IMG/VR virus record: IMGVR_UViG_3300015265_000005
Span: 1 to 45,164 of that record
Strand: one strand, 5' to 3'
DNA from: a virus
Length of the DNA stretch: 45,164 bases
Of the stretch, positions 1 through 45,164 are shown in pieces (within the stretch, counting starts at the first letter, position 1; each line of letters begins with the position of its first letter). The notes below the pieces were generated by a model, which was given only the letters and a program-made list of their open reading frames with translations, ran no database searches and was not told the origin of the DNA. A program made the translations under genes and the position numbers.

Positions 1-123
1 CTGATGCACAGCGCAATAACTGCTCGGGGCTTTTGCAGCGCTTATACACCCGAACGATGCGCAGTATGGGTCAGTGCTCGGTGCGGTATCCATTTTTGGC
101 GCAAATGGTGGCAGCTCGGGCAC
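1..123. repeat. Terminal direct repeat, left copy (circular-junction overlap)
   Basis: These 123 bases are identical to 45042-45164. The repeat lies inside a coding frame and its length is a multiple of three. Collapsing the two copies joins two ORF fragments into one 301-codon gene overlapping both neighbours by ATGA. This is what the overlap of a circular assembly looks like. A true short direct terminal repeat would leave the gene broken at both physical ends. Confidence 0.95.
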
Positions 124-396
124 GTTCGGTGGGCACAGCGGAATGCCGAAAGCGTCAGTGTCATACGCTGGCCCGTTGTCGTAATCGGTGCGCTCCCACA
201 CCACCGGCTCAATACCCTCAGGTGGTACAGGTTGATCAAACGCATTGCTGCGCGCATCCCAACTGGCTGTTGCATAAAAAATGCTATCACCCTGTATCTT
301 AGGGCGCCCCGTGTGCACCGCGGCTGCGCCTGCATGGCTTACGCTTGCCCATTTCCAGTTGGGGCCAAAGTTTTTAAAGATATCTTGCGTTGTCAT
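1..396 (-). CDS. Hypothetical protein, N-terminal part (continues at 45041 across the circular junction)
   Basis: This is the first 132 codons of a gene that runs off the left end of the window and finishes at 44532. Joined, it is 301 aa. It starts at the ATG at 396-394, whose ATGA overlaps the helicase stop, so it is probably translationally coupled to the helicase. The N-terminus (MTTQDIFKNFGPNWKW) and the following Trp- and Pro-rich stretch match no family I recognise. Around residues 106-123 a Cys/His pattern (YCASFGC then YCAVHQ) could bind a metal. No signal peptide or membrane segment is visible. Its place between a helicase and a VRR-NUC-like nuclease suggests a role in early DNA metabolism, but this is inference from neighbours only. 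Confidence 0.85.
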   Translation of the reverse strand, partial: MTTQDIFKNFGPNWKWASVSHAGAAAVHTGRPKIQGDSIFYATASWDARSNAFDQPVPPEGIEPVVWERTDYDNGPAYDTDAFGIPLCPPNVPELPPFAPKMDTAPSTDPYCASFGCISAAKAPSSYCAVHQ

Positions 397-2195
397 GCTG
401 CTTGCTCCGTTTGGTTGGTGTCTGGGAATGGTAGGTCATTAATAACGTATCCCGCAAGCAGCATTTTGGCTGTGATGCGCCCGCGCAATTCAATAGCGTC
501 TTGCGTCTTGAGAGTCATTGCAGTCAGCACGTCAAGCTTGAAGGTGTGAAAAAACAGCATGGTCAAGCTTTCTTGATCCTTGCCAGGGTGCGTGCCTGCC
601 CAGCAGTTCATGGTGTGCCGCAGGTTGCGTTGCTCGCGTTGGATGGCAGCCTGCGCTATCGCGATGTTGCGACCAATCGGGGTGCCCTGATGCTGCACCG
701 GGACAAACTGAGCATGGTCTATCTTGTGCACCTCGCCGCGCAGCTTGGCCAGTTCCTCATCGCTGTACAGATAGATGTCACCATCAACCACCTCAGGCCC
801 GCGTGCCTCACTGACGGCTGCAGGGTCTTGGCGTTTGCCGCACCAGGGGCACGTGTGGTGGAAGCGCTCAAAGGGTTTGCCGCATACCTGGCGCGTGTAG
901 CCATCGTTCGCATACTTGCGGTCACACGTTCGCAGCGGGATTGAATCATCAGCACCCAACGAGCGGCTGCGGCTGGCGAGCGTCCACAAGCGGTGCCGGT
1001 CTGGTGGCCCCTCGTGACGTATGAGATTGCCCACGTGGTCATGAATGATGCCGCGTGGCTTCTCGCTTTGGCTGATCAGCATCAGGCGTTGCAGCGGGGT
1101 GTAAGTATCCCAAGCAGCCGCCAGGATTGGGGAAATCATCAGACGCAGCACACGCCCCCACTGCTGTGCGTACAGCGAGAATGACGCGGTTGCCCTGGCC
1201 ATGATTACAATTTCAATGGCTGGCAGGTCGAAGCCTTCACCGAACAGGTCAACGTTCACCAGCATCAGCAACTCACGGTTGCGGAACCTGCGCAATATGT
1301 TGCGGCGCTCAGCGCTCGGGGTATCGGCGGTGACCAGGGCTGCGGGCACCCCTGACTGATTGAATTTGTCCGTGAGCTTTTGCGCTTCCTCAATGTTCTG
1401 CGCGAAGCAAACACCAAGCTTGCCCATCGCCTCACTGCAGTAGGTGCCGACGACCTCACCAACAAAAAACTTGGAACTGCGCATGAGCGCTGCAGCTTCC
1501 TCTTTGTTGAGCTCGCCCGTGGTCGTGGTCTTCACCCGGCTCAAGTCGAGGTCATTGACCTTGAAGCCACGATAGTCATAGTCAGTCAAATAACCGTTAT
1601 CAATGCACCAGCGCATGCCGGGGCCTTCAATCATCCGGTCAACGATGCCGTCAAAGTCCCGCCCGAGCCCTTTCCCGTCAGCGCGGCAAGGCGTAGCAGT
1701 CAGCAGCAACCCTTTGCACTCGGGGCTGAAATTGCCGAACACCTGGCCCCACTTGTTGGTCTTGAGCGCGTGGTGCCCCTCATCGATCACCCCGAGCGTT
1801 GCGCGCTTGAAGCGATCACCCCAATCTGAGTTTTTAGACTTCACGGTGTCCACGCTGGCAATCGTCCAATCAGCGCGGTTTTGGTTCACAAAGCTGCGCC
1901 CAAATTCCTCATAGTGCTCAGCTTGAATGTCGCTAACCGTGTTCTTTGCTGCAGCAACAGAATGCACAATCCCCTCACGGGCAAAGGCTTTTGAAATCTG
2001 GCTGACCAGCTCTTTGCGGTGCGCCATCGACACGCCCCACCCGTCATGCGTGCGCGCTTGATCCCCCATGCAAACTGTTTTCCCACCACCCGTGGGAATC
2101 ACAACCATCACGTTGCGCTTACCAGGCGGCATCGTTGCCCAGGCTTGGCGCGTGTCATCGTTTGCTTTCTGTTGAAAGCCCCGTAAATTCGCCAT
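393..2195 (-). CDS. DEAD/DEAH-box superfamily 2 helicase
   Basis: A 600-aa SF2 helicase, presumably acting in phage replication or recombination. Visible motifs are Walker A GGGKT (residues 36-40), motif II DEGH (about 138-141), motif III TATP (about 166-169) and motif VI QQWGRVLR near residue 345. After the two RecA-like lobes comes a Cys pattern, with CDRKY..CGKPF and CPWCGKRQ around residues 435-480, that looks like a zinc ribbon, and then a 120-residue tail with no known domain. It is the first gene of the leftward operon leaving the 2.2-kb divergent region. A GGGGA ribosome site sits about 10 nt before the ATG at 2195; a nearer AAGG directly abuts the ATG. Its stop overlaps the next gene as ATGA. 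The DEGH box is a common phage variant and resembles the ResIII/type I restriction R-subunit group. The exact substrate is not readable from sequence. Confidence 0.93.
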   Translation of the reverse strand: MANLRGFQQKANDDTRQAWATMPPGKRNVMVVIPTGGGKTVCMGDQARTHDGWGVSMAHRKELVSQISKAFAREGIVHSVAAAKNTVSDIQAEHYEEFGRSFVNQNRADWTIASVDTVKSKNSDWGDRFKRATLGVIDEGHHALKTNKWGQVFGNFSPECKGLLLTATPCRADGKGLGRDFDGIVDRMIEGPGMRWCIDNGYLTDYDYRGFKVNDLDLSRVKTTTTGELNKEEAAALMRSSKFFVGEVVGTYCSEAMGKLGVCFAQNIEEAQKLTDKFNQSGVPAALVTADTPSAERRNILRRFRNRELLMLVNVDLFGEGFDLPAIEIVIMARATASFSLYAQQWGRVLRLMISPILAAAWDTYTPLQRLMLISQSEKPRGIIHDHVGNLIRHEGPPDRHRLWTLASRSRSLGADDSIPLRTCDRKYANDGYTRQVCGKPFERFHHTCPWCGKRQDPAAVSEARGPEVVDGDIYLYSDEELAKLRGEVHKIDHAQFVPVQHQGTPIGRNIAIAQAAIQREQRNLRHTMNCWAGTHPGKDQESLTMLFFHTFKLDVLTAMTLKTQDAIELRGRITAKMLLAGYVINDLPFPDTNQTEQAA

Positions 2196-2221
2196 CCTTT
2201 CAAATTCCCCGTTAAAAGTAT

Positions 2222-2250
2222 TTGCAACCGGCGTTAATTATGCTTAATCT
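2222..2250 (+). promoter_or_regulatory. Candidate early promoter for the rightward replication operon
   Basis: TTGCAA at 2222-2227 and TAATCT at 2245-2250 are 17 bp apart. The -10 box alone is weak, but the spacer (CGTTAATTATG) matches the spacer of other promoters in this genome (P at 43457, 40775, 40140, 37558 and 7856). It lies in the only gap between the divergent helicase and the first rightward gene. The same TAATTA core reads CATAATTA on the other strand and might also serve the helicase, but I see no good -10 box in that direction. Confidence 0.5.
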
Positions 2251-2285
2251 CCCCTCCCATCACAACCCCAACAGGAACAAACGCA

Positions 2286-3188
2286 ATGCAAATTTCCCTC
2301 ACTTTCAGCCCAGCAGAAGACAACCACGTTGACGTGAGCCGCGTGGTCGATGCTGTTTACGGCGTTAAGAGTTCCCCAAACGGCGCAAGCGCCCCAATGG
2401 CCAGCAATACGCCTGCCTCGGGTGCACCAACGCCAGACGCTGCACCGAACGCGGCTGCAAATACGACGGTCAACCAATCGTCGGGTGCTGCTCCAACTGT
2501 TGCTGAATTCCCAAACCCTACGATTGCCCCTACAGCGGCGGCATCGGCTACCCCTGCCACGAATGGCCCTGCAGGTGTCGAGGTCGATAAGAACGGTATC
2601 CCTTGGGATGCTCGCATCCACTCGGGTGGCGTTGACGACCAGGGCAAGCACAAGAAAACCGCAGCAGGCGTGTGGGCCAAGCGCAAAGGCGTCAGTGACC
2701 TTGACGTTGCCAACATCACCAAAGAGCTGCAAAACCTGATGGCCAATCAAGTTGGCCACGCTGCCCCGCCTGCAGGTCTGCCAGCCGGTGGCGTTGCGAA
2801 CTTGGGCAACCCGGTCAACGTTCCGCATCAGGAAGCTGTACCGCTGCCAGGTGACCCCAACGCCTTTGTTGCCCAGCCAATCGTCATGGCTCCAATGCCA
2901 GGCGCTGCACCGATGCCAACCCTGGCCCCTACCGTTGCGCCAATGCCGCTGCCAACCCCAGCACCTGCTGCCCCGCCTACCGACTTCAACAGCCTTGCGG
3001 TATGGCTGGCGCCGAACCTTGAAGACGCAGGCGGCAAGCTGAAACGCGAGCACGTTGAGTATTTCTGCCGTCAGTGCGGCATCGTTGACGCCAACGGCGT
3101 TGGTGACTTCTCGCTGGCTGTGCATCGCCCTGACGCTATCGCCTGGCTGCATCAGTCCTTTGTCGCCCAAATCGCGGCAGCGGTGTAA
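2286..3188 (+). CDS. Pro/Ala-rich protein with a PWDxRIH motif
   Basis: A 300-aa protein, first in the replication operon; AGGA lies 9 nt before the ATG. A low-complexity Ala/Pro/Thr segment (about 30-95) precedes a conserved core, IPWDARIHSGG followed by KKTAAGVWAKRKGV (about 105-140). A second Pro/Met/Ala-rich linker (about 165-235) leads to a C-terminal folded part with CRQCG. I recall the PWDxRIH..K..G.WR.KRGV motif from uncharacterised phage proteins beside DUF2800 nucleases and ssDNA-binding proteins; no function is established. The two linkers suggest separate binding modules on flexible tethers. The gene ends 2 nt before the DUF2800 nuclease start, so the two are surely co-transcribed. 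A strong opposite-strand shadow frame covers it. Confidence 0.85.
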   Translation: MQISLTFSPAEDNHVDVSRVVDAVYGVKSSPNGASAPMASNTPASGAPTPDAAPNAAANTTVNQSSGAAPTVAEFPNPTIAPTAAASATPATNGPAGVEVDKNGIPWDARIHSGGVDDQGKHKKTAAGVWAKRKGVSDLDVANITKELQNLMANQVGHAAPPAGLPAGGVANLGNPVNVPHQEAVPLPGDPNAFVAQPIVMAPMPGAAPMPTLAPTVAPMPLPTPAPAAPPTDFNSLAVWLAPNLEDAGGKLKREHVEYFCRQCGIVDANGVGDFSLAVHRPDAIAWLHQSFVAQIAAAV

Positions 3189-3190
3189 CC

Positions 3191-4348
3191 ATGAGCAACC
3201 CACAATTCTTTCTGCGCCCCAGCGCTGCGGGGTTGTGGGTTCGGTGCGCGGGCTACGCCACAATGGCAGCTCGCTTTCCCGAACTCCCCGGAGACAACAC
3301 CGTACGCGAGGAAGGCACCGCAGGGCATTGGGCTGCTTATGAAATCGGCAACAACCGCCCTGTGCCCGAGGGCACAATTGCGCCAAACTCAGTTGAGCTG
3401 ACTGATGAAATACTTGACGGTGTGGCTGAGTACCTGACGGTGTTGCGCTCTTGGGGCTCACCGGTTTACATGGAATCGCAGGTTGCAATCCCTAGCATTC
3501 ACAAGGAATGCGGGGGCGCCGTCGATGCGTGGTCGTGGGATGCTGTCAACCGCGTGCTGTACGTTGCGGATTTGAAGCTTGGGTATGTCCCGGTTGACCC
3601 TTTCGAGCTTTGGCAGTTGCTGGCGTATTTCCGGGGTATTCTGGATTACCTACAGGCGATTTACGGCGCTTTCACCGAGCATTTCAAAGTGGTCTTTGTA
3701 ATCGTACAGCCTCGGGGCTACGGGCAACCCACGGTGAAAACTTGGAGCGTCAACAGTGCAAAGCTGATTCCGTACATGACGCAATTGCGCACTGCCGCAG
3801 ACCACGCAATTGCGTACCGTGACGGGCAATACGGCATGCGGGTTGGTAGTGAGAAAGGGGCGTTTACCGCTGGCCCTCACTGCGAAAACTGCTCAGCCAA
3901 TGCCAACTGTGCAACGCTGCAGGCTGCAGGGCTTCACCTGATTGACGTGTCAGGTAACCACGGTGAGCTTGAGCTGACAGCAGAGCAGGCCGCTGCAGAG
4001 CTGCGCCGGTTGGATCGCGCAATTGAAACTGCCAAAGCTCGCCAATCGGGGCTTGAGGCAAAACTAACTCACGCCATCCAAAAGGATGGGTTTGTGCACC
4101 GTAATTTTGAATACAGCGGCGGCACCGGCAAGCTTGCTTGGATTGAAGGTGAGGCACCCAAAGCCATCGCCCTGGCCAAACTTCTTGGCGTGGACATCGC
4201 TAAACCACTGACGGCTTTGACGCCAACGCAGGCAAAAGCCAAACTACCTGGCACGGTGCTTGATGCCTTCACCGTGCGGAAACCCGGAAGCCTTAAATTA
4301 AGGCGACTGGCTGACAATCACGCTGACAAACTTTTCAATCAGGAATAA
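3191..4348 (+). CDS. DUF2800 family nuclease (PD-(D/E)XK, Cas4/RecB-like)
   Basis: A 385-aa protein of the DUF2800 family, presumed PD-(D/E)XK exonucleases. Diagnostic parts are the N-terminal RPSAAGLWVRCAG, EGTAGHWAAYE (about 37-47), GGAVDAW (about 112-118), the catalytic-looking YVADLKLGY (about 129-137) and QLLAYFRG, then a Cys cluster HCENCSANANC (about 230-240) like the iron-sulphur or zinc cluster of Cas4/AddB nucleases. The C-terminal third is helical, with a likely coiled coil around 262-290. The gene lies between the PWDxRIH protein and the ssDNA-binding protein. In many phages this pair works in recombination-dependent replication. Its TAA stop overlaps an ATG of the next gene. Confidence 0.88.
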   Translation: MSNPQFFLRPSAAGLWVRCAGYATMAARFPELPGDNTVREEGTAGHWAAYEIGNNRPVPEGTIAPNSVELTDEILDGVAEYLTVLRSWGSPVYMESQVAIPSIHKECGGAVDAWSWDAVNRVLYVADLKLGYVPVDPFELWQLLAYFRGILDYLQAIYGAFTEHFKVVFVIVQPRGYGQPTVKTWSVNSAKLIPYMTQLRTAADHAIAYRDGQYGMRVGSEKGAFTAGPHCENCSANANCATLQAAGLHLIDVSGNHGELELTAEQAAAELRRLDRAIETAKARQSGLEAKLTHAIQKDGFVHRNFEYSGGTGKLAWIEGEAPKAIALAKLLGVDIAKPLTALTPTQAKAKLPGTVLDAFTVRKPGSLKLRRLADNHADKLFNQE

Positions 4349-4353
4349 TGACA

Positions 4354-5616
4354 ATGCCATTTAAAAAACTCTCCCCTGTTGGTCGTATCGTTCAAGGTAA
4401 CCCGCTGTTCAAGTCGGCTGTGATGGAAGACGACGGCAAGACGCAGAAGACCGGCAAAGACAATCAGCCGTCTTTCAACTACTGGTTTAACGTTGCGTTT
4501 GACAAGCGTGACCCTGAAACCTGGCCACTCATCTGCGCCATCAAGCAGGAAGCCGCAGCGAGCTTCCCGCAATTGTTCCCCGCAGGTTGGAACCCTAACA
4601 GCCCCAATGAGGGTTGCGTGCGCCCTGACTTCGCGTTCAAGGTAAAGGACGGCGACGGCATCGACCTCAACGGCAAGCCCCACGCCAACAAAGAGGGTTG
4701 GGCGGGCTGCTACATCGTCCAAGTGAGCACCTACGCAGGCCAGCCGCGCTGCTATGACGGCCTGGCGGACAACGCCCCAATCACCGAATTGGAGCAAATC
4801 CACACCGGCAAATTCGTACGCGTCTCGCTTGATGTCAAGGGCAACGGGTGGACGGGTCAGGGCAACAGTAAGCCGGGTCTTTTCGTCAATCCTGACGGTG
4901 TGCAACTGGTTGGCCACGGTGCCAAGATCACCAGCGGGCCTGACGCAGCAACCATGTTTGCTCAGCCGGTTGGCGGCTACATCCCGCCAGGCATGTCAAC
5001 CACCGCGCCGGTTGCGTCTATCGCGATGCCAGGTCAGCCAGCACCGCAAATGCAGATGCCAGGTCAGCCAGCACCGCAAATGCAGATGCCGCAAATGACC
5101 CCGCAACCACAAATGGCAGCACCTGCGCCGGTCTACACCATGACCCCGGCAGCTCAGGGCTACACCCGTGAGCAGTGGTTGGCGAATGGCCAAACTGATG
5201 AGTCCCTGATTGCTGCAGGTTACATGACAGTCAGCACCCCGGCGCCTCAACAGCCAGTAATGCAATCCCCACAACCACAGATGCAGCCGCCTGCGATGCA
5301 AGCCCCACAACCGCAGATGCAAACCCCTGCACCGCTGGCCCCGATGGGCAACCAGCCGCAGATGCAAACCCCTGCACCGCTGGCCCCGATGGGCAACCAG
5401 CCGCAGATGCAACCGCCGATGGCACAGCCGCAACAACCACAGATGCAGCCACCAGTAATGCAACAAGCCCCGGTAAATCCGCAGTTCACGCAGCACGCGA
5501 TTGCACCGGTCTACACCATGACGGCGCTTGCCCAGGGCTACACCCGTGAGCAGTGGTTGGCGAACGGTCAAACCGATCAATCACTGATTGCAGCGGGTAT
5601 GATGCTCGTTGCCTAA
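4354..5616 (+). CDS. DUF2815-like ssDNA-binding protein with repeated C-terminal modules
   Basis: Residues 1-180 match the phage ssDNA-binding fold of DUF2815 (an OB-type SSB), with typical stretches such as FNYWFNVAFDK, GWAGCYIVQVSTY and GKFVRVSLDVKG. The rest is a Pro/Gln/Met-rich tether carrying two copies of a 33-residue module (YTMT..AQGYTREQWLANGQTD.SLIAAG); many phage SSB-like proteins have one such copy at the C-terminus. I chose the second ATG of ATGACAATG because AGGA (4341-4344) is 9 nt from it but only 3 nt from the first ATG at 4348. The product is then 420 aa. It sits between the nuclease and the polymerase, and a terminator follows it. Confidence 0.85.
   Translation: MPFKKLSPVGRIVQGNPLFKSAVMEDDGKTQKTGKDNQPSFNYWFNVAFDKRDPETWPLICAIKQEAAASFPQLFPAGWNPNSPNEGCVRPDFAFKVKDGDGIDLNGKPHANKEGWAGCYIVQVSTYAGQPRCYDGLADNAPITELEQIHTGKFVRVSLDVKGNGWTGQGNSKPGLFVNPDGVQLVGHGAKITSGPDAATMFAQPVGGYIPPGMSTTAPVASIAMPGQPAPQMQMPGQPAPQMQMPQMTPQPQMAAPAPVYTMTPAAQGYTREQWLANGQTDESLIAAGYMTVSTPAPQQPVMQSPQPQMQPPAMQAPQPQMQTPAPLAPMGNQPQMQTPAPLAPMGNQPQMQPPMAQPQQPQMQPPVMQQAPVNPQFTQHAIAPVYTMTALAQGYTREQWLANGQTDQSLIAAGMMLVA
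5026..5085 (+). repeat. Two exact 30-bp tandem repeats in the SSB linker
   Basis: The units at 5026-5055 and 5056-5085 are identical, each encoding MPGQPAPQMQ. They keep the reading frame and lie in the low-complexity tether of the ssDNA-binding protein. Confidence 0.95.
5128..5605 (+). repeat. Duplicated ~100-bp module in the SSB gene (5128-5227 and 5506-5605)
   Basis: The two copies are near-identical, differ mostly at silent positions, and are 378 bp apart. Each encodes the YTMT...GYTREQWLANGQTD.SLIAAG module. This looks like an in-frame duplication of the functional C-terminal tip with the Pro/Gln/Met linker expanded between the copies. Confidence 0.93.
5311..5412 (+). repeat. 45-bp tandem repeat, two full copies plus a partial third
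   Basis: 5311-5355 and 5356-5400 are identical, and the first 12 bases repeat again from 5401. Each unit encodes PQMQTPAPLAPMGNQ. The repeats are in frame and would be prone to length change by slippage or recombination. Confidence 0.95.
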
Positions 5617-5635
5617 CTGATCCTTTCACCCACCC

Positions 5636-5660
5636 AAACCCCGGCAAAGTCCGGGGTTTT
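5636..5660 (+). terminator. Rho-independent terminator between SSB and DNA polymerase
   Basis: AAACCCCGG (5636-5644) pairs with CCGGGGTTT (5651-5659) around a 6-nt loop, followed by TTTTCTTT. It splits the rightward operon before the polymerase. The likely effect is more SSB and nuclease transcript than polymerase transcript. Confidence 0.85.
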
Positions 5661-5676
5661 CTTTGAGGCTGCTGAC

Positions 5677-7620
5677 ATGGGCAATTACTCCCAAGCAGAA
5701 ACTGACGTTGAGTGTTACCGCAATTACTTCCTCATAAAATCTTGGAACTATCAATTTGAGGTTCGCCCCTATTGGTCAATTCCAAGTGTCATGAGCCTGC
5801 GCTTTTTCCTGGCAACGCATGAGCTGATCACCTTCAACGGCAAAAACTATGATGAGCCGATGATTGCCGCCTGCCTTCACCTGATTGCGAGCAACCCAAA
5901 CATCACCCCTGCGCAACTCTGCGCATCCCTCAAAGCCTACAGTGACAGCATCATTGTGGGGCGCGTGCGTGGCTGGCAGTTTTACAAGCAGAACAACATC
6001 ACTGAGCTGACCTGGCTCAAACACATTGACCTCTTTGAAGTGGCCCCAGGCGTGGGCATCGGTCTCAAGATGTACATGGGGCGGGCGCACGCGCAGACAC
6101 TGCAAGACCTTCCGATTGATCCTGCAGCAAACCTGACGCCTGACGAAATGGACGGTATTAACACCTATTGCGGCAACGACCTATCAGGAACCAAACTGCT
6201 CAAAGAGCTGTGCAAAGGTCGGCTTGAGCTGCGGCGCCAAATCAGCATAGACCTCAACGTTGACGTGATGAGCAAGTCAGACGCTCAAATCAGTGAGGCA
6301 ACCATTATTGCTAAGCTGGGGTATCGCCCGCAAAAGGTGAGCTACCCGCACGGATACCAGTTCAACTACCAGGCCCCGCCGTTCATCAAGTTCAAAACGC
6401 AGCAAATGCGTGACGTGTTGGCCACGGTGCTGACGAATAGTTTTACCGTCAACGATGTTGATCAACTCAAGCTGCCAGGTGACACCGATGAGGTGCTTGA
6501 CGCTGACGGGCGCAAGATCAAAACAGGTATCATCATTCCCCCGGCAGTTGCCGCGCTGCGGGTGTCGATGGGCTCAAGTGTTTACAAGTTCGGCATTGGT
6601 GGGCTGCACAGCCAAGAGAAGTCAATTTTTCATCTGACTGAGCCTGGCAAGTGGTCGCTATCAGACCATGACGTTGCGAGTTATTACCCGTCGCTGATTC
6701 TCTTGATGAACATGTACCCCGGCGCCATCGGTGAGGCGTTCATTGAGATTTATCGCAGGGTATACACCGAGCGCTTGCATGCCAAAAACATGGCGAGCGC
6801 TTGCAAGAAAGCCGGTGATGCGGACGGCGCCAAGCGCTGGAAAACCATTGCTGATAGTTTGAAAATTGTGCTCAACGGCGCATTTGGCAAGCTCGGGTCA
6901 AAATACTCAATCCTCTTTGCCCCTGAGCTGCTTATCAGAACCACCATCACTGGCCAGCTTGCACTGCTCATGCTCATTGAGGATATGGAACTTGCGGGCA
7001 TCCCGGTTGTGTCAGCCAACACTGACGGCATTATCGTCAAGACGCCTGCAGGGCTTGAGACAACCCGTGACGCGATCCTGCGGGCATGGGAAGCGGTAAC
7101 AGGTCTTGAGACTGAGGAAACCAAATACAGTGCTGTATTCAGCCGCGATGTGAACAACTACATTGCCTTCAAGCCTGACGGAACACACAAGGCAAAAGGC
7201 TGCTTTGGTGAGTCGGGTGTGAGCCCTGACGCCAGCCCAACCGGCAAAAACCCTGACATTGATATTTGCGCAGACGCGGTGATTGCGTACCTGGCTAGGG
7301 GAACCCCGCTCTATACGACCATTCGCGGTTGCACGGACATCAGGAAGTTTCTCACCGTGGCCAAGTGCTCAGGTGGCGGGTATTGGGAAGGCTCAGGGGA
7401 GGTGCTTGGAAAGACGGTGCGATGGTACTACGGGCGCAACTCAACCCACGCCATCAGGTCAACGCAGATGCGCAACGGTCAGACAAAGGGCAACATGGTT
7501 GCGGGGAGTACTGGCAGCGTGCCGTGTATGCGGTTGCCTGACACGCTGCCGGATGATATCGACTACGCATTTTATGAGCGGGAAGCCTACAAAATGCTTG
7601 GCACTATCGGTGTGCGTTAA
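5677..7620 (+). CDS. Family B DNA polymerase with 3'-5' exonuclease
   Basis: A 647-aa replicative polymerase. Exonuclease motifs: Exo I DVE (residues 10-12), Exo II FNGKNYD (53-59) and Exo III YCGND (164-168). Polymerase motifs: motif A DVASYYPS (332-339), motif B KIVLNGAFGKLGS (396-408) and motif C NTDGII (449-454); VNNYIAFK at about 492-499 is the typical following block. All expected catalytic carboxylates are present, so the enzyme should be active in both polymerisation and proofreading. It is compact for family B. I see no terminal-protein gene, so protein priming is not supported, and the separate PrimPol/SF3 protein at 34.3 kb probably primes. GAGG lies 8 nt before the ATG. The gene follows a terminator, and its stop overlaps the stop of a convergent small gene. 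Confidence 0.95.
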   Translation: MGNYSQAETDVECYRNYFLIKSWNYQFEVRPYWSIPSVMSLRFFLATHELITFNGKNYDEPMIAACLHLIASNPNITPAQLCASLKAYSDSIIVGRVRGWQFYKQNNITELTWLKHIDLFEVAPGVGIGLKMYMGRAHAQTLQDLPIDPAANLTPDEMDGINTYCGNDLSGTKLLKELCKGRLELRRQISIDLNVDVMSKSDAQISEATIIAKLGYRPQKVSYPHGYQFNYQAPPFIKFKTQQMRDVLATVLTNSFTVNDVDQLKLPGDTDEVLDADGRKIKTGIIIPPAVAALRVSMGSSVYKFGIGGLHSQEKSIFHLTEPGKWSLSDHDVASYYPSLILLMNMYPGAIGEAFIEIYRRVYTERLHAKNMASACKKAGDADGAKRWKTIADSLKIVLNGAFGKLGSKYSILFAPELLIRTTITGQLALLMLIEDMELAGIPVVSANTDGIIVKTPAGLETTRDAILRAWEAVTGLETEETKYSAVFSRDVNNYIAFKPDGTHKAKGCFGESGVSPDASPTGKNPDIDICADAVIAYLARGTPLYTTIRGCTDIRKFLTVAKCSGGGYWEGSGEVLGKTVRWYYGRNSTHAIRSTQMRNGQTKGNMVAGSTGSVPCMRLPDTLPDDIDYAFYEREAYKMLGTIGVR

Positions 7621-7806
7621 AGCGGTACATCCGCATCACCCTCGTACCATGTAAGGAAGTAATCGGCATCGGCGCTCAACCGTGACGGTGCCAGCGCTCG
7701 GGGCGGTGTCAAATTGAATGAGCAACTGCGCGCTGCCGGAAATCCCACCGGGCACCGGGAAAACTTGCGGGCTGTTGTTGAGTTCAAGCGGGTTGTTCGT
7801 GACCAT
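7617..7806 (-). pseudogene. Small gene split by a one-base frameshift
   Basis: A good ribosome site (GAGGTG, 6 nt before the ATG at 7806) starts a frame whose first 44 residues (ending QFDTAPSAGTVTVE) look like an ordinary small beta-rich phage protein. It then runs into RRCRLLPYMVRG and stops at 7636. Removing one C just after the GAG (Glu) codon restores a frame ending in ADADYFLTWYEGDADVPL and stopping at 7617, for about 62 aa in all. The acidic, aromatic restored tail looks far more natural. It may be a sequencing or assembly error, a real disabling mutation, or an uncommon +1 shift. The restored stop shares bases with the polymerase stop. Confidence 0.6.
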
Positions 7807-7832
7807 GATGCACCTCGTGTTGAGTGAGCCAT

Positions 7833-7870
7833 CAGTGTGACACTGAAAATAATATTTGACCCACCGTCAA
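7833..7870. promoter_or_regulatory. Two inverted repeats in the divergent 7.8-kb spacer (possible operator)
   Basis: CAGTGTGACACTG (7833-7845) is a perfect 6-bp inverted repeat with a 1-bp centre. TTGACCCACCGTCAA (7856-7870) is a 5-bp inverted repeat around 5 bp and overlaps the -35 box of the rightward promoter. Both lie in the 86-110-bp gap between the small leftward gene and the rightward PAPS-reductase-like gene. This is where an operator for a dimeric repressor would be expected. Confidence 0.45.
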
Positions 7871-7884
7871 TAAGGCCCTATCGT
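7856..7884 (+). promoter_or_regulatory. Sigma70-like promoter for the PAPS-reductase cassette
   Basis: TTGACC (7856-7861), a 17-bp spacer, then TATCGT (7879-7884). The spacer plus -10 region (CGTCAATAAGGCCCTATCGTT) closely resembles the promoter at 43457-43485. Transcription would start near 7891, about 25 nt before the chosen start codon. Confidence 0.75.
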
Positions 7885-7915
7885 TGCCGAATTGAAACGC
7901 ATACCGGGGGATATG

Positions 7916-8758
7916 ATGCGGCAAAAATTAGTAGTTAGCGTTAGCGGTGGTCGTTCATCAATGTATATGGCCAGGTTGCTGCAGCTAAATCATGCCAATC
8001 TTTGGGATATGGTTTTTATTTTCGCCAACACTGGTTGGGAGCATCCGCGCACGCTTGAATTTGTTCAAGAATGCTCGGTGGCATGGGATATGCCAATTGT
8101 CTGGTTGGAATCGGTCACAAACCCACAACGTGGAAAAGGGGTTTCCTTTCGCGTTGTCGATTTCAATACTGCAAGTCGTAACGGTGCTCCGTTCAGGGAC
8201 ATGATCAGCAAGCACGGTGTACCAAACGTAACGCGACCATTTTGCACAAAAGAGCTAAAAACACGCCCAACCTTTGCATACATTCGTGAGGTGCTTGGGT
8301 GGGGCGGTGAAAGCCGTATGGGTATCGAATATCAAATGGCGCTCGGCATTCGACAAGATGAGCCAAAGCGCTTGCGTCCGACACGTGGGAAGGTGTACCC
8401 GCTCGCAACGTGGTGGCCTGCCGACAAGCAAGATGTGCTTGATTGGTGGGAAGCTCAACCGTTTGATCTAAACATTATTGAACGCCACGGCAATTGCGTT
8501 TGGTGCTGGAAAAAATCCTTACGCAAACATTTGCTTAATCTTGGAGACGTGCGGGAATATTACGATTTCCCCGCAGAAATGGAACGCATGCACGGCTGTA
8601 CAGGCTCGGGATATACGGGGACACCCCACGTATTTTTCAGAGAAAACCGCAGCACCCTTGACCTGATAAAGCTGGCAGAAATTGCAACACCTGATGAGAG
8701 AATGGGCGCCAGATACGCTGAGGATGACGGCTGCTCAGAGTCGTGCGAAGCGTTTTAA
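7916..8758 (+). CDS. Phosphoadenosine phosphosulfate reductase family protein
   Basis: A 280-aa member of the PAPS reductase/ATP-pyrophosphatase (PP-loop) family. The nucleotide-binding loop is SVSGGRSSMYM near the N-terminus. RPFCTKELK, the MALGIRQDEPKR block and two Cys in NCVWCWKKS are typical of phage and DndC-like relatives. Such enzymes activate a group with ATP or reduce PAPS; in phages the true substrate is generally unknown, with nucleic-acid or thiol modification as options. The GGGGG at 7906-7910 is 5 nt from the ATG at 7916 but only 2 nt from the one at 7913, so I prefer 7916. It heads a three-gene cassette with its own promoter and terminator, set apart from the other genes. That arrangement suggests an acquired accessory unit. 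Confidence 0.88.
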   Translation: MRQKLVVSVSGGRSSMYMARLLQLNHANLWDMVFIFANTGWEHPRTLEFVQECSVAWDMPIVWLESVTNPQRGKGVSFRVVDFNTASRNGAPFRDMISKHGVPNVTRPFCTKELKTRPTFAYIREVLGWGGESRMGIEYQMALGIRQDEPKRLRPTRGKVYPLATWWPADKQDVLDWWEAQPFDLNIIERHGNCVWCWKKSLRKHLLNLGDVREYYDFPAEMERMHGCTGSGYTGTPHVFFRENRSTLDLIKLAEIATPDERMGARYAEDDGCSESCEAF

Positions 8759-8782
8759 CATACCAACAACGAGGGTTTCAAA

Positions 8783-8977
8783 ATGAAAGCAAGTGAGTTG
8801 AAAGTAGGCGATGTAATCACCACAACCTACCAGCTGCACGGCGGTGTGGTCACCTCGCAAGTCACCATCATCAAAGTTGAGGTAAATCCGTTCGGTCACA
8901 TCATCGCTGACGCTGAAACGCCTGACGGCAGCATTGCTCAACTGCAGTACATGGCTGATGAGGAACTGCAGGGATGA
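8783..8977 (+). CDS. Small hypothetical protein (64 aa)
   Basis: Second gene of the PAPS-reductase cassette. GAGGG lies about 7 nt before the ATG. The sequence (MKASELKVGDVITTTYQ...) alternates hydrophobic and polar residues and looks like a small all-beta barrel; the KVGDVI start recalls SH3- or translation-factor-like barrels, but this is only a resemblance. It has no Cys, signal or membrane segment. Its stop overlaps the next start as ATGA. Confidence 0.75.
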   Translation: MKASELKVGDVITTTYQLHGGVVTSQVTIIKVEVNPFGHIIADAETPDGSIAQLQYMADEELQG

Positions 8978-9186
8978 GCATGCACGCGGAAGGTCGAAAG
9001 CTCATTGACACCACGCTAGACATCGCGCTCAAGGCAGGTGACGACGTGCGCGCTGAGCATCACTTTCAGGCTGTTCATGCAATGCTCAAGTTCGCAATGG
9101 CGTGCGGTCAGTTGACCCCGCAAGAGCACGCAAACGAAATCATGATGGTTGACCTGACCCGGCAACGCAGGCTGTACGCCAAGTAA
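8974..9186 (+). CDS. Small helical hypothetical protein (70 aa)
   Basis: Last gene of the PAPS-reductase cassette, coupled to the previous one by ATGA; a second ATG two codons in is an alternative start. The protein is charged and helical (LDIALKAGDDVRAEHHFQAVHAMLKFAM), has a basic C-terminus (LTRQRRLYAK), and belongs to no family I recognise. A bidirectional terminator starts 4 nt after its stop. Confidence 0.75.
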   Translation: MSMHAEGRKLIDTTLDIALKAGDDVRAEHHFQAVHAMLKFAMACGQLTPQEHANEIMMVDLTRQRRLYAK

Positions 9187-9189
9187 AAC

Positions 9190-9215
9190 AAAGCCCTCAT
9201 TGCGAGGGCTTTTTA
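9190..9215. terminator. Bidirectional terminator between convergent operons
   Basis: AAAGCCCTC (9190-9198) pairs with GAGGGCTTT (9204-9212) around a 5-nt loop, with a T tract to the right and an A tract to the left. It serves the rightward cassette and the 3' end of the 25-kb leftward late operon. The Rz stop codon lies inside the stem. Confidence 0.9.
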
Positions 9216-9688
9216 TTTTGTGCATCCCCGTAGGCTTTGCATAGCCTCAGGGTGTCGAGCTGCTGCTTGTACCGTCGTCGGAACTCCAAATAATCCGATT
9301 CAGCAGCGGCATCAAGTCTTGCACCGGCTGCACTATCTCGCTCGGGACTGTCACCGCTGGCGCCGTGCACAAGTCCGGGGCATTTTGCCGCGACACGCAG
9401 CCCGCAAGTGCCAGACTTGAGGCAACGATTGAGACGGTCAAGCTCTGCATCAGCTTTCGCATTGTCTTCTCTCTGTTTGGAAATGGCAGCCTCACCGGCC
9501 TTGACGCGCTCACCTGCAGCCTGCAGCGCCACCAGCACCGCTAACGCACGGTCTTGGGCATCCTTGGCCACGGTGGCCTTGTATTGCTCGTGCTCAGCGC
9601 TCAGTGCATTGTCAGCCAGCCAGCCACCAACCGCTAACCCTGCTGCAAAGGTCGCGGCATACAACCAGCCCTGCGCGATCACGAACAC
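9197..9688 (-). CDS. Rz: Rz-like inner-membrane spanin
   Basis: A 163-aa protein with an N-terminal membrane anchor (about residues 6-25, LYAATFAAGLAVGGWLA) and a long charged periplasmic part with coiled-coil character (about 30-90). This is the classic i-spanin layout. It starts with GTG at 9688, overlapping the endolysin by 10 nt; an in-frame GTG at 9682 is also possible. The Rz1 gene is nested in another frame. With Rz1 it should fuse the inner and outer membranes in the last step of lysis of a Gram-negative host. Confidence 0.88.
   Translation of the reverse strand: MFVIAQGWLYAATFAAGLAVGGWLADNALSAEHEQYKATVAKDAQDRALAVLVALQAAGERVKAGEAAISKQREDNAKADAELDRLNRCLKSGTCGLRVAAKCPGLVHGASGDSPERDSAAGARLDAAAESDYLEFRRRYKQQLDTLRLCKAYGDAQNKKPSQ
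9247..9462 (-). CDS. Rz1: Rz1-like outer-membrane lipoprotein spanin, nested in Rz
   Basis: A 71-aa protein entirely inside the Rz gene in another frame. The start MRKLMQSLTVSIVASSLALAGC is a lipoprotein signal with lipobox LAGC and modified Cys at residue 22. The mature part is short and moderately Pro-rich, as in o-spanins. I place the start at the ATG at 9462, preceded by a weak AGAGAG site. An upstream in-frame ATG at 9513 would add 17 residues that spoil the signal peptide. Confidence 0.88.
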   Translation of the reverse strand: MRKLMQSLTVSIVASSLALAGCVSRQNAPDLCTAPAVTVPSEIVQPVQDLMPLLNRIIWSSDDGTSSSSTP

Positions 9689-10155
9689 GCCTGCACTGCA
9701 GCGTCATAGCGCGCTTGCCAGGCGTCAGGGTGCGGCTTGCCAGGGCGCCACACGCGCACGTACAAATCCCATGCCTCAGCCGCGTCACCAACTGCAGGCA
9801 GCGGGAAGGGGTCACCGTATAGGTTGAGCCTGGCGAACGCGGCAGCCAGAACGTCATCGCGTTCAAGGTTTGACCAGATGACCTCGCGATCCCACGGGGT
9901 GTTGCGGGCTGCGCACACTTGCTGTGCCAGGTCACGAACGGTTTTCAGCGGATGTTCCATCACGCCTTTGACACCGCCGTTCTTTTCAAACTGCCAGAAG
10001 CCACGAGCAGGCCCGTTGCCCTTCTGCCGTCGATACTGCCAGTCTTCCGACTCTTGGGCGCCAATGGCCAGCAACTGCACCCGAGCAGCCCGCGTGGTCA
10101 TCTTGGAAGGTAGCAGGGCCAATGCCCCGTTGATTGCAAGCATTGGAAAATTCAT
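9679..10155 (-). CDS. Endolysin, lysozyme/transglycosylase-like
   Basis: A 158-aa cell-wall hydrolase. AIGAQESEDWQYRRQ (about 30-44) holds the likely catalytic Glu35 in the AxQES setting of GH23-like enzymes, and GPARGFWQFEKNGGVKGV (48-65) is a block I recall from related phage endolysins. No cleavable signal peptide is clear, so a holin should be needed for release. It overlaps the 94-aa membrane protein upstream and Rz downstream, within a standard lysis cassette. The assignment to a peptidoglycan-cleaving enzyme is good; the exact bond cut is not certain. Confidence 0.82.
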   Translation of the reverse strand: MNFPMLAINGALALLPSKMTTRAARVQLLAIGAQESEDWQYRRQKGNGPARGFWQFEKNGGVKGVMEHPLKTVRDLAQQVCAARNTPWDREVIWSNLERDDVLAAAFARLNLYGDPFPLPAVGDAAEAWDLYVRVWRPGKPHPDAWQARYDAAVQACS

Positions 10156-10436
10156 TTTTCGGCCTGGCCCTTGAGCGTGTCACCTGCCTGCTTGGCCAGG
10201 TTCGCAATCTGGTTGGTGAGGAATGTGTTGCGCTCGGTTAACTGCTTGACCTCAGCTTTGTGAGCCCTGCGGATGGATGCCCGCTCTTTACTATGCACGT
10301 CGGAAAGATCAACCATCGCCTGCCGGTTTTGCGATGCGCTGATTGAGTAGCCAAAACCCATTGCCAAAAGCACGCAAACGGCTACATAAAACGGCAACGC
10401 CCCTTTGTTCCAAGCATTACGCATTTGCTCGCCCAT
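10152..10436 (-). CDS. Small membrane protein of the lysis cassette (holin candidate)
   Basis: A 94-aa protein with one strong membrane segment (about 14-33, ALPFYVAVCVLLAMGFGYSI) followed by a charged helical tail with coiled-coil character (about 45-85). It lies directly upstream of the endolysin and overlaps it by 4 nt. One of the two single-pass proteins here must do the holin job if the endolysin is cytosolic. The short N-terminus and long charged tail could also suit a spanin-like or antiholin role. Confidence 0.7.
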   Translation of the reverse strand: MGEQMRNAWNKGALPFYVAVCVLLAMGFGYSISASQNRQAMVDLSDVHSKERASIRRAHKAEVKQLTERNTFLTNQIANLAKQAGDTLKGQAEK

Positions 10437-10770
10437 TTTGTGACCTCATAAACTCTTGAAGCTGTTGACGCAGCTCGGTGTTCTGCTGGCGCAATTGACT
10501 GAGCTGCTCGGTCATAATTCCATTTGATACTTTCAGCTCAGTCAAATCCTTGTTGAGCTGGTTTACAGTTGACCACGCCTGCTCAGCTTTTATCTCAAAC
10601 GCCTCGGCTTTTTCTTTCCAGTCATCGCGGTCAGCCTGCAGGATTGAAACTTGCGTTGTTTCGTTCTTTTGTGAGTCAAGCCATTTGGCCAGGGCTGCCG
10701 ACATGGCAAAGAAGACGCCAACCCCCGTTGAGATAATAAGCGGCAACCCGTTGAGGTCTGGTGATTCCAT
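10417..10770 (-). CDS. Membrane-anchored coiled-coil protein (holin or lysis accessory candidate)
   Basis: A 117-aa protein with an N-terminal hydrophobic segment (about 9-29, LPLIISTGVGVFFAMSAALA), then a long Gln/Glu-rich coiled coil (about 40-108). AAGGGTG lies 4 nt before the ATG. It is the first gene of the lysis cassette after the tail fibre. It is not a recognised holin family; position and topology make it a candidate partner of the 94-aa protein. Confidence 0.72.
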   Translation of the reverse strand: MESPDLNGLPLIISTGVGVFFAMSAALAKWLDSQKNETTQVSILQADRDDWKEKAEAFEIKAEQAWSTVNQLNKDLTELKVSNGIMTEQLSQLRQQNTELRQQLQEFMRSQNGRANA

Positions 10771-10789
10771 TGGGCACCCTTAGATATGA

Positions 10790-10816
10790 GAACGCCAGGC
10801 GGATTACCTGGCGTTC
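10790..10816. terminator. Stem-loop between tail-fibre and lysis genes
   Basis: GAACGCCAGG (10790-10799) and CCTGGCGTTC (10807-10816) form a perfect 10-bp stem with a 7-nt loop. There is no clean T tract in either direction, so it may slow transcription, stabilise the tail-fibre mRNA end or be a processing site rather than a full terminator. Confidence 0.55.
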
Positions 10817-10842
10817 AAAGGATACATGATGGCAGCTAGCCC

Positions 10843-11784
10843 TTACCACTCAATGATAACGGCACCATGAGCGCCGGGGCTGCCCTGAGTGGTCACGCGG
10901 CCTGCACCGCCCTGACCATAGCCGGTTGGTCTGACGGAGCCAGACGCACCATACGGCGACTCGCAACCGCCACCCGCGCCACCATACACACCGCCCGTTA
11001 CCGGGATGGCTGACGCCCCCGTGCCAACCGTCAGGTTCTCATCGCCCCCAACTCCAAAGCTGCCGATTACTGACGTTGGGCTGTTGACGCCACCAAGGCC
11101 CCCAGGCCCCGAGCAGAACGCGCCAAAGTTGGATGCCCCGCCAGCACCACCACTGTTGCCGGAAACGGTTGCAGCAAGCCCGCCAGTGCCAACAGTCAGC
11201 GCAACAGTAGCGCCCGCGCCGGTAAGGTCAACCAGTTTCTTTGCGATACCACCGCCACCGCCACCGCTCGGGGTTGAGTTGCCCATTGCACCCCCACCGC
11301 CAGCACCGTACACCGTAACAAATGCACGGGTAACACCTGCGGGAATCGTCCAATTGAATGCGCCGGGGGTCTTGTAAACCGCACGCCCACGGAATGGGGA
11401 AATTTCAGAAGCGTCAAACAGCGCAACAACCCAATTGCTGCCGGTAGTGCCAGGCTCAGCACTGTTGTTGTTCACCAAGTTCAACCAGTTCTCACCGTTA
11501 TGGCGAACGAAAGACTTGATTGCGTACGGCGGCACAAGGCCTGCAGGGGCTACCCACGCGGGCGCACCAACAGCCTGCAGCTCACCAACAGCCGTGGTGA
11601 TGTCGTTTAGCACGCCGTTCATTTCCTGGCGCCCAACAGGCTTGTACCCCGGATCACTCTCACCCTTCTGATAGTCAGGCCCCCAACCCGATGGATAGCT
11701 AACCGCCCCGCTCGGGTCAACGGTGTCAGGCGTTACCGATTTGTCACCGGAAGCCGCGAAGGGAACAACAAAACGCTTGCTCAT
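10843..11784 (-). CDS. Tail fibre/adhesin with glycine-rich tip
   Basis: A 313-aa fibre. The N-terminal 60 residues (FAASGDKSVTPD..SYPSGWGPDYQKG) match the attachment part of many small phage tail fibres. A middle part (about 85-125) resembles a carbohydrate-binding-like repeat (PYAIKSFVRHNGENWLNLV). The C-terminal 180 residues form a glycine-rich domain (GAGGGGAMGN, SGGGGGG, GAGGASNFG, ending GAHGAVIIEW), known from adhesins that fold as polyglycine-II sandwiches and set host range. It directly follows the DUF2612 baseplate gene, as host-recognition genes usually do. A second receptor-binding protein is encoded at 15.5-17.4 kb. Confidence 0.85.
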   Translation of the reverse strand: MSKRFVVPFAASGDKSVTPDTVDPSGAVSYPSGWGPDYQKGESDPGYKPVGRQEMNGVLNDITTAVGELQAVGAPAWVAPAGLVPPYAIKSFVRHNGENWLNLVNNNSAEPGTTGSNWVVALFDASEISPFRGRAVYKTPGAFNWTIPAGVTRAFVTVYGAGGGGAMGNSTPSGGGGGGIAKKLVDLTGAGATVALTVGTGGLAATVSGNSGGAGGASNFGAFCSGPGGLGGVNSPTSVIGSFGVGGDENLTVGTGASAIPVTGGVYGGAGGGCESPYGASGSVRPTGYGQGGAGRVTTQGSPGAHGAVIIEW

Positions 11785-11786
11785 GA

Positions 11787-12440
11787 TTAGGCCCCAAAGT
11801 TGCCATTTTCAAAATTCAAATTGTCCACGCCAAATCCGAATGCGGGACGCCCTTGTACTTGGTAGATAATGCCGACACCTGCGGGGCGCGGCAGCAAATC
11901 ATAGTTCTCAAAAATCATGAGCAGTTGCGATGGGATCGCACGCTCAAAAAAGTAGGTGATTGTCATGTCATAGTTGTCAGTCACAAACACCTTGCCGAAA
12001 TCGGCAAACACCTTGGCCAAAAAGGCGTTGGTTTCTGGCAAGGTGCCGGTTGACGTGAGCTGAAAATATCGCAGTTTGATGAGCAACCGCTGCTGCTCAA
12101 CGTCCAAGCTTATGGTGTTCGCCTTGATGTTGGCAAAGTTTCCGTTTTCAAAGTTGGCGTTGTTGGCGCCGAACCCCCAAGCGAATTTGCCCACGTCTGC
12201 CGGTGACGTGATTTGCATTGGTAGATTGAGGATGCGCCCCCACACCCCGAGCCCAAAGCGGTTTGCGGTGTCGATGTTGAATACATCGCGCACCCAATTC
12301 TGCCAGAACTCTTGCTGCCGCTGCGTGTACCAAGCTTGCTTGAGGCGAGCCAGGGCAACGAGCTTTTGCGCCCCATCGTGCTCCCACAAGATCGCCCTGA
12401 GCGCGTCAATGCTGAAATCAAGCGCCTGTATGGTACTCAT
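11787..12440 (-). CDS. DUF2612 baseplate protein (gpI-like) with a duplicated motif
   Basis: A 217-aa member of DUF2612, equivalent by position to P2 gpI/Mu gp48 at the baseplate rim joining J to the fibre. The N-terminal half is helical (LVALARLKQAWYTQRQQEFW). An internal motif appears twice, GFGANNANFENGNFA (about 90-105) and GFGVDNLNFENGNFGA at the very C-terminus. It overlaps gene J by 4 nt and ends 2 nt before the tail fibre. Confidence 0.85.
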   Translation of the reverse strand: MSTIQALDFSIDALRAILWEHDGAQKLVALARLKQAWYTQRQQEFWQNWVRDVFNIDTANRFGLGVWGRILNLPMQITSPADVGKFAWGFGANNANFENGNFANIKANTISLDVEQQRLLIKLRYFQLTSTGTLPETNAFLAKVFADFGKVFVTDNYDMTITYFFERAIPSQLLMIFENYDLLPRPAGVGIIYQVQGRPAFGFGVDNLNFENGNFGA

Positions 12441-13633
12441 ACCGGGATCACCGTCACGCGGCTCTCAGTCAACACGGCTTGCTGCTTGAGGGTCAGCACC
12501 ATATCTGCCGTTGACCATGTAGCACCATCCGTGGACAACTCAACCTTGGTCACGAAAATGCGAGGCTCAACCTGATTGATCGCCCCGGACATTTCAAACG
12601 GTGACACCGTGGCGCCAACAACTAACCCCTGATCACCTTCAAGCTCACCGTTGGCGTATTGCATGAGAGCTGAGGGGATGATTGCAGCGCCATCAGTGGC
12701 GTTGAACCTGGCAGTCACTCGCACGTAAAGCGTGACTTGTGACGGGCGGTCAAATTGAACTATGCACGCCTGCCCGCTCGTTGGGTCAATAAGCGACACG
12801 CTCACCGCGCCGTTGAAAGCGCACCCCATGCTTTTACTTTCAAGCAGCGCTTGGGCAACCTGCGCGTTCGTGCCACCGCTGACGCAAACCCAAATGCTGT
12901 TGGCAAGCATAAAGATGCCGTCAATGGTCTGATCAACCTTTGCGAAGTTCTCACGATAGGTGAGCGAATTGACCTCATCGATATTGTACAGGCGCGATGT
13001 GATAGCCTCGTTGAGCGCAACCGACTGCAGGGCTAGGGTCTGGCGACGGCGACGGCGGGACGGCGCGTCATTCTCTTTCAGACGCCCCAGGCTGGCGGCA
13101 GTTGGGTTGGTGATGGTTTCCCAACCCAGCACCCCCGAGCCGACAACGGTGAGCTGCCCGATGGGAGCAGCGATTGGGCCGAACTCTTGCGACACGCAAT
13201 CAACCGTGACAACCCCAGGCGTATCAGCGCCAATGATCACAGTTGCAGCGGTGACGAATGCCGCCCCGCTACTCTCAACGAATGCCAAGCTACCTGCAGG
13301 AACAATCGTGCCGGTCTGCCCACCGAGGATTGCCCCGGTGATGACGCTGCGGGTTGCGGGCTTGCGGCTGCCGCCAGTTAGCGACCACACCCCATCAAGG
13401 AAAATACCGCCCGAATAATCGGGGTTGATTTGGTTGGCCACGGCGGCATTATTGCGCATAGCGCCGTCACGCAGCTCAGTATCCATTGCGATGATTGCGC
13501 CCTGCGTTGTCTCAGGGTTGACATCAAAGTCAGCACCAAAGACCTCACGCCACTCAGCGTTGATGTCATCAATTATCGTGCTCGTGTCGGCAATGATGAC
13601 GCCCGTTGGCACAACGTATTCATAATCAGCCAT
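12437..13633 (-). CDS. Baseplate J-like protein
   Basis: A 398-aa wedge component of the baseplate J/Mu gp47 family. The N-terminal region has IIDDINAEWREVFGADFDVNPETTQGAIIAMDTE and LDGVWSLTGGSRKPAT, standard in this family. In contractile tails it forms the wedge ring that triggers sheath contraction. It overlaps the gp25-like wedge gene by 8 nt and DUF2612 by 4 nt, a typical W-J-I order. Confidence 0.92.
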   Translation of the reverse strand: MADYEYVVPTGVIIADTSTIIDDINAEWREVFGADFDVNPETTQGAIIAMDTELRDGAMRNNAAVANQINPDYSGGIFLDGVWSLTGGSRKPATRSVITGAILGGQTGTIVPAGSLAFVESSGAAFVTAATVIIGADTPGVVTVDCVSQEFGPIAAPIGQLTVVGSGVLGWETITNPTAASLGRLKENDAPSRRRRRQTLALQSVALNEAITSRLYNIDEVNSLTYRENFAKVDQTIDGIFMLANSIWVCVSGGTNAQVAQALLESKSMGCAFNGAVSVSLIDPTSGQACIVQFDRPSQVTLYVRVTARFNATDGAAIIPSALMQYANGELEGDQGLVVGATVSPFEMSGAINQVEPRIFVTKVELSTDGATWSTADMVLTLKQQAVLTESRVTVIPV

Positions 13634-13970
13634 TGATGACGGTATCCCCTAAAGCGGTGGCAAGGGTTGCAGTGTAACCCAAACGCTCACCATCCCTTAC
13701 AATTTCAAATGCCGTCACCGCCGTCACATCGGTCACCTGCGATAAGCGATCACGCATAGCTGCCTCAAACGCAGCCTCATTGGGGTCTTGTGCCCAGGCA
13801 ACCAACGCGTACGGCATACCCTCATCCATTTTATGAATCATTTCATCACGGCGCGCTTTGCCGAATTGCACTGAGGTTTGACCAATCGCCGGGATACCCG
13901 AAAGCATCCCCAATTGCCCATCTGCGGCAACTACAAAGTCATTGTTTTCATCAACGTGTAACGTCTTCAT
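13626..13970 (-). CDS. Baseplate wedge protein (gp25/W-like)
   Basis: A 114-aa protein in the W/gp25 position, with FGKARRDEMIHKMDEGMPY and a C-terminal beta part. It is compact like T4 gp25 and Mu gp46 and should link the sheath end to the wedge. Coupled by 4-8-nt overlaps to the spike and J genes. Confidence 0.82.
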   Translation of the reverse strand: MKTLHVDENNDFVVAADGQLGMLSGIPAIGQTSVQFGKARRDEMIHKMDEGMPYALVAWAQDPNEAAFEAAMRDRLSQVTDVTAVTAFEIVRDGERLGYTATLATALGDTVING

Positions 13971-14644
13971 GGTGTCGGGGTTCCTGTATTACTCACAGGG
14001 CCTGGCGGTGCTGATGCTGGCCCAATGTGGGTATGTGTGTCGCCAACGTTGATGCCGTTGTATGTGAGCCCACCTGGCGGGCCAGTCATCGCAATGCCAG
14101 CGTCAGTCAGGCTCCAAGTCACAGTACCTTTGCTGATTTTCACCCCGGCGTCACCAACAGCAATGCAGACCTCGCCGTCAAGCGTTTGCCATACGGCATT
14201 TTCAGCGTTCTCAGGGTTGATGACCCAAGCCTTCAACGTGTCGGGAAAAAACATCGCATCGCTGAATTTGTGCAACCGCTCGGTGTTGGGCCAGTCCTCG
14301 ACCCCACCACCCTGCATGATCAAACTGATATCGTTATCATTTGCAGCCAACCATCCCAAGTCACCCTCTTTGATTGGGAAACGCATAAACAGGCCCCCGC
14401 CACCAAAGCGGTACACCGGGATGTTGAACACGTCGGCGCGCTTAATCTTGACGCCATCAGTCCCGCCCATCATGACGATTGGATGCAACGTTGCACGGTT
14501 GGTCGTATCGTCATAGCTGACCACGCGTGCGGGCACCATGCCGTCAACCTCGTTGCGCAGCCAGTTGGTCAGGTACTCATCCATGACCCCTGGAAGGCTT
14601 CCGGCGTTCGCCTGCTGCGTGTTTGGCGTTTGAATAGGTGTCAT
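13967..14644 (-). CDS. Membrane-puncturing spike protein (gp138/gpV-like)
   Basis: A 225-aa central spike. An OB-like N-terminal part (MVPARVVSYDDTTNRATLHPIV) is followed by a beta region and the terminal GDTHTHIGPASAPPGPV, where HxH at the apex typically binds an iron ion in P2 gpV and phi92 gp138. It pierces the outer membrane on contraction. The ATG overlaps the hub gene by 4 nt. Confidence 0.9.
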   Translation of the reverse strand: MTPIQTPNTQQANAGSLPGVMDEYLTNWLRNEVDGMVPARVVSYDDTTNRATLHPIVMMGGTDGVKIKRADVFNIPVYRFGGGGLFMRFPIKEGDLGWLAANDNDISLIMQGGGVEDWPNTERLHKFSDAMFFPDTLKAWVINPENAENAVWQTLDGEVCIAVGDAGVKISKGTVTWSLTDAGIAMTGPPGGLTYNGINVGDTHTHIGPASAPPGPVSNTGTPTP

Positions 14645-15465
14645 GCTCGGGTTGCCAGGGCGGTATAGAAAAACGGAGTGTCATGCGTTGCAATGTCAAA
14701 CGCAAGTTGTGTGATTACATAGTCACCGTTTGCAGCAACGTTCATCTGCGATTCAAGCCGCAGCGCCCCGCCAATCACCGTGTCTTTATCAATCAGCATG
14801 GTGACCTTCAAGCCCTTCTCCGTTGGCTTTGGTACACCAACCATCCCCGTATTTTTGTTGAGGATGCGCAAGCGTCCGGTGAGTGGCATATGCGCATTTT
14901 TAACGACCAGCTTCCCGTCATCAATATACGCACTGACGCCCCCGGCCTGCTGCAGCAAATTGACCTGCTTTAGTTCGGGGCCGCTGTGCGTGTAATTGCC
15001 AATGTTTTTGTCATCGGCCTGAAAATCCAGCTCAACCCCGATGTCATCGGCAATGCTTTTGGCAATGGCACTCAACTTGCTCTGAGCGCCACCTGACTTG
15101 GCGGATAGCTTGCCTTTGCTCGCGTTGGCAGTCTTGGCAGTCAACGTCAGGTCAACGTCAGGTGGTGCGCTTGGCTCAGCGCTCACGATGTCCCCAACGA
15201 ATATGCGACTCACCCCCGTGGACACCCTACCGGCTTCAAGGATCAGCCGCTTGGGTGTCGGGTTGGTGTTGAACGGGCTTGCCTCAGTAACCAGATAGTC
15301 CCGCGTCTGGCGGCTGAGGTTTGTGATGGTCACCGTGCAATCGTTCTGCGTTGGGTTCGCATACTTGGTGCCGGTTGCACGGATTTTAAGCCCCTCGTAC
15401 CAATTGATACGTCCGTTGATTTCGATTCCCACGCGCACCCGGCGCAGGTCTAAAAGGCTGCTCAT
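14641..15465 (-). CDS. Baseplate hub protein (gp27/Mu gp44-like)
   Basis: A 274-aa hub. NPTQNDCTVTITNLSRQTRDYL and RLILEAGRVSTGVSRIFVGDIVSA near the N-terminus, and LLQQAGGVSAYIDDGKLVVKN in the middle, fit the D-like hub of Mu-like and P2-like tails. It holds the spike trimer and surrounds the tail tube exit. The gene lies 8 nt after the tailspike gene and overlaps the spike gene. Confidence 0.85.
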   Translation of the reverse strand: MSSLLDLRRVRVGIEINGRINWYEGLKIRATGTKYANPTQNDCTVTITNLSRQTRDYLVTEASPFNTNPTPKRLILEAGRVSTGVSRIFVGDIVSAEPSAPPDVDLTLTAKTANASKGKLSAKSGGAQSKLSAIAKSIADDIGVELDFQADDKNIGNYTHSGPELKQVNLLQQAGGVSAYIDDGKLVVKNAHMPLTGRLRILNKNTGMVGVPKPTEKGLKVTMLIDKDTVIGGALRLESQMNVAANGDYVITQLAFDIATHDTPFFYTALATRA

Positions 15466-15473
15466 ATTAACCC

Positions 15474-17378
15474 CTAGTAGAACTGCGCCATCAGTGTTCC
15501 AACTGCAATGTTGACATCTGCGCCACTGCTTTGGATGAAACGAATATCAACGTCATTGCCAGGTGCGATGATTCCGCTGCCAACAATGCTGATGCGCACC
15601 TGGCCTGCCAGCGTCATTGAGTAGTTGACATAGGCGTCATCCACGGCGACACCTGCAATGAACGCCCGCAGGTTATAAATCAGGTTTGTTACCGGTGGCG
15701 ATGCAACCTCGCAGTACCCCTGGAACTTCACAAACCGTGCATATGGTGGTGCCTTGATAACACTGTCACCGCTGGTTACACCAATCATTGCGTACGGGTC
15801 ATAAACAACCGTAGGCATGCTGATTTTTTTCAACGTTGCCGTTGGTGCAACGATGGTGCCAACTGCCGTCCTGATCTTGCATTGACGTTTGACCAGGCGC
15901 CCATCATCCGTGTACGTGTACGTATCAAGCTCTGCAGGCCAGCGCACCGTAGCGGTGTTGAACTTGGTTTTATTGCCCCGGTAGTGGAACCCGAATTCGC
16001 CGTAAAGGTCATCACCAGACCACGCAGCTTTGAGCGCGGCGAGGTAAGAGGTGAGGTTTGCAATACCACCGTTTGCAGGATCATTGCGGATGTACGGCAC
16101 GGTGATTGGGCCGGTGCTGTCAGTGATGCGCACTACTGGCGGCAGCTGACCCTGCAGAACAATAATGCCGCAGTCAGGGCGAGCCCCCGCACCACCGTAC
16201 AGCGTGCATTGGTCAAAGCTGATGCCCATTTCGATGCTTTCAGCAGTACCCGTCAGATAGCGCGTAGGGGCTGCGAAGTGGTAAATGATAGGTAAGCCGC
16301 CACCCTCACCGCCAAAGCGCGTCTGAGAGCAGCGCACCGAGCCGTGGTTATCAATCCAACGCGACTTAGCGGGGAAGCTGCCGCCAGGTATACCCATAAG
16401 CTTGTCAATTGACAGCAAGCCGGTGTTATCAATGAACGCCGTGTCACCGTCAAAAAAGTCACCCTCGGGCTGCATCCAACCACCGCTGATGTAAGAGTGG
16501 TCACACTGCGTCTTCAAGCCACGCTTGCAACGAATCCACCGGCATTCATTGAGGATGAGCTGCGTTGATGTCACACCGTAGCTGACGGACGTGTTGAGCG
16601 CCTTTACCGAATGGTCAGCCGAACCCTCAAAGGTACACCGCTCATACAGCCACAAGCCCGCGTTGATGTTGTTGTTCTGCGTTACAAGCTGACTCTTGCC
16701 GCCCAAGAAAGTGATGTCAGCGCAATACATCATGTAGGTGTCGGCGCCAATTACAATGTCTGTAGAACTGCTCAGGCCTTGAATGGTTGACTTGCCTTCA
16801 GACACAAGGATGCAGAACGTTGGCAACGTGGTGACGCTCACAGTCCAACTGTCAGGGATGGTGAGCACTGGGCAATTGACGATGGCGCTACCGCCACCCC
16901 CGCCAATAGTTGGGTTGAACGTGTCACGTTCCTCAATCTGCCAGGCGATAGCATCAGCCATTTGCGCCGTGCAATCACCGATGTTGTTTACGCCCCAGGT
17001 TGCCACGCTCACGCGCTGTGCGTTCTTCAACGCCTGAGTCATGATCACCGATGCCAACGATGACTCAAGTTTCCAGCCCATCTGCGAAGCGCCGATGTCT
17101 GACGCAAGCTTGGTCTTGTAGCCGATACCGTCGAATGCCTCAACCGGGATCATGAACGTACGTGAGCCGCTGGTGACACGCAGGTCATAGAAACCGTCAG
17201 GGATGGCGAACTGCACAACCCCGCCACTGTCTGCGGTGAATGGGTTTGCCAGTGGGTTACCTTGGGCGTCCTCAAGGCCGCTGGCAGGCGTTGCAGTGCC
17301 AGCAAGATACACAATGCAATCAGCGCTTGGCAGCACGTTGCCCTGCGCATCCTGTGCAAAATAAGTCAAAGTCTGCAT
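15474..17378 (-). CDS. Tailspike, pectate-lyase-like beta-helix (possible depolymerase)
   Basis: A 634-aa receptor-binding protein. The first 70 residues (QTLTYFAQDAQGN, CIVYLAGT, GLEDAQGNPLANPF, FAIPDGFYDLRV) are a virion-anchoring module common on Pseudomonas-type tailspikes. The centre (about 180-420) has regularly spaced short beta strands (STIQGLSSSTDIVIG, ADITFLGGKSQL, WLYERCTFEGS, LILNECRWIRC) expected of a right-handed parallel beta helix, often with capsule or O-antigen cleaving activity. The C-terminal 110 residues are a separate beta domain. Catalytic residues cannot be assigned from sequence alone. It sits inside the baseplate cluster rather than after it. Confidence 0.83.
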   Translation of the reverse strand: MQTLTYFAQDAQGNVLPSADCIVYLAGTATPASGLEDAQGNPLANPFTADSGGVVQFAIPDGFYDLRVTSGSRTFMIPVEAFDGIGYKTKLASDIGASQMGWKLESSLASVIMTQALKNAQRVSVATWGVNNIGDCTAQMADAIAWQIEERDTFNPTIGGGGGSAIVNCPVLTIPDSWTVSVTTLPTFCILVSEGKSTIQGLSSSTDIVIGADTYMMYCADITFLGGKSQLVTQNNNINAGLWLYERCTFEGSADHSVKALNTSVSYGVTSTQLILNECRWIRCKRGLKTQCDHSYISGGWMQPEGDFFDGDTAFIDNTGLLSIDKLMGIPGGSFPAKSRWIDNHGSVRCSQTRFGGEGGGLPIIYHFAAPTRYLTGTAESIEMGISFDQCTLYGGAGARPDCGIIVLQGQLPPVVRITDSTGPITVPYIRNDPANGGIANLTSYLAALKAAWSGDDLYGEFGFHYRGNKTKFNTATVRWPAELDTYTYTDDGRLVKRQCKIRTAVGTIVAPTATLKKISMPTVVYDPYAMIGVTSGDSVIKAPPYARFVKFQGYCEVASPPVTNLIYNLRAFIAGVAVDDAYVNYSMTLAGQVRISIVGSGIIAPGNDVDIRFIQSSGADVNIAVGTLMAQFY

Positions 17379-17379
17379 G

Positions 17380-17772
17380 TTAGGCCCTTAGAACTATTGC
17401 AAGTGAGTTGATCAATAGTTGACTGATCAAAAATGGTTCGCCGGTTGGCCAGGCGTTCGGGGTTGCTTCAATCGCCTCAATGTCCGCAACGCTCATGTAC
17501 ACCAGAATTTGCCCGTCGCCAAACTGCGTGTATTCCGGGTAATCGTCGTTCTCAGTGAGAATCCAGAAATTGCCGGACGTTTGCAGATAGCGGTAAGGGA
17601 TGATTGGCGAACCTGCAACAACCCGTTGCCCGCTCAGCAGTGTCACCTCATTCAACACCACGTCACAACACATAACCCCGTTGGCTTCCTTGAGGGTCAA
17701 CACCCACCGGTTGCCATCCAGCGTTACCGATAGCTGTTGGTTCGGGATAGGGCTAATCGGTATCGTGCGCAT
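17380..17772 (-). CDS. Baseplate plug protein (Pam3 gp18-like)
   Basis: A 130-aa protein of the DUF6983/baseplate-plug type. Typical pieces are IPNQQLSVTLDGNRWVLTLK near the start, LLSGQRVVAGSPIIPYRYL in the middle and GNFWILTENDDYPEYTQFG. It closes the tube at the hub in small contractile tails. It overlaps the Dit-like gene by one base and ends 1 nt before the tailspike gene. Confidence 0.83.
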   Translation of the reverse strand: MRTIPISPIPNQQLSVTLDGNRWVLTLKEANGVMCCDVVLNEVTLLSGQRVVAGSPIIPYRYLQTSGNFWILTENDDYPEYTQFGDGQILVYMSVADIEAIEATPNAWPTGEPFLISQLLINSLAIVLRA

Positions 17773-18317
17773 TATTTAAAAATCCCTGCGAGAACGGAGC
17801 CCTTGCGCTTGGTTGCGGCATCGCTCTCAGTGGTCTGCTGTTGCCCTTTGTTCACAGTGCTTGACTGTGACTTATTGGCGACTTTGGCAGGTGGTAGCGT
17901 GCCGTATTCCGCTTTGACAACATCGTACATTTTCAGCTTCACAGTTACCAGAATGCTGTCACCCTGCTCACTGGTTTCATCGTGCGGCATTTCAAAAATG
18001 CTCATGCGCGGATAGCTGTCAACCTTAGTCTGCACAATCAATTGCGTCTGATCGCGGAACGCCTTTTTAATGTTGGCGAAAACTGCGCGGGTGTCCTCAG
18101 TCAGCAAGAATGGGATTTCGATTTCCACGGGGTCAAACACGATGTTGTCTGTTCGCTCGCTACCATCCTCAACCTTGAAGCTTGTGGGCTTGGCGGTTTC
18201 GCGCACGGTGACCTTCATTGGCGATGCGAGCGGAAACAATTGCGAATAATCGTCGCTATCCAAAATCGCAATCATGTCCTGACTTGACAGGTTGACGTTC
18301 TGATTTGTTGATGCCAT
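17772..18317 (-). CDS. Dit-like tail/baseplate protein
   Basis: A 181-aa protein whose core, LFPLASPMKVTVRETAKPTSFKVEDG then TDNIVFDPVEIEIPFLL, matches the Dit-like N-terminal tail domain seen downstream of tape measures in Mu-like and DUF3383-sheath phages. The C-terminal 45 residues are Gln/Ser/Lys-rich and probably disordered. It overlaps the tape-measure stop. Confidence 0.82.
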   Translation of the reverse strand: MASTNQNVNLSSQDMIAILDSDDYSQLFPLASPMKVTVRETAKPTSFKVEDGSERTDNIVFDPVEIEIPFLLTEDTRAVFANIKKAFRDQTQLIVQTKVDSYPRMSIFEMPHDETSEQGDSILVTVKLKMYDVVKAEYGTLPPAKVANKSQSSTVNKGQQQTTESDAATKRKGSVLAGIFK

Positions 18318-19861
18318 TAGCGCGCCCGCCCGTTTGCTGAGCTTTGCTGCATGTTATTCAACTGCGAACTCAAGGCGTCTGTTGCGCCACCGGCAACCCC
18401 CTTGGCGTCAGTCGCGTTCGGTGCGTTCACGTTAAGCTCGCCCACGCTTAAATTATTCTCAACCTTGCTGTTGGTATTGGCATTGCTGATTGCGTTGCTG
18501 CTGGTGGCGTTGAGCGGGCTTGCAGCCGCTGCAGCAAGCTGTTGCTTGCCGAGCGCAATGGTGTCATTGCCAGGTACGTCACTTGCGTCTTGCCCGCTGC
18601 CGCTCGGGCGGGGCTTGGCGTTAGTTGGGGCTGGCTCATCACCGCCACCGATGCCAAAGAACGATGCCACCGTGGACACCCCGTCAGCAATCTGCTTGAT
18701 ACCGGTGATGATGAAGTTGAGCATCTGCTCAAAGCCAACGGTGATTGCGCGCCAAACGTCATTGGCCATCTGACCAAGGAATTTGAACGCAGCGGCAATA
18801 CCCTCAACAAGCGTCCTCACCATCGGGTACTTTTCGACCATCTGACCAATCAACGAATCATTGCCGTCAATGAAGTTCATGATGTCGTCATAGATCAAAG
18901 CGAACGCAACAGCCGCTGCAGCAACAGCCGCCCCAATGGCGATGATTGGCCAGGTTGCCGCCAGGGTTGCCGCTGCCGCTGCCAGCATTGGCGGCACGTA
19001 GAAGAACGCAACAGCGGAACCAATTGCGATAAAGAAACCGACAATAAAATCTTTGTGGTCTTCAAGCCAATCAAAGCCAGCAACGAACGCGTCAATGGCT
19101 TTGGTGAAGTAGGGCATCAGGCCGGTGCTGATAGCCAGGCCAGCGCGATCAAAGCCCGCCGTTAGTTCGTTCCAAGAGGCTTTGAATTTTAGGGCCTGCT
19201 CAGCGTTTTCCTTGGTGACCACGCCCTGTTCTTTTTGCTTCTCAAGCAGGCGCTCAAGTTCCTTGCGCCCTTTCAGCAACATTTCAACCGTGCGGTTGTC
19301 GGTGATGCCAAGTTCTTTGATTTTAAAGACTGCCTCGTTTTTCGGCAGCTTCTCAACAGCCTCAGCAAGCTCAAGCATGCCTTGCACGGCGCCCTTGGCG
19401 TTACCCTCAGTATCCTTGAAACCGATGTTGAGCGCCTTGAAGGCTTTTGCGGCACCTGACTCTGCGTCAGACATCGCCTCACCCATTTTCTCAGCCAGGT
19501 CAGTCAGTGAGTCACGGGCGCCCTGTGCATCGCCCCCAGCAGCCTCAGCGGCCTTGCCAAAGGCGTCAACGTTTTCAATCGTCTCGCCCAGGGCTTCAGA
19601 TGTCTGCTGCAGGGCAACAATCATGTTGGCCGATTCAAAGACACCGCCGATAGACGCCCGAGCCGCCAGGAACCCCACAAGCGCCCCGGTTGCTGATGCA
19701 ATGAGGTTGGCCATTGATTGGCCGGTGTCCCTGGCGGCATCGTCGGTGCTCTTGAGCTTCTTGATCAAAGCGTCAGCCGACAAAGTAGCCTTTTTGTTGC
19801 CCTCATCAACCGACTTGGTGTCGGATTGAAAAACCGTGACCCAAGTGTCAAGAATGGGCAT
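18317..19861 (-). CDS. Tape measure protein
   Basis: A 514-aa helical protein between the tail chaperone and the distal-tail genes. Long Ala/Lys/Glu helices (about 20-240) precede strongly hydrophobic segments (about 268-325, VGFFIAIGSAVAFFYV and WPIIAIGAAVAAAAVAFAL), usual in tape measures and used in membrane passage. The C-terminus is Asn/Ser/Ala-rich. At about 0.15 nm per residue the tail would be near 75-80 nm (inference). Its ATG follows the TAA of the frameshifted chaperone directly. Confidence 0.9.
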   Translation of the reverse strand: MPILDTWVTVFQSDTKSVDEGNKKATLSADALIKKLKSTDDAARDTGQSMANLIASATGALVGFLAARASIGGVFESANMIVALQQTSEALGETIENVDAFGKAAEAAGGDAQGARDSLTDLAEKMGEAMSDAESGAAKAFKALNIGFKDTEGNAKGAVQGMLELAEAVEKLPKNEAVFKIKELGITDNRTVEMLLKGRKELERLLEKQKEQGVVTKENAEQALKFKASWNELTAGFDRAGLAISTGLMPYFTKAIDAFVAGFDWLEDHKDFIVGFFIAIGSAVAFFYVPPMLAAAAATLAATWPIIAIGAAVAAAAVAFALIYDDIMNFIDGNDSLIGQMVEKYPMVRTLVEGIAAAFKFLGQMANDVWRAITVGFEQMLNFIITGIKQIADGVSTVASFFGIGGGDEPAPTNAKPRPSGSGQDASDVPGNDTIALGKQQLAAAAASPLNATSSNAISNANTNSKVENNLSVGELNVNAPNATDAKGVAGGATDALSSQLNNMQQSSANGRAR

Positions 19862-20427
19862 TTACTGGCTTCCTTTTTCTCTTGCGTATTCGGCGGCTTT
19901 GTATTCGTTGTAACGGTTGACCTGTATTGCTTCCCACAGGTCAAACGCTTCCTCAAGGTCTATTGTTGTTTTGAGTTCGGTGAAGCTGACAGATCCCGCG
20001 CTGCCGGTGACGATGCACGCAATGAATCCGTCACAGTTTGGATAAGCAACGGTAGGTGCTTGGCAATCAACCCGCGCAAGAAAGTCGAGAGATCGCCTTG
20101 ACCGAAAAAACTGGTGTTGTATTGCAGCATGGCGTATTCAATGCGCAGCAGTTGCTCACCGTCCGTGATGTGACTGTTAATCAGCGCCTCGTTTACAAGT
20201 TGAATTTCGCGCTGATCCTCACCAACCCGCACTGCGACGTAACTCATGAGCAGCTTCATCACATCCTTTGAGGCTTGGTATTCACCAAGCTTTGGGATGT
20301 TGCTCACCGGGTATTTCGCCATCACTTCCCGCATCGGGATTGCGGGAATTCGCGAGATAACAAACGTCTTTTCGTTACCGTCGCAATCCTTGATTTGTAC
20401 GTCCATCGGTTTGATGAGGTCAGCCAT
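19862..20427 (-). CDS. Tail assembly chaperone, -1 frameshift fusion product
   Basis: The -1 frame past the chaperone stop is open to a TAA at 19864-19862 that abuts the tape-measure ATG. It encodes LEEAFDLWEAIQVNRYNEYK, typical of the downstream part of G-GT-type chaperones. Two slip sites are possible. T TTT TTC at 20110-20104 is a canonical heptamer and would give a 188-aa fusion with 80 residues from the -1 frame. A AAA CAA at 19972-19966 is only two codons before the 0-frame stop and would give a longer upstream part. The zero-frame sequence between the sites (FLRGLIAKHLPLLIQTVTD) looks natural, while the -1 frame begins RSRRSLDF with rare codons, so the later site may be the real one. 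The existence of a shift is well supported; its position is not settled. Confidence 0.78.
19960..20427 (-). CDS. Tail assembly chaperone, unshifted product
   Basis: A 155-aa helical protein directly upstream of the tape measure and downstream of the tail tube, the expected place of the Mu gp41/lambda G-like chaperone. The N-terminal VQIKDCDGNEKTFVISRIPAIPMREVMAKYP resembles other tail chaperones. It ends TAG at 19960 after a Ser/Ala/Pro-rich tail. It should coat the tape measure during tail assembly and not be in the virion. Confidence 0.88.
   Translation of the reverse strand: MADLIKPMDVQIKDCDGNEKTFVISRIPAIPMREVMAKYPVSNIPKLGEYQASKDVMKLLMSYVAVRVGEDQREIQLVNEALINSHITDGEQLLRIEYAMLQYNTSFFGQGDLSTFLRGLIAKHLPLLIQTVTDSLRASSPAARDLSASPNSKQQ
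20104..20110 (-). promoter_or_regulatory. Slippery heptamer T TTT TTC (candidate -1 frameshift site)
   Basis: In the zero frame it reads AGT TTT TTC GGT, so both tRNAs can re-pair after a one-base backward slip. The -1 frame is open from here to the tape measure. A competing site, A AAA CAA, lies at 19972-19966. Confidence 0.6.
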
Positions 20428-20430
20428 TTA

Positions 20431-20892
20431 TCAGTTCCCCGAACCCTTGGTGGTTGCGATGTTTTCAAAAGTGAAGCCGTACACACTGTCTTTGTAACGG
20501 CCTGCGGAAGTGCTTGAACGACCAGGCATGTAGGTCATGCACTTGCCGCCTGACAACGTGGCGGTGCCGCCGTCAGGGTAGTTGCTCACAAAGCTGACGC
20601 GATCCCGCGCAACCCGCTTGCCCTTTGCTGCACGGTTGGCATCAAACAGGTACTGCAGCGCAATGTCATCCTCACTGCCAGGGATCACCGCGATTTTTAC
20701 CGGGATCGGTTTAGGTGCCGACCAGACCACCAAGTCACCGTTGGCGCTCATTGCCGCGTCAGCAATTTGCACCTCAGGGATGTCGAGCGGGTCAGTGCCG
20801 TCCGCAATCTGCGACACGGTGAAACCGCTAGGGTAACTTTCCGTGGCCACGATGCGGAAGCTGATACCCGTAGAGCTGATATCTTGCGTCAT
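20431..20892 (-). CDS. Tail tube protein
   Basis: A 153-aa protein directly after the sheath gene, the canonical tube position. It is beta-rich (DLVVWSAPKPIPVKIAVIPGSEDDIALQYLFDANR) and resembles the DUF3277-type tube family of Mu-like phages with DUF3383 sheaths. It polymerises around the tape measure. Confidence 0.85.
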   Translation of the reverse strand: MTQDISSTGISFRIVATESYPSGFTVSQIADGTDPLDIPEVQIADAAMSANGDLVVWSAPKPIPVKIAVIPGSEDDIALQYLFDANRAAKGKRVARDRVSFVSNYPDGGTATLSGGKCMTYMPGRSSTSAGRYKDSVYGFTFENIATTKGSGN

Positions 20893-20907
20893 TGTTGATG
20901 CTCCAAT

Positions 20908-22428
20908 TTAGACGAGGTTGTGCGAGCCTTCGATTTTCCGCACGACATCATTTTTCGAGTAAACGAGAGTGTACACGGCTTTGTATTCCTGCAGGTTGCT
21001 TGGGCCGGTGTACGGCACAATTACAACGTCTGCCCAATAGCCGTTGGTTTGTACGTCGCGCCAGGCGTCAGTGTCGTCAGTCAACTGAGTGACTGCGATT
21101 TGCTGCAGCGTGGTGAGCGTCTTGCCGATGCTGATAACACCATTGCGCTTGGCTTGGGTGACACGCCCGAGCAGCAAGCCCTTGATGATGCCGCGCCCTT
21201 CATCGTTCGCCGGGATTTGCCCAAGGCTGAGTTGCCCGTTGAGGAAATCGGCTTGCAGTGCGGACTTCAACCACTGCTCATTGAAATGCACGTTCATGTC
21301 AAGCGGCGCGGTCACACCACCGAGCAGATTGCCGCGCTGGAAAAAGGCCAGCTTGACCCCTGCATTCGACGTGGTGCCGTAGTAGTTGACGCGGTTGGCA
21401 TCCAGGCCGTTGGCGGTTGTGTCGTCGCTCACGTCGTTGTCATTGGCGAAAGGCCCCTGACGGTACATGACGTTTACGACGGCGTTGGAGCGCTCATAGT
21501 CGATAGCCGCGCCGACTGCAGCCGGTAGCGACTCTTTGAACTCGCCCGCCAGGCCGTTGAGGATCAGACCGGTGGAAGCGTACTGCGACAACTGCGCGAA
21601 AGCGGCAGCAGCGTTGGCCAAGCTCACTTGGTAATAGAACTGGTATTTGACGTTCAACCCGGCAACATAGGCGGCAACGTCCTCAGCCTGATCCAGCGTC
21701 ACGGAGCCTGCAGCCGAATAGCTCAAGGTGCCGAAAGAATCGGTGATTTGCTCAGCGTCACGCAGAGCGTCAACCGGCTCTTGAGCATTTGCACCTGGCG
21801 AAAAGATCGCATCGGCCGAACGCCAGCCAAGCAGCGTGCCGATGTCGCCAGAAATCGCAGTGCCCAGCGAGATAGCCGCGTCACCAGTGGCACCACCAAC
21901 GATGTTGAAGCTGGTTGTCAGCGGGTCATAGCTCACGGTAGCGGTAACCCAAACCGCGTTGGCCGATGCCGCACGCACCGCGACCTGCAGGGCGCTTGCA
22001 ACGTCTGCAAAGGTCAGGGCTGCAGAGAAGTCAAGCACCAGCGCGGCAGAAGCGGCACCCATCGTCAACGGCAACGTGCCTGCGGTGATGACGGTGAAGT
22101 CAGCGAGCAACGGCTTGATCTTGGCACCATAGATGCGCGGCGCACGGGCAACGTTCACGTACGGTGCGAAGCGCAGCAAATTTGCCTGACTGGCGGGCGG
22201 TGGGGACACGTAGGCCGCGTATTGCGCAGCATACTCAGCGTCAGGGGACGCGCTACCGAACAGCGCTGCCGCGTCCTCAGCAATGTCACCGGAGAAGGTG
22301 ACCACGCTGCCCGATGGCACGCGGGGGTCAGTTGTGAAGCGCAACGCGCAGAGCGAACGCTCAGGCACGAGCGAACCACCCACAACCCCTGACGTGATGT
22401 CAACATAACGATTGATGCTAATAGGCAT
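20908..22428 (-). CDS. Tail sheath protein (DUF3383)
   Basis: A 506-aa sheath of the DUF3383 family. Family markers are the N-terminal NRYVDITSGVVGG, the ALFGSASPDAEYAAQYAAY segment (about 70-88) and the C-terminal YWADVVIVPYTGPSNLQEYKAVYTLVYSKNDVVRKIEGSH. The start is the ATG at 22428, with AAGGGG 7 nt upstream; an in-frame ATG at 22458 would overlap the terminator-protein gene and lacks a site. It marks the phage as a myovirus. Confidence 0.93.
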   Translation of the reverse strand: MPISINRYVDITSGVVGGSLVPERSLCALRFTTDPRVPSGSVVTFSGDIAEDAAALFGSASPDAEYAAQYAAYVSPPPASQANLLRFAPYVNVARAPRIYGAKIKPLLADFTVITAGTLPLTMGAASAALVLDFSAALTFADVASALQVAVRAASANAVWVTATVSYDPLTTSFNIVGGATGDAAISLGTAISGDIGTLLGWRSADAIFSPGANAQEPVDALRDAEQITDSFGTLSYSAAGSVTLDQAEDVAAYVAGLNVKYQFYYQVSLANAAAAFAQLSQYASTGLILNGLAGEFKESLPAAVGAAIDYERSNAVVNVMYRQGPFANDNDVSDDTTANGLDANRVNYYGTTSNAGVKLAFFQRGNLLGGVTAPLDMNVHFNEQWLKSALQADFLNGQLSLGQIPANDEGRGIIKGLLLGRVTQAKRNGVISIGKTLTTLQQIAVTQLTDDTDAWRDVQTNGYWADVVIVPYTGPSNLQEYKAVYTLVYSKNDVVRKIEGSHNLV

Positions 22429-22438
22429 GATGGCCCCT

Positions 22439-22978
22439 TTATACTCGGTGGATTGCAAAATCAGCGGTTGTAACTATCGCAGACTTTTGAATTATGGTGC
22501 GTCTGTAACTCAGCGTAAACTCAAATAATGGCCCTGCCTCATATTGGGCTTGGTCATTGACTACAAAGTTCGGCTTTGTGGTGGGGATTCGCTCAATCCC
22601 CATGCCGTTTTCTTTGAGCGCGGCAATGAACACCGGGGACTTGAGCAGCATCAGTGCAAGCTTCACGATGTCGCCCGCCCGCATGACGCTCAAGTCTTCC
22701 TTGTTGACCGGGGCAAAGCCCTGCACCTGATAGGTTACCCGCATGCGCTGCGTTGACGTGGTGGTGGTTTCCCCGGTGCTCACGTTCGTTGAGGTCTGGA
22801 AACCCTGACCCCCGCAAGGGTCATCCCCAAGCTCAACGAAATACAGCACAGGGCCGACAAGCCGCCCTTGGTTGTCAGGCTGAAAGCTTGCAGTTACGTC
22901 AATTTCCGGGTGCCCTTGGTCTGCCAGCATGGCCAGCATCTGCGCACGAAAGAAAGCCGCAATGTCATTGTTGGTCAT
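22439..22978 (-). CDS. Tail terminator/neck protein
   Basis: A 179-aa protein between the head-closure gene and the sheath, the position of tail terminators. FFRAQMLAMLADQGH at the start, QRMRVTYQVQGFAPVNKEDLSVMRAGDI, and the C-terminal YEAGPLFEFTLSYRRTI are typical of the LIC_12616-like neck-terminator group. It caps the finished tail for head joining. Confidence 0.78.
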   Translation of the reverse strand: MTNNDIAAFFRAQMLAMLADQGHPEIDVTASFQPDNQGRLVGPVLYFVELGDDPCGGQGFQTSTNVSTGETTTTSTQRMRVTYQVQGFAPVNKEDLSVMRAGDIVKLALMLLKSPVFIAALKENGMGIERIPTTKPNFVVNDQAQYEAGPLFEFTLSYRRTIIQKSAIVTTADFAIHRV

Positions 22979-23352
22979 CAGTCAGCCGCCCCAATATCAA
23001 CGAACATGGACGCTTGCCAGCCGTCAACGTCATACCACGGCGTGTCACCAACGGTGCTGTACTTGCGCCCCTTGCGCTCAGCGATGTCAGGCGACTCATT
23101 GCGCACAATGCCGGTGATGTCCTCGCTTGCGTAGAACATGAAATAGCGCTTGGATAGGTCAAGCCCCAGGCTTTCATATTTCGATTGGTCTATGGGCTGC
23201 CAAGAGCCCTCAACCGGCAGCCCTGCTGCATACGTGGTCACCCACTCACCAATGCTGTTTTGAGTGCGCCCTGTTGCCGGGTAAAGCGCGATTGTTTCCG
23301 GCGCAATCACGGTGAGCGCGATGGCTAGCAGGTTGCTTCCTGGCACAATCAT
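22978..23352 (-). CDS. Head closure/collar protein
   Basis: A 124-aa beta-rich protein overlapping both neighbours. GEWVTTYAAGLPVEGSWQPID and RYFMFYASEDITGIVRNESPDIAERKGRKY fit small head-closure or collar proteins of Mu-like myoviruses. Function is inferred from position and these partial resemblances. Confidence 0.72.
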   Translation of the reverse strand: MIVPGSNLLAIALTVIAPETIALYPATGRTQNSIGEWVTTYAAGLPVEGSWQPIDQSKYESLGLDLSKRYFMFYASEDITGIVRNESPDIAERKGRKYSTVGDTPWYDVDGWQASMFVDIGAAD

Positions 23353-23849
23353 AGCGGGGCATCCCTTTTGGTTGTCTGGTTGTTCAAACTGGTTTGCATG
23401 TACCCGGTGTCATGCAGCGGGTCTTTGTTCACCGCTTCAATCGTAACACCGCGCTTGTGCGCACGCGCAGCAATGGTGCTGTCTGCCAGCGGCTGGAACT
23501 GTGCGGTTGCAAGGGTCTTGCGGATGTCGCCAGCGATGCCCACGCCAAGCACGTCATACATCGCCTCAGCGGTCATTTTGCCATCCATTACCTTGGCTGA
23601 CCCTTTGCCCATGAGCACCGCCCAATGCTTCTGCTGCTCACGCTGAGTGCTCCTAACGAATGAGCGCGCAGGTATGCCCCCTTCCGGGTATCCGAATTCC
23701 TGAATAACCGCAACGTACGCAACAGGCACGTTGATCTCAGGGTATTTGGAAGTGGCGAACCAACCAACGGCTGATTGCTTCGACTGCAAGTCAGCCAGTC
23801 GCTTTGCGAGAACGTCACGCCCAACACCTGGCCCCTTGCTGACCTTCAT
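23349..23849 (-). CDS. Neck/tail completion protein (HK97 gp10/Mu G-like)
   Basis: A 166-aa protein with VGWFATSKYP, VAYVAVIQEFGYPEGGIPARSFVRST (about 50-72) and LADSTIAARAHKRG..PLHDTGYMQTSL (about 118-155), a pattern shared by HK97 gp10-like and Mu gpG-like tail-completion proteins. It should sit at the head-tail joint. Confidence 0.82.
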   Translation of the reverse strand: MKVSKGPGVGRDVLAKRLADLQSKQSAVGWFATSKYPEINVPVAYVAVIQEFGYPEGGIPARSFVRSTQREQQKHWAVLMGKGSAKVMDGKMTAEAMYDVLGVGIAGDIRKTLATAQFQPLADSTIAARAHKRGVTIEAVNKDPLHDTGYMQTSLNNQTTKRDAPL

Positions 23850-23853
23850 GTCA

Positions 23854-24315
23854 TCACCTCAGGCGCATGCGCCCCGAACCATGCACGCCGTAAACACCAC
23901 GGAACGCAGAGCGCTCAGGTGTGCCGCCAACGATGCCGCCACCGCGTGACAGGATGCGCAACAGGGCTGCAAGCTGCTTGCCGTACGGTGACAGGTTGAG
24001 CCAGTCTGCCCACGCGTCTTTGTTGGCGGGCTGCTGCAGGCTCACCGTCACCTTGTCGATAGTGGCCCCGGTAACCGGCGCTGCGCTAGTGTTGCCTGCA
24101 AGAATCAACTGATTCGAGAAGGTCAGGTGTGCTGTCATCAGGTTGAGCGCAAGCTGCAGTTGGTCACCGCAGATGCCGCCCCAATCCTTGGGGTAAATGT
24201 ACATGGTCGCCACAACAAAATACCCGGACAATTGCTCATCCGGGTATTTTGTTGTGTTCGTGAACGCAGGGAACTGCGCACGAAAGGCGACCGAATCAAA
24301 TGTATGTTCGGCCAT
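23854..24315 (-). CDS. DUF4054 head-tail connector
   Basis: A 153-aa helical protein. FRAQFPAFTNTTKYPDEQLSGYFVVAT at the start and LMTAHLTFSNQLILAGNTSAAPVTGATIDKVTVSLQ in the middle are characteristic of DUF4054 adaptors, which form the ring below the portal. The C-terminus (GGGIVGGTPERSAFRGVYG) is usual for this family. Confidence 0.88.
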   Translation of the reverse strand: MAEHTFDSVAFRAQFPAFTNTTKYPDEQLSGYFVVATMYIYPKDWGGICGDQLQLALNLMTAHLTFSNQLILAGNTSAAPVTGATIDKVTVSLQQPANKDAWADWLNLSPYGKQLAALLRILSRGGGIVGGTPERSAFRGVYGVHGSGRMRLR

Positions 24316-24326
24316 GATGGTTCACC

Positions 24327-24749
24327 TTACTTGCGGGAACGGCGTGCACCAGTCGGTGGCGGGGTGTCGATTTTCACAGGCTCAACCGCAACAGTTGGCG
24401 GGGTCTGACCTTCCGCCAAGAAATCGTTGACGGTATCCGGCGCCGAATCGTCGCGGCCTTCCATGTCCGCTGCAGCCAGGTCAGCGTCACGGATGTCAGC
24501 CACCGCGTCAACGGTGATGAAACCGTTCTTTTCGTGCATCAGGAACGTTGGGTCAGTCTTGAGGAATTCCAAGTCCTCATCGGTGACGCTGGTGCCAACA
24601 CCACGAGGGGTGATGATGGTACGGCGGTCAGCGACGTTGGCGCCACCTTTGATAGTGACCTCACGGCCTGCAATGCTCAGGCCACCGGGGGAAAGCTTCC
24701 AATCCGTGTAAGTCACCGAACCGGTCATGGTTGAGAAAATCAATGGCAT
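24327..24749 (-). CDS. Hypothetical structural-region protein
   Basis: A 140-aa protein between capsid and connector. The start MPLIFSTMTGSVTYTDWKLSPGG is beta-rich; the C-terminus is acidic, then Pro-rich and basic (PPPTGARRSRK). I place the start at 24749 (AGGG 7 nt upstream). An in-frame ATG at 24791 also has AAGGG but would put the coding region over the stem-loop at 24777-24802. It may be a head decoration or head-completion protein; no family recognised. Confidence 0.75.
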   Translation of the reverse strand: MPLIFSTMTGSVTYTDWKLSPGGLSIAGREVTIKGGANVADRRTIITPRGVGTSVTDEDLEFLKTDPTFLMHEKNGFITVDAVADIRDADLAAADMEGRDDSAPDTVNDFLAEGQTPPTVAVEPVKIDTPPPTGARRSRK

Positions 24750-24776
24750 GTCAAAGCCCTGCTGTTTTTGGTTGGG

Positions 24777-24802
24777 AAGGGCGCCCAACATAGCACGCCC
24801 TT
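24777..24802. terminator. Stem-loop after the capsid gene
   Basis: AAGGGCG (24777-24783) pairs with CGCCCTT (24796-24802) around a 12-nt loop, just after the capsid stop. There is no T tract. It may protect the 3' end of a processed capsid mRNA. Confidence 0.45.
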
Positions 24803-24811
24803 GACGGTTTG

Positions 24812-25927
24812 TTAAACGCCGGTGTAGCGGTAAACGGCGTATGGGCGGGTGACCATCACACCGGCCAGGGCGTTGGTGTAGTCTTCAACAGTGGTCTTGA
24901 CGCGCTTTTCAATGCCCAGCGGGTGAACCTTGGAAGCGATCAGCTGTTGGATGACCTGACCAGCATCATCGCCGGTGGATTCGACTTTTTCAGCGTACAG
25001 GTACGCCACGTTTGCACCGCCGTTTGCAGCATCCAGTTCCGGCGCATCCTCGGTGCGGCAGTTCGGATAGTTCTCTTTCAGCCACTCACCAACCGTGGTG
25101 GTGCCCAGGTCGTTGGGGATGCTCAGGAACTCGATGACGCTGGTGCCGGTGGCCAACGTGGTCTGCGCCTTTTTCGGGTCAATGTTGCCGCCTGAGCGGG
25201 TACGCAGAGCCGCGAAGCCGGTACGCAGGTCGCGGATGATTTCGAGGAAAGTTTTGTCCATCCACTTGGTGGAACCACCAGCACCGGCAGGCACGGTGTT
25301 GTATGCCAGCAGGCCAGGGTCATTGAGCAGGCCATAGGTGCGGTTACTGCCGTTGTTGTAGCCGAAAAAGCCCAGGCGGTTACGCGAGATTTCCAGGGCC
25401 AGCATGGCCGAATCGCGCTTTTCACCTGCAGCGTTGTCGCGCATCAAAGCTGCGCGGGCGTCTTCCAATGCGCCGATTTGGAAACCCTGCTCGAAGCGCA
25501 CAATGTCGCGTTCTTCAAACGTCGGGTTGTAGCTGGAAAACGGCACGTTGCCGTGGTCGCTGTACGGCACAGCGGCGCCGGTCGATTCCATGACCTTTTG
25601 AACCACGCTGCCCATTTCCCACGAGCCGACAACGCGCTCACCAAGCAGGTCATCGATTTTGCGGGCCGCAGTCAGAATGCGGATGGTGCCAGGCAACCAC
25701 GCTTGGGTGAACTGCAGCAGAGTTGCGGCAGTCGGCGCGGTGATGGCGTTTCCGTCCATCGTGGCAACCATGCGGCGGATATCGTTAGCGGTGATGCCCA
25801 CGCCGATGGAATCCAGGCCCAAGCCGTTGATACCGTGAGCGCGGATTTCTTCCGCAGTGATGTTCATCACGCCGACGTTACGGGCGTGGGTTGTGGAGCG
25901 GATACGGCTCGGTTGCAAGATTGGCAT
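24812..25927 (-). CDS. Major capsid protein (DUF2184)
   Basis: A 371-aa capsid protein of the DUF2184 family with an HK97-like fold. Markers are TLLQFTQAWLPGTIRILTAARKIDDLLGERVVGSWE (about 70-105), FGYNNGSNRTYGLLNDPGL (about 192-212) and the C-terminal YTNALAGVMVTRPYAVYRYTGV. It lies after the cement-like gene and before the connectors. No delta-domain is obvious, and a separate scaffold may come from the DUF2213 gene. Confidence 0.93.
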   Translation of the reverse strand: MPILQPSRIRSTTHARNVGVMNITAEEIRAHGINGLGLDSIGVGITANDIRRMVATMDGNAITAPTAATLLQFTQAWLPGTIRILTAARKIDDLLGERVVGSWEMGSVVQKVMESTGAAVPYSDHGNVPFSSYNPTFEERDIVRFEQGFQIGALEDARAALMRDNAAGEKRDSAMLALEISRNRLGFFGYNNGSNRTYGLLNDPGLLAYNTVPAGAGGSTKWMDKTFLEIIRDLRTGFAALRTRSGGNIDPKKAQTTLATGTSVIEFLSIPNDLGTTTVGEWLKENYPNCRTEDAPELDAANGGANVAYLYAEKVESTGDDAGQVIQQLIASKVHPLGIEKRVKTTVEDYTNALAGVMVTRPYAVYRYTGV

Positions 25928-25941
25928 GATTTGCGGCGCCC

Positions 25942-26463
25942 TTAGTTGGTCAGTTTGATGCAGATTACGTCACCGCCAGCAAGGTCAGTGCCCACGCGGT
26001 ATACAGACGCGTTTGGCACAGCCAGGCTCAGGGCGGGCACTGCGGTTTCAGCGGGCACAGTGGCAATCACACCGGTTGCGATGGTGTAAATCACCTTGTC
26101 ACTGATTTGCGCAGGCGCAGCAACGCTCACCCAAACCATACCCATTTCAAAGAACGTTGCCAGGCTGCCAGGCTTGACCAGCAGGCTTGGGGCCAGTGGG
26201 CCACCGGCTGGGGTGCCGTACGCGATCAGCTCTTTTGGAGTGCCAGCGATACCGCCAAACTGCAGGTCAACGTTGCCAGCGGTATCACCGCCAGGGCCGT
26301 ACAGGCCGGTGTCACGGTTTTTGGTGAAGTAGCGACCAAGCACGCAGTTTGCGGCAGTCGCGGCAGGGTCAATGGTGCCAGGGGTTGCACGCAGTGGGCC
26401 GTCAAACGCCAGCTCACCGGGGATGCCAACACCAATGTCTTTGTTCACGGTTTGCTGAAACAT
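25942..26463 (-). CDS. Capsid cement/decoration protein (Gp24-like)
   Basis: A 173-aa beta-rich protein between protease/scaffold and capsid. The N-terminal FQQTVNKDIGVGIPGELAFDGPLRATPGTI and C-terminal GDVICIKLTN, with NCVLGRYFTKN, fit the phage structural cement protein group that locks capsomers. Its start overlaps the protease stop. Confidence 0.8.
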   Translation of the reverse strand: MFQQTVNKDIGVGIPGELAFDGPLRATPGTIDPAATAANCVLGRYFTKNRDTGLYGPGGDTAGNVDLQFGGIAGTPKELIAYGTPAGGPLAPSLLVKPGSLATFFEMGMVWVSVAAPAQISDKVIYTIATGVIATVPAETAVPALSLAVPNASVYRVGTDLAGGDVICIKLTN

Positions 26464-27065
26464 TATGCTTTGCTCCGTTCGGCCAGTTTTTTGTCCATCA
26501 GCGACGGCTTGCCGTCCGCTGCGTCTTGTGTTGCAACCATGCCGTTGCGCACGGTGGCGTCTTTGCTCGGGTCACCCTTGCCAAGCAGCCAGCCTTTCAG
26601 GCTCGCAACTTCCGAACCCTTGTCTACGGAAAGACCAAGCTTCTTGATGCCGTACGCAGCAACCTCAGCCTCGGTTTTGCCCGAGTGGTCGAATACGCCA
26701 ACGTGTGGCTTGAGCTTGGCTGCCAGGGCCTGGCCACTTTGAATGGCCTTGAACTGACGCAGCACGCGGGCCTCAACAGCGGCATCCATCGCGGCAACGT
26801 TTACCGGGGCGGTGTCGTCGGCGTCCACTGCTGCCACGTCAGCCGCAGCATCGGTTGCAGCAGTGTCAGCCGCTGCGGTGTCGTCGGCATCGGTTGCAGC
26901 AGTGTCATCAGCCGCTGCGGTGTCGTCGGCATCAGCCGCTGCGGTGTCATCAGCCGCTGCGGTGTCGTCGGTGTCTTCCGCGCCAACTGCAGGTGCGTCA
27001 GTCGGTGGCGCCATTTTCTTGATGGCTTCACCAAGTGCTGCCAAGAGTTTGAGGATTTCGTCCAT
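26463..27065 (-). CDS. Candidate nested scaffold protein (internal start in the DUF2213 gene)
   Basis: In frame inside the protease gene, an ATG at 27065 opens MDEILKLLAALGEAIKKM after AAAGG 10 nt upstream. The product would be 200 aa: a short helix, the acidic DDTAAAD repeat and the helical C-terminus. This parallels lambda Nu3 inside C. Evidence is the ribosome site and the domain boundary only. Confidence 0.5.
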   Translation of the reverse strand: MDEILKLLAALGEAIKKMAPPTDAPAVGAEDTDDTAAADDTAAADADDTAAADDTAATDADDTAAADTAATDAAADVAAVDADDTAPVNVAAMDAAVEARVLRQFKAIQSGQALAAKLKPHVGVFDHSGKTEAEVAAYGIKKLGLSVDKGSEVASLKGWLLGKGDPSKDATVRNGMVATQDAADGKPSLMDKKLAERSKA

Positions 27066-27638
27066 TGCGGATGTACCTTTAGTGTCGTTGTGGTCGAGAA
27101 CTGCAACGCTTGGCCCCATCCGCCCGTCATCGACTGACGCAAGGTGATTGCCACGCAGATTCCGTTGTATTAAATCATACTTTTCGCCTTTGTATTCACC
27201 CGGCGCCCATTCATATGCGCACAAGTAACCGAGGGACAAAGGCGTCTTGCCGCTTTCAACTTCATTGCGGTGTGCTTCTGAAAACAATTTGATGTTTGAG
27301 TACACGGTATCGTCAGTGTCATCAAACACAACTTGCTCACCTGTCACGCCCCCAATGCCCTTTTCCTCAGGGCGCATGTAGCCGGTTTCCTCAGGCCCCA
27401 ACATTGTATGGTCATTGATCCAAGGCAACAGCGAGCAACTGAAAAGGAATTCAGGTTTTGCCAGTTCTTCTGCGGGGCGCAGCACCATGTAAATCTTGTC
27501 AGGGTCAAGGCCCTGCTCTTTGATCATGTCTGGCCCGAGGCTTGAGCCCAAGTATGGGAAAACGCCAGCCTTGCTGATTGGGTTGCGCGCAACTTCAAAC
27601 CAGCCGTTGAAATCCTCAACCCGTTGCGTGGTTGGCAT
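26463..27638 (-). CDS. DUF2213 prohead protease fused to scaffold region
   Basis: A 391-aa protein. Residues 1-190 (FNGWFEVARNPISKAGVFPYLG, MVLRPAEELAKPEFL, SLGYLCAYEWAPGEYKGEKYD) are DUF2213, a presumed maturation protease. Then comes a long acidic repeat (DDTAAAD/DDTAATD, about 225-275) and a helical part ending in charged residues, as expected of a scaffold. This protease-scaffold fusion is common in Mu-like heads. A strong internal start (27065) may make the scaffold part alone. Confidence 0.87.
   Translation of the reverse strand: MPTTQRVEDFNGWFEVARNPISKAGVFPYLGSSLGPDMIKEQGLDPDKIYMVLRPAEELAKPEFLFSCSLLPWINDHTMLGPEETGYMRPEEKGIGGVTGEQVVFDDTDDTVYSNIKLFSEAHRNEVESGKTPLSLGYLCAYEWAPGEYKGEKYDLIQRNLRGNHLASVDDGRMGPSVAVLDHNDTKGTSAMDEILKLLAALGEAIKKMAPPTDAPAVGAEDTDDTAAADDTAAADADDTAAADDTAATDADDTAAADTAATDAAADVAAVDADDTAPVNVAAMDAAVEARVLRQFKAIQSGQALAAKLKPHVGVFDHSGKTEAEVAAYGIKKLGLSVDKGSEVASLKGWLLGKGDPSKDATVRNGMVATQDAADGKPSLMDKKLAERSKA
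26815..26985 (-). repeat. GC-rich degenerate tandem repeats encoding DDTAAAD
   Basis: Units of 18-42 bp built on GCCGCTGCGGTGTCGTCGG (plus strand) begin at 26869, 26911, 26935 and 26953. They encode Asp/Thr/Ala repeats of the scaffold linker and remain in frame, so copy number can change without breaking the gene. Confidence 0.9.
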
Positions 27639-28483
27639 TATTCGTCATCCTCGTCATCGTCAAACGTAACTATGGGGCGCATTGTACACCTGCAATTGTA
27701 ATCGTCACCAGGCAGCCCGCGCTCACCGGTTTTCTGATCAATGATAGGTGGGTCATTGATGTCATAGATTCCGCCGTTGAGTCCGCCCTGTGCCGGGGTG
27801 TGCAAGTGATATGGGCGCGGCTCTTGACTCCCGCCAGTGTGCACCCATTCAAACTTGGTGACACCGTTCTGGCGCATCTTGGCGGTATTGATTGCGGTGT
27901 ACGCTTTGCGCGTCTGATCAAGGGCTACGTTCTTTGCGTGCCGCTTAGCCTCGCCATATCGTTGTTCCATTGCGGGCACGAGGTCAGCCAGGCCGTTACC
28001 CTTGCGCAACGAATCGCTCACATCCTGCTTGACCTTCCCCAAGTATTCCTCAGGTATGCGGGTAATGAGGTTCACGTTGTCGGTGATGCGCTGGCTGATG
28101 TCTTTGTTGACGGCTGCGCTGTTCTTCATGTTCAACGTCAGGTCAGCGCTTGTGGACTTCAACGAGCGCTCAAGGTTACTTGTGGCGTTGCGATCAACTC
28201 GGGTGAGCATACCCGTGGCCAATGGCGTGACCTTGCTGGCAAAGATAGACGCCAGGCGTTTGGCGAGCCGCGACCAAAAGTCATCTGCCGCATCTGCCGC
28301 AGCAGTATTTGCAAACTCTGCTTTAACTGCCGTGACAGTCTCACGGTGCATCAGCTCGGTGAGCGCTTCAAGCTCACGAGCGTACGCGGCACCCACCGAC
28401 ACTGCAGGCTTTAGGGTCAGCGCCCGCTTAGACTCAGCGCCTAGCGGGTCTGCCCGTCGCACGAGGCGCACTTTCTTTTTCAC
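27638..28483 (-). CDS. Head morphogenesis protein (Mu F/SPP1 gp7 family)
   Basis: A 281-aa minor head protein. The family core is at the C-terminus: DQTRKAYTAINTAKMRQNGVTKFEWVHTGGSQEPRPYHL, then GDDYNCRCTMRPIV. The N-terminal 150 residues are helical. In Mu and SPP1 this protein binds the portal and enters the head in a few copies. Four-nt overlap with the portal gene. Confidence 0.92.
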   Translation of the reverse strand: MKKKVRLVRRADPLGAESKRALTLKPAVSVGAAYARELEALTELMHRETVTAVKAEFANTAAADAADDFWSRLAKRLASIFASKVTPLATGMLTRVDRNATSNLERSLKSTSADLTLNMKNSAAVNKDISQRITDNVNLITRIPEEYLGKVKQDVSDSLRKGNGLADLVPAMEQRYGEAKRHAKNVALDQTRKAYTAINTAKMRQNGVTKFEWVHTGGSQEPRPYHLHTPAQGGLNGGIYDINDPPIIDQKTGERGLPGDDYNCRCTMRPIVTFDDDEDDE

Positions 28484-30336
28484 AGTGCTGAGCCGCTTTC
28501 TGCGTCAAAGTAATCCGACTCGCCATAGCCGCCCTCAACCAGCTCAGGCGGTACACCATCCAGGCGCGCAGCCTCAAGCGAATGATGCCCATCGATCACC
28601 ACGCGGTACTTTTTGCCGGTCACAACGTCCATGATCACTGGGGAGACTTGTACCGTGTAATCCTTGGTGGCGCGCTTGCCTTCAACAATCTCAGGATCGA
28701 TGCGCAACTGATTGGTGATTAGTTGCGGCTCACCCTCAGCAGCGTCAAAGCCTGGCTGTGCTGGCGCTGGTGGTTGCCCTACCTTTGGCGCGTCAGGTTT
28801 CCCGTCAGCGTCCTCATCGGGGCGCAGAGCCTCAGCAATGCCGGTGTACCCGCTGTCTTTGTCAGCGCGGATACGGTCACGAGCGTCATAGCCGTCAATT
28901 GCACCAGCAGTGACCAGGGCGTCATCAGTCTGCGCTTTGAGCAGATTGATTTCTGCATATTCCTTGGCGGTTGGGGAATCCAGCGGCGCCCAACTAATCA
29001 CGGTTTCCAGCGGCTGCCATTCAACGTCACGCTTGCGCATGGCTGGCAGGATTACACTGTGCATGATGAGTAGGTGGTGCCGCTCAACCAGCTCAGTTGG
29101 GGCGCCTTCCTGTATTGACTCAAGTTCCTCGTGATAGCTTGCCTCATCATACTCACCCGTCGCGTTGAAACCCTTGGGCGCTGTCATCAGCAGCTTTGTG
29201 CCTGGCACGTTTGCCGTTGCCGCGACCAACTGAAACTGACTCATGATCACAACGTCAAGGTCAGCTAGGGTGGTGTCAAACTGTTGGTACTTGTCGTTTG
29301 TGTCACCGATGACGGTAGCGTAATTGTTTTGAAGCTCAGACACCTCAGCGAGCCGCTGCCCGTATTTAGGCCCGAGCGCAATACCTTCCTCAAGCTCAGT
29401 CTGCAGCACAATCGTGCGCTTGGTGAGCGCAAGCTGCGGCGCCTCGTTGGCGGTGCGCTCTGCAGCATAAACCCGCTCCATCACCTTTTGCGGAACGGGG
29501 ATACCGCCGTACAGGTACGCGGGCTTGAGGATGTCGATCACGTCGCCCTCACGATAGATGATCAAGTGCGAACGGTGATACCGCTGGCCATTGATCACCC
29601 AAAACTTTGGCTCATAGAAGTGCATAGAGTCGGGGCGCGTGCTGCCAGCAATGTCAAGCTCAGGGATGCACCAGTAAGGGTCAACCTGCACAATCCCCTT
29701 GTAACTGCCAGGGGTCACCGCATCGATGTTGAACGGCAGTTCATAGTAAGCCGGGTCAGTGCTCTCAACCTTAAAGAAGGCGATGCGCACGCCGAACACC
29801 TTACCCTTGTAGATGAGCTCAACAAGATTTTTGTGAAGCTTGAAACGCTTGTCTAGCCGCTTCATCAGGTTGAGCACGTCGGGTGCTTCAAGGTCACCGC
29901 CGTCAGGTGCGTGAATGTCGAAGCCGTGGCGCATCGCATCACGAGCAGGCACCAGGCAGCATTTATCAATGAGCCAGTGTTGCGCGACCAGGCCCGCAAG
30001 CTGGTGACCAATAAATGTCTGACTGAGGAACCAATCAGTTATTGCCGGTGGCATGCTCAACCCGACTTCACCCGCGCCATACCCCTGCTTGATAAAGCCG
30101 TTTGCCCCCTCGCACGAATCAATGCCGCTATCCATCGCCACGGTGGCCACGGGGTTTGGTGCAACGGTGAACAGGCCGCGCAACTTGTCAGCCAGGCTCA
30201 AACGTTCCGCATGTGGCTTTGCCTCAGACTCACCGGTTGAGAACATCGCAGAGCGCCGGGGTGCTTTGTCGGGCTCATCACTTGGGATGGGGTCACCCTT
30301 TGGCCCAAGCAACCAGTTAAAGAAACGTTTGAACAT
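28480..30336 (-). CDS. Portal protein (DUF1073) with ParB-like C-terminal tail
   Basis: A 618-aa protein. Residues about 65-530 are the DUF1073/HI1409-like portal (VAQHWLIDKCCLVPARDAMRHGF, FGVRIAFFKVES, GGIPVPQKVMERVYAAERTANEAPQL, PGTKLLMTAPKGFNATGEYD). It forms the dodecameric DNA gate. After a Pro-rich linker (about 505-530), the last 60 residues contain YRVVIDGHHSLEAARLDG, which has the GHH.L.AA signature of ParB/sulfiredoxin-like folds. Such a module is unexpected on a portal. GAGGG precedes the ATG. Some relatives of DUF1073 are annotated Acb1-like; the anti-CBASS enzyme is a different small protein, and I see no reason to assign that activity. Confidence 0.9.
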   Translation of the reverse strand: MFKRFFNWLLGPKGDPIPSDEPDKAPRRSAMFSTGESEAKPHAERLSLADKLRGLFTVAPNPVATVAMDSGIDSCEGANGFIKQGYGAGEVGLSMPPAITDWFLSQTFIGHQLAGLVAQHWLIDKCCLVPARDAMRHGFDIHAPDGGDLEAPDVLNLMKRLDKRFKLHKNLVELIYKGKVFGVRIAFFKVESTDPAYYELPFNIDAVTPGSYKGIVQVDPYWCIPELDIAGSTRPDSMHFYEPKFWVINGQRYHRSHLIIYREGDVIDILKPAYLYGGIPVPQKVMERVYAAERTANEAPQLALTKRTIVLQTELEEGIALGPKYGQRLAEVSELQNNYATVIGDTNDKYQQFDTTLADLDVVIMSQFQLVAATANVPGTKLLMTAPKGFNATGEYDEASYHEELESIQEGAPTELVERHHLLIMHSVILPAMRKRDVEWQPLETVISWAPLDSPTAKEYAEINLLKAQTDDALVTAGAIDGYDARDRIRADKDSGYTGIAEALRPDEDADGKPDAPKVGQPPAPAQPGFDAAEGEPQLITNQLRIDPEIVEGKRATKDYTVQVSPVIMDVVTGKKYRVVIDGHHSLEAARLDGVPPELVEGGYGESDYFDAESGSAL

Positions 30337-30347
30337 GGTGAACCCTC

Positions 30348-31937
30348 TTAGAAGCCGGAACGGCGTGCGCGCTTGGAATACAGAATCATAGTCATGTCCG
30401 CATAGTTCGGTGAGCGGCTGCCCTGCGGTGACTTGTCGATCAGAATCTTACCACTACCATTCTGCGACCATGTAGGTTGGCTGAGTTCCTGAGTCAATTT
30501 GGTCAGCGCCTTGCGCGGTATCTTGGTTGAGTCAAGGCTGATGATTTCGTCAGGATCATACGCCAGACCCTCAACAACGGCGCGGTACGTCATCTTAAAA
30601 CGGGTCATCAGACGCCACCATTCTTGAGCCTTGCGGTTTGCAAAAAAGTCCTCGTTGGTGCGGCCTTTGCGCCCGCCCTCACCTTTGATGATTTCCTTTT
30701 CCTTGTCGATGACTTCACCCGAACCACGGAACGGGTTGACCTTCTGCTTTGCCTTGGGGCGCGATTCGTTGAGAACCCTGGCATCACCGCGTACGCCAAC
30801 ACCCAAGCCGTCACTGTCAAAATCCCACTCATCTATACCGTTTTCGTCGGCAAGCTTAAAGCTGTAGGCAGTCGTGGCAAACGTGTCAGAACCCTTGCCG
30901 CTCCAAGCTTCTGCAAAGTCCATGACCACGCCGTGACGGCTGCCAAATGCGTTGAGGTCAATGCCTTCATCGGCAACGTCAAGCGCACCCCGGCGCTCAC
31001 CGGATGGCTTGATTCCCAATTTGACGTGCGCGTCAATTGCGGCCTGCACCCATTCGGATGGAATGAGGATGCCGGACTTGGCGGCAGAGAAATTCAGGTC
31101 AATCTCTTGCGCGACAATCAACGGGTTGTCGATGTCTTCACATTTCTTTTTGTACCACACGTCATCCTTGCGAGGATCAGCGCGCCAGTGAAACCAGAAA
31201 ACCCGGTGCTCAGGCCAGTTCTGCACCTTGTCATAAAACGGGTTGTCGGTGCCGTTGGCAGAGCTCACGCTGATTCGGCAGTTGGTGGTGTTGGATAGCG
31301 AGGCGTCAATCAACAGCGGGCGCGGTTGAAAGGCCGACTCATCGTCAAAGTACAGCGCGGTACGCCCGCCCCGCCCGATGTTGTCACCGGCCTCACCCTT
31401 GATGATGCTCTGCGTTTCGGGGATGTAGAGCTTTAGGTGTGATGAGTGGTCTTTGTTGTTGGAGTCATAACCGCCCCTGAATTCCTCGGGTAAGTGGTTG
31501 AGGAACATCCGCCCTTTATAAAACAGCGTGTCAGGGTCACCCACCTTATCAACGAGGTCTTCTTTGCGCGAGCCAAACCCAATGTTCATGTTGTTGCGGA
31601 AAAGGCACAGCGTTGCTGCAAGCTGCTGACAAACGACCGATAGGCCCATGTCCCGCGACTTTGGCGCAACGCCAGACTCAGACGCACCCCACCGCTCAAG
31701 CACCCACTCAATAAACTCAAGCTGCTTGGGAAATAGAATCATCGGCACCACTGGCGACATTCCGCGCTCAATCAACCGGGGGTCATAGGTAACGCCCCAA
31801 TCACAGATAAAGTCAGCGGGGTTCTCGCGATAGTGAAGCTTGAGCGCGGGGATGACTTCAGGTTGTTTGCGGATAGCGGCCAGGTTCTCTAACCGCTCTT
31901 GGAAAATTGCACGGTAGTCAGGTGTTTTCCAATCCAT
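30348..31937 (-). CDS. terL: Terminase large subunit
   Basis: A 529-aa packaging motor. A deviant Walker A reads KSRDMGLS (93-100) and Walker B is LYFDDE (195-200), with SSANGTDN as a coupling motif. The nuclease part shows ALDVADEG (acidic residues 320 and 323), FDSDGLGVG (about 373-381) and the final SPNYADM, giving the Asp triad of the RNase H-like nuclease. All key residues are present. It starts as TAATG on the DUF1643 stop, 11 nt before the portal gene. A separate TerS is encoded 1.3 kb upstream, an unusually wide gap for the pair. Confidence 0.94.
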   Translation of the reverse strand: MDWKTPDYRAIFQERLENLAAIRKQPEVIPALKLHYRENPADFICDWGVTYDPRLIERGMSPVVPMILFPKQLEFIEWVLERWGASESGVAPKSRDMGLSVVCQQLAATLCLFRNNMNIGFGSRKEDLVDKVGDPDTLFYKGRMFLNHLPEEFRGGYDSNNKDHSSHLKLYIPETQSIIKGEAGDNIGRGGRTALYFDDESAFQPRPLLIDASLSNTTNCRISVSSANGTDNPFYDKVQNWPEHRVFWFHWRADPRKDDVWYKKKCEDIDNPLIVAQEIDLNFSAAKSGILIPSEWVQAAIDAHVKLGIKPSGERRGALDVADEGIDLNAFGSRHGVVMDFAEAWSGKGSDTFATTAYSFKLADENGIDEWDFDSDGLGVGVRGDARVLNESRPKAKQKVNPFRGSGEVIDKEKEIIKGEGGRKGRTNEDFFANRKAQEWWRLMTRFKMTYRAVVEGLAYDPDEIISLDSTKIPRKALTKLTQELSQPTWSQNGSGKILIDKSPQGSRSPNYADMTMILYSKRARRSGF

Positions 31938-32425
31938 TACGCAATCTTAATCATGGTGGTGTTATAGGGAAGCATCAATGGATGCTGCGGCATACCGTTT
32001 TTAGTGTAGCCGAAAACAAAAACAGGCTTGCCGGAACTCATTATCAAATCAAGCGTTCTGGATATGTAAACCCGCAACTGTTTTGGCACTTTGTCAATTC
32101 TACCCCAGCACGGCACAACCACCTGAGCTGAACCAATCAGCCTTTCCAGCGTTGCCCAATTTTCCGGCCCGCACGCATCGGTAACAGCTCTTAGTTCCTT
32201 TACGTCAGTTGCGCGATACGCAAAAACGTTAGCTGCTGTGAAATTACCAAAGCCAGACCAACGGCTAACAAACCCTTTCCACTTGCGCACCGTCGCGTCA
32301 TCAAGCTCAGCATCAGCCGTGGACGGGTTTACGCCAATGAACAGTACCCGCCCTGCATATTCAGGATTTACAACACGGTCAAGCTGATACCGATATTTAC
32401 CGCACGAACTGATGATTGCGCTCAT
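31937..32425 (-). CDS. DUF1643 family protein
   Basis: A 162-aa protein matching DUF1643: KYRYQLDRVV, VLFIGVNPSTADAELDDATVRKWKGF (about 27-52), NVFAYRATDVKEL and a C-terminal beta part. DUF1643 proteins are frequent in phages and have no settled function; NPSTADAxxDDxT is the signature. The start is the ATG at 32425, with AAAGGTG 5 nt upstream; a longer frame from 32455 lacks such a site and conflicts with the coupled gene upstream. Its position between terS and terL suggests a possible packaging or late accessory role. Confidence 0.85.
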   Translation of the reverse strand: MSAIISSCGKYRYQLDRVVNPEYAGRVLFIGVNPSTADAELDDATVRKWKGFVSRWSGFGNFTAANVFAYRATDVKELRAVTDACGPENWATLERLIGSAQVVVPCWGRIDKVPKQLRVYISRTLDLIMSSGKPVFVFGYTKNGMPQHPLMLPYNTTMIKIA

Positions 32426-32595
32426 ACGTTCACCTTTTCTATCCAGTTCCAGCAACCAGGCTCATCACCCTCAGCGCACCGGCAGTGCTCGCCAAGTTCG
32501 CAAACGTAGGTGATGGCCACGGTGCTTGGTTGTTGGTCGTCGGCATCCTGCTGCTTGCCAGCAACATAGACCTCAAAAATTTTGAGCAGGCTCAT
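32422..32595 (-). CDS. Cys-containing microprotein (57 aa)
   Basis: A short gene locked between two ATGA overlaps: its ATG overlaps the stop of the 99-aa gene and its TGA overlaps the DUF1643 start. Both overlaps and an intact frame argue that it is real. The sequence has VCELGEHCRCAEGDEPGC (about 31-48), four Cys and one His that could bind zinc, then a Trp pair. No family recognised. Confidence 0.8.
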   Translation of the reverse strand: MSLLKIFEVYVAGKQQDADDQQPSTVAITYVCELGEHCRCAEGDEPGCWNWIEKVNV

Positions 32596-32891
32596 GGCTC
32601 ACCGCCGACCAGCGCCACCAGCTCAGCACGCAAGTCAATGCCGTTGGTGTCACCCAAACCAAACTCAAGCGCTGAGCTGTACCAGTCGCCAGCATCACGA
32701 ATTTTGATGAGCATGAGGCGCAGCTTTTCGGCGTCTTCCCATTTCACAAACTCACCGTCATGGGTGGTCAGCGCAATGTCAGGGTACGCGGCAGCAACTG
32801 GTGCAACCGGCTCAACCGGCTCACGCGCCGGGTTCTTTGCGTGAAACTCAAGCACCTGCTCAAGCGTCAGGATTTTCAATTCCTCGGTCAT
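32592..32891 (-). CDS. Hypothetical protein (99 aa)
   Basis: Overlaps both neighbours by ATGA. The N-terminus (LTLEQVLEFHAKNPA) and C-terminus (KLRLMLIKIRDAGDWYSSALEFGLG) are helical, linked by a Pro/Val stretch. No Cys, signal or membrane segment. It belongs to a small-gene group between terS and terL; function unknown. Confidence 0.75.
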   Translation of the reverse strand: MTEELKILTLEQVLEFHAKNPAREPVEPVAPVAAAYPDIALTTHDGEFVKWEDAEKLRLMLIKIRDAGDWYSSALEFGLGDTNGIDLRAELVALVGGEP

Positions 32892-33259
32892 GCTGCACCC
32901 ACTGACTTGACGATGTTGTTGAGGGCCTGGCTGCGTTCATAATCACCTTTGCCCGCGTACAGGATTGCCATTGCTTTGAGGTCAGGCGCCAGAAGCTGCA
33001 GCACTTCGCGCAGGGTGTCGCGTTCACGCAACGCTTGGGTCAGGTTGTTGCTGTAGCTTTCCTCATGGCTCGGTGGGTCAGGCAACAGCACTGGCGGCAA
33101 CGGCAGCACTTGAGGTTGTGAAATAGGGCCGTACTCAACATTGAGCAACCCTTTCAACCGTACAATTTCAGCGTTTGCGTCGTCAAAACGTACCCACGCC
33201 CCCGAATTGACAGCCTCTGCACTCCATTTACCAACTGCGTGTATTACGTAGCGTTGCAT
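32888..33259 (-). CDS. Hypothetical protein (123 aa)
   Basis: The start (MQRYVIHAVGKWSAEAVNSGAWVRFDDANAEIVRLKGLL) has a beta-helix part often found in small phage proteins. A Pro-rich linker (about 50-68) leads to a helical end (LTQALRERDTLREVLQLLAPDLKAMA). I use the second ATG of ATGACAATG because AGGGG is 6 nt from it and directly against the first (33265). Function unknown. Confidence 0.75.
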   Translation of the reverse strand: MQRYVIHAVGKWSAEAVNSGAWVRFDDANAEIVRLKGLLNVEYGPISQPQVLPLPPVLLPDPPSHEESYSNNLTQALRERDTLREVLQLLAPDLKAMAILYAGKGDYERSQALNNIVKSVGAA

Positions 33260-33261
33260 TG

Positions 33262-34026
33262 TCATCCCCTCGCTTTGTTTTTGATGAGCTGCGCGTAGAC
33301 GTTCGCAGCTTCTACCGGATCAGTCGGCAGTTCCATGTTAGCACTAAGTAATGGCCCACCGTTAGGCCCGCTGTGCTGCACCTTCTCAACAAACATGCCG
33401 TAGAACTTGGCCAGGTTCGCAAGGGCTGCATCCTGATCGCGGGTCATTACCTGCATGCCGTTTTGCGTCTGCTTGATCCCGGCGAACAACCGGCGCCCCT
33501 TCTTGCTCAGCGTGCGGGTGTCGGCAAAGAACGTATCTAGATGACCCTCACCTTTGCACTCGGTGCACTCGGGGTGAGGGCGGAACGTGAAGTTGAAACC
33601 ATAGCCGCCCTCATCGCTCGGGATGGGCATTCGATCTTTGCCGCGTGTCTTGATGGCCAGGCCCAGCGCATAGGCAAATTCACCCTCATCTTTCCACTGA
33701 TAGTGATGACCACGGCCATAGCAGTGGCGGCAGCAGCGTCTCAAGTTGCTCATCAATTCGTTAGGATCAGCCGTTGCGATGTCATGCCAAATCTCAACGA
33801 TGTCCTGAATTCCAAATTTCAAATCTTGCTCAACGTGTTTTTTCGCAGAGCTCAGAGCGGCTTTAACGTGCTTGCGAGCTTTTACAGTCGCAGCGCGCCC
33901 CGAAATTTGTATTTCTGTAAGACCTGAACAACTGAAAGCTGCGCGGTACGCATCGCCAGGTTTGCCACACTCAACGAGTTTTTTGACAAAAATCGCTTCT
34001 TGCTTGCTCAAATTCTTCTTTTTCAC
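33262..34026 (-). CDS. terS: Terminase small subunit with zinc-finger insertion
   Basis: A 254-aa protein with an N-terminal helix-turn-helix (LSKQEAIFVKKLVECGKPGDAYRAAFSC...ISGRAATVKARKHVKAAL, about 6-58), the DNA-binding part of many small terminases. Between residues 98 and 161 two CxxCxGxG motifs (CRHCYGRG and CTECKGEG) form a DnaJ-like zinc centre that ordinary TerS proteins lack. The C-terminus (MTRDQDAALANLAKFYGMFVEKVQHSG) is the usual oligomer helix. It starts with GTG after GGAG (8 nt). It is the first gene of the late operon and lies right beside the repeat array, a sensible pac neighbourhood. Confidence 0.87.
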   Translation of the reverse strand: MKKKNLSKQEAIFVKKLVECGKPGDAYRAAFSCSGLTEIQISGRAATVKARKHVKAALSSAKKHVEQDLKFGIQDIVEIWHDIATADPNELMSNLRRCCRHCYGRGHHYQWKDEGEFAYALGLAIKTRGKDRMPIPSDEGGYGFNFTFRPHPECTECKGEGHLDTFFADTRTLSKKGRRLFAGIKQTQNGMQVMTRDQDAALANLAKFYGMFVEKVQHSGPNGGPLLSANMELPTDPVEAANVYAQLIKNKARG

Positions 34027-34042
34027 AATCTCAGCTCCAAAA

Positions 34043-34332
34043 GGTTACAAGAAAGGTTACAAGCCCCAAATCCTTGCAGCCCTTATAATCCGTGGCCTGC
34101 AGCCCAAAAGGTTACAGGTTACAAGTTGAGTTGACCCGTTTAATGTGTAATGTGAGACATATGACATGACTCATGATGACCACCTATACACATACCCTTT
34201 CAACTCACATACGACTCTATTTTGATTTATCTTGTAACTTGTAACCTTTAGAGAAAGAAAACCAGTAAAACCGGGGCTCTCAGCGGGTTACAAGTTGGGT
34301 TACAAGGATGAACGGTCTTGTAACCTGTAACT
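34043..34332. repeat. Array of ten GGTTACAAG repeats (candidate origin, pac or late-control region)
   Basis: A 317-bp gap without any gene (34027-34343) holds seven exact GGTTACAAG copies: rightward at 34043, 34055, 34117, 34286 and 34298, leftward at 34238 and 34317. There are also three near copies at 34110, 34231 and about 34325. They come in pairs with steps of 12, 7, 7, 12 and about 7 bp. A 105-bp stretch without copies (34126-34230) lies in the middle and includes AT-rich DNA; a perfect TATAAT at 34084-34089 lies between the first two pairs. Paired short iterons of mixed orientation are typical of initiator- or regulator-binding regions. The array lies between the primase-helicase and terS. 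Confidence 0.85.
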
Positions 34333-34343
34333 TTGATCAAATT

Positions 34344-36965
34344 TTAACCAGTTGCTCCAAGCTGCGCCAGGTGCTGAATTTTCGTCAGCTCCAACATTGA
34401 GCGCAGAGTCTCGTTGCTATCACTGGCCACGCTGCCACGCTTCCACCAAACACGGTGCGCCCGACCATCCCACTTGATCACACCCTTTGGCGAGAAACCC
34501 ATTCTCGTGAGCATGTGGTTAACCGCCGTGGTTTTCGGAATGTCCATACCATCCTGTACGCAAACCGTCCTCATAGCCGCTGCTAGCGCGCTGGAGCTTA
34601 AAACGAACTGCCCGACACCCACAGCCCCGGTTTCGATACATTGACGCGCCACGGCTTCGTGAGCGTCTTCCCCGCCCATCTGCATTTCAGCCTTCTCACT
34701 GGTGTGTGGTGCCTTTGAGTTTGGCTTGAAATTCTCACTCACCTGATACTCAAGGAAGAACTTGCGCCACTCACCGCGCCTGGCGTCCTGCATGCTGTCA
34801 AACACGGCGTCATAGTGTTTGGTCAAACCATCCTCAGTGAGCCCCAGGGTGGCTGCCAGGCTGCGCAGGCTGCTGAATGGGGAAAAGATCACCCACCAGC
34901 GCCGGTCATTGTCTTCAAGCGGCACCGCGTCAACAAAGTTGGTGAAGGCGATGTAGTTGGTGACGTTGATGATTGACGCACCAGCCGGTTGGCCTTTGCG
35001 GTTGATCTTGAGCGTATTGTTGGTGATGGGCTCTTTGATGGCGTTGGCCACGGCGTAACGCTTGGCGCCGGTAATCATCAATTCCTCAAACGCCGTCACG
35101 CAGGAACCTTCCTGCCAGTCACCGAAATCTGAGCACACCAGTTTGGCGCCAACGCTGGTGGCGTTCGCAAATCCCATCACTGCTTGCATGGCGTTGATGA
35201 TCATGGATTTGCCGTCACCGGGCATACCTTTGATGATGGGAGCATAACGGCACTTCTTGCCGGGGTTCTGCGCGCACCAGGCCATCCAGTCCAACAGGTT
35301 CAAATACACCTCATTACGGTTGCCGCACAGGGCCTGCATATGGCGCAAGAATGCTTGGATAGCGTCAACCCCGCCCTGCGTGTAACCCAACGCAATCTCA
35401 GGGACGCTGCTCGGGCTGTACAGGTTTGCGTACCAGTGGCCCTCATGATTGAAAATCGGGTCACGACCTGGCAGGTACATGTAGTTTGAAACCGTCGACA
35501 TGTTCCAGCGCTGCAGACACCACTTGGCTGCATCCTCACGGTCACCGTTTGGCTTCTGCGGCATCATGCGCTCAAAGTCAGCGTTGAAGCTGGTGCGCGT
35601 CATCATTTCGGCGTTGATCAGATTAAAGAAGCAATCGTTGGCTTTGACGTAGACGTGACTGTTGGCCCACTCGGGAACAATGCCGCCGTCATCGTCCTCA
35701 ACCACCTGCAGGCGCACCATAGCCTTGCAATCGTTGATGCTGACGGGGAACCCCCAATCACTCATGCGCTTCTTGACGGCGGCAGCCAGCCAGTCACGGT
35801 CAAGGTTGGCAATTGACCTGTCAGCAGCAATCTGCGGCACCACATCGTTGCGCAGCTCTGCGTCATCGTTGGTGCCCATGATCAGCTCATAATACTCTTG
35901 GCGGCTCATGCCAGCCTCAAGCGTCACCGTGGCATCAAGCTTTGCAACCGTCTCTTTGTCCTGGCAAACGTTGCGCGTCTGGCGGCAGGCTTTGGCAACG
36001 GTCAACTCACTGAGGTAGGTACGGTGAGTAGTCCACTTGTCACGCACCAGCTTTGACTGCCACATAAGGCGCGTCATCCGCTCAGCATCACACCCCGTCC
36101 AAAATGCCAGGTGGGAAGCCAGTGCGAAATCAACCCCGGTGCCGTCATACGGCAAGCTGTCAGAGCGCTCAGGGTCAGGGTACTGCGCAGACAAAACCGG
36201 GATGTTGCACGTCCACAAGTCAGCAAAAGTCGCCTTGCCGGAAAACATCCCATCCGCTGAGCGCGACTGCATTGCACGCCTGATCAGCTCAGCATCACTT
36301 TCAGGCCCGCGCCAATCCGCCCTTGGCCCGTTACCGCAGAGCACCGCAACACTCTGCTCGGGCTCAAAGATGGTGCCAGCAATGTAGGTAGCCATTTCCT
36401 GCAGGTGCGTATCTGCAGAGCCCCAAGCCTGGCCACTGGTACCAAAGGCAATGCCACGCCCACTGGTGTAGAACTCAAGATCAACGCCGGGATTCTCAGC
36501 TACCCATTTGCGGGTTGGTCGGGTACGGTGCCCAGGTGGGGGACACCCGCGCCCTATGAGGTGAATGCCCTTTCCACTGGAACTGTACTCAAAAAAGGCC
36601 CCCGGCAGGTTTTGGTAGAACCATGCTGCCCAAGGTGAGAGAGCACCAGCACTGTCAACACAACTGTCAACATCAAGGAACCAATAGCCACAATCAGCAG
36701 TAACCATAAAACCGAGCGTGTAGGCATAGCCGTCAAGCCTCCCAAGGTGCGCGCTGAGCTGAGCCGTGGCCACCGCGTATGATGTCCACGAGTATGGTTT
36801 TTGAGCATCGATCCCCTTGAGCTTACCGTGCTCATCGAACTCAATTCGCCCGTCTGGATGGACTGGCACCTTTATGTATTTCCCCGGCTTTTTGGGGTCG
36901 TGGGCTAGCCGCCACACAAACCATTGATTGACGGCGGTCATTCCCGCCAAAGCAGTTGCAAGCAT
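34344..36965 (-). CDS. PrimPol/SF3 (D5-like) primase-helicase
   Basis: An 873-aa two-part replication protein. The N-terminal archaeo-eukaryotic primase-like domain has YWFLDVDS (Asp98 and Asp100) and SSGKGIHLI (His135). The C-terminal superfamily 3 helicase has Walker A GMPGDGKS (about 580-587), VTAFEEL as Walker B, and YIAFTNFVDAVPLEDNDRRWWVIF as sensor and arginine-finger region. It should prime and unwind at the phage origin, working with the family B polymerase. The second ATG of ATGACAATG has AAGG 9 nt away, so I start at 36965; upstream extensions reach into the SLOG gene. The adjacent repeat array fits an origin next to its own helicase. Confidence 0.92.
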   Translation of the reverse strand: MLATALAGMTAVNQWFVWRLAHDPKKPGKYIKVPVHPDGRIEFDEHGKLKGIDAQKPYSWTSYAVATAQLSAHLGRLDGYAYTLGFMVTADCGYWFLDVDSCVDSAGALSPWAAWFYQNLPGAFFEYSSSGKGIHLIGRGCPPPGHRTRPTRKWVAENPGVDLEFYTSGRGIAFGTSGQAWGSADTHLQEMATYIAGTIFEPEQSVAVLCGNGPRADWRGPESDAELIRRAMQSRSADGMFSGKATFADLWTCNIPVLSAQYPDPERSDSLPYDGTGVDFALASHLAFWTGCDAERMTRLMWQSKLVRDKWTTHRTYLSELTVAKACRQTRNVCQDKETVAKLDATVTLEAGMSRQEYYELIMGTNDDAELRNDVVPQIAADRSIANLDRDWLAAAVKKRMSDWGFPVSINDCKAMVRLQVVEDDDGGIVPEWANSHVYVKANDCFFNLINAEMMTRTSFNADFERMMPQKPNGDREDAAKWCLQRWNMSTVSNYMYLPGRDPIFNHEGHWYANLYSPSSVPEIALGYTQGGVDAIQAFLRHMQALCGNRNEVYLNLLDWMAWCAQNPGKKCRYAPIIKGMPGDGKSMIINAMQAVMGFANATSVGAKLVCSDFGDWQEGSCVTAFEELMITGAKRYAVANAIKEPITNNTLKINRKGQPAGASIINVTNYIAFTNFVDAVPLEDNDRRWWVIFSPFSSLRSLAATLGLTEDGLTKHYDAVFDSMQDARRGEWRKFFLEYQVSENFKPNSKAPHTSEKAEMQMGGEDAHEAVARQCIETGAVGVGQFVLSSSALAAAMRTVCVQDGMDIPKTTAVNHMLTRMGFSPKGVIKWDGRAHRVWWKRGSVASDSNETLRSMLELTKIQHLAQLGATG

Positions 36966-36967
36966 TG

Positions 36968-37435
36968 TCATTTGCCTTGTTCTAGTAGGTTGTCGATGGC
37001 AACGCCACGCTTGGTTGCATACTTGATGCAATTGGCGGCGCCACCTGGCGAACCGTCCCACATCGCCATAACGCGGGTGCAGCGGTCAACCATCCATTCG
37101 TTGCGAAGCTGCATCGCGTACCCGCAGTAACCGCCAGGGAACACAATGGTTTGGGATGAGCACAAGGCAAGCAGGGCGCCATAACTGGCTTGTGCTTCAA
37201 GTGGCCACGCCTTTTCCTGCCCTGCAAATGGTATTGCCGCGTGAACCGGGATACCCAAACTGACGGCTGCCCAGCCAACGGCCTGATCCCAACCAAGCGC
37301 CATGCCGACAATCACTGCATCTGGTTTTGTACGGGTGAGATATTGGGCTGCGATAGCCCTTAGGTTGATTGCGGCGTCTGCCCCATAGCCGCCTAGTTTG
37401 TCTGGCCTATGGCCTGTTGCACTGATGATTAGCAT
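36968..37435 (-). CDS. SLOG/DUF1273-like (YspA-type) protein
   Basis: A 155-aa Rossmann-like protein. Signature parts are ISATGHRPDKLGGYG, VIVGMALGWDQAVGWAA, HAAIPFAGQEKAWP and AMWDGSPGGAANCI, typical of the SLOG superfamily, which binds nucleotides or nucleotide-derived signals. In hosts some members act in defence; phage copies are common but unassigned. It could sense or bind a nucleotide messenger (inference). The second ATG (37435) suits AAGG at 9 nt. A long structured leader precedes it, and it overlaps the primase start. Confidence 0.85.
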   Translation of the reverse strand: MLIISATGHRPDKLGGYGADAAINLRAIAAQYLTRTKPDAVIVGMALGWDQAVGWAAVSLGIPVHAAIPFAGQEKAWPLEAQASYGALLALCSSQTIVFPGGYCGYAMQLRNEWMVDRCTRVMAMWDGSPGGAANCIKYATKRGVAIDNLLEQGK

Positions 37436-37455
37436 TGTCATTTGCCTTATATGCG

Positions 37456-37532
37456 AAAAAGCCCGTAACACACTGGATGGCTGCCAAGCTCACAGGGGTC
37501 AGTACCCCTGCCCAGTGTGTTACGGGCTTTTT
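37456..37532 (-). ncRNA. Leader attenuator or small structured RNA with a 21-bp perfect stem
   Basis: Arms 37456-37476 and 37512-37532 are perfect inverted repeats of 21 bp, A5 at one end and T5 at the other, so it works as a terminator on either strand. The 35-nt loop contains its own hairpin, AGGGGT/ACCCCT (37494-37509). A candidate promoter at 37558-37586 would start leftward RNA near 37551, so this structure lies in the 5' leader of the SLOG gene. The transcript would be a leader of about 115 nt, or an RNA of about 95 nt if it terminates here. Confidence 0.65.
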
Positions 37533-37557
37533 ACTGATTGATTTGAACTTGGCGCAG

Positions 37558-37586
37558 GAAGTAGAACATAAATGACGGGCATTAAA
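37558..37586 (-). promoter_or_regulatory. Candidate promoter upstream of the SLOG gene
   Basis: Leftward TTTAAT, 17-bp spacer, TACTTC. The -35 is weak, but the spacer CGTCATTTATGTTC matches the shared spacer of the other early promoters exactly in position. The -35 overlaps the T tract of the terminator at 37584-37615. Confidence 0.5.
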
Positions 37587-37615
37587 AAGCCCCGAGGTTG
37601 GAAGCCTGCGGGGCT
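37584..37615 (-). terminator. Leftward terminator upstream of the SLOG promoter
   Basis: On the minus strand AGCCCCG and CGGGGCT pair around a loop of about 18 nt and run into TTTTT. It is the second of two terminators in tandem after the RMF-like cluster. Confidence 0.75.
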
Positions 37616-37675
37616 GCTTTGACACGCTGAAAGCGCCGACAACGCGCACACCATAGCAGCAAACTGCAGGCAAAG

Positions 37676-37709
37676 AAAAGCCCCGGAAGCTGGGGAGGCA
37701 ACCGGGGCT
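37676..37709 (-). terminator. Leftward terminator after the RMF-like cluster
   Basis: On the minus strand AGCCCCGG (37709-37702) pairs with CCGGGGCT (37686-37679), then TTTTCTTT. It lies 38 nt after the last RMF-like gene. About 60 bp without any visible gene separate it from the next terminator. Confidence 0.8.
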
Positions 37710-37746
37710 CAGGGTACAGCCAAGCAGTGACAATGCACGGGCGACT

Positions 37747-37914
37747 TTACGCACTCGGTGCCGGGGTGTCAACAGCCTTTAATGCAGCATCTTTATCGTT
37801 CCAGCCCTGCTGCCAGTGGCGGCGCTCCCAATCCTTGCAGGCTGGTGGCGGTACGCAGGCTTTACCGTCCCGGCGCTGATTGGCCCCGCAGTGATACCAA
37901 CGTGTGTTTGTCAT
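37747..37914 (-). CDS. RMF/CrpP-like microprotein D (55 aa)
   Basis: Last of four tandem small genes. It starts ATG at 37914 overlapping the previous stop (ATGA), with GAGGTG 5 nt before it. WYHCGANQRRDGKAC then PPPACKDWERRHWQQGWNDKD carries the W..GW ending that marks ribosome modulation factor and the related Rmf/CrpP fold. GWNDKD is identical in gene A (38246-38416). Three Cys and one His are present. Function is not established; ribosome binding or antagonism of a host process are possibilities by analogy only. Confidence 0.72.
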   Translation of the reverse strand: MTNTRWYHCGANQRRDGKACVPPPACKDWERRHWQQGWNDKDAALKAVDTPAPSA

Positions 37915-38090
37915 TGGGTCACCTCAGGCTTTTGTTCACCGGCCTTGTGAAACTCAGCGGCTGCAGATTTAAAACCTTCCTCCCAAATAAGCGCCTTTGC
38001 GGAGCGAGCGCCGTACGGGTTATTGATGATCAACCCTTGCCCGTTTTGGAATTCCTGCTTACCTTCCTTGAACCATTTGCTATCACGCAT
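37911..38090 (-). CDS. RMF/CrpP-like microprotein C (59 aa)
   Basis: Starts ATG at 38090 with GAGGGG 7 nt upstream and overlaps the previous gene by 8 nt. It gives the clearest family match: INNPYGARSAKALIWEEGFKSA, with NPY near the start of the core and W..GF at its end, as in RMF (CPY...W..GW). A longer frame from 38204 would overlap gene B almost fully and has no ribosome site. Confidence 0.75.
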   Translation of the reverse strand: MRDSKWFKEGKQEFQNGQGLIINNPYGARSAKALIWEEGFKSAAAEFHKAGEQKPEVTQ

Positions 38091-38274
38091 TATCAAACCC
38101 CTCATTCCAAAATTGATGTTCAACCGAACCTTTCTTGTGCGGGTTGCGCTCATCCCGCATTTGGCTCCAACGCTCTTTTGATTGACAGGTGGTGTGCTTG
38201 CCAATCATCCGCGCTTTGAAGGCACCCGAGTCAAACGCGCATTGCTCACGGGTATTGCTTGGCTTTCTGCTCAT
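38083..38274 (-). CDS. RMF/CrpP-like microprotein B (63 aa)
   Basis: Overlaps gene A by 29 nt; AAGGA lies 9 nt before the ATG. The basic N-terminus (SRKPSNTREQCAFDSGAFKARMIGKHTTC) leads to RNPHKKGSVEHQFWNEGFDNA, the same NP...W..GF pattern ending at the C-terminus. The divergent N-terminus with two Cys makes it the least typical of the four. Confidence 0.68.
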   Translation of the reverse strand: MSRKPSNTREQCAFDSGAFKARMIGKHTTCQSKERWSQMRDERNPHKKGSVEHQFWNEGFDNA

Positions 38275-38416
38275 CTAGCAATTCCTTATCTTTGTCATTC
38301 CAACCGGCCAACCACCATGACCACGCCCACTGCATGTACGCATTCGGGTTGGTCAGTTTGCCGACACCATCAAGCCTGGCTTTCTCGCCTTGGTAATACG
38401 GGCGCGGCGGCTTCAA
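38246..38416 (-). CDS. RMF/CrpP-like microprotein A (56 aa, TTG start)
   Basis: First of the tandem cluster. It starts with TTG at 38416, overlapping the previous TGA (TTGA), with AAGGG 9 nt upstream. The core reads GEKARLDGVGKLTNPNAY then WAWSWWLAGWNDKD, the Gly..NP..Y...W..GW layout of RMF-like proteins. The tail is charged (KELLDEQKAKQYP). The unusual start codon and stop overlap suggest low, coupled expression. Confidence 0.72.
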   Translation of the reverse strand: MKPPRPYYQGEKARLDGVGKLTNPNAYMQWAWSWWLAGWNDKDKELLDEQKAKQYP

Positions 38417-38799
38417 AGCGCGCAACCCTTGGCGGTGTTTGTCACCACTGCCTCACACATCTGCTGATGGTATTCAAGGTCAGATGTTGGGGTGCGCGCT
38501 TCTTCAACAGGCGGTCCGTCCATGCCGTCAGGCCCAGGGCTGAAAACATAAAAAGCGCCTTCACTGTCAAGCTCAAAGTGTGCCTTTGTATCGATCGCCA
38601 GGCGCACGCACTGACCCCAATTGGTGAGCGGGTGAAAGTGCTTGCCGTTCGCAAAAATCATGAACTCATAGCGAATATGGCGAACGTCCACGGTGTAACC
38701 GGCAGCCAACGCAGCACGCGCTTGCAACCGCAGCTCATCTTTCGGAAGTGCCGCCAGGTCTTCTGCCGTAACAATTGGTTTGATTGTGCCGATGCTCAT
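38413..38799 (-). CDS. Hypothetical protein (128 aa)
   Basis: A two-part protein: a helical N-terminus (AEDLAALPKDELRLQARAALAAGYTVDV) and a beta-rich middle (HIRYEFMIFANGKHFHPLTNWGQCVRLAIDTKAHFEL). No known family or metal site. It is coupled by ATGA to the membrane protein upstream and by TTGA to the RMF-like cluster downstream, so it is part of the same operon. Confidence 0.75.
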   Translation of the reverse strand: MSIGTIKPIVTAEDLAALPKDELRLQARAALAAGYTVDVRHIRYEFMIFANGKHFHPLTNWGQCVRLAIDTKAHFELDSEGAFYVFSPGPDGMDGPPVEEARTPTSDLEYHQQMCEAVVTNTAKGCAL

Positions 38800-39215
38800 T
38801 TGCTCAGTGCCTCACGTAGCTGGATGTATTCGGCGCGCTCGTACTGGTCAAGGCCAACTTTGCGGTTGCGGTCTGCAAGTTCCGCAAATCGGTCAACGCG
38901 GCTTTTGCTATTGACAACAAAGTCATCACCGCTTTTGACATTGGTGACGACCACCGGGCCAGCTTCAACAATAGGTGTTGGCACGCAGCGGCAATTTAAA
39001 GTGCGGGCGTCTGGCGGCGTAACCCAAGCAACCTGAGGCTGAGCGCATGCAGCCTCATACTCGTTGGACTTCTCAACGCGCCCTGCAGCTTTACCGACCT
39101 TGTAACCCCGGTTATACATTTCGGTTGTAGCCAACAGGATCACGTAGATTGGCAGCCACAGGCCCGAGGTCAGAACAGTCAGCAGGATATGCAGCCAGTG
39201 CTTTACAGTTTTCAT
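38796..39215 (-). CDS. Small membrane protein with a superinfection-immunity-like N-terminus
   Basis: A 139-aa protein. Residues 5-30 (KHWLHILLTVLTSGLWLPIYVILL) are one strong membrane segment with the LTxGLWLP pattern that recalls superinfection-immunity/DUF4234-type proteins; these normally have two segments, so the match is loose. The rest is soluble and contains NCRC. If the likeness is real it could block DNA entry by related phages (inference). Confidence 0.7.
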   Translation of the reverse strand: MKTVKHWLHILLTVLTSGLWLPIYVILLATTEMYNRGYKVGKAAGRVEKSNEYEAACAQPQVAWVTPPDARTLNCRCVPTPIVEAGPVVVTNVKSGDDFVVNSKSRVDRFAELADRNRKVGLDQYERAEYIQLREALSK

Positions 39216-39216
39216 T

Positions 39217-39408
39217 TCAATATACCTCAGCAGGCGAGCGCGCCAGTTCCAGCGCCTCTTTAGGAGTTATGAACTTTCGTTCAACAAGCAGCACAAGTAA
39301 ATCAGCCAGCATCGCAGGGGTGTTTTCAAGCATTGGCGTGAACGCCTCACGCTCAGAAATTTCCTTTTCATGCGTGCCAGCCCATACCAAATATTGTTGG
39401 TCAGCCAT
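39217..39408 (-). CDS. Hypothetical protein (63 aa)
   Basis: Starts ATG at 39408 with GAGG 6 nt upstream, overlapping the previous gene by 8 nt. It is helical and acidic (AFTPMLENTPAMLADLLVLLVERKFITPKEALELA). A longer in-frame reading to 39738 covers the previous gene in the wrong frame and is rejected. Unknown function. Confidence 0.75.
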   Translation of the reverse strand: MADQQYLVWAGTHEKEISEREAFTPMLENTPAMLADLLVLLVERKFITPKEALELARSPAEVY

Positions 39409-39721
39409 AACAAACCTCGCATTCACAATCAGGTCCACATTCAGGCGCACGACCGACTTTGCGCAGTTGTGTATCAGTTGGAACAAACCCGCACTTTGGA
39501 ATCTGTACAAGTTCAACGCCACCAGCGTGGGCAACACGTACCATTGTGAAAACCAGTTCACGCCAGTCTGTAAAATCGTGACGCTCGCACAGTTCATCAA
39601 GCATGGTGTTGATTGAAGCGGGCACCGGCAGCGTGCGGTTAACAATGCCCAACTTCTCTGCGGCTTCTTTGGCACGGGCATACTGCTCACGCTTATAGTC
39701 CGCATTGCTTTTCTTTGCCAC
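39401..39721 (-). CDS. Possible DNA-binding protein with C-terminal Cys cluster (106 aa)
   Basis: GTG start at 39721. A basic start (MAKKSNADYKREQYARAKEAAEKLG) is followed by LPVPASINTMLDELCERHDFTDWRELVFTMVRVAHAGG, a strand plus two helices that recalls ribbon-helix-helix or Arc-like repressors, and then CGPDCECEVC, a tight Cys cluster suited to zinc. Regulator is a plausible role but not proven. Confidence 0.72.
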   Translation of the reverse strand: MAKKSNADYKREQYARAKEAAEKLGIVNRTLPVPASINTMLDELCERHDFTDWRELVFTMVRVAHAGGVELVQIPKCGFVPTDTQLRKVGRAPECGPDCECEVCYG

Positions 39722-39727
39722 GGCAGA

Positions 39728-40111
39728 TTACCCCGCAAACCCTAAAACTGCCACGGCGATAAGCGCCACACCGAACACCAGGCCCGCACCGTACCAGATA
39801 GCGCGGCGCCGACTCATGGCCACGGTTGGCCCGAACGCAAGCGGGGTGCCCATAGTGCGCAGGTCTTGCACAGTGAACGGGGTTGCGCCGGTCAAGCCTT
39901 GGATCAGAACAGGCGCCCCGGCAGGCAACGGGGTTGCAGAGTAGCTTTCGTTCACCTGGCAGCGGCAAGCCAAGCGGCCTTGATTGCAGTTGCACAGCGC
40001 AGCGTAACGCGCCTGGCGAGCTGCGAAGGCTTCACCGCAGACGCGATTCCAGCGGAATGCACGAGCAATGAACTCTTGGTGGGTTTCGTTGGGGTGTTTG
40101 TGAATTTGCAT
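39728..40111 (-). CDS. C-terminally anchored membrane protein (127 aa)
   Basis: First gene after the promoter at 40140-40168. A soluble N-terminus with a CNCNQGRLACRC cluster (about 40-51) precedes a Pro/Ala linker and a single C-terminal membrane segment (about 107-126, IWYGAGLVFGVALIAVAVLGF). Tail-anchored with four Cys; unknown role. Confidence 0.72.
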   Translation of the reverse strand: MQIHKHPNETHQEFIARAFRWNRVCGEAFAARQARYAALCNCNQGRLACRCQVNESYSATPLPAGAPVLIQGLTGATPFTVQDLRTMGTPLAFGPTVAMSRRRAIWYGAGLVFGVALIAVAVLGFAG

Positions 40112-40139
40112 TGTCCCGCCCTCGTGTTTGGTAGGGCGA

Positions 40140-40168
40140 AAGATAGAACACTAATTATGCTTGGTCAA
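40140..40168 (-). promoter_or_regulatory. Sigma70-like leftward promoter
   Basis: TTGACC (40168-40163), 17-bp spacer AAGCATAATTAGTGTTC, TATCTT (40145-40140). It lies between the terminator at 40174-40200 and the gene at 40111, and belongs to the shared promoter family. Confidence 0.8.
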
Positions 40169-40173
40169 GAATT

Positions 40174-40200
40174 AAAAAGCCCTGCGGGTTAGGCAGGGCT
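40174..40200 (-). terminator. Leftward terminator after the 40.2-40.7-kb gene
   Basis: On the minus strand AGCCCTGC pairs with GCAGGGCT around a 7-nt loop and runs into TTTTT. The next promoter begins within 6 bp of it. Confidence 0.85.
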
Positions 40201-40206
40201 CGGGTG

Positions 40207-40728
40207 TCATGCGACAAGTTTGAGCGTTGGTGGTGCTTTCTTCACGTAGCGCTCAAGCAGCTTGCGCACCGATGCCTCAAGGGCTTGTTGTTCCTCAGCC
40301 GGGATATGCTCCCACACCACCAGCACGTCATGCCACACCGCGCCGTTGAGGCTGTTGCTAGCTGCCACCTGCACACCCTTCAACTCAGGGTTAACGTCAG
40401 GCTGATTGCCACGCGGTTTGGTCAGGGCGTCACGCACAGCTTGCATGTTGTCGCACTTGAGTACCTTGATCCCCATCCGGTACGCACGGCGAATAGTTGA
40501 CACGTAGACCTGCACCGCACGCGGCGCCGGAACATCCCCGGCCTTTGGTCTACCCTGGCGACGGCTCCAACCATTACGCTCATAGGCAGCGCTCACAAGC
40601 AGGTTGAATTTGTCCAAGGTGTTAGTGTCGTTAAGCTTAACAACCTCAAGAATCTGCGAGGCTGTAGCTTCAATGCCGACACTGGCTTTGTTGATGCGGG
40701 CGAAAATAGTTGCTAGATCGAGGCGCAT
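40207..40728 (-). CDS. Hypothetical early protein (173 aa)
   Basis: A single-gene unit with its own promoter and terminator. The N-terminal half is helical (IFARINKASVGIEATASQILEVVKLND), the middle holds a basic turn (GWSRRQGRPKAGDVPAPRAVQVYVSTIRRAYRMG), and the C-terminus is helical and basic (VRKLLERYVKKAPPTL). The basic centre would suit nucleic-acid binding. Second ATG chosen: GGAG is 8 nt from it. No family recognised. Confidence 0.75.
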   Translation of the reverse strand: MRLDLATIFARINKASVGIEATASQILEVVKLNDTNTLDKFNLLVSAAYERNGWSRRQGRPKAGDVPAPRAVQVYVSTIRRAYRMGIKVLKCDNMQAVRDALTKPRGNQPDVNPELKGVQVAASNSLNGAVWHDVLVVWEHIPAEEQQALEASVRKLLERYVKKAPPTLKLVA

Positions 40729-40774
40729 TGTCATTGCTCCAATCAGGTAGCCAGCGCGATTGCTGGTAACTGAA

Positions 40775-40802
40775 AGGTTAGTACACTATTAACGGCCTAC
40801 AA
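40775..40802 (-). promoter_or_regulatory. Candidate leftward early promoter
   Basis: TTGTAG (40802-40797), 16-bp spacer, TAACCT (40780-40775). Boxes are weaker than in the sister promoters, but the spacer GCCGTTAATAGTGTAC fits the family and its position before the gene at 40728 is right. Confidence 0.55.
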
Positions 40803-40821
40803 GCGCCGGTCATCTAATAGC

Positions 40822-40844
40822 AAAAAGCCCCTAAATTTAGGGGC
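40822..40844 (-). terminator. Leftward terminator, 18-bp perfect palindrome
   Basis: GCCCCTAAATTTAGGGGC (40827-40844) followed on the minus strand by TTTTT. It lies directly after the zinc-ribbon-like gene. Confidence 0.88.
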
Positions 40845-40850
40845 GTTATA

Positions 40851-41066
40851 TCACTTGAGCATATTCCTCAACGCTATGGCCCGTAGGCCGGTGGGTTCAT
40901 CAAGGTACTCAAGCAGCGCAGCCGCCAGGGCGTCATAGCGCTTGGCCTTATCCCTGATGAGCTGATTGCGCTCTTTGGTGTAGCCATTCTGGCAGCTCGG
41001 GCAAGCGTGGTTGCGGCGCAGTCGCTCACCTTTCAGCTCGGGGTGCTTCTTGCACAGTTTGCCCAT
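40851..41066 (-). CDS. Zinc-ribbon-like small protein (71 aa)
   Basis: GKLCKKHPELKGERLRRNHACPSCQNGY holds C...H and CPSC in a pattern that suits a treble-clef or ribbon zinc site; the rest is helical. I use the ATG at 41066 (GGTGAG 6 nt upstream). A GTG at 41084 coupled to the ParB-like stop would add six residues. Last gene of the operon begun at 43.4 kb. Confidence 0.72.
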   Translation of the reverse strand: MGKLCKKHPELKGERLRRNHACPSCQNGYTKERNQLIRDKAKRYDALAAALLEYLDEPTGLRAIALRNMLK

Positions 41067-41080
41067 AAAGCGCTCACCAA

Positions 41081-41914
41081 TCACTTGCGCACCTCATCGA
41101 CCTCAGCCAGCAACGCCCGAGCAGCATCAAGCTCATCAGGCAAAGGCTCATGCGTTCCGCTGCACTGCCGCAGGCTGGCAATCAGACGCTCTACCAGTGC
41201 CTCAGGGATGCGCTTAGGTTTGAGCACAGCGTTGGTCACCTTGGTCTTGCCGTTCGCCCTGGCCACGACAAGAGCTGCGCCCAGCACCTCACCGGCCTTG
41301 TCGCCGTGAGTCTTCACAGCCTGCGCGGCAATGGTTGGCTTGACCTCACCGGCCTTTATCATTTCGTGCACGTCGGTGTTGCCGCTGGCCAGGGTGAGAA
41401 TGCGCTGAATCGTGGCCAACTTCTCACCGCTGCGCTCAGCAATTTGTGCAGGTGACCAGCCAAAGGCAATCAGCTTGTTATAAACCCGCCCGAGCCCCAG
41501 CGGGTCAACTTCAGCGCGCTTGGTGCTGGTTGCCTGGCGCAATAGCTGCTCGGCATCGTTCCCGATAAAAGGCTTTACAGGTATCCAGGCTTCAAGGATT
41601 TCCGGGTTTTCCTTGTTTGGGGTACGCGGCAATGTTCCGCGCTCATCCATCTTGCGGTAGGCAAAGCGCCGGGTGTGACCTTGCACAACCCAAACACCAC
41701 CCTCAGCACGCGGAACAACCTCAAGCGCTTCGACGGTGCCGCCTGCTTCAAGGTACGCAACCAACTCGTCAATGTCTTGTTGGTACTTTGGCGAATCATA
41801 GTCACGCACGATGTTAAAGCCGGGGCGCTCGTGGATATCCTCAAGGCGCACCGAGTTAGCTTCGCCGCGTTTTACCGTGCCGTCATGGCGCATTGATTTA
41901 AAGGTTGGTTGCAT
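41081..41914 (-). CDS. ParB-like protein
   Basis: A 277-aa protein. The ParB/sulfiredoxin N-terminal fold shows VRLEDIHERPGFNIVRDYD (about 23-41) and WVVQGHTRRFAYRKMDERGT (about 75-94). A helix-turn-helix follows (FGWSPAQIAERSGEKLATIQRILTLA, about 151-176). Lytic phage ParB-like proteins act as DNA binders or nucleases rather than in partition; no ParA gene is present. The GHxR core is intact, so CTP or DNA handling is plausible. ATG 41914 is preferred to a TTG at 41944. Confidence 0.85.
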   Translation of the reverse strand: MQPTFKSMRHDGTVKRGEANSVRLEDIHERPGFNIVRDYDSPKYQQDIDELVAYLEAGGTVEALEVVPRAEGGVWVVQGHTRRFAYRKMDERGTLPRTPNKENPEILEAWIPVKPFIGNDAEQLLRQATSTKRAEVDPLGLGRVYNKLIAFGWSPAQIAERSGEKLATIQRILTLASGNTDVHEMIKAGEVKPTIAAQAVKTHGDKAGEVLGAALVVARANGKTKVTNAVLKPKRIPEALVERLIASLRQCSGTHEPLPDELDAARALLAEVDEVRK

Positions 41915-42350
41915 TGTTGTTGTCTCGCTCTGCTGTATCGCCAATCGGAAAGAAATCGTTTAGGAATTGAACTTGTTTCATTTGAAAGCTGTGACACTTC
42001 TTTGCGTTTTCGTACGCAGCCAACAACTTTGGCGTACGGCGCTCGCTGGTGCCAAAGTTTACTTTCTTTTCAAAGTACCTGATGCGCTCAGAGTAATACA
42101 GAACACCTTTCCAGTGATGCAGCCGCAAAGCGCGCAGACCTTCAAGACGCGCAACATCTGCGACAAGTTCAACACTCACAGCGTGTTCTATGTCGTCAAG
42201 CGCAGCAATCTCATGCTTGTAATAGCTAACGTTGTCACCGTCGTTATCGTTTGCAGCAACTCCAAGCACACAAAGCAACGCCCTGCGCAACGGGGCAATA
42301 TGCCCGTTGATCATTTCGGCAAGAGAGCCGTGACCTTTTAAATGTATCAC
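41898..42350 (-). CDS. Hypothetical helical protein (150 aa)
   Basis: GTG start at 42350 overlapping the upstream stop. It is helical and charged (ALDDIEHAVSVELVADVARLEGLRALRLHHWKGVLYYSERIRYFEKKV), with a short polar, Asn-rich C-terminus. No Cys cluster, signal or membrane segment. Unknown role in the early operon. Confidence 0.72.
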   Translation of the reverse strand: MIHLKGHGSLAEMINGHIAPLRRALLCVLGVAANDNDGDNVSYYKHEIAALDDIEHAVSVELVADVARLEGLRALRLHHWKGVLYYSERIRYFEKKVNFGTSERRTPKLLAAYENAKKCHSFQMKQVQFLNDFFPIGDTAERDNNNATNL

Positions 42351-42643
42351 CGGAAATACCTCGCAGCTTCATTAAGTAGACGAGGTGCGACTTGCTCTAA
42401 AAGATCAGGCTGCGGTTGCCTGGGGGTTTGATATTCATACTCAACCGGCGCACCACCAACAGCTTCTTGGCACTTGAAGGTGACGCGGGTTCCTGTAGGT
42501 ACACGGCTGCGAACACCCATTTCAACACCAGGTTTTGCAAGCTCGCAGATATGCTGGCCCACATCGTATTGCGGGAAGTTGGCCACGCTCTCAGTTGTGC
42601 ACGGCTGCCCGACAAGGCAGTAAGTCATAATGAGTTCAAACAT
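42347..42643 (-). CDS. Hypothetical protein with four Cys (98 aa)
   Basis: A small mostly beta protein: FELIMTYCLVGQPCTTESVANF at the start and VRSRVPTGTRVTFKCQEAVGG in the middle. Four Cys (about 9, 15, 33, 58) could pair or bind metal. Overlaps the upstream gene by 8 nt and the next by 4 nt. No family recognised. Confidence 0.7.
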   Translation of the reverse strand: MFELIMTYCLVGQPCTTESVANFPQYDVGQHICELAKPGVEMGVRSRVPTGTRVTFKCQEAVGGAPVEYEYQTPRQPQPDLLEQVAPRLLNEAARYFR

Positions 42644-43421
42644 TGCGCATCACCTCTTTCATGGTGGCCTTGAGGGTTTCGACAACAAGCGAGCCTTTAT
42701 CAGTTGTGCCGAAATCCTCGTGTGCCCGTTCAAAGATCAAACCCCTATCTTTGAACGATTCAACAATTGCCCTTTGCGCTGGTGGCCAGCAACTCACCGG
42801 CGCTTCAATAAACCGCTCACGCACAGCGTAAAAGTGCAACAGCATTTGCATTGCCAAAGGGCTTGTCATGCTAATTGGTTTGCCCGTCAGACTAACGCGC
42901 ATGGTGCCATGATCAGCACCAGCACACTCACCCCACTGCGGCAAACTTGACGGGCGTATAACCACGCCGGACTTTGGCGGGTAGCTAAACTCAAATGGGT
43001 AAATGTTGCCGCTACCTTGGAACAACAAGCACTCAACTTTTTCCTGAGTGGGGCCAACGTACGGCAGGTAACTCACGCCGTCATAGTGAACACCTTTGCT
43101 GATCTTGGCGCCCTTGGTGGCCATCAGTTGCAGCACAAGCGTTGTGACGCCATGTTCAACGTACAGATTCTGCGCTGCGTCAGCTTCGATTTCGCAACGA
43201 GTACCGGATTGCAACCAGCGCCAATACAGGCTTTCGTCTACAACTTTAAAGGATGTCACGCCGTCAGCCCACACCAGCACCTCAAGGCCAACGTATAGGC
43301 GCAGGGTTTCGCTGAGCGCAATCCGATTGTCAGTAAGGGCCATCAACGAATAGCTGCTGTGCACCCCTGTGCTGTGAAGGTAGCGAGCTGCTGCGGCTTC
43401 TACTTCTTTGGTGATTTGCAT
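42636..43421 (-). CDS. Hypothetical early protein (261 aa)
   Basis: First gene after the strong promoter at 43457-43485. The second ATG of ATGACAATG is 8 nt from GGAG. An in-frame start at 43460 lies inside the promoter's -10 box and cannot be used from it. Mostly beta sequence with many aromatic residues (YSLMALTDNRIALSETLRLYVG, LYWRWLQSGTRC) and a helical C-terminus. No domain recognised. Confidence 0.75.
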   Translation of the reverse strand: MQITKEVEAAAARYLHSTGVHSSYSLMALTDNRIALSETLRLYVGLEVLVWADGVTSFKVVDESLYWRWLQSGTRCEIEADAAQNLYVEHGVTTLVLQLMATKGAKISKGVHYDGVSYLPYVGPTQEKVECLLFQGSGNIYPFEFSYPPKSGVVIRPSSLPQWGECAGADHGTMRVSLTGKPISMTSPLAMQMLLHFYAVRERFIEAPVSCWPPAQRAIVESFKDRGLIFERAHEDFGTTDKGSLVVETLKATMKEVMRNV

Positions 43422-43456
43422 TGTCATTGCTCCGTGCTGTGCGTTAAGTCCTGCGA

Positions 43457-43485
43457 ACAATAGAACCTTAATAACGCACTGTCAA
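43457..43485 (-). promoter_or_regulatory. Strong sigma70-like leftward promoter
   Basis: Perfect TTGACA (43485-43480), 17-bp spacer GTGCGTTATTAAGGTTC, TATTGT (43462-43457). It lies between a terminator and the first gene of the 40.8-43.4-kb operon. Best member of the shared promoter family. Confidence 0.87.
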
Positions 43486-43494
43486 CAGGATATT

Positions 43495-43516
43495 AAAAAG
43501 CCGCTATGCAGCGGCT
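43495..43516 (-). terminator. Leftward terminator at the end of the helicase operon
   Basis: AGCCGCT (43505-43499 region) pairs with AGCGGCT (43510-43516) around a 4-nt loop and runs into TTTTT on the minus strand. The stem includes the stop codon of the TetR-like gene. Confidence 0.87.
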
Positions 43517-44022
43517 AGGATTTCGCGGGCGTGGCTCACAATGTCCGGGGGCACGTGATGCACGTTCATCTGCAGCTCAAGGGCATCAGCCACAATGTCA
43601 GCGTTGTTGAGCACCACGGCCTGCGCCAGCACTGCATCACGCAGCCCAAGCACTGTGCCAAAGTAGCGACTGATCAACCCGTCACTGACCCCCAGGGCCT
43701 CAGCAACGCTGATGCGCGTGACAGCCGCCAGGCCATCAGCAGCAGCTTGCTTGTACGCCTCGTGCAATATTTCATTCTTGCGCTCGGCAGGGCTGAGCCG
43801 TGGGCACCGCACAACAACGTCAGCAGTCCAAGAGCCCTGTGCAATACCGTAATCTTTGACGGCATCGCGGAACGCGCCGACTGTGCCAAAGTGGTTGGAT
43901 ACGGCAAAGCGATAGAACCCGGTTTCAGCTTTCATGGTGCTGCTTGTCAGATGCCCGAGCCCATGCTTCAGGGCCAGGGCGTGACCCTTTACTATCAATT
44001 CCTGTTTTGTGTCGCGTTGCAT
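43504..44022 (-). CDS. Regulator with two tandem TetR-like HTH domains
   Basis: A 172-aa protein with two copies of a TetR N-terminal HTH. Copy 1 spans about 8-60 and ends AVSNHFGTVGAFRDAV; copy 2 spans about 82-137 (ISVAEALGVSDGLISRYFGTVLGLRDAV). The copies share S..(H/Y)FGTV...RDAV. No ligand-binding domain follows, so it may bind DNA as a single-chain pseudo-dimer. A perfect AGGAGG lies 7 nt before the ATG. It ends the leftward early operon and could act on the shared promoters. Confidence 0.82.
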   Translation of the reverse strand: MQRDTKQELIVKGHALALKHGLGHLTSSTMKAETGFYRFAVSNHFGTVGAFRDAVKDYGIAQGSWTADVVVRCPRLSPAERKNEILHEAYKQAAADGLAAVTRISVAEALGVSDGLISRYFGTVLGLRDAVLAQAVVLNNADIVADALELQMNVHHVPPDIVSHAREILAAA

Positions 44023-44055
44023 CGCGCAACCTCCTAAGCGTAAGTAACGGACACT

Positions 44056-44535
44056 TTACAGACTGCCGGGGCCAGTTGCAAATAACGCCCTACCACCACT
44101 AGCGGTGACCAGCTCCGCCCACGCTTGCTGCGCAACCTCGTGCTCATCGCCAGTGAATACCCAATCCTCAGCTTTCATTTCAACGCTGAGAAACTGCGCG
44201 ATCTTGTAGCCCACCATCCAATCTTGAATGACCACGGGTTGCCATCCGATAAGGTCAGCAGACTTGATCACCTCATTCTGCTTGGCTGACTCGTTGGCGA
44301 GCCCGTAGCGCACCATCCGCCCGCCCCGGTCTGGTAATGCCCCCACGTTGTTGCGAAACAAGTGGTAGCCCTTCGCAGCAGCCTCAAGGCGCACGAGGGA
44401 CTGTTGGCGCCCCTCACTGCCTGGCTGACCATCAAGCTCAATGGGCGGTGCGTGCGTCACGCCCATCAGCGTTTCAAGCTCAAGGATTGCCCCGAATGGC
44501 ACCCCGTGTCTTGCTGCCCAGGTACGCAGGATCAT
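44056..44535 (-). CDS. VRR-NUC-like nuclease
   Basis: A 159-aa PD-(D/E)XK-type protein. LVRLEAAAKGYHLFRNNVGAL, KSADLIGWQPVVI, AQFLSVEMKAEDWVF (E-x-K) and GRALFATG follow the VRR-NUC plan of E...D...ExK, though the N-terminal part is short of the usual layout. Likely a structure-specific DNA nuclease in replication or recombination. It is coupled by ATGA to the unknown gene upstream in the helicase operon. Confidence 0.82.
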   Translation of the reverse strand: MILRTWAARHGVPFGAILELETLMGVTHAPPIELDGQPGSEGRQQSLVRLEAAAKGYHLFRNNVGALPDRGGRMVRYGLANESAKQNEVIKSADLIGWQPVVIQDWMVGYKIAQFLSVEMKAEDWVFTGDEHEVAQQAWAELVTASGGRALFATGPGSL

Positions 44536-45164
44536 TGCGGAAGCTCGCCAAAAATGGCCAGGTACTGCAATTCGTTCAACGCCGGACGTGTGCCGCCACC
44601 CTCAGCAACGTAAGTGCTCAGCAAGCGCTGCGCGTGCGACTTGGCCTTTTCAATACCAACCGTACGGTTTAGGGTATTTAGCGCGGTTGCGTATCGCTCA
44701 AGTGTAAGGTTGGCCATTTCAAGGCTGTACTCAACGCCACCCATCAAACCTGCTTCATCGTGCCATACAAAAACCTCGTCTGCGTATTGGATGATATGGT
44801 TAGGATGAAATACCGGGAAGGTTACAGCCGGGGTAGATTCACCACGGCTACGCTGTATCGCAACCTGTACGTCAGCAACCTTTACATCCGTTGCCAGGCG
44901 CCCGAGGTTTGCAGCTTCATCAGCAAAGAAGTACACCGCACCGTCTTTATCAACCCGTGAGAAAGTTTCACCGTCTTTGGCGAACTGCCACAGTGCCCCG
45001 TTCTCAGCCTCATCGGTTGTCAGCACGCGCACCAAACCAATCTGATGCACAGCGCAATAACTGCTCGGGGCTTTTGCAGCGCTTATACACCCGAACGATG
45101 CGCAGTATGGGTCAGTGCTCGGTGCGGTATCCATTTTTGGCGCAAATGGTGGCAGCTCGGGCAC
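44532..45164 (-). CDS. Hypothetical protein, C-terminal part (begins at 396 across the circular junction)
   Basis: The downstream 210 codons of the 301-aa gene that starts at 396; 41 of them repeat the coding content of bases 1-123. The GTG at 45164 is not a start but an internal Val codon. This part has the YCASFGC..YCAVHQ cluster, a beta region (GALWQFAKDGETFSRVDKDGAVYFF) and a helical end (LTLERYATALNTLNRTVGIEKAKSHAQRLL). Its TGA overlaps the ATG of the VRR-NUC-like gene. Confidence 0.85.
   Translation of the reverse strand: MPELPPFAPKMDTAPSTDPYCASFGCISAAKAPSSYCAVHQIGLVRVLTTDEAENGALWQFAKDGETFSRVDKDGAVYFFADEAANLGRLATDVKVADVQVAIQRSRGESTPAVTFPVFHPNHIIQYADEVFVWHDEAGLMGGVEYSLEMANLTLERYATALNTLNRTVGIEKAKSHAQRLLSTYVAEGGGTRPALNELQYLAIFGELPQ
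45042..45164. repeat. Terminal direct repeat, right copy (circular-junction overlap)
   Basis: Identical to bases 1-123; see the left copy. Removing one copy leaves a genome of 45,041 bp. Confidence 0.95.

Follow-up and report, generated by a model that had tools for sequence, protein, structure and literature searches.

A conserved iteron array beside an NrS-1-type primase-helicase gene as a probable P4/PICI-type replication origin of tailed phages

Results

The locus described here lies in the window, a 45,164-bp uncultivated virus record that was analysed over its whole length. A gene for a primase-polymerase/SF3 helicase of 905 aa (34344–37061, - strand) and the terminase small subunit gene, terS (33262–34026, - strand; Pfam Terminase_2, 2.9e-7), are separated by a gap of 317 bp (34027–34343), between the primase stop at 34344 and the terS start at 34026. 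Ten sites of the GGTTACAAG type are found in this gap, seven of them exact and three near (GGTTACAGG at 34110, AGTTACAAG at 34231 and AGTTACAGG at 34324), and these form five pairs with steps, from left to right, of 12, 7, 7, 12 and 7 bp. Beginning at the primase, pair A (34317–34332, - strand) has sites at 34317 and 34324 with a step of 7 bp, and pair B (34286–34306, + strand; sites 34286 and 34298, step 12) is the first block of what is described below as the conserved core. The B-C spacer (34247–34285, - strand) is 39 bp long, rich in T and pyrimidines and a candidate melting site, with an AT content in the window of only 0.54. Pair C (34231–34246, - strand; sites 34231 and 34238, step 7) is followed by the C-D spacer (34126–34230), a second AT-rich stretch of 105 bp, then by pair D (34110–34125, + strand; sites 34110 and 34117, step 7), which is inverted relative to C, and finally by the outer pair E (34043–34063, + strand; sites 34043 and 34055, step 12), which is found in the close clade of relatives.

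The original prediction had described these ten sites in five pairs, and the recount confirms them. One 9-mer occurs seven times within 317 bp, whereas in 40 dinucleotide shuffles of the whole window no 9-mer reached more than four copies in a segment of that length, and matches to the 9-mer with at most one mismatch number 24 against 7.1 expected. No second array was found within the window; a lone exact copy of GGTTACAAG inside a gene (39099–39107) is probably due to chance. GC skew has no turning point at the array and is uninformative as a sign of an origin, and an Rfam scan gave no match. The C-D spacer also holds a TATAGGTGGTCATCAT element (34173–34188, - strand), situated between pairs C and D, which is kept in nearly all members of the close clade but is not conserved in distant phages. 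It includes GTGG, a sequence that is usable as a priming site by the NrS-1 polymerase (PMC8718748).

The primase-helicase contains an NrS-1-type helix-bundle domain, a DUF5906 helicase and a C-terminal winged helix, with Pfam matches above the curated cut-off for NrS1-1_pol-like_HBD (1.6e-17) and DUF5906 (1.2e-12) and a PHROG match to primases. The winged-helix domain (residues 797–905, encoded at 34344–34673, - strand), described here from AlphaFold2 models, covariation and a blind test, belongs to no Pfam family. The models have a pLDDT of 93 for residues 506–905 and of 88 for residues 797–905, and the best solved match of the C-terminal domain is the origin-bound winged helix of Cdc6/Orc1, although at E=0.002 this match is weak. 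For the model of residues 506–905, the C-terminal region of NrS-1 is the first match, and PriRep1 and the SaPI5 primase-helicase come lower. Recognition in the manner of RFX, with the wing in the groove of a GGYAAC half site, was considered and dropped, because RFX1 falls outside the 50 best matches to the C-terminal model, of which Cdc6/Orc1 is the first. In two AlphaFold2 models the wing strands span residues 856–864 and 867–874, and residues 861, 863 and 870 are therefore on the wing hairpin; from the hairpin register and the strand limits, 861 would face 870, with 863 on the same side.

In the original prediction, absence of the array from close relatives with the same gene order was to count against it; instead, all ten IMG/VR contigs of the close clade (L001–L010), whose primases are 69–88% identical to that of the window, have it at the same place and in the same arrangement, with the letters differing in some. 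Sites also follow the primase gene in more distant phages, including the Pseudomonas phage Psp6 (L046; primase 45% identical), which has GGTAACAAG-type sites with terS 1.3 kb further on, the Stenotrophomonas phage Silvanus (GGTTACAGG sites, an endolysin gene next), Curvibacter phage PCA1 (GGTTCCAAG sites), the Burkholderia phages AH2 and BcepNazgul (GGTCCGAAT sites), and the chi-like phages Seifer and SP-088, where GGTTACAAG sites lie past one small HTH gene. The first sizeable downstream gene varies between lineages, and may encode TerS, a class-19 chitinase-like endolysin, an SNF2 helicase, a VRR-NUC protein, a Mor-like protein or an HTH protein. In Psp6 the primase is annotated as two overlapping genes (4965–7507 of L046), which reflects a frameshift or a sequencing error.

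The association between array and primase was also recovered from DNA alone. A scan with the 16-mer GGTTACAGGTTACAAG, which used no protein information, returned 27 contigs, one of which (L011) is the contig of L002. A true array is present in 7 of the 26 others, and an NrS-1-like primase ends beside the array in all seven; the primase is absent from the remaining 19, among them two low-complexity GTTACA-rich loci. Two loci that were array-like by count (L029 and L032) were rejected as low-complexity repeats. A first contig scan with one protein query gave no match, and the protein-based scans comprise 88 loci. With an array defined as an 8-mer repeated at least four times (seen in 0/40 shuffles), a significantly repeated 8-mer is present around the primase stop in 54/76 regions, compared with 0/62 control regions further downstream, 0/78 inside the gene and 6/65 upstream. 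By this test about a quarter of the primase 3' regions in this branch have no significant array. There is likewise no array adjoining the primase of NrS-1 itself, the biochemical prototype, nor beside primases with a different C-terminus (those of Klebsiella JD001, Edwardsiella PEi21, Acinetobacter LAPP1 and others), and the array system therefore belongs to a single branch of this family. Several Shewanella, Edwardsiella, Klebsiella and Acinetobacter phages (L065, L066, L069 and L070) have a TTGACGNNTNCGTCA palindrome immediately 3' of the primase gene, where it overlaps a promoter-like -35. A TetR-like gene is annotated upstream of the primase in L065 and L069, and the palindrome is a possible TetR operator.

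The geometry was compared across a dereplicated set of 57 arrays. Among same-strand steps, 7 and 12 bp occur most often, so that the pairing of sites at two different distances, noted in the original prediction, is both real and conserved; such pairs might bind dimers on one DNA face, as was suggested there. Divergent pairs cluster at 47–48 bp. Read in the orientation of the primase, the core is < 12 <, 48 bp from start to start, > 7 >, about 100 bp, < 7 <. The B-C arrangement is found in 46/57 arrays, with D as well in 44, and the divergent B-to-C start distance falls at 46–49 bp in 43/57, against a random mean of 11.1 and a maximum of 22. Mean AT content is 0.65 for the B-C spacers and 0.62 for the C-D spacers, compared with 0.50 for the region, and the B-C spacer strand is rich in thymine or pyrimidines across the arrays. 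This layout is kept among primases with identity down to approximately 30%. Strings near CTCAAACCCTTGTTTTT or AAGTTGTTGATTT recur in the 39-bp B-C spacers of many arrays from unrelated phages (for example L046, L088 and L093), and are possibly a melting or helicase-loading element.

Despite this constant layout, the motif itself differs between phages, with GGTTACAAG, GGTCACAAG, GGTCCCAAG, GGTAACAGG, GGTGACAAG, GGTCGGAG and more types represented. Within the close clade, GGTTACAAG is used in the window and in L001, L002 and L008, GGTTACAGG in L007, GGTCACAAG in L003, GGTCCCAAG in L004, L006 and L010, and GGTAACAGG in L005 and L009. A change of motif affects all or most sites of an array at once, which is the expectation if one protein must read every site; mixed arrays do exist, with L004 and L010 retaining a few GGTAACAAG sites. 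Comparison of recombinants reveals that the motif tracks the C-terminus of the primase rather than TerS. L007 and L010 are 97% identical over the N-terminal part of the primase, but have C-termini that are only 80% identical and different motifs, whereas L004 and L010 share the motif and a C-terminal 110 residues that are 100% identical, with an N-terminal part that is only 88% identical. Over the N-terminal part, L009 and L004 are 97% identical, yet the motif and C-terminus (99%) of L009 are those of L005, and the TerS proteins of L005 and L009 are only 89% identical though motif and primase C-terminus are shared. As the array adjoins the coding end of the C-terminus, linkage alone would give some co-inheritance, but not the agreement between independent lineages.

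Motif replacement tracks three residues of the wing, 861 with base 4, 863 with base 1 and 870 with base 6. At base 4, T tends to accompany V, I, A, P or S at residue 861, A to accompany L or Q, and G to accompany R; at base 6, C is associated with R870 and other bases with T, Q, M and similar residues; a leading G accompanies K863, and motifs starting TGT, CCA or otherwise accompany R, W or Y at 863. Because a single GGTGAC clade dominated simple mutual information, changes were counted on a tree of the helicase part alone, and the analysis was supplemented by a blind test. Among the 669 columns, 870 comes out on top for base 6 on this tree (6/7 changes), and 861 comes sixth for base 4, with five columns outside the wing ranking higher; no wing column is first in the co-change ranking for base 5. 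In contingency tests with each of 31 distinct states counted once, the associations are 863 with base 1 (p=1.4e-5), 861 with base 4 (p=1.5e-4) and 870 with base 6 (p=3.5e-4). In these Fisher tests the motifs of six non-GGT types and of L163 were aligned by hand, and L095, L125 and JS26, the motifs of which are not confidently alignable, were left out.

Because the residue classes had been chosen after seeing the training data, the rules were fixed before two new scans, which yielded 49 new dereplicated loci, 35 of them with significant arrays. Base 6 was predicted correctly for 18/20 alignable loci (0.64 when shuffled, p=0.0027) and base 4 for 11/15 (0.35 when shuffled, p=0.0035); after collapsing one near-duplicate lineage, these p values become 0.005 and 0.024, respectively. 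Exceptions to the residue-base rules are AH2 and Nazgul, in which Arg863 occurs with GG, as well as L165, L314, L290, L303, L170 and L241.

Discussion

The array is very probably a replication origin of the P4/PICI type, or its essential initiator-binding part as crr is in P4, with the primase-helicase as the initiator. The sequences show the array, its conserved layout, its link to the primase and the concerted change of motif and wing residues, whereas binding, melting, direction and origin activity are inferred. The primase-helicase, encoded just upstream, would bind the array through the beta-wing of its C-terminal winged helix, with one protein per GGTNNNARG site. In the wing, the leading GG is associated with Lys863, base 4 with residue 861 and the C at base 6 with Arg870. 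Inverted pairs flanking the AT-rich spacers may let two SF3 hexamers assemble face to face and melt the AT-rich spacer, upon which bidirectional replication would start, and the primase domain of the same polypeptide could make the first primers. Binding by the C-terminal domain, assembly of hexamers, melting and a primed start are all proposed by analogy with the families concerned. Replication may start inside the array, or the array may be the required partner of another site, as crr is in P4.

As protein and array change together, each phage type would have its own origin specificity. The repeat and a few amino acids change together in more than 80 related viruses, and the DNA-reading code is therefore partly readable. 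A further proposal, which we regard as evenly balanced, is that residues 863, 861 and 870 make up such a code for bases 1, 4 and 6, and that phages switch origin specificity by changing those few residues together with all ten sites, giving many mutually incompatible replicons among otherwise similar phages. Under the same joint proposal, Arg would go with G or C:G, Gln or Leu with A, and small hydrophobic residues with T.

The closest parallels are found in satellites. In P4, the primase-helicase alpha binds the repeats of crr, the cis required region for replication, which is annotated directly 3' of alpha, as the array is directly 3' of the primase in the window. The GGTGAACAG sites of crr follow the grammar > 13 < 7 < 11 < 44 > 9 > twice, and the order > < < < (44) > > resembles the > > < < (48) > > of the window. 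P4 differs in being a satellite with a TOPRIM-type primase (PMC4234260), in its iteron core and in a second origin region that lies apart from alpha; the P4 helicase matches the window-type profile only weakly. In PICI origins an AT-rich region 3' of rep is flanked by two iteron sets, with function tested in E. coli (PMC6092414), and the same layout directly 3' of the proposed initiator gene is seen in the window. The C-terminal domain of SaPI Rep is reported to be used for iterons just downstream of the rep gene, and the C-terminal domain of Cch2 binds such repeats in vitro (PMC7581432); the SaPI5 primase-helicase and PriRep1 are themselves among the structural matches to the window primase. 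PICIs are satellites without a full virion gene set, whereas the array here is present in complete tailed phages with NrS-1-type primases, and the window encodes a terminase, portal, head protease, major head protein, tail sheath and tape measure, in addition to a DNA polymerase and a gp2.5-like SSB. With repeats directly 3' of the proposed initiator gene, iteron sets flanking an AT-rich stretch and an adjacent gene for an SF3-type helicase, the system works like, and by layout belongs with, the initiator-iteron origins of the P4/PICI type, but it is not a PICI.

NrS-1 resembles the window primase in having an AEP primase, a helix-bundle domain and a DUF5906 helicase in the same order, but has no array beside the gene. 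Its 8-nt priming site, TTTGGTTA, was rejected as the array motif, as it has 0 matches in the window. The fold of the NrS-1 C-terminal tail has been described as novel (PMC7102993). In the PLE satellites of Vibrio cholerae, the DNA-binding domain of the initiator RepA is swapped together with the iteron origin to which it is matched, as one module (PMC8263062), although the initiator (RepA_N) is unrelated and the iterons are different.

Three roles had been offered for the array in the original prediction, namely an origin, a pac site or the control region of the late operon, and it is the origin, bound by the primase-helicase, that is favoured, as the array follows the primase. The variable downstream gene removes the pac reading and most of the late-operon reading. 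It is improbable that the array is instead an operator of the late or primase operon, bound by the primase-helicase or by another regulator such as a TetR-like or ParB-like protein. The array does lie upstream of a late gene cluster led by terS, initiators of the P4 type can autoregulate too, and the window has a ParB-like gene, but a scan of the gap for promoters of the sigma-70 type gave no match, the array is downstream of the primase and kept beside unrelated downstream genes, and no other covarying protein was found when primase and TerS were compared. The ParB-like partition protein (phrog_1033, 2e-56; 41081–41944) is encoded here in a tailed phage.

Still less probable is that the array works as a stem-loop origin in extruded form, of the kind put forward for pRN1 and phage BIP-1, which have AEP-SF3-winged-helix proteins. 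A single strand of the array folds far better than shuffles (z=-4.6), and pRN1 requires a stem-loop 3' of orf904 (PMC4234260), but the inverted iterons by themselves account for the fold score, and the features common to the relatives are the sequence of the sites, their order and steps and their match to the wing residues, which is more than a symmetrical fold; a pRN1-type origin has a conserved stem-loop 3' of the replication gene and no iterons, whereas iterons are present here. That the array is a pac site bound by TerS for packaging is highly unlikely and largely refuted: the start of terS does lie 17 bp away from the array in the window, and in the close clade terS is the gene that comes next, and TerS proteins are DNA-binding and often variable, but terS is remote in Psp6, the endolysin gene is next in Silvanus, SNF2 helicase, VRR-NUC, Mor-like or HTH genes adjoin the array in other lineages, and the motif does not follow TerS, which is thus judged a neighbour outside the system.

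If the iteron origin with the primase-helicase as initiator is true, an origin and an initiator would be assigned for a broad set of tailed phages, including the chi-like Casjensviridae AH2, BcepNazgul, Seifer and SP-088. No description of the origins of these primase-annotated phages was found in the open-access full-text literature, though an earlier description is possible. A layout that was called unique to PICI satellites in 2018 would then be present in complete phages also, and a function would be suggested for the C-terminal tail domain of this class of primase. The more than 15 iteron core types with their matched proteins form a natural data set for studying how the origin specificity of a self-loading helicase shifts, and the possible pressures behind such change include satellites and origin-directed nucleases such as Odn.

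Follow-up and report, generated by a model that had tools for sequence, protein, structure and literature searches.

A tandem set of four overlapping phage genes predicted to encode diverged RMF-superfamily microproteins

In E. coli RMF, residues R3, K5, and R11 serve ribosome binding, R3 and K5 by contacting helix 28 of 16S rRNA, and G23 and R45 serve dimerization (accessible part of PMC8778775). According to the available sections of PMC13411936, BatR (PA3049), a diverged RMF homolog of Pseudomonas, is not used for hibernation and binds the kinase SrkA, whose overexpression kills the cell by way of pyocin and Pf4. Phage Milano carries two RMF-superfamily proteins as well as a ParB-like protein in one genome (excerpted text of PMC6588377); the accessions of the two RMF-superfamily proteins are 16 numbers apart in that excerpt, and their genes are therefore probably not adjacent. 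Both the Milano pair and the proteins covered by the model Rmf_like_phage (NF041887) resemble the set described here in being phage-borne and of the RMF fold. Further relatives are collected in the models of the Rmf/CrpP family and of CrpP-related proteins (NF041886 and NF041856); a drug-modifying activity has been claimed for CrpP. A literature search, with subscription journals mostly outside its scope, returned neither a tandem set nor a study of what phage RMF-like proteins do, and RMF is not mentioned in the available part of PMC11256456. Phage RMF-like proteins are already known, and what is new here is a tandem, diversified set of them.

The set lies in a 45,164-base virus record, the whole of which we call the window. 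Matches to sheath and baseplate proteins indicate that the phage is contractile-tailed. Positions 37747 to 38416 hold four overlapping minus-strand ORFs, in exact agreement with the span for which an earlier note on this DNA had claimed four consecutive overlapping genes of 55 to 63 aa. We call the four genes and their families fA, fB, fC, and fD. The features of the region are as follows.

41081 to 41944, minus strand: ParB-like protein, upstream of the cassette (phrog_1033, 2.2e-56)
38413 to 38799, minus strand: gene preceding fA, 128 aa, no family match, joined to fA by a TTGA overlap
38246 to 38416, minus strand: fA (P0004), putative RMF-superfamily microprotein, 56 aa, TTG start at 38416
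38083 to 38274, minus strand: fB (P0003), putative RMF-superfamily microprotein, 63 aa
37911 to 38090, minus strand: fC (P0002), putative RMF-superfamily microprotein, 59 aa, optional member
37747 to 37914, minus strand: fD (P0001), putative RMF-superfamily microprotein of 55 aa for which the two-helix fold of RMF is predicted
37716 to 37676, 37620 to 37582, and 37538 to 37456, minus strand: GC-rich hairpins 1 to 3 with T-runs, 3′ of fD, likely terminators
36968 to 37471, minus strand: YspA-like protein of the SLOG fold, encoded between the cassette and the primase; its PF06908 score of 25.9 bits falls slightly short of the cut-off
34344 to 37061, minus strand: primase/polymerase-helicase (NrS-1 polymerase HBD, DUF5906, VapE-like), downstream of the cassette

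The genes follow one another in the direction of transcription as fA, fB, fC, and fD, with overlaps of 29, 8, and 4 nt, respectively. Between the preceding gene and fA the overlap is 4 nt, shared by the stop of the former and the TTG start of the latter; an alternative upstream TTG at 38425 would extend fA to 59 aa. A purine-rich, SD-like stretch is found 5′ of each of the four starts, and the overlapping starts suggest that the cassette may be translationally coupled. The three hairpins that follow fD have energies of −21.4, −17.0, and −50.4 kcal/mol (z of −4.6, −2.8, and −8.3); the third, at 37456 to 37538, is 83 nt long, with a stem of more than 20 pairs and T-runs at its ends. They are probably the terminators of the cassette, although they were absent from the list returned by a terminator pattern scan. 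An Rfam search gave no match, and PADLOC matched none of the four proteins. Elsewhere in the window, at 7892 to 8758 on the plus strand, is a gene for a PAPS-reductase-fold protein that matches the defense protein SspD (5.3e-10).

The core motif NP...W..G(W/F), said in the earlier note to be shared by all four proteins, holds in its NP part for three of them (NPN in fA, NPH in fB, and NPY in fC); fD has PPPA in its place. The identical GWNDKD reported for two members was indeed found, in fA and fD. In fB, a variable insert separates helix 1 from the NPH motif.

To what extent the proteins are RMF/CrpP-like, as the note had described them, was assessed with profile searches. The Pfam RMF model (PF04957; curated cut-off of 27.9 bits) had no match at cut-off in the whole window record; it gave 12.8 bits for fC and no match for fA, fB, or fD. 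Relatives did better: fA and fB of one related phage (locus L014) scored 29.3 and 29.2 bits, above the cut-off, and fC of L001 and fD of L002 scored 18.7 and 14.0 bits, below it; four of the 10 proteins in this comparison had no RMF match. The absence of any RMF-like hit, which the note had named as an outcome that would speak against it, is therefore not what we observed, since relatives of all four families match Pfam RMF. At E ≤ 1, the model matched 14 of 23 members (best 3.9e-8), and the NCBIfam RMF model matched nine of the same number (best 7.5e-8). A joint profile of the families found three PDB entries, all of them RMF (4v8g, 3.4e-4; 6h4n, 5.2e-4; 2jrm, 3.7e-3), and nothing else below E = 4. 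In Pseudomonas genomes, it matched frames of ~75 aa, the size of Pseudomonas RMF, at ~1e-5.

When each single family was compared directly with five bacterial RMFs, profile against profile, the signal was weak (P of 0.003 for fA, 0.005 for fD, 0.036 for fC, and 0.086 for fB). For this reason, our case for homology to RMF is built on relatives that Pfam matches and on the test with left-out families described below; linked in this way, the four families can be assigned to the RMF superfamily by sequence comparison. The window proteins, taken alone, are too diverged for a curated RMF assignment. Matches to CrpP-type models came from relatives and were weak (NF041886 in 6 of 23 members, best E of 3.5e-4; NF041856 in 2 of 23, best E of 6.2e-3); the window proteins matched neither model up to E = 10. 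Rmf_like_phage, whose cut-off is 40 bits, had no match above it in 31 records and weak matches in five. The phage family phrog_10492 was matched by fA (E = 1.2e-9) and by 12 of the 23 members, but not by fB, fC, or fD of the window. In two fA homologs (L019 and L028), the RMF-like part is preceded by an N-terminal stretch that, judged from its sequence, resembles a helix-turn-helix. The GcrA, HTH_23, and HTH_7 models each matched one of the 23 members weakly.

Kinship of the families with one another was examined using HMMs built without fB, fC, or fD in turn, which were searched against 9,598 ORFs from the window and 76 related loci. All 10 fB members (E from 1.9e-9 to 0.18), all five fC members (3e-4 to 2.1), and all nine fD members (8e-8 to 0.0046) were recovered. 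The best nominal background row, in L167, is at the position of that locus's own fA homolog, and the next rows stood at 0.23, 0.52, and 0.99; recovered members beat this real background with the exception of L014 fC (E = 2.1). With the fA profile, fD members (best 3.7e-7) and L014 fB (1.4e-6) were picked up as well. At the level of sequence profiles, these results demonstrate homology among the four families. In a tree built from few columns and with rough support, the members of fB, of fC, and of fD cluster by family and not by phage, fC on a very long branch. A recent duplication origin of the four was rejected on the basis of this grouping; they are probably anciently diverged paralogs of one superfamily, which is part of the reading we favor below.

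Structure prediction is consistent with this assignment. The AlphaFold2 model of fD (pLDDT of 80.2, pTM of 0.60) has helices at residues 5 to 15 and 28 to 49, that is, the two helices and linker of ~13 residues by which we define the RMF fold. In a Foldseek search, the two best PDB chains for this model were RMFs, with a TM of 0.69/0.70 and rmsd of 1.9 for 9iot, but E values were above 1; Z-scores against RMF chains were 6.5 and 5.9, and the next chain had 2.8. In the viral set, phage proteins that carry the name ribosome modulation factor were among the matches, at E values of no less than 0.1. The fD protein is among the members least RMF-like in sequence, yet it is predicted to adopt the two-helix fold. 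The fB model is of low confidence (pLDDT of 56.8). On the note's second contrary outcome, a difference in predicted fold among the four, the modeling thus bears in part, through an RMF fold for fD and a low-confidence model for fB. An RMF/CrpP-like fold is thus supported by modeling for fD. Taken together, the superfamily and fold parts of the earlier RMF/CrpP-like description are supported, the former through relatives and the latter by the fD model.

Compared to RMF, the cassette shares the superfamily, the predicted two-helix fold (fD), the G-x6-G spacing, and the W-x2-G(W/F) core. It differs in being phage-borne, in consisting of four tandem paralogs that each score below the cut-off, and in lacking the basic (K/R)RxKRD N-terminus and R45. 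The positions of R3 and K5 have no counterpart in fA, fC, and fD, since the N-terminus of these proteins is ~6 residues shorter; fB has K and S there. The position of R45 is occupied by N, D, K, and N in fA, fB, fC, and fD, respectively, and in single-copy fA homologs by H (48 of 67) or N (17 of 67). At the position of R11, fA and fD keep the arginine, fC has K, and fB has C; at that of G23, fA, fC, and fD keep the glycine, and fB has I. The fold, together with some of the surface, thus appears to be retained, but the full set of hibernation residues is not. With R3/K5 and R45 missing, classical 100S hibernation by the four proteins is unlikely, which bears on the note's suggestion that they may act as a multi-subunit set for host takeover or ribosome control.

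Because the fold and a partial surface are kept, the hibernation set is incomplete, and BatR provides a precedent for a change of role, we adopt, at somewhat less than an even chance, the reading that the cassette consists of coupled, anciently diverged RMF/CrpP-fold paralogs in a phage replication region that serve as diversified docking proteins for host targets and do not form 100S ribosomes. The four proteins would be made together during genome replication and would bind host targets, each paralog being specialized for its own. Docking on the 30S subunit, close to where the mRNA exits, has probably been retained by at least one of them (fD or fA), with no dimerization of ribosomes. Other members may have turned into protein-binding regulators, as BatR did. 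Most likely, 100S ribosomes would not be formed by any of them.

The distribution of the families bears on the host and on how unusual the set is. Relatives of fA were found in 76 viral loci, nine of which have three to four members; with the window included, 10 of 77 loci carry a multi-member set, a count that may be too low, as the contig breaks off within some of the loci. The joint profile, applied to 31 whole records, found four members in four, three in six, and one in 21, although these counts are partly circular because the profile (A1) was built from families in the same records. Among 398 Pseudomonas genomes, with 15 candidates scored per genome, at least 56 had a match, one of them two matches on different contigs, and none had a tandem set. 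The claim that a tandem set is unusual is borne out by these figures. In genome contigs, fA relatives were present at seven loci, six in Pseudomonas and one, a short and doubtful match, in a Dehalococcoidia MAG; 53 candidate stretches for fB included no relative. A plasmid search with L014 fA was negative. A phage collection yielded two records for fA and five for L014 fA, with no fC match and no DNA match to the region; in the stretches of phages Touem01 and Psp6 that were examined, the fA homolog had no tandem partner nearby. Since the fA-bearing contigs are mostly from Pseudomonas, the host is probably a Pseudomonas relative.

An alternative is that the set mimics BatR and binds host kinases or other regulators in place of ribosomes, through which it could adjust, for instance, stress or cell-death responses during infection. 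The link from SrkA to cell death and the fA relatives in Pseudomonas (six of seven loci) would agree with this, as would the acidity of fC relatives (pI of 5.3 to 5.7 in the three computed), which counts against RNA binding by fC. Against it, the host genus is itself inferred, and the extra C-terminal helix of BatR is absent from the fD model, which shows two helices only (the fB model is too low in confidence to be compared with it). BatR, as described in the available sections of its source, also differs from the cassette in being a single chromosomal gene and resembles it in being a diverged RMF homolog in the probable host genus. We regard exclusive signaling as a rather unlikely alternative. 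Improbable in our estimate is a broader proposal, a combinatorial set of RMF-fold proteins that are each tuned to a different ribosome or stress-regulator surface (BatR-like mimicry of kinase partners), kept in fixed proportion by coupled translation, and reprogram translation and cell-death signaling together.

The docking-protein reading places the cassette in a replication region, and the neighborhood is conserved in part. An equivalent of the 128-aa gene precedes fA in eight related contigs (L001 to L008), and the primase/polymerase-helicase lies downstream of the cassette in all nine multi-member relatives. ParB-like homologs are present in 13 of 30 relative loci. A primase downstream and a ParB-like gene upstream fit the setting of a replication-stage operon. 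Phages that otherwise differ also have ParB-like genes close to RMF-like ones (L015 and, per annotation, Psp6, which is L182), and in L008 an equivalent of the SLOG-fold YspA-like gene can be seen downstream of the cassette. In six loci (L009, L010, L013, L022, L023, and L025), a single fA homolog lies a few bases 3′ of a gene that we take, from its sequence, to be SSB-like. The same surroundings could be explained by a family of small phage proteins that bind phage DNA or replication proteins and have merely reused the fold: the cassette adjoins a primase and has ParB-like genes upstream, and fA genes follow SSB-like genes in several phages. This argument is one of gene position, however, and the four window proteins had no DNA-binding family match in profile searches, so we consider it doubtful and give it little weight.

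Dimerization or inactivation of host ribosomes by one or more of the four proteins in the manner of E. coli RMF is less probable still. The RMF homology, the predicted fold, the G23 and R11 equivalents in fA and fD, and the basic character of fB and fD (pI of 9.5 and 9.0 in the window) would all suit it, but the missing R3/K5 counterparts and the replaced R45 speak against it, and a lytic program requires active ribosomes.

The order fA-fB-fD was found again in the eight contigs L001 to L008. The position of fC varies: it lies between fB and fD in L001 and L003 and after fD in L008, and is missing from the other five, and the L014 phage carries fA, an unrelated ORF, fB, and fC, without fD. Thus, fC has been gained, lost, or moved among relatives. 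In total, fB is present in nine contigs and fD in eight, all of which carry the cassette or the L014 variant. For the L014 phage, a weak candidate for a fourth, dispersed copy was noticed at contig positions 33152 to 33244 (L179, 484 to 726, minus strand; 80-aa ORF, RMF-like match of 16.2 bits). The dN/dS values were ≤0.39 in every computable gene pair, saturated pairs yielding no value: 0.05 for fA (one of six pairs computable, the others saturated), 0.09 to 0.29 for fB (four of six), 0.10 for fC (one of one), and 0.26 to 0.39 for fD (six of six). In the computable pairs, purifying selection acts on all four genes. A selfish or neutral expansion leaving tandem paralogs without a distinct joint function would accord with the loss of fC from five of the eight closest relatives, but it is very unlikely in view of this selection and of the retention of fB and fD together in all eight.

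Many phages carry RMF-like proteins, for which we found no reported function in the literature searched. The cassette offers a natural series of three to four related members per operon with optional parts, in which ribosome-binding members could be told apart by experiment from those that bind other targets. The set is relevant, too, to the question of how a ribosome factor turns into a regulator, a change reported for BatR in the available sections of its source.
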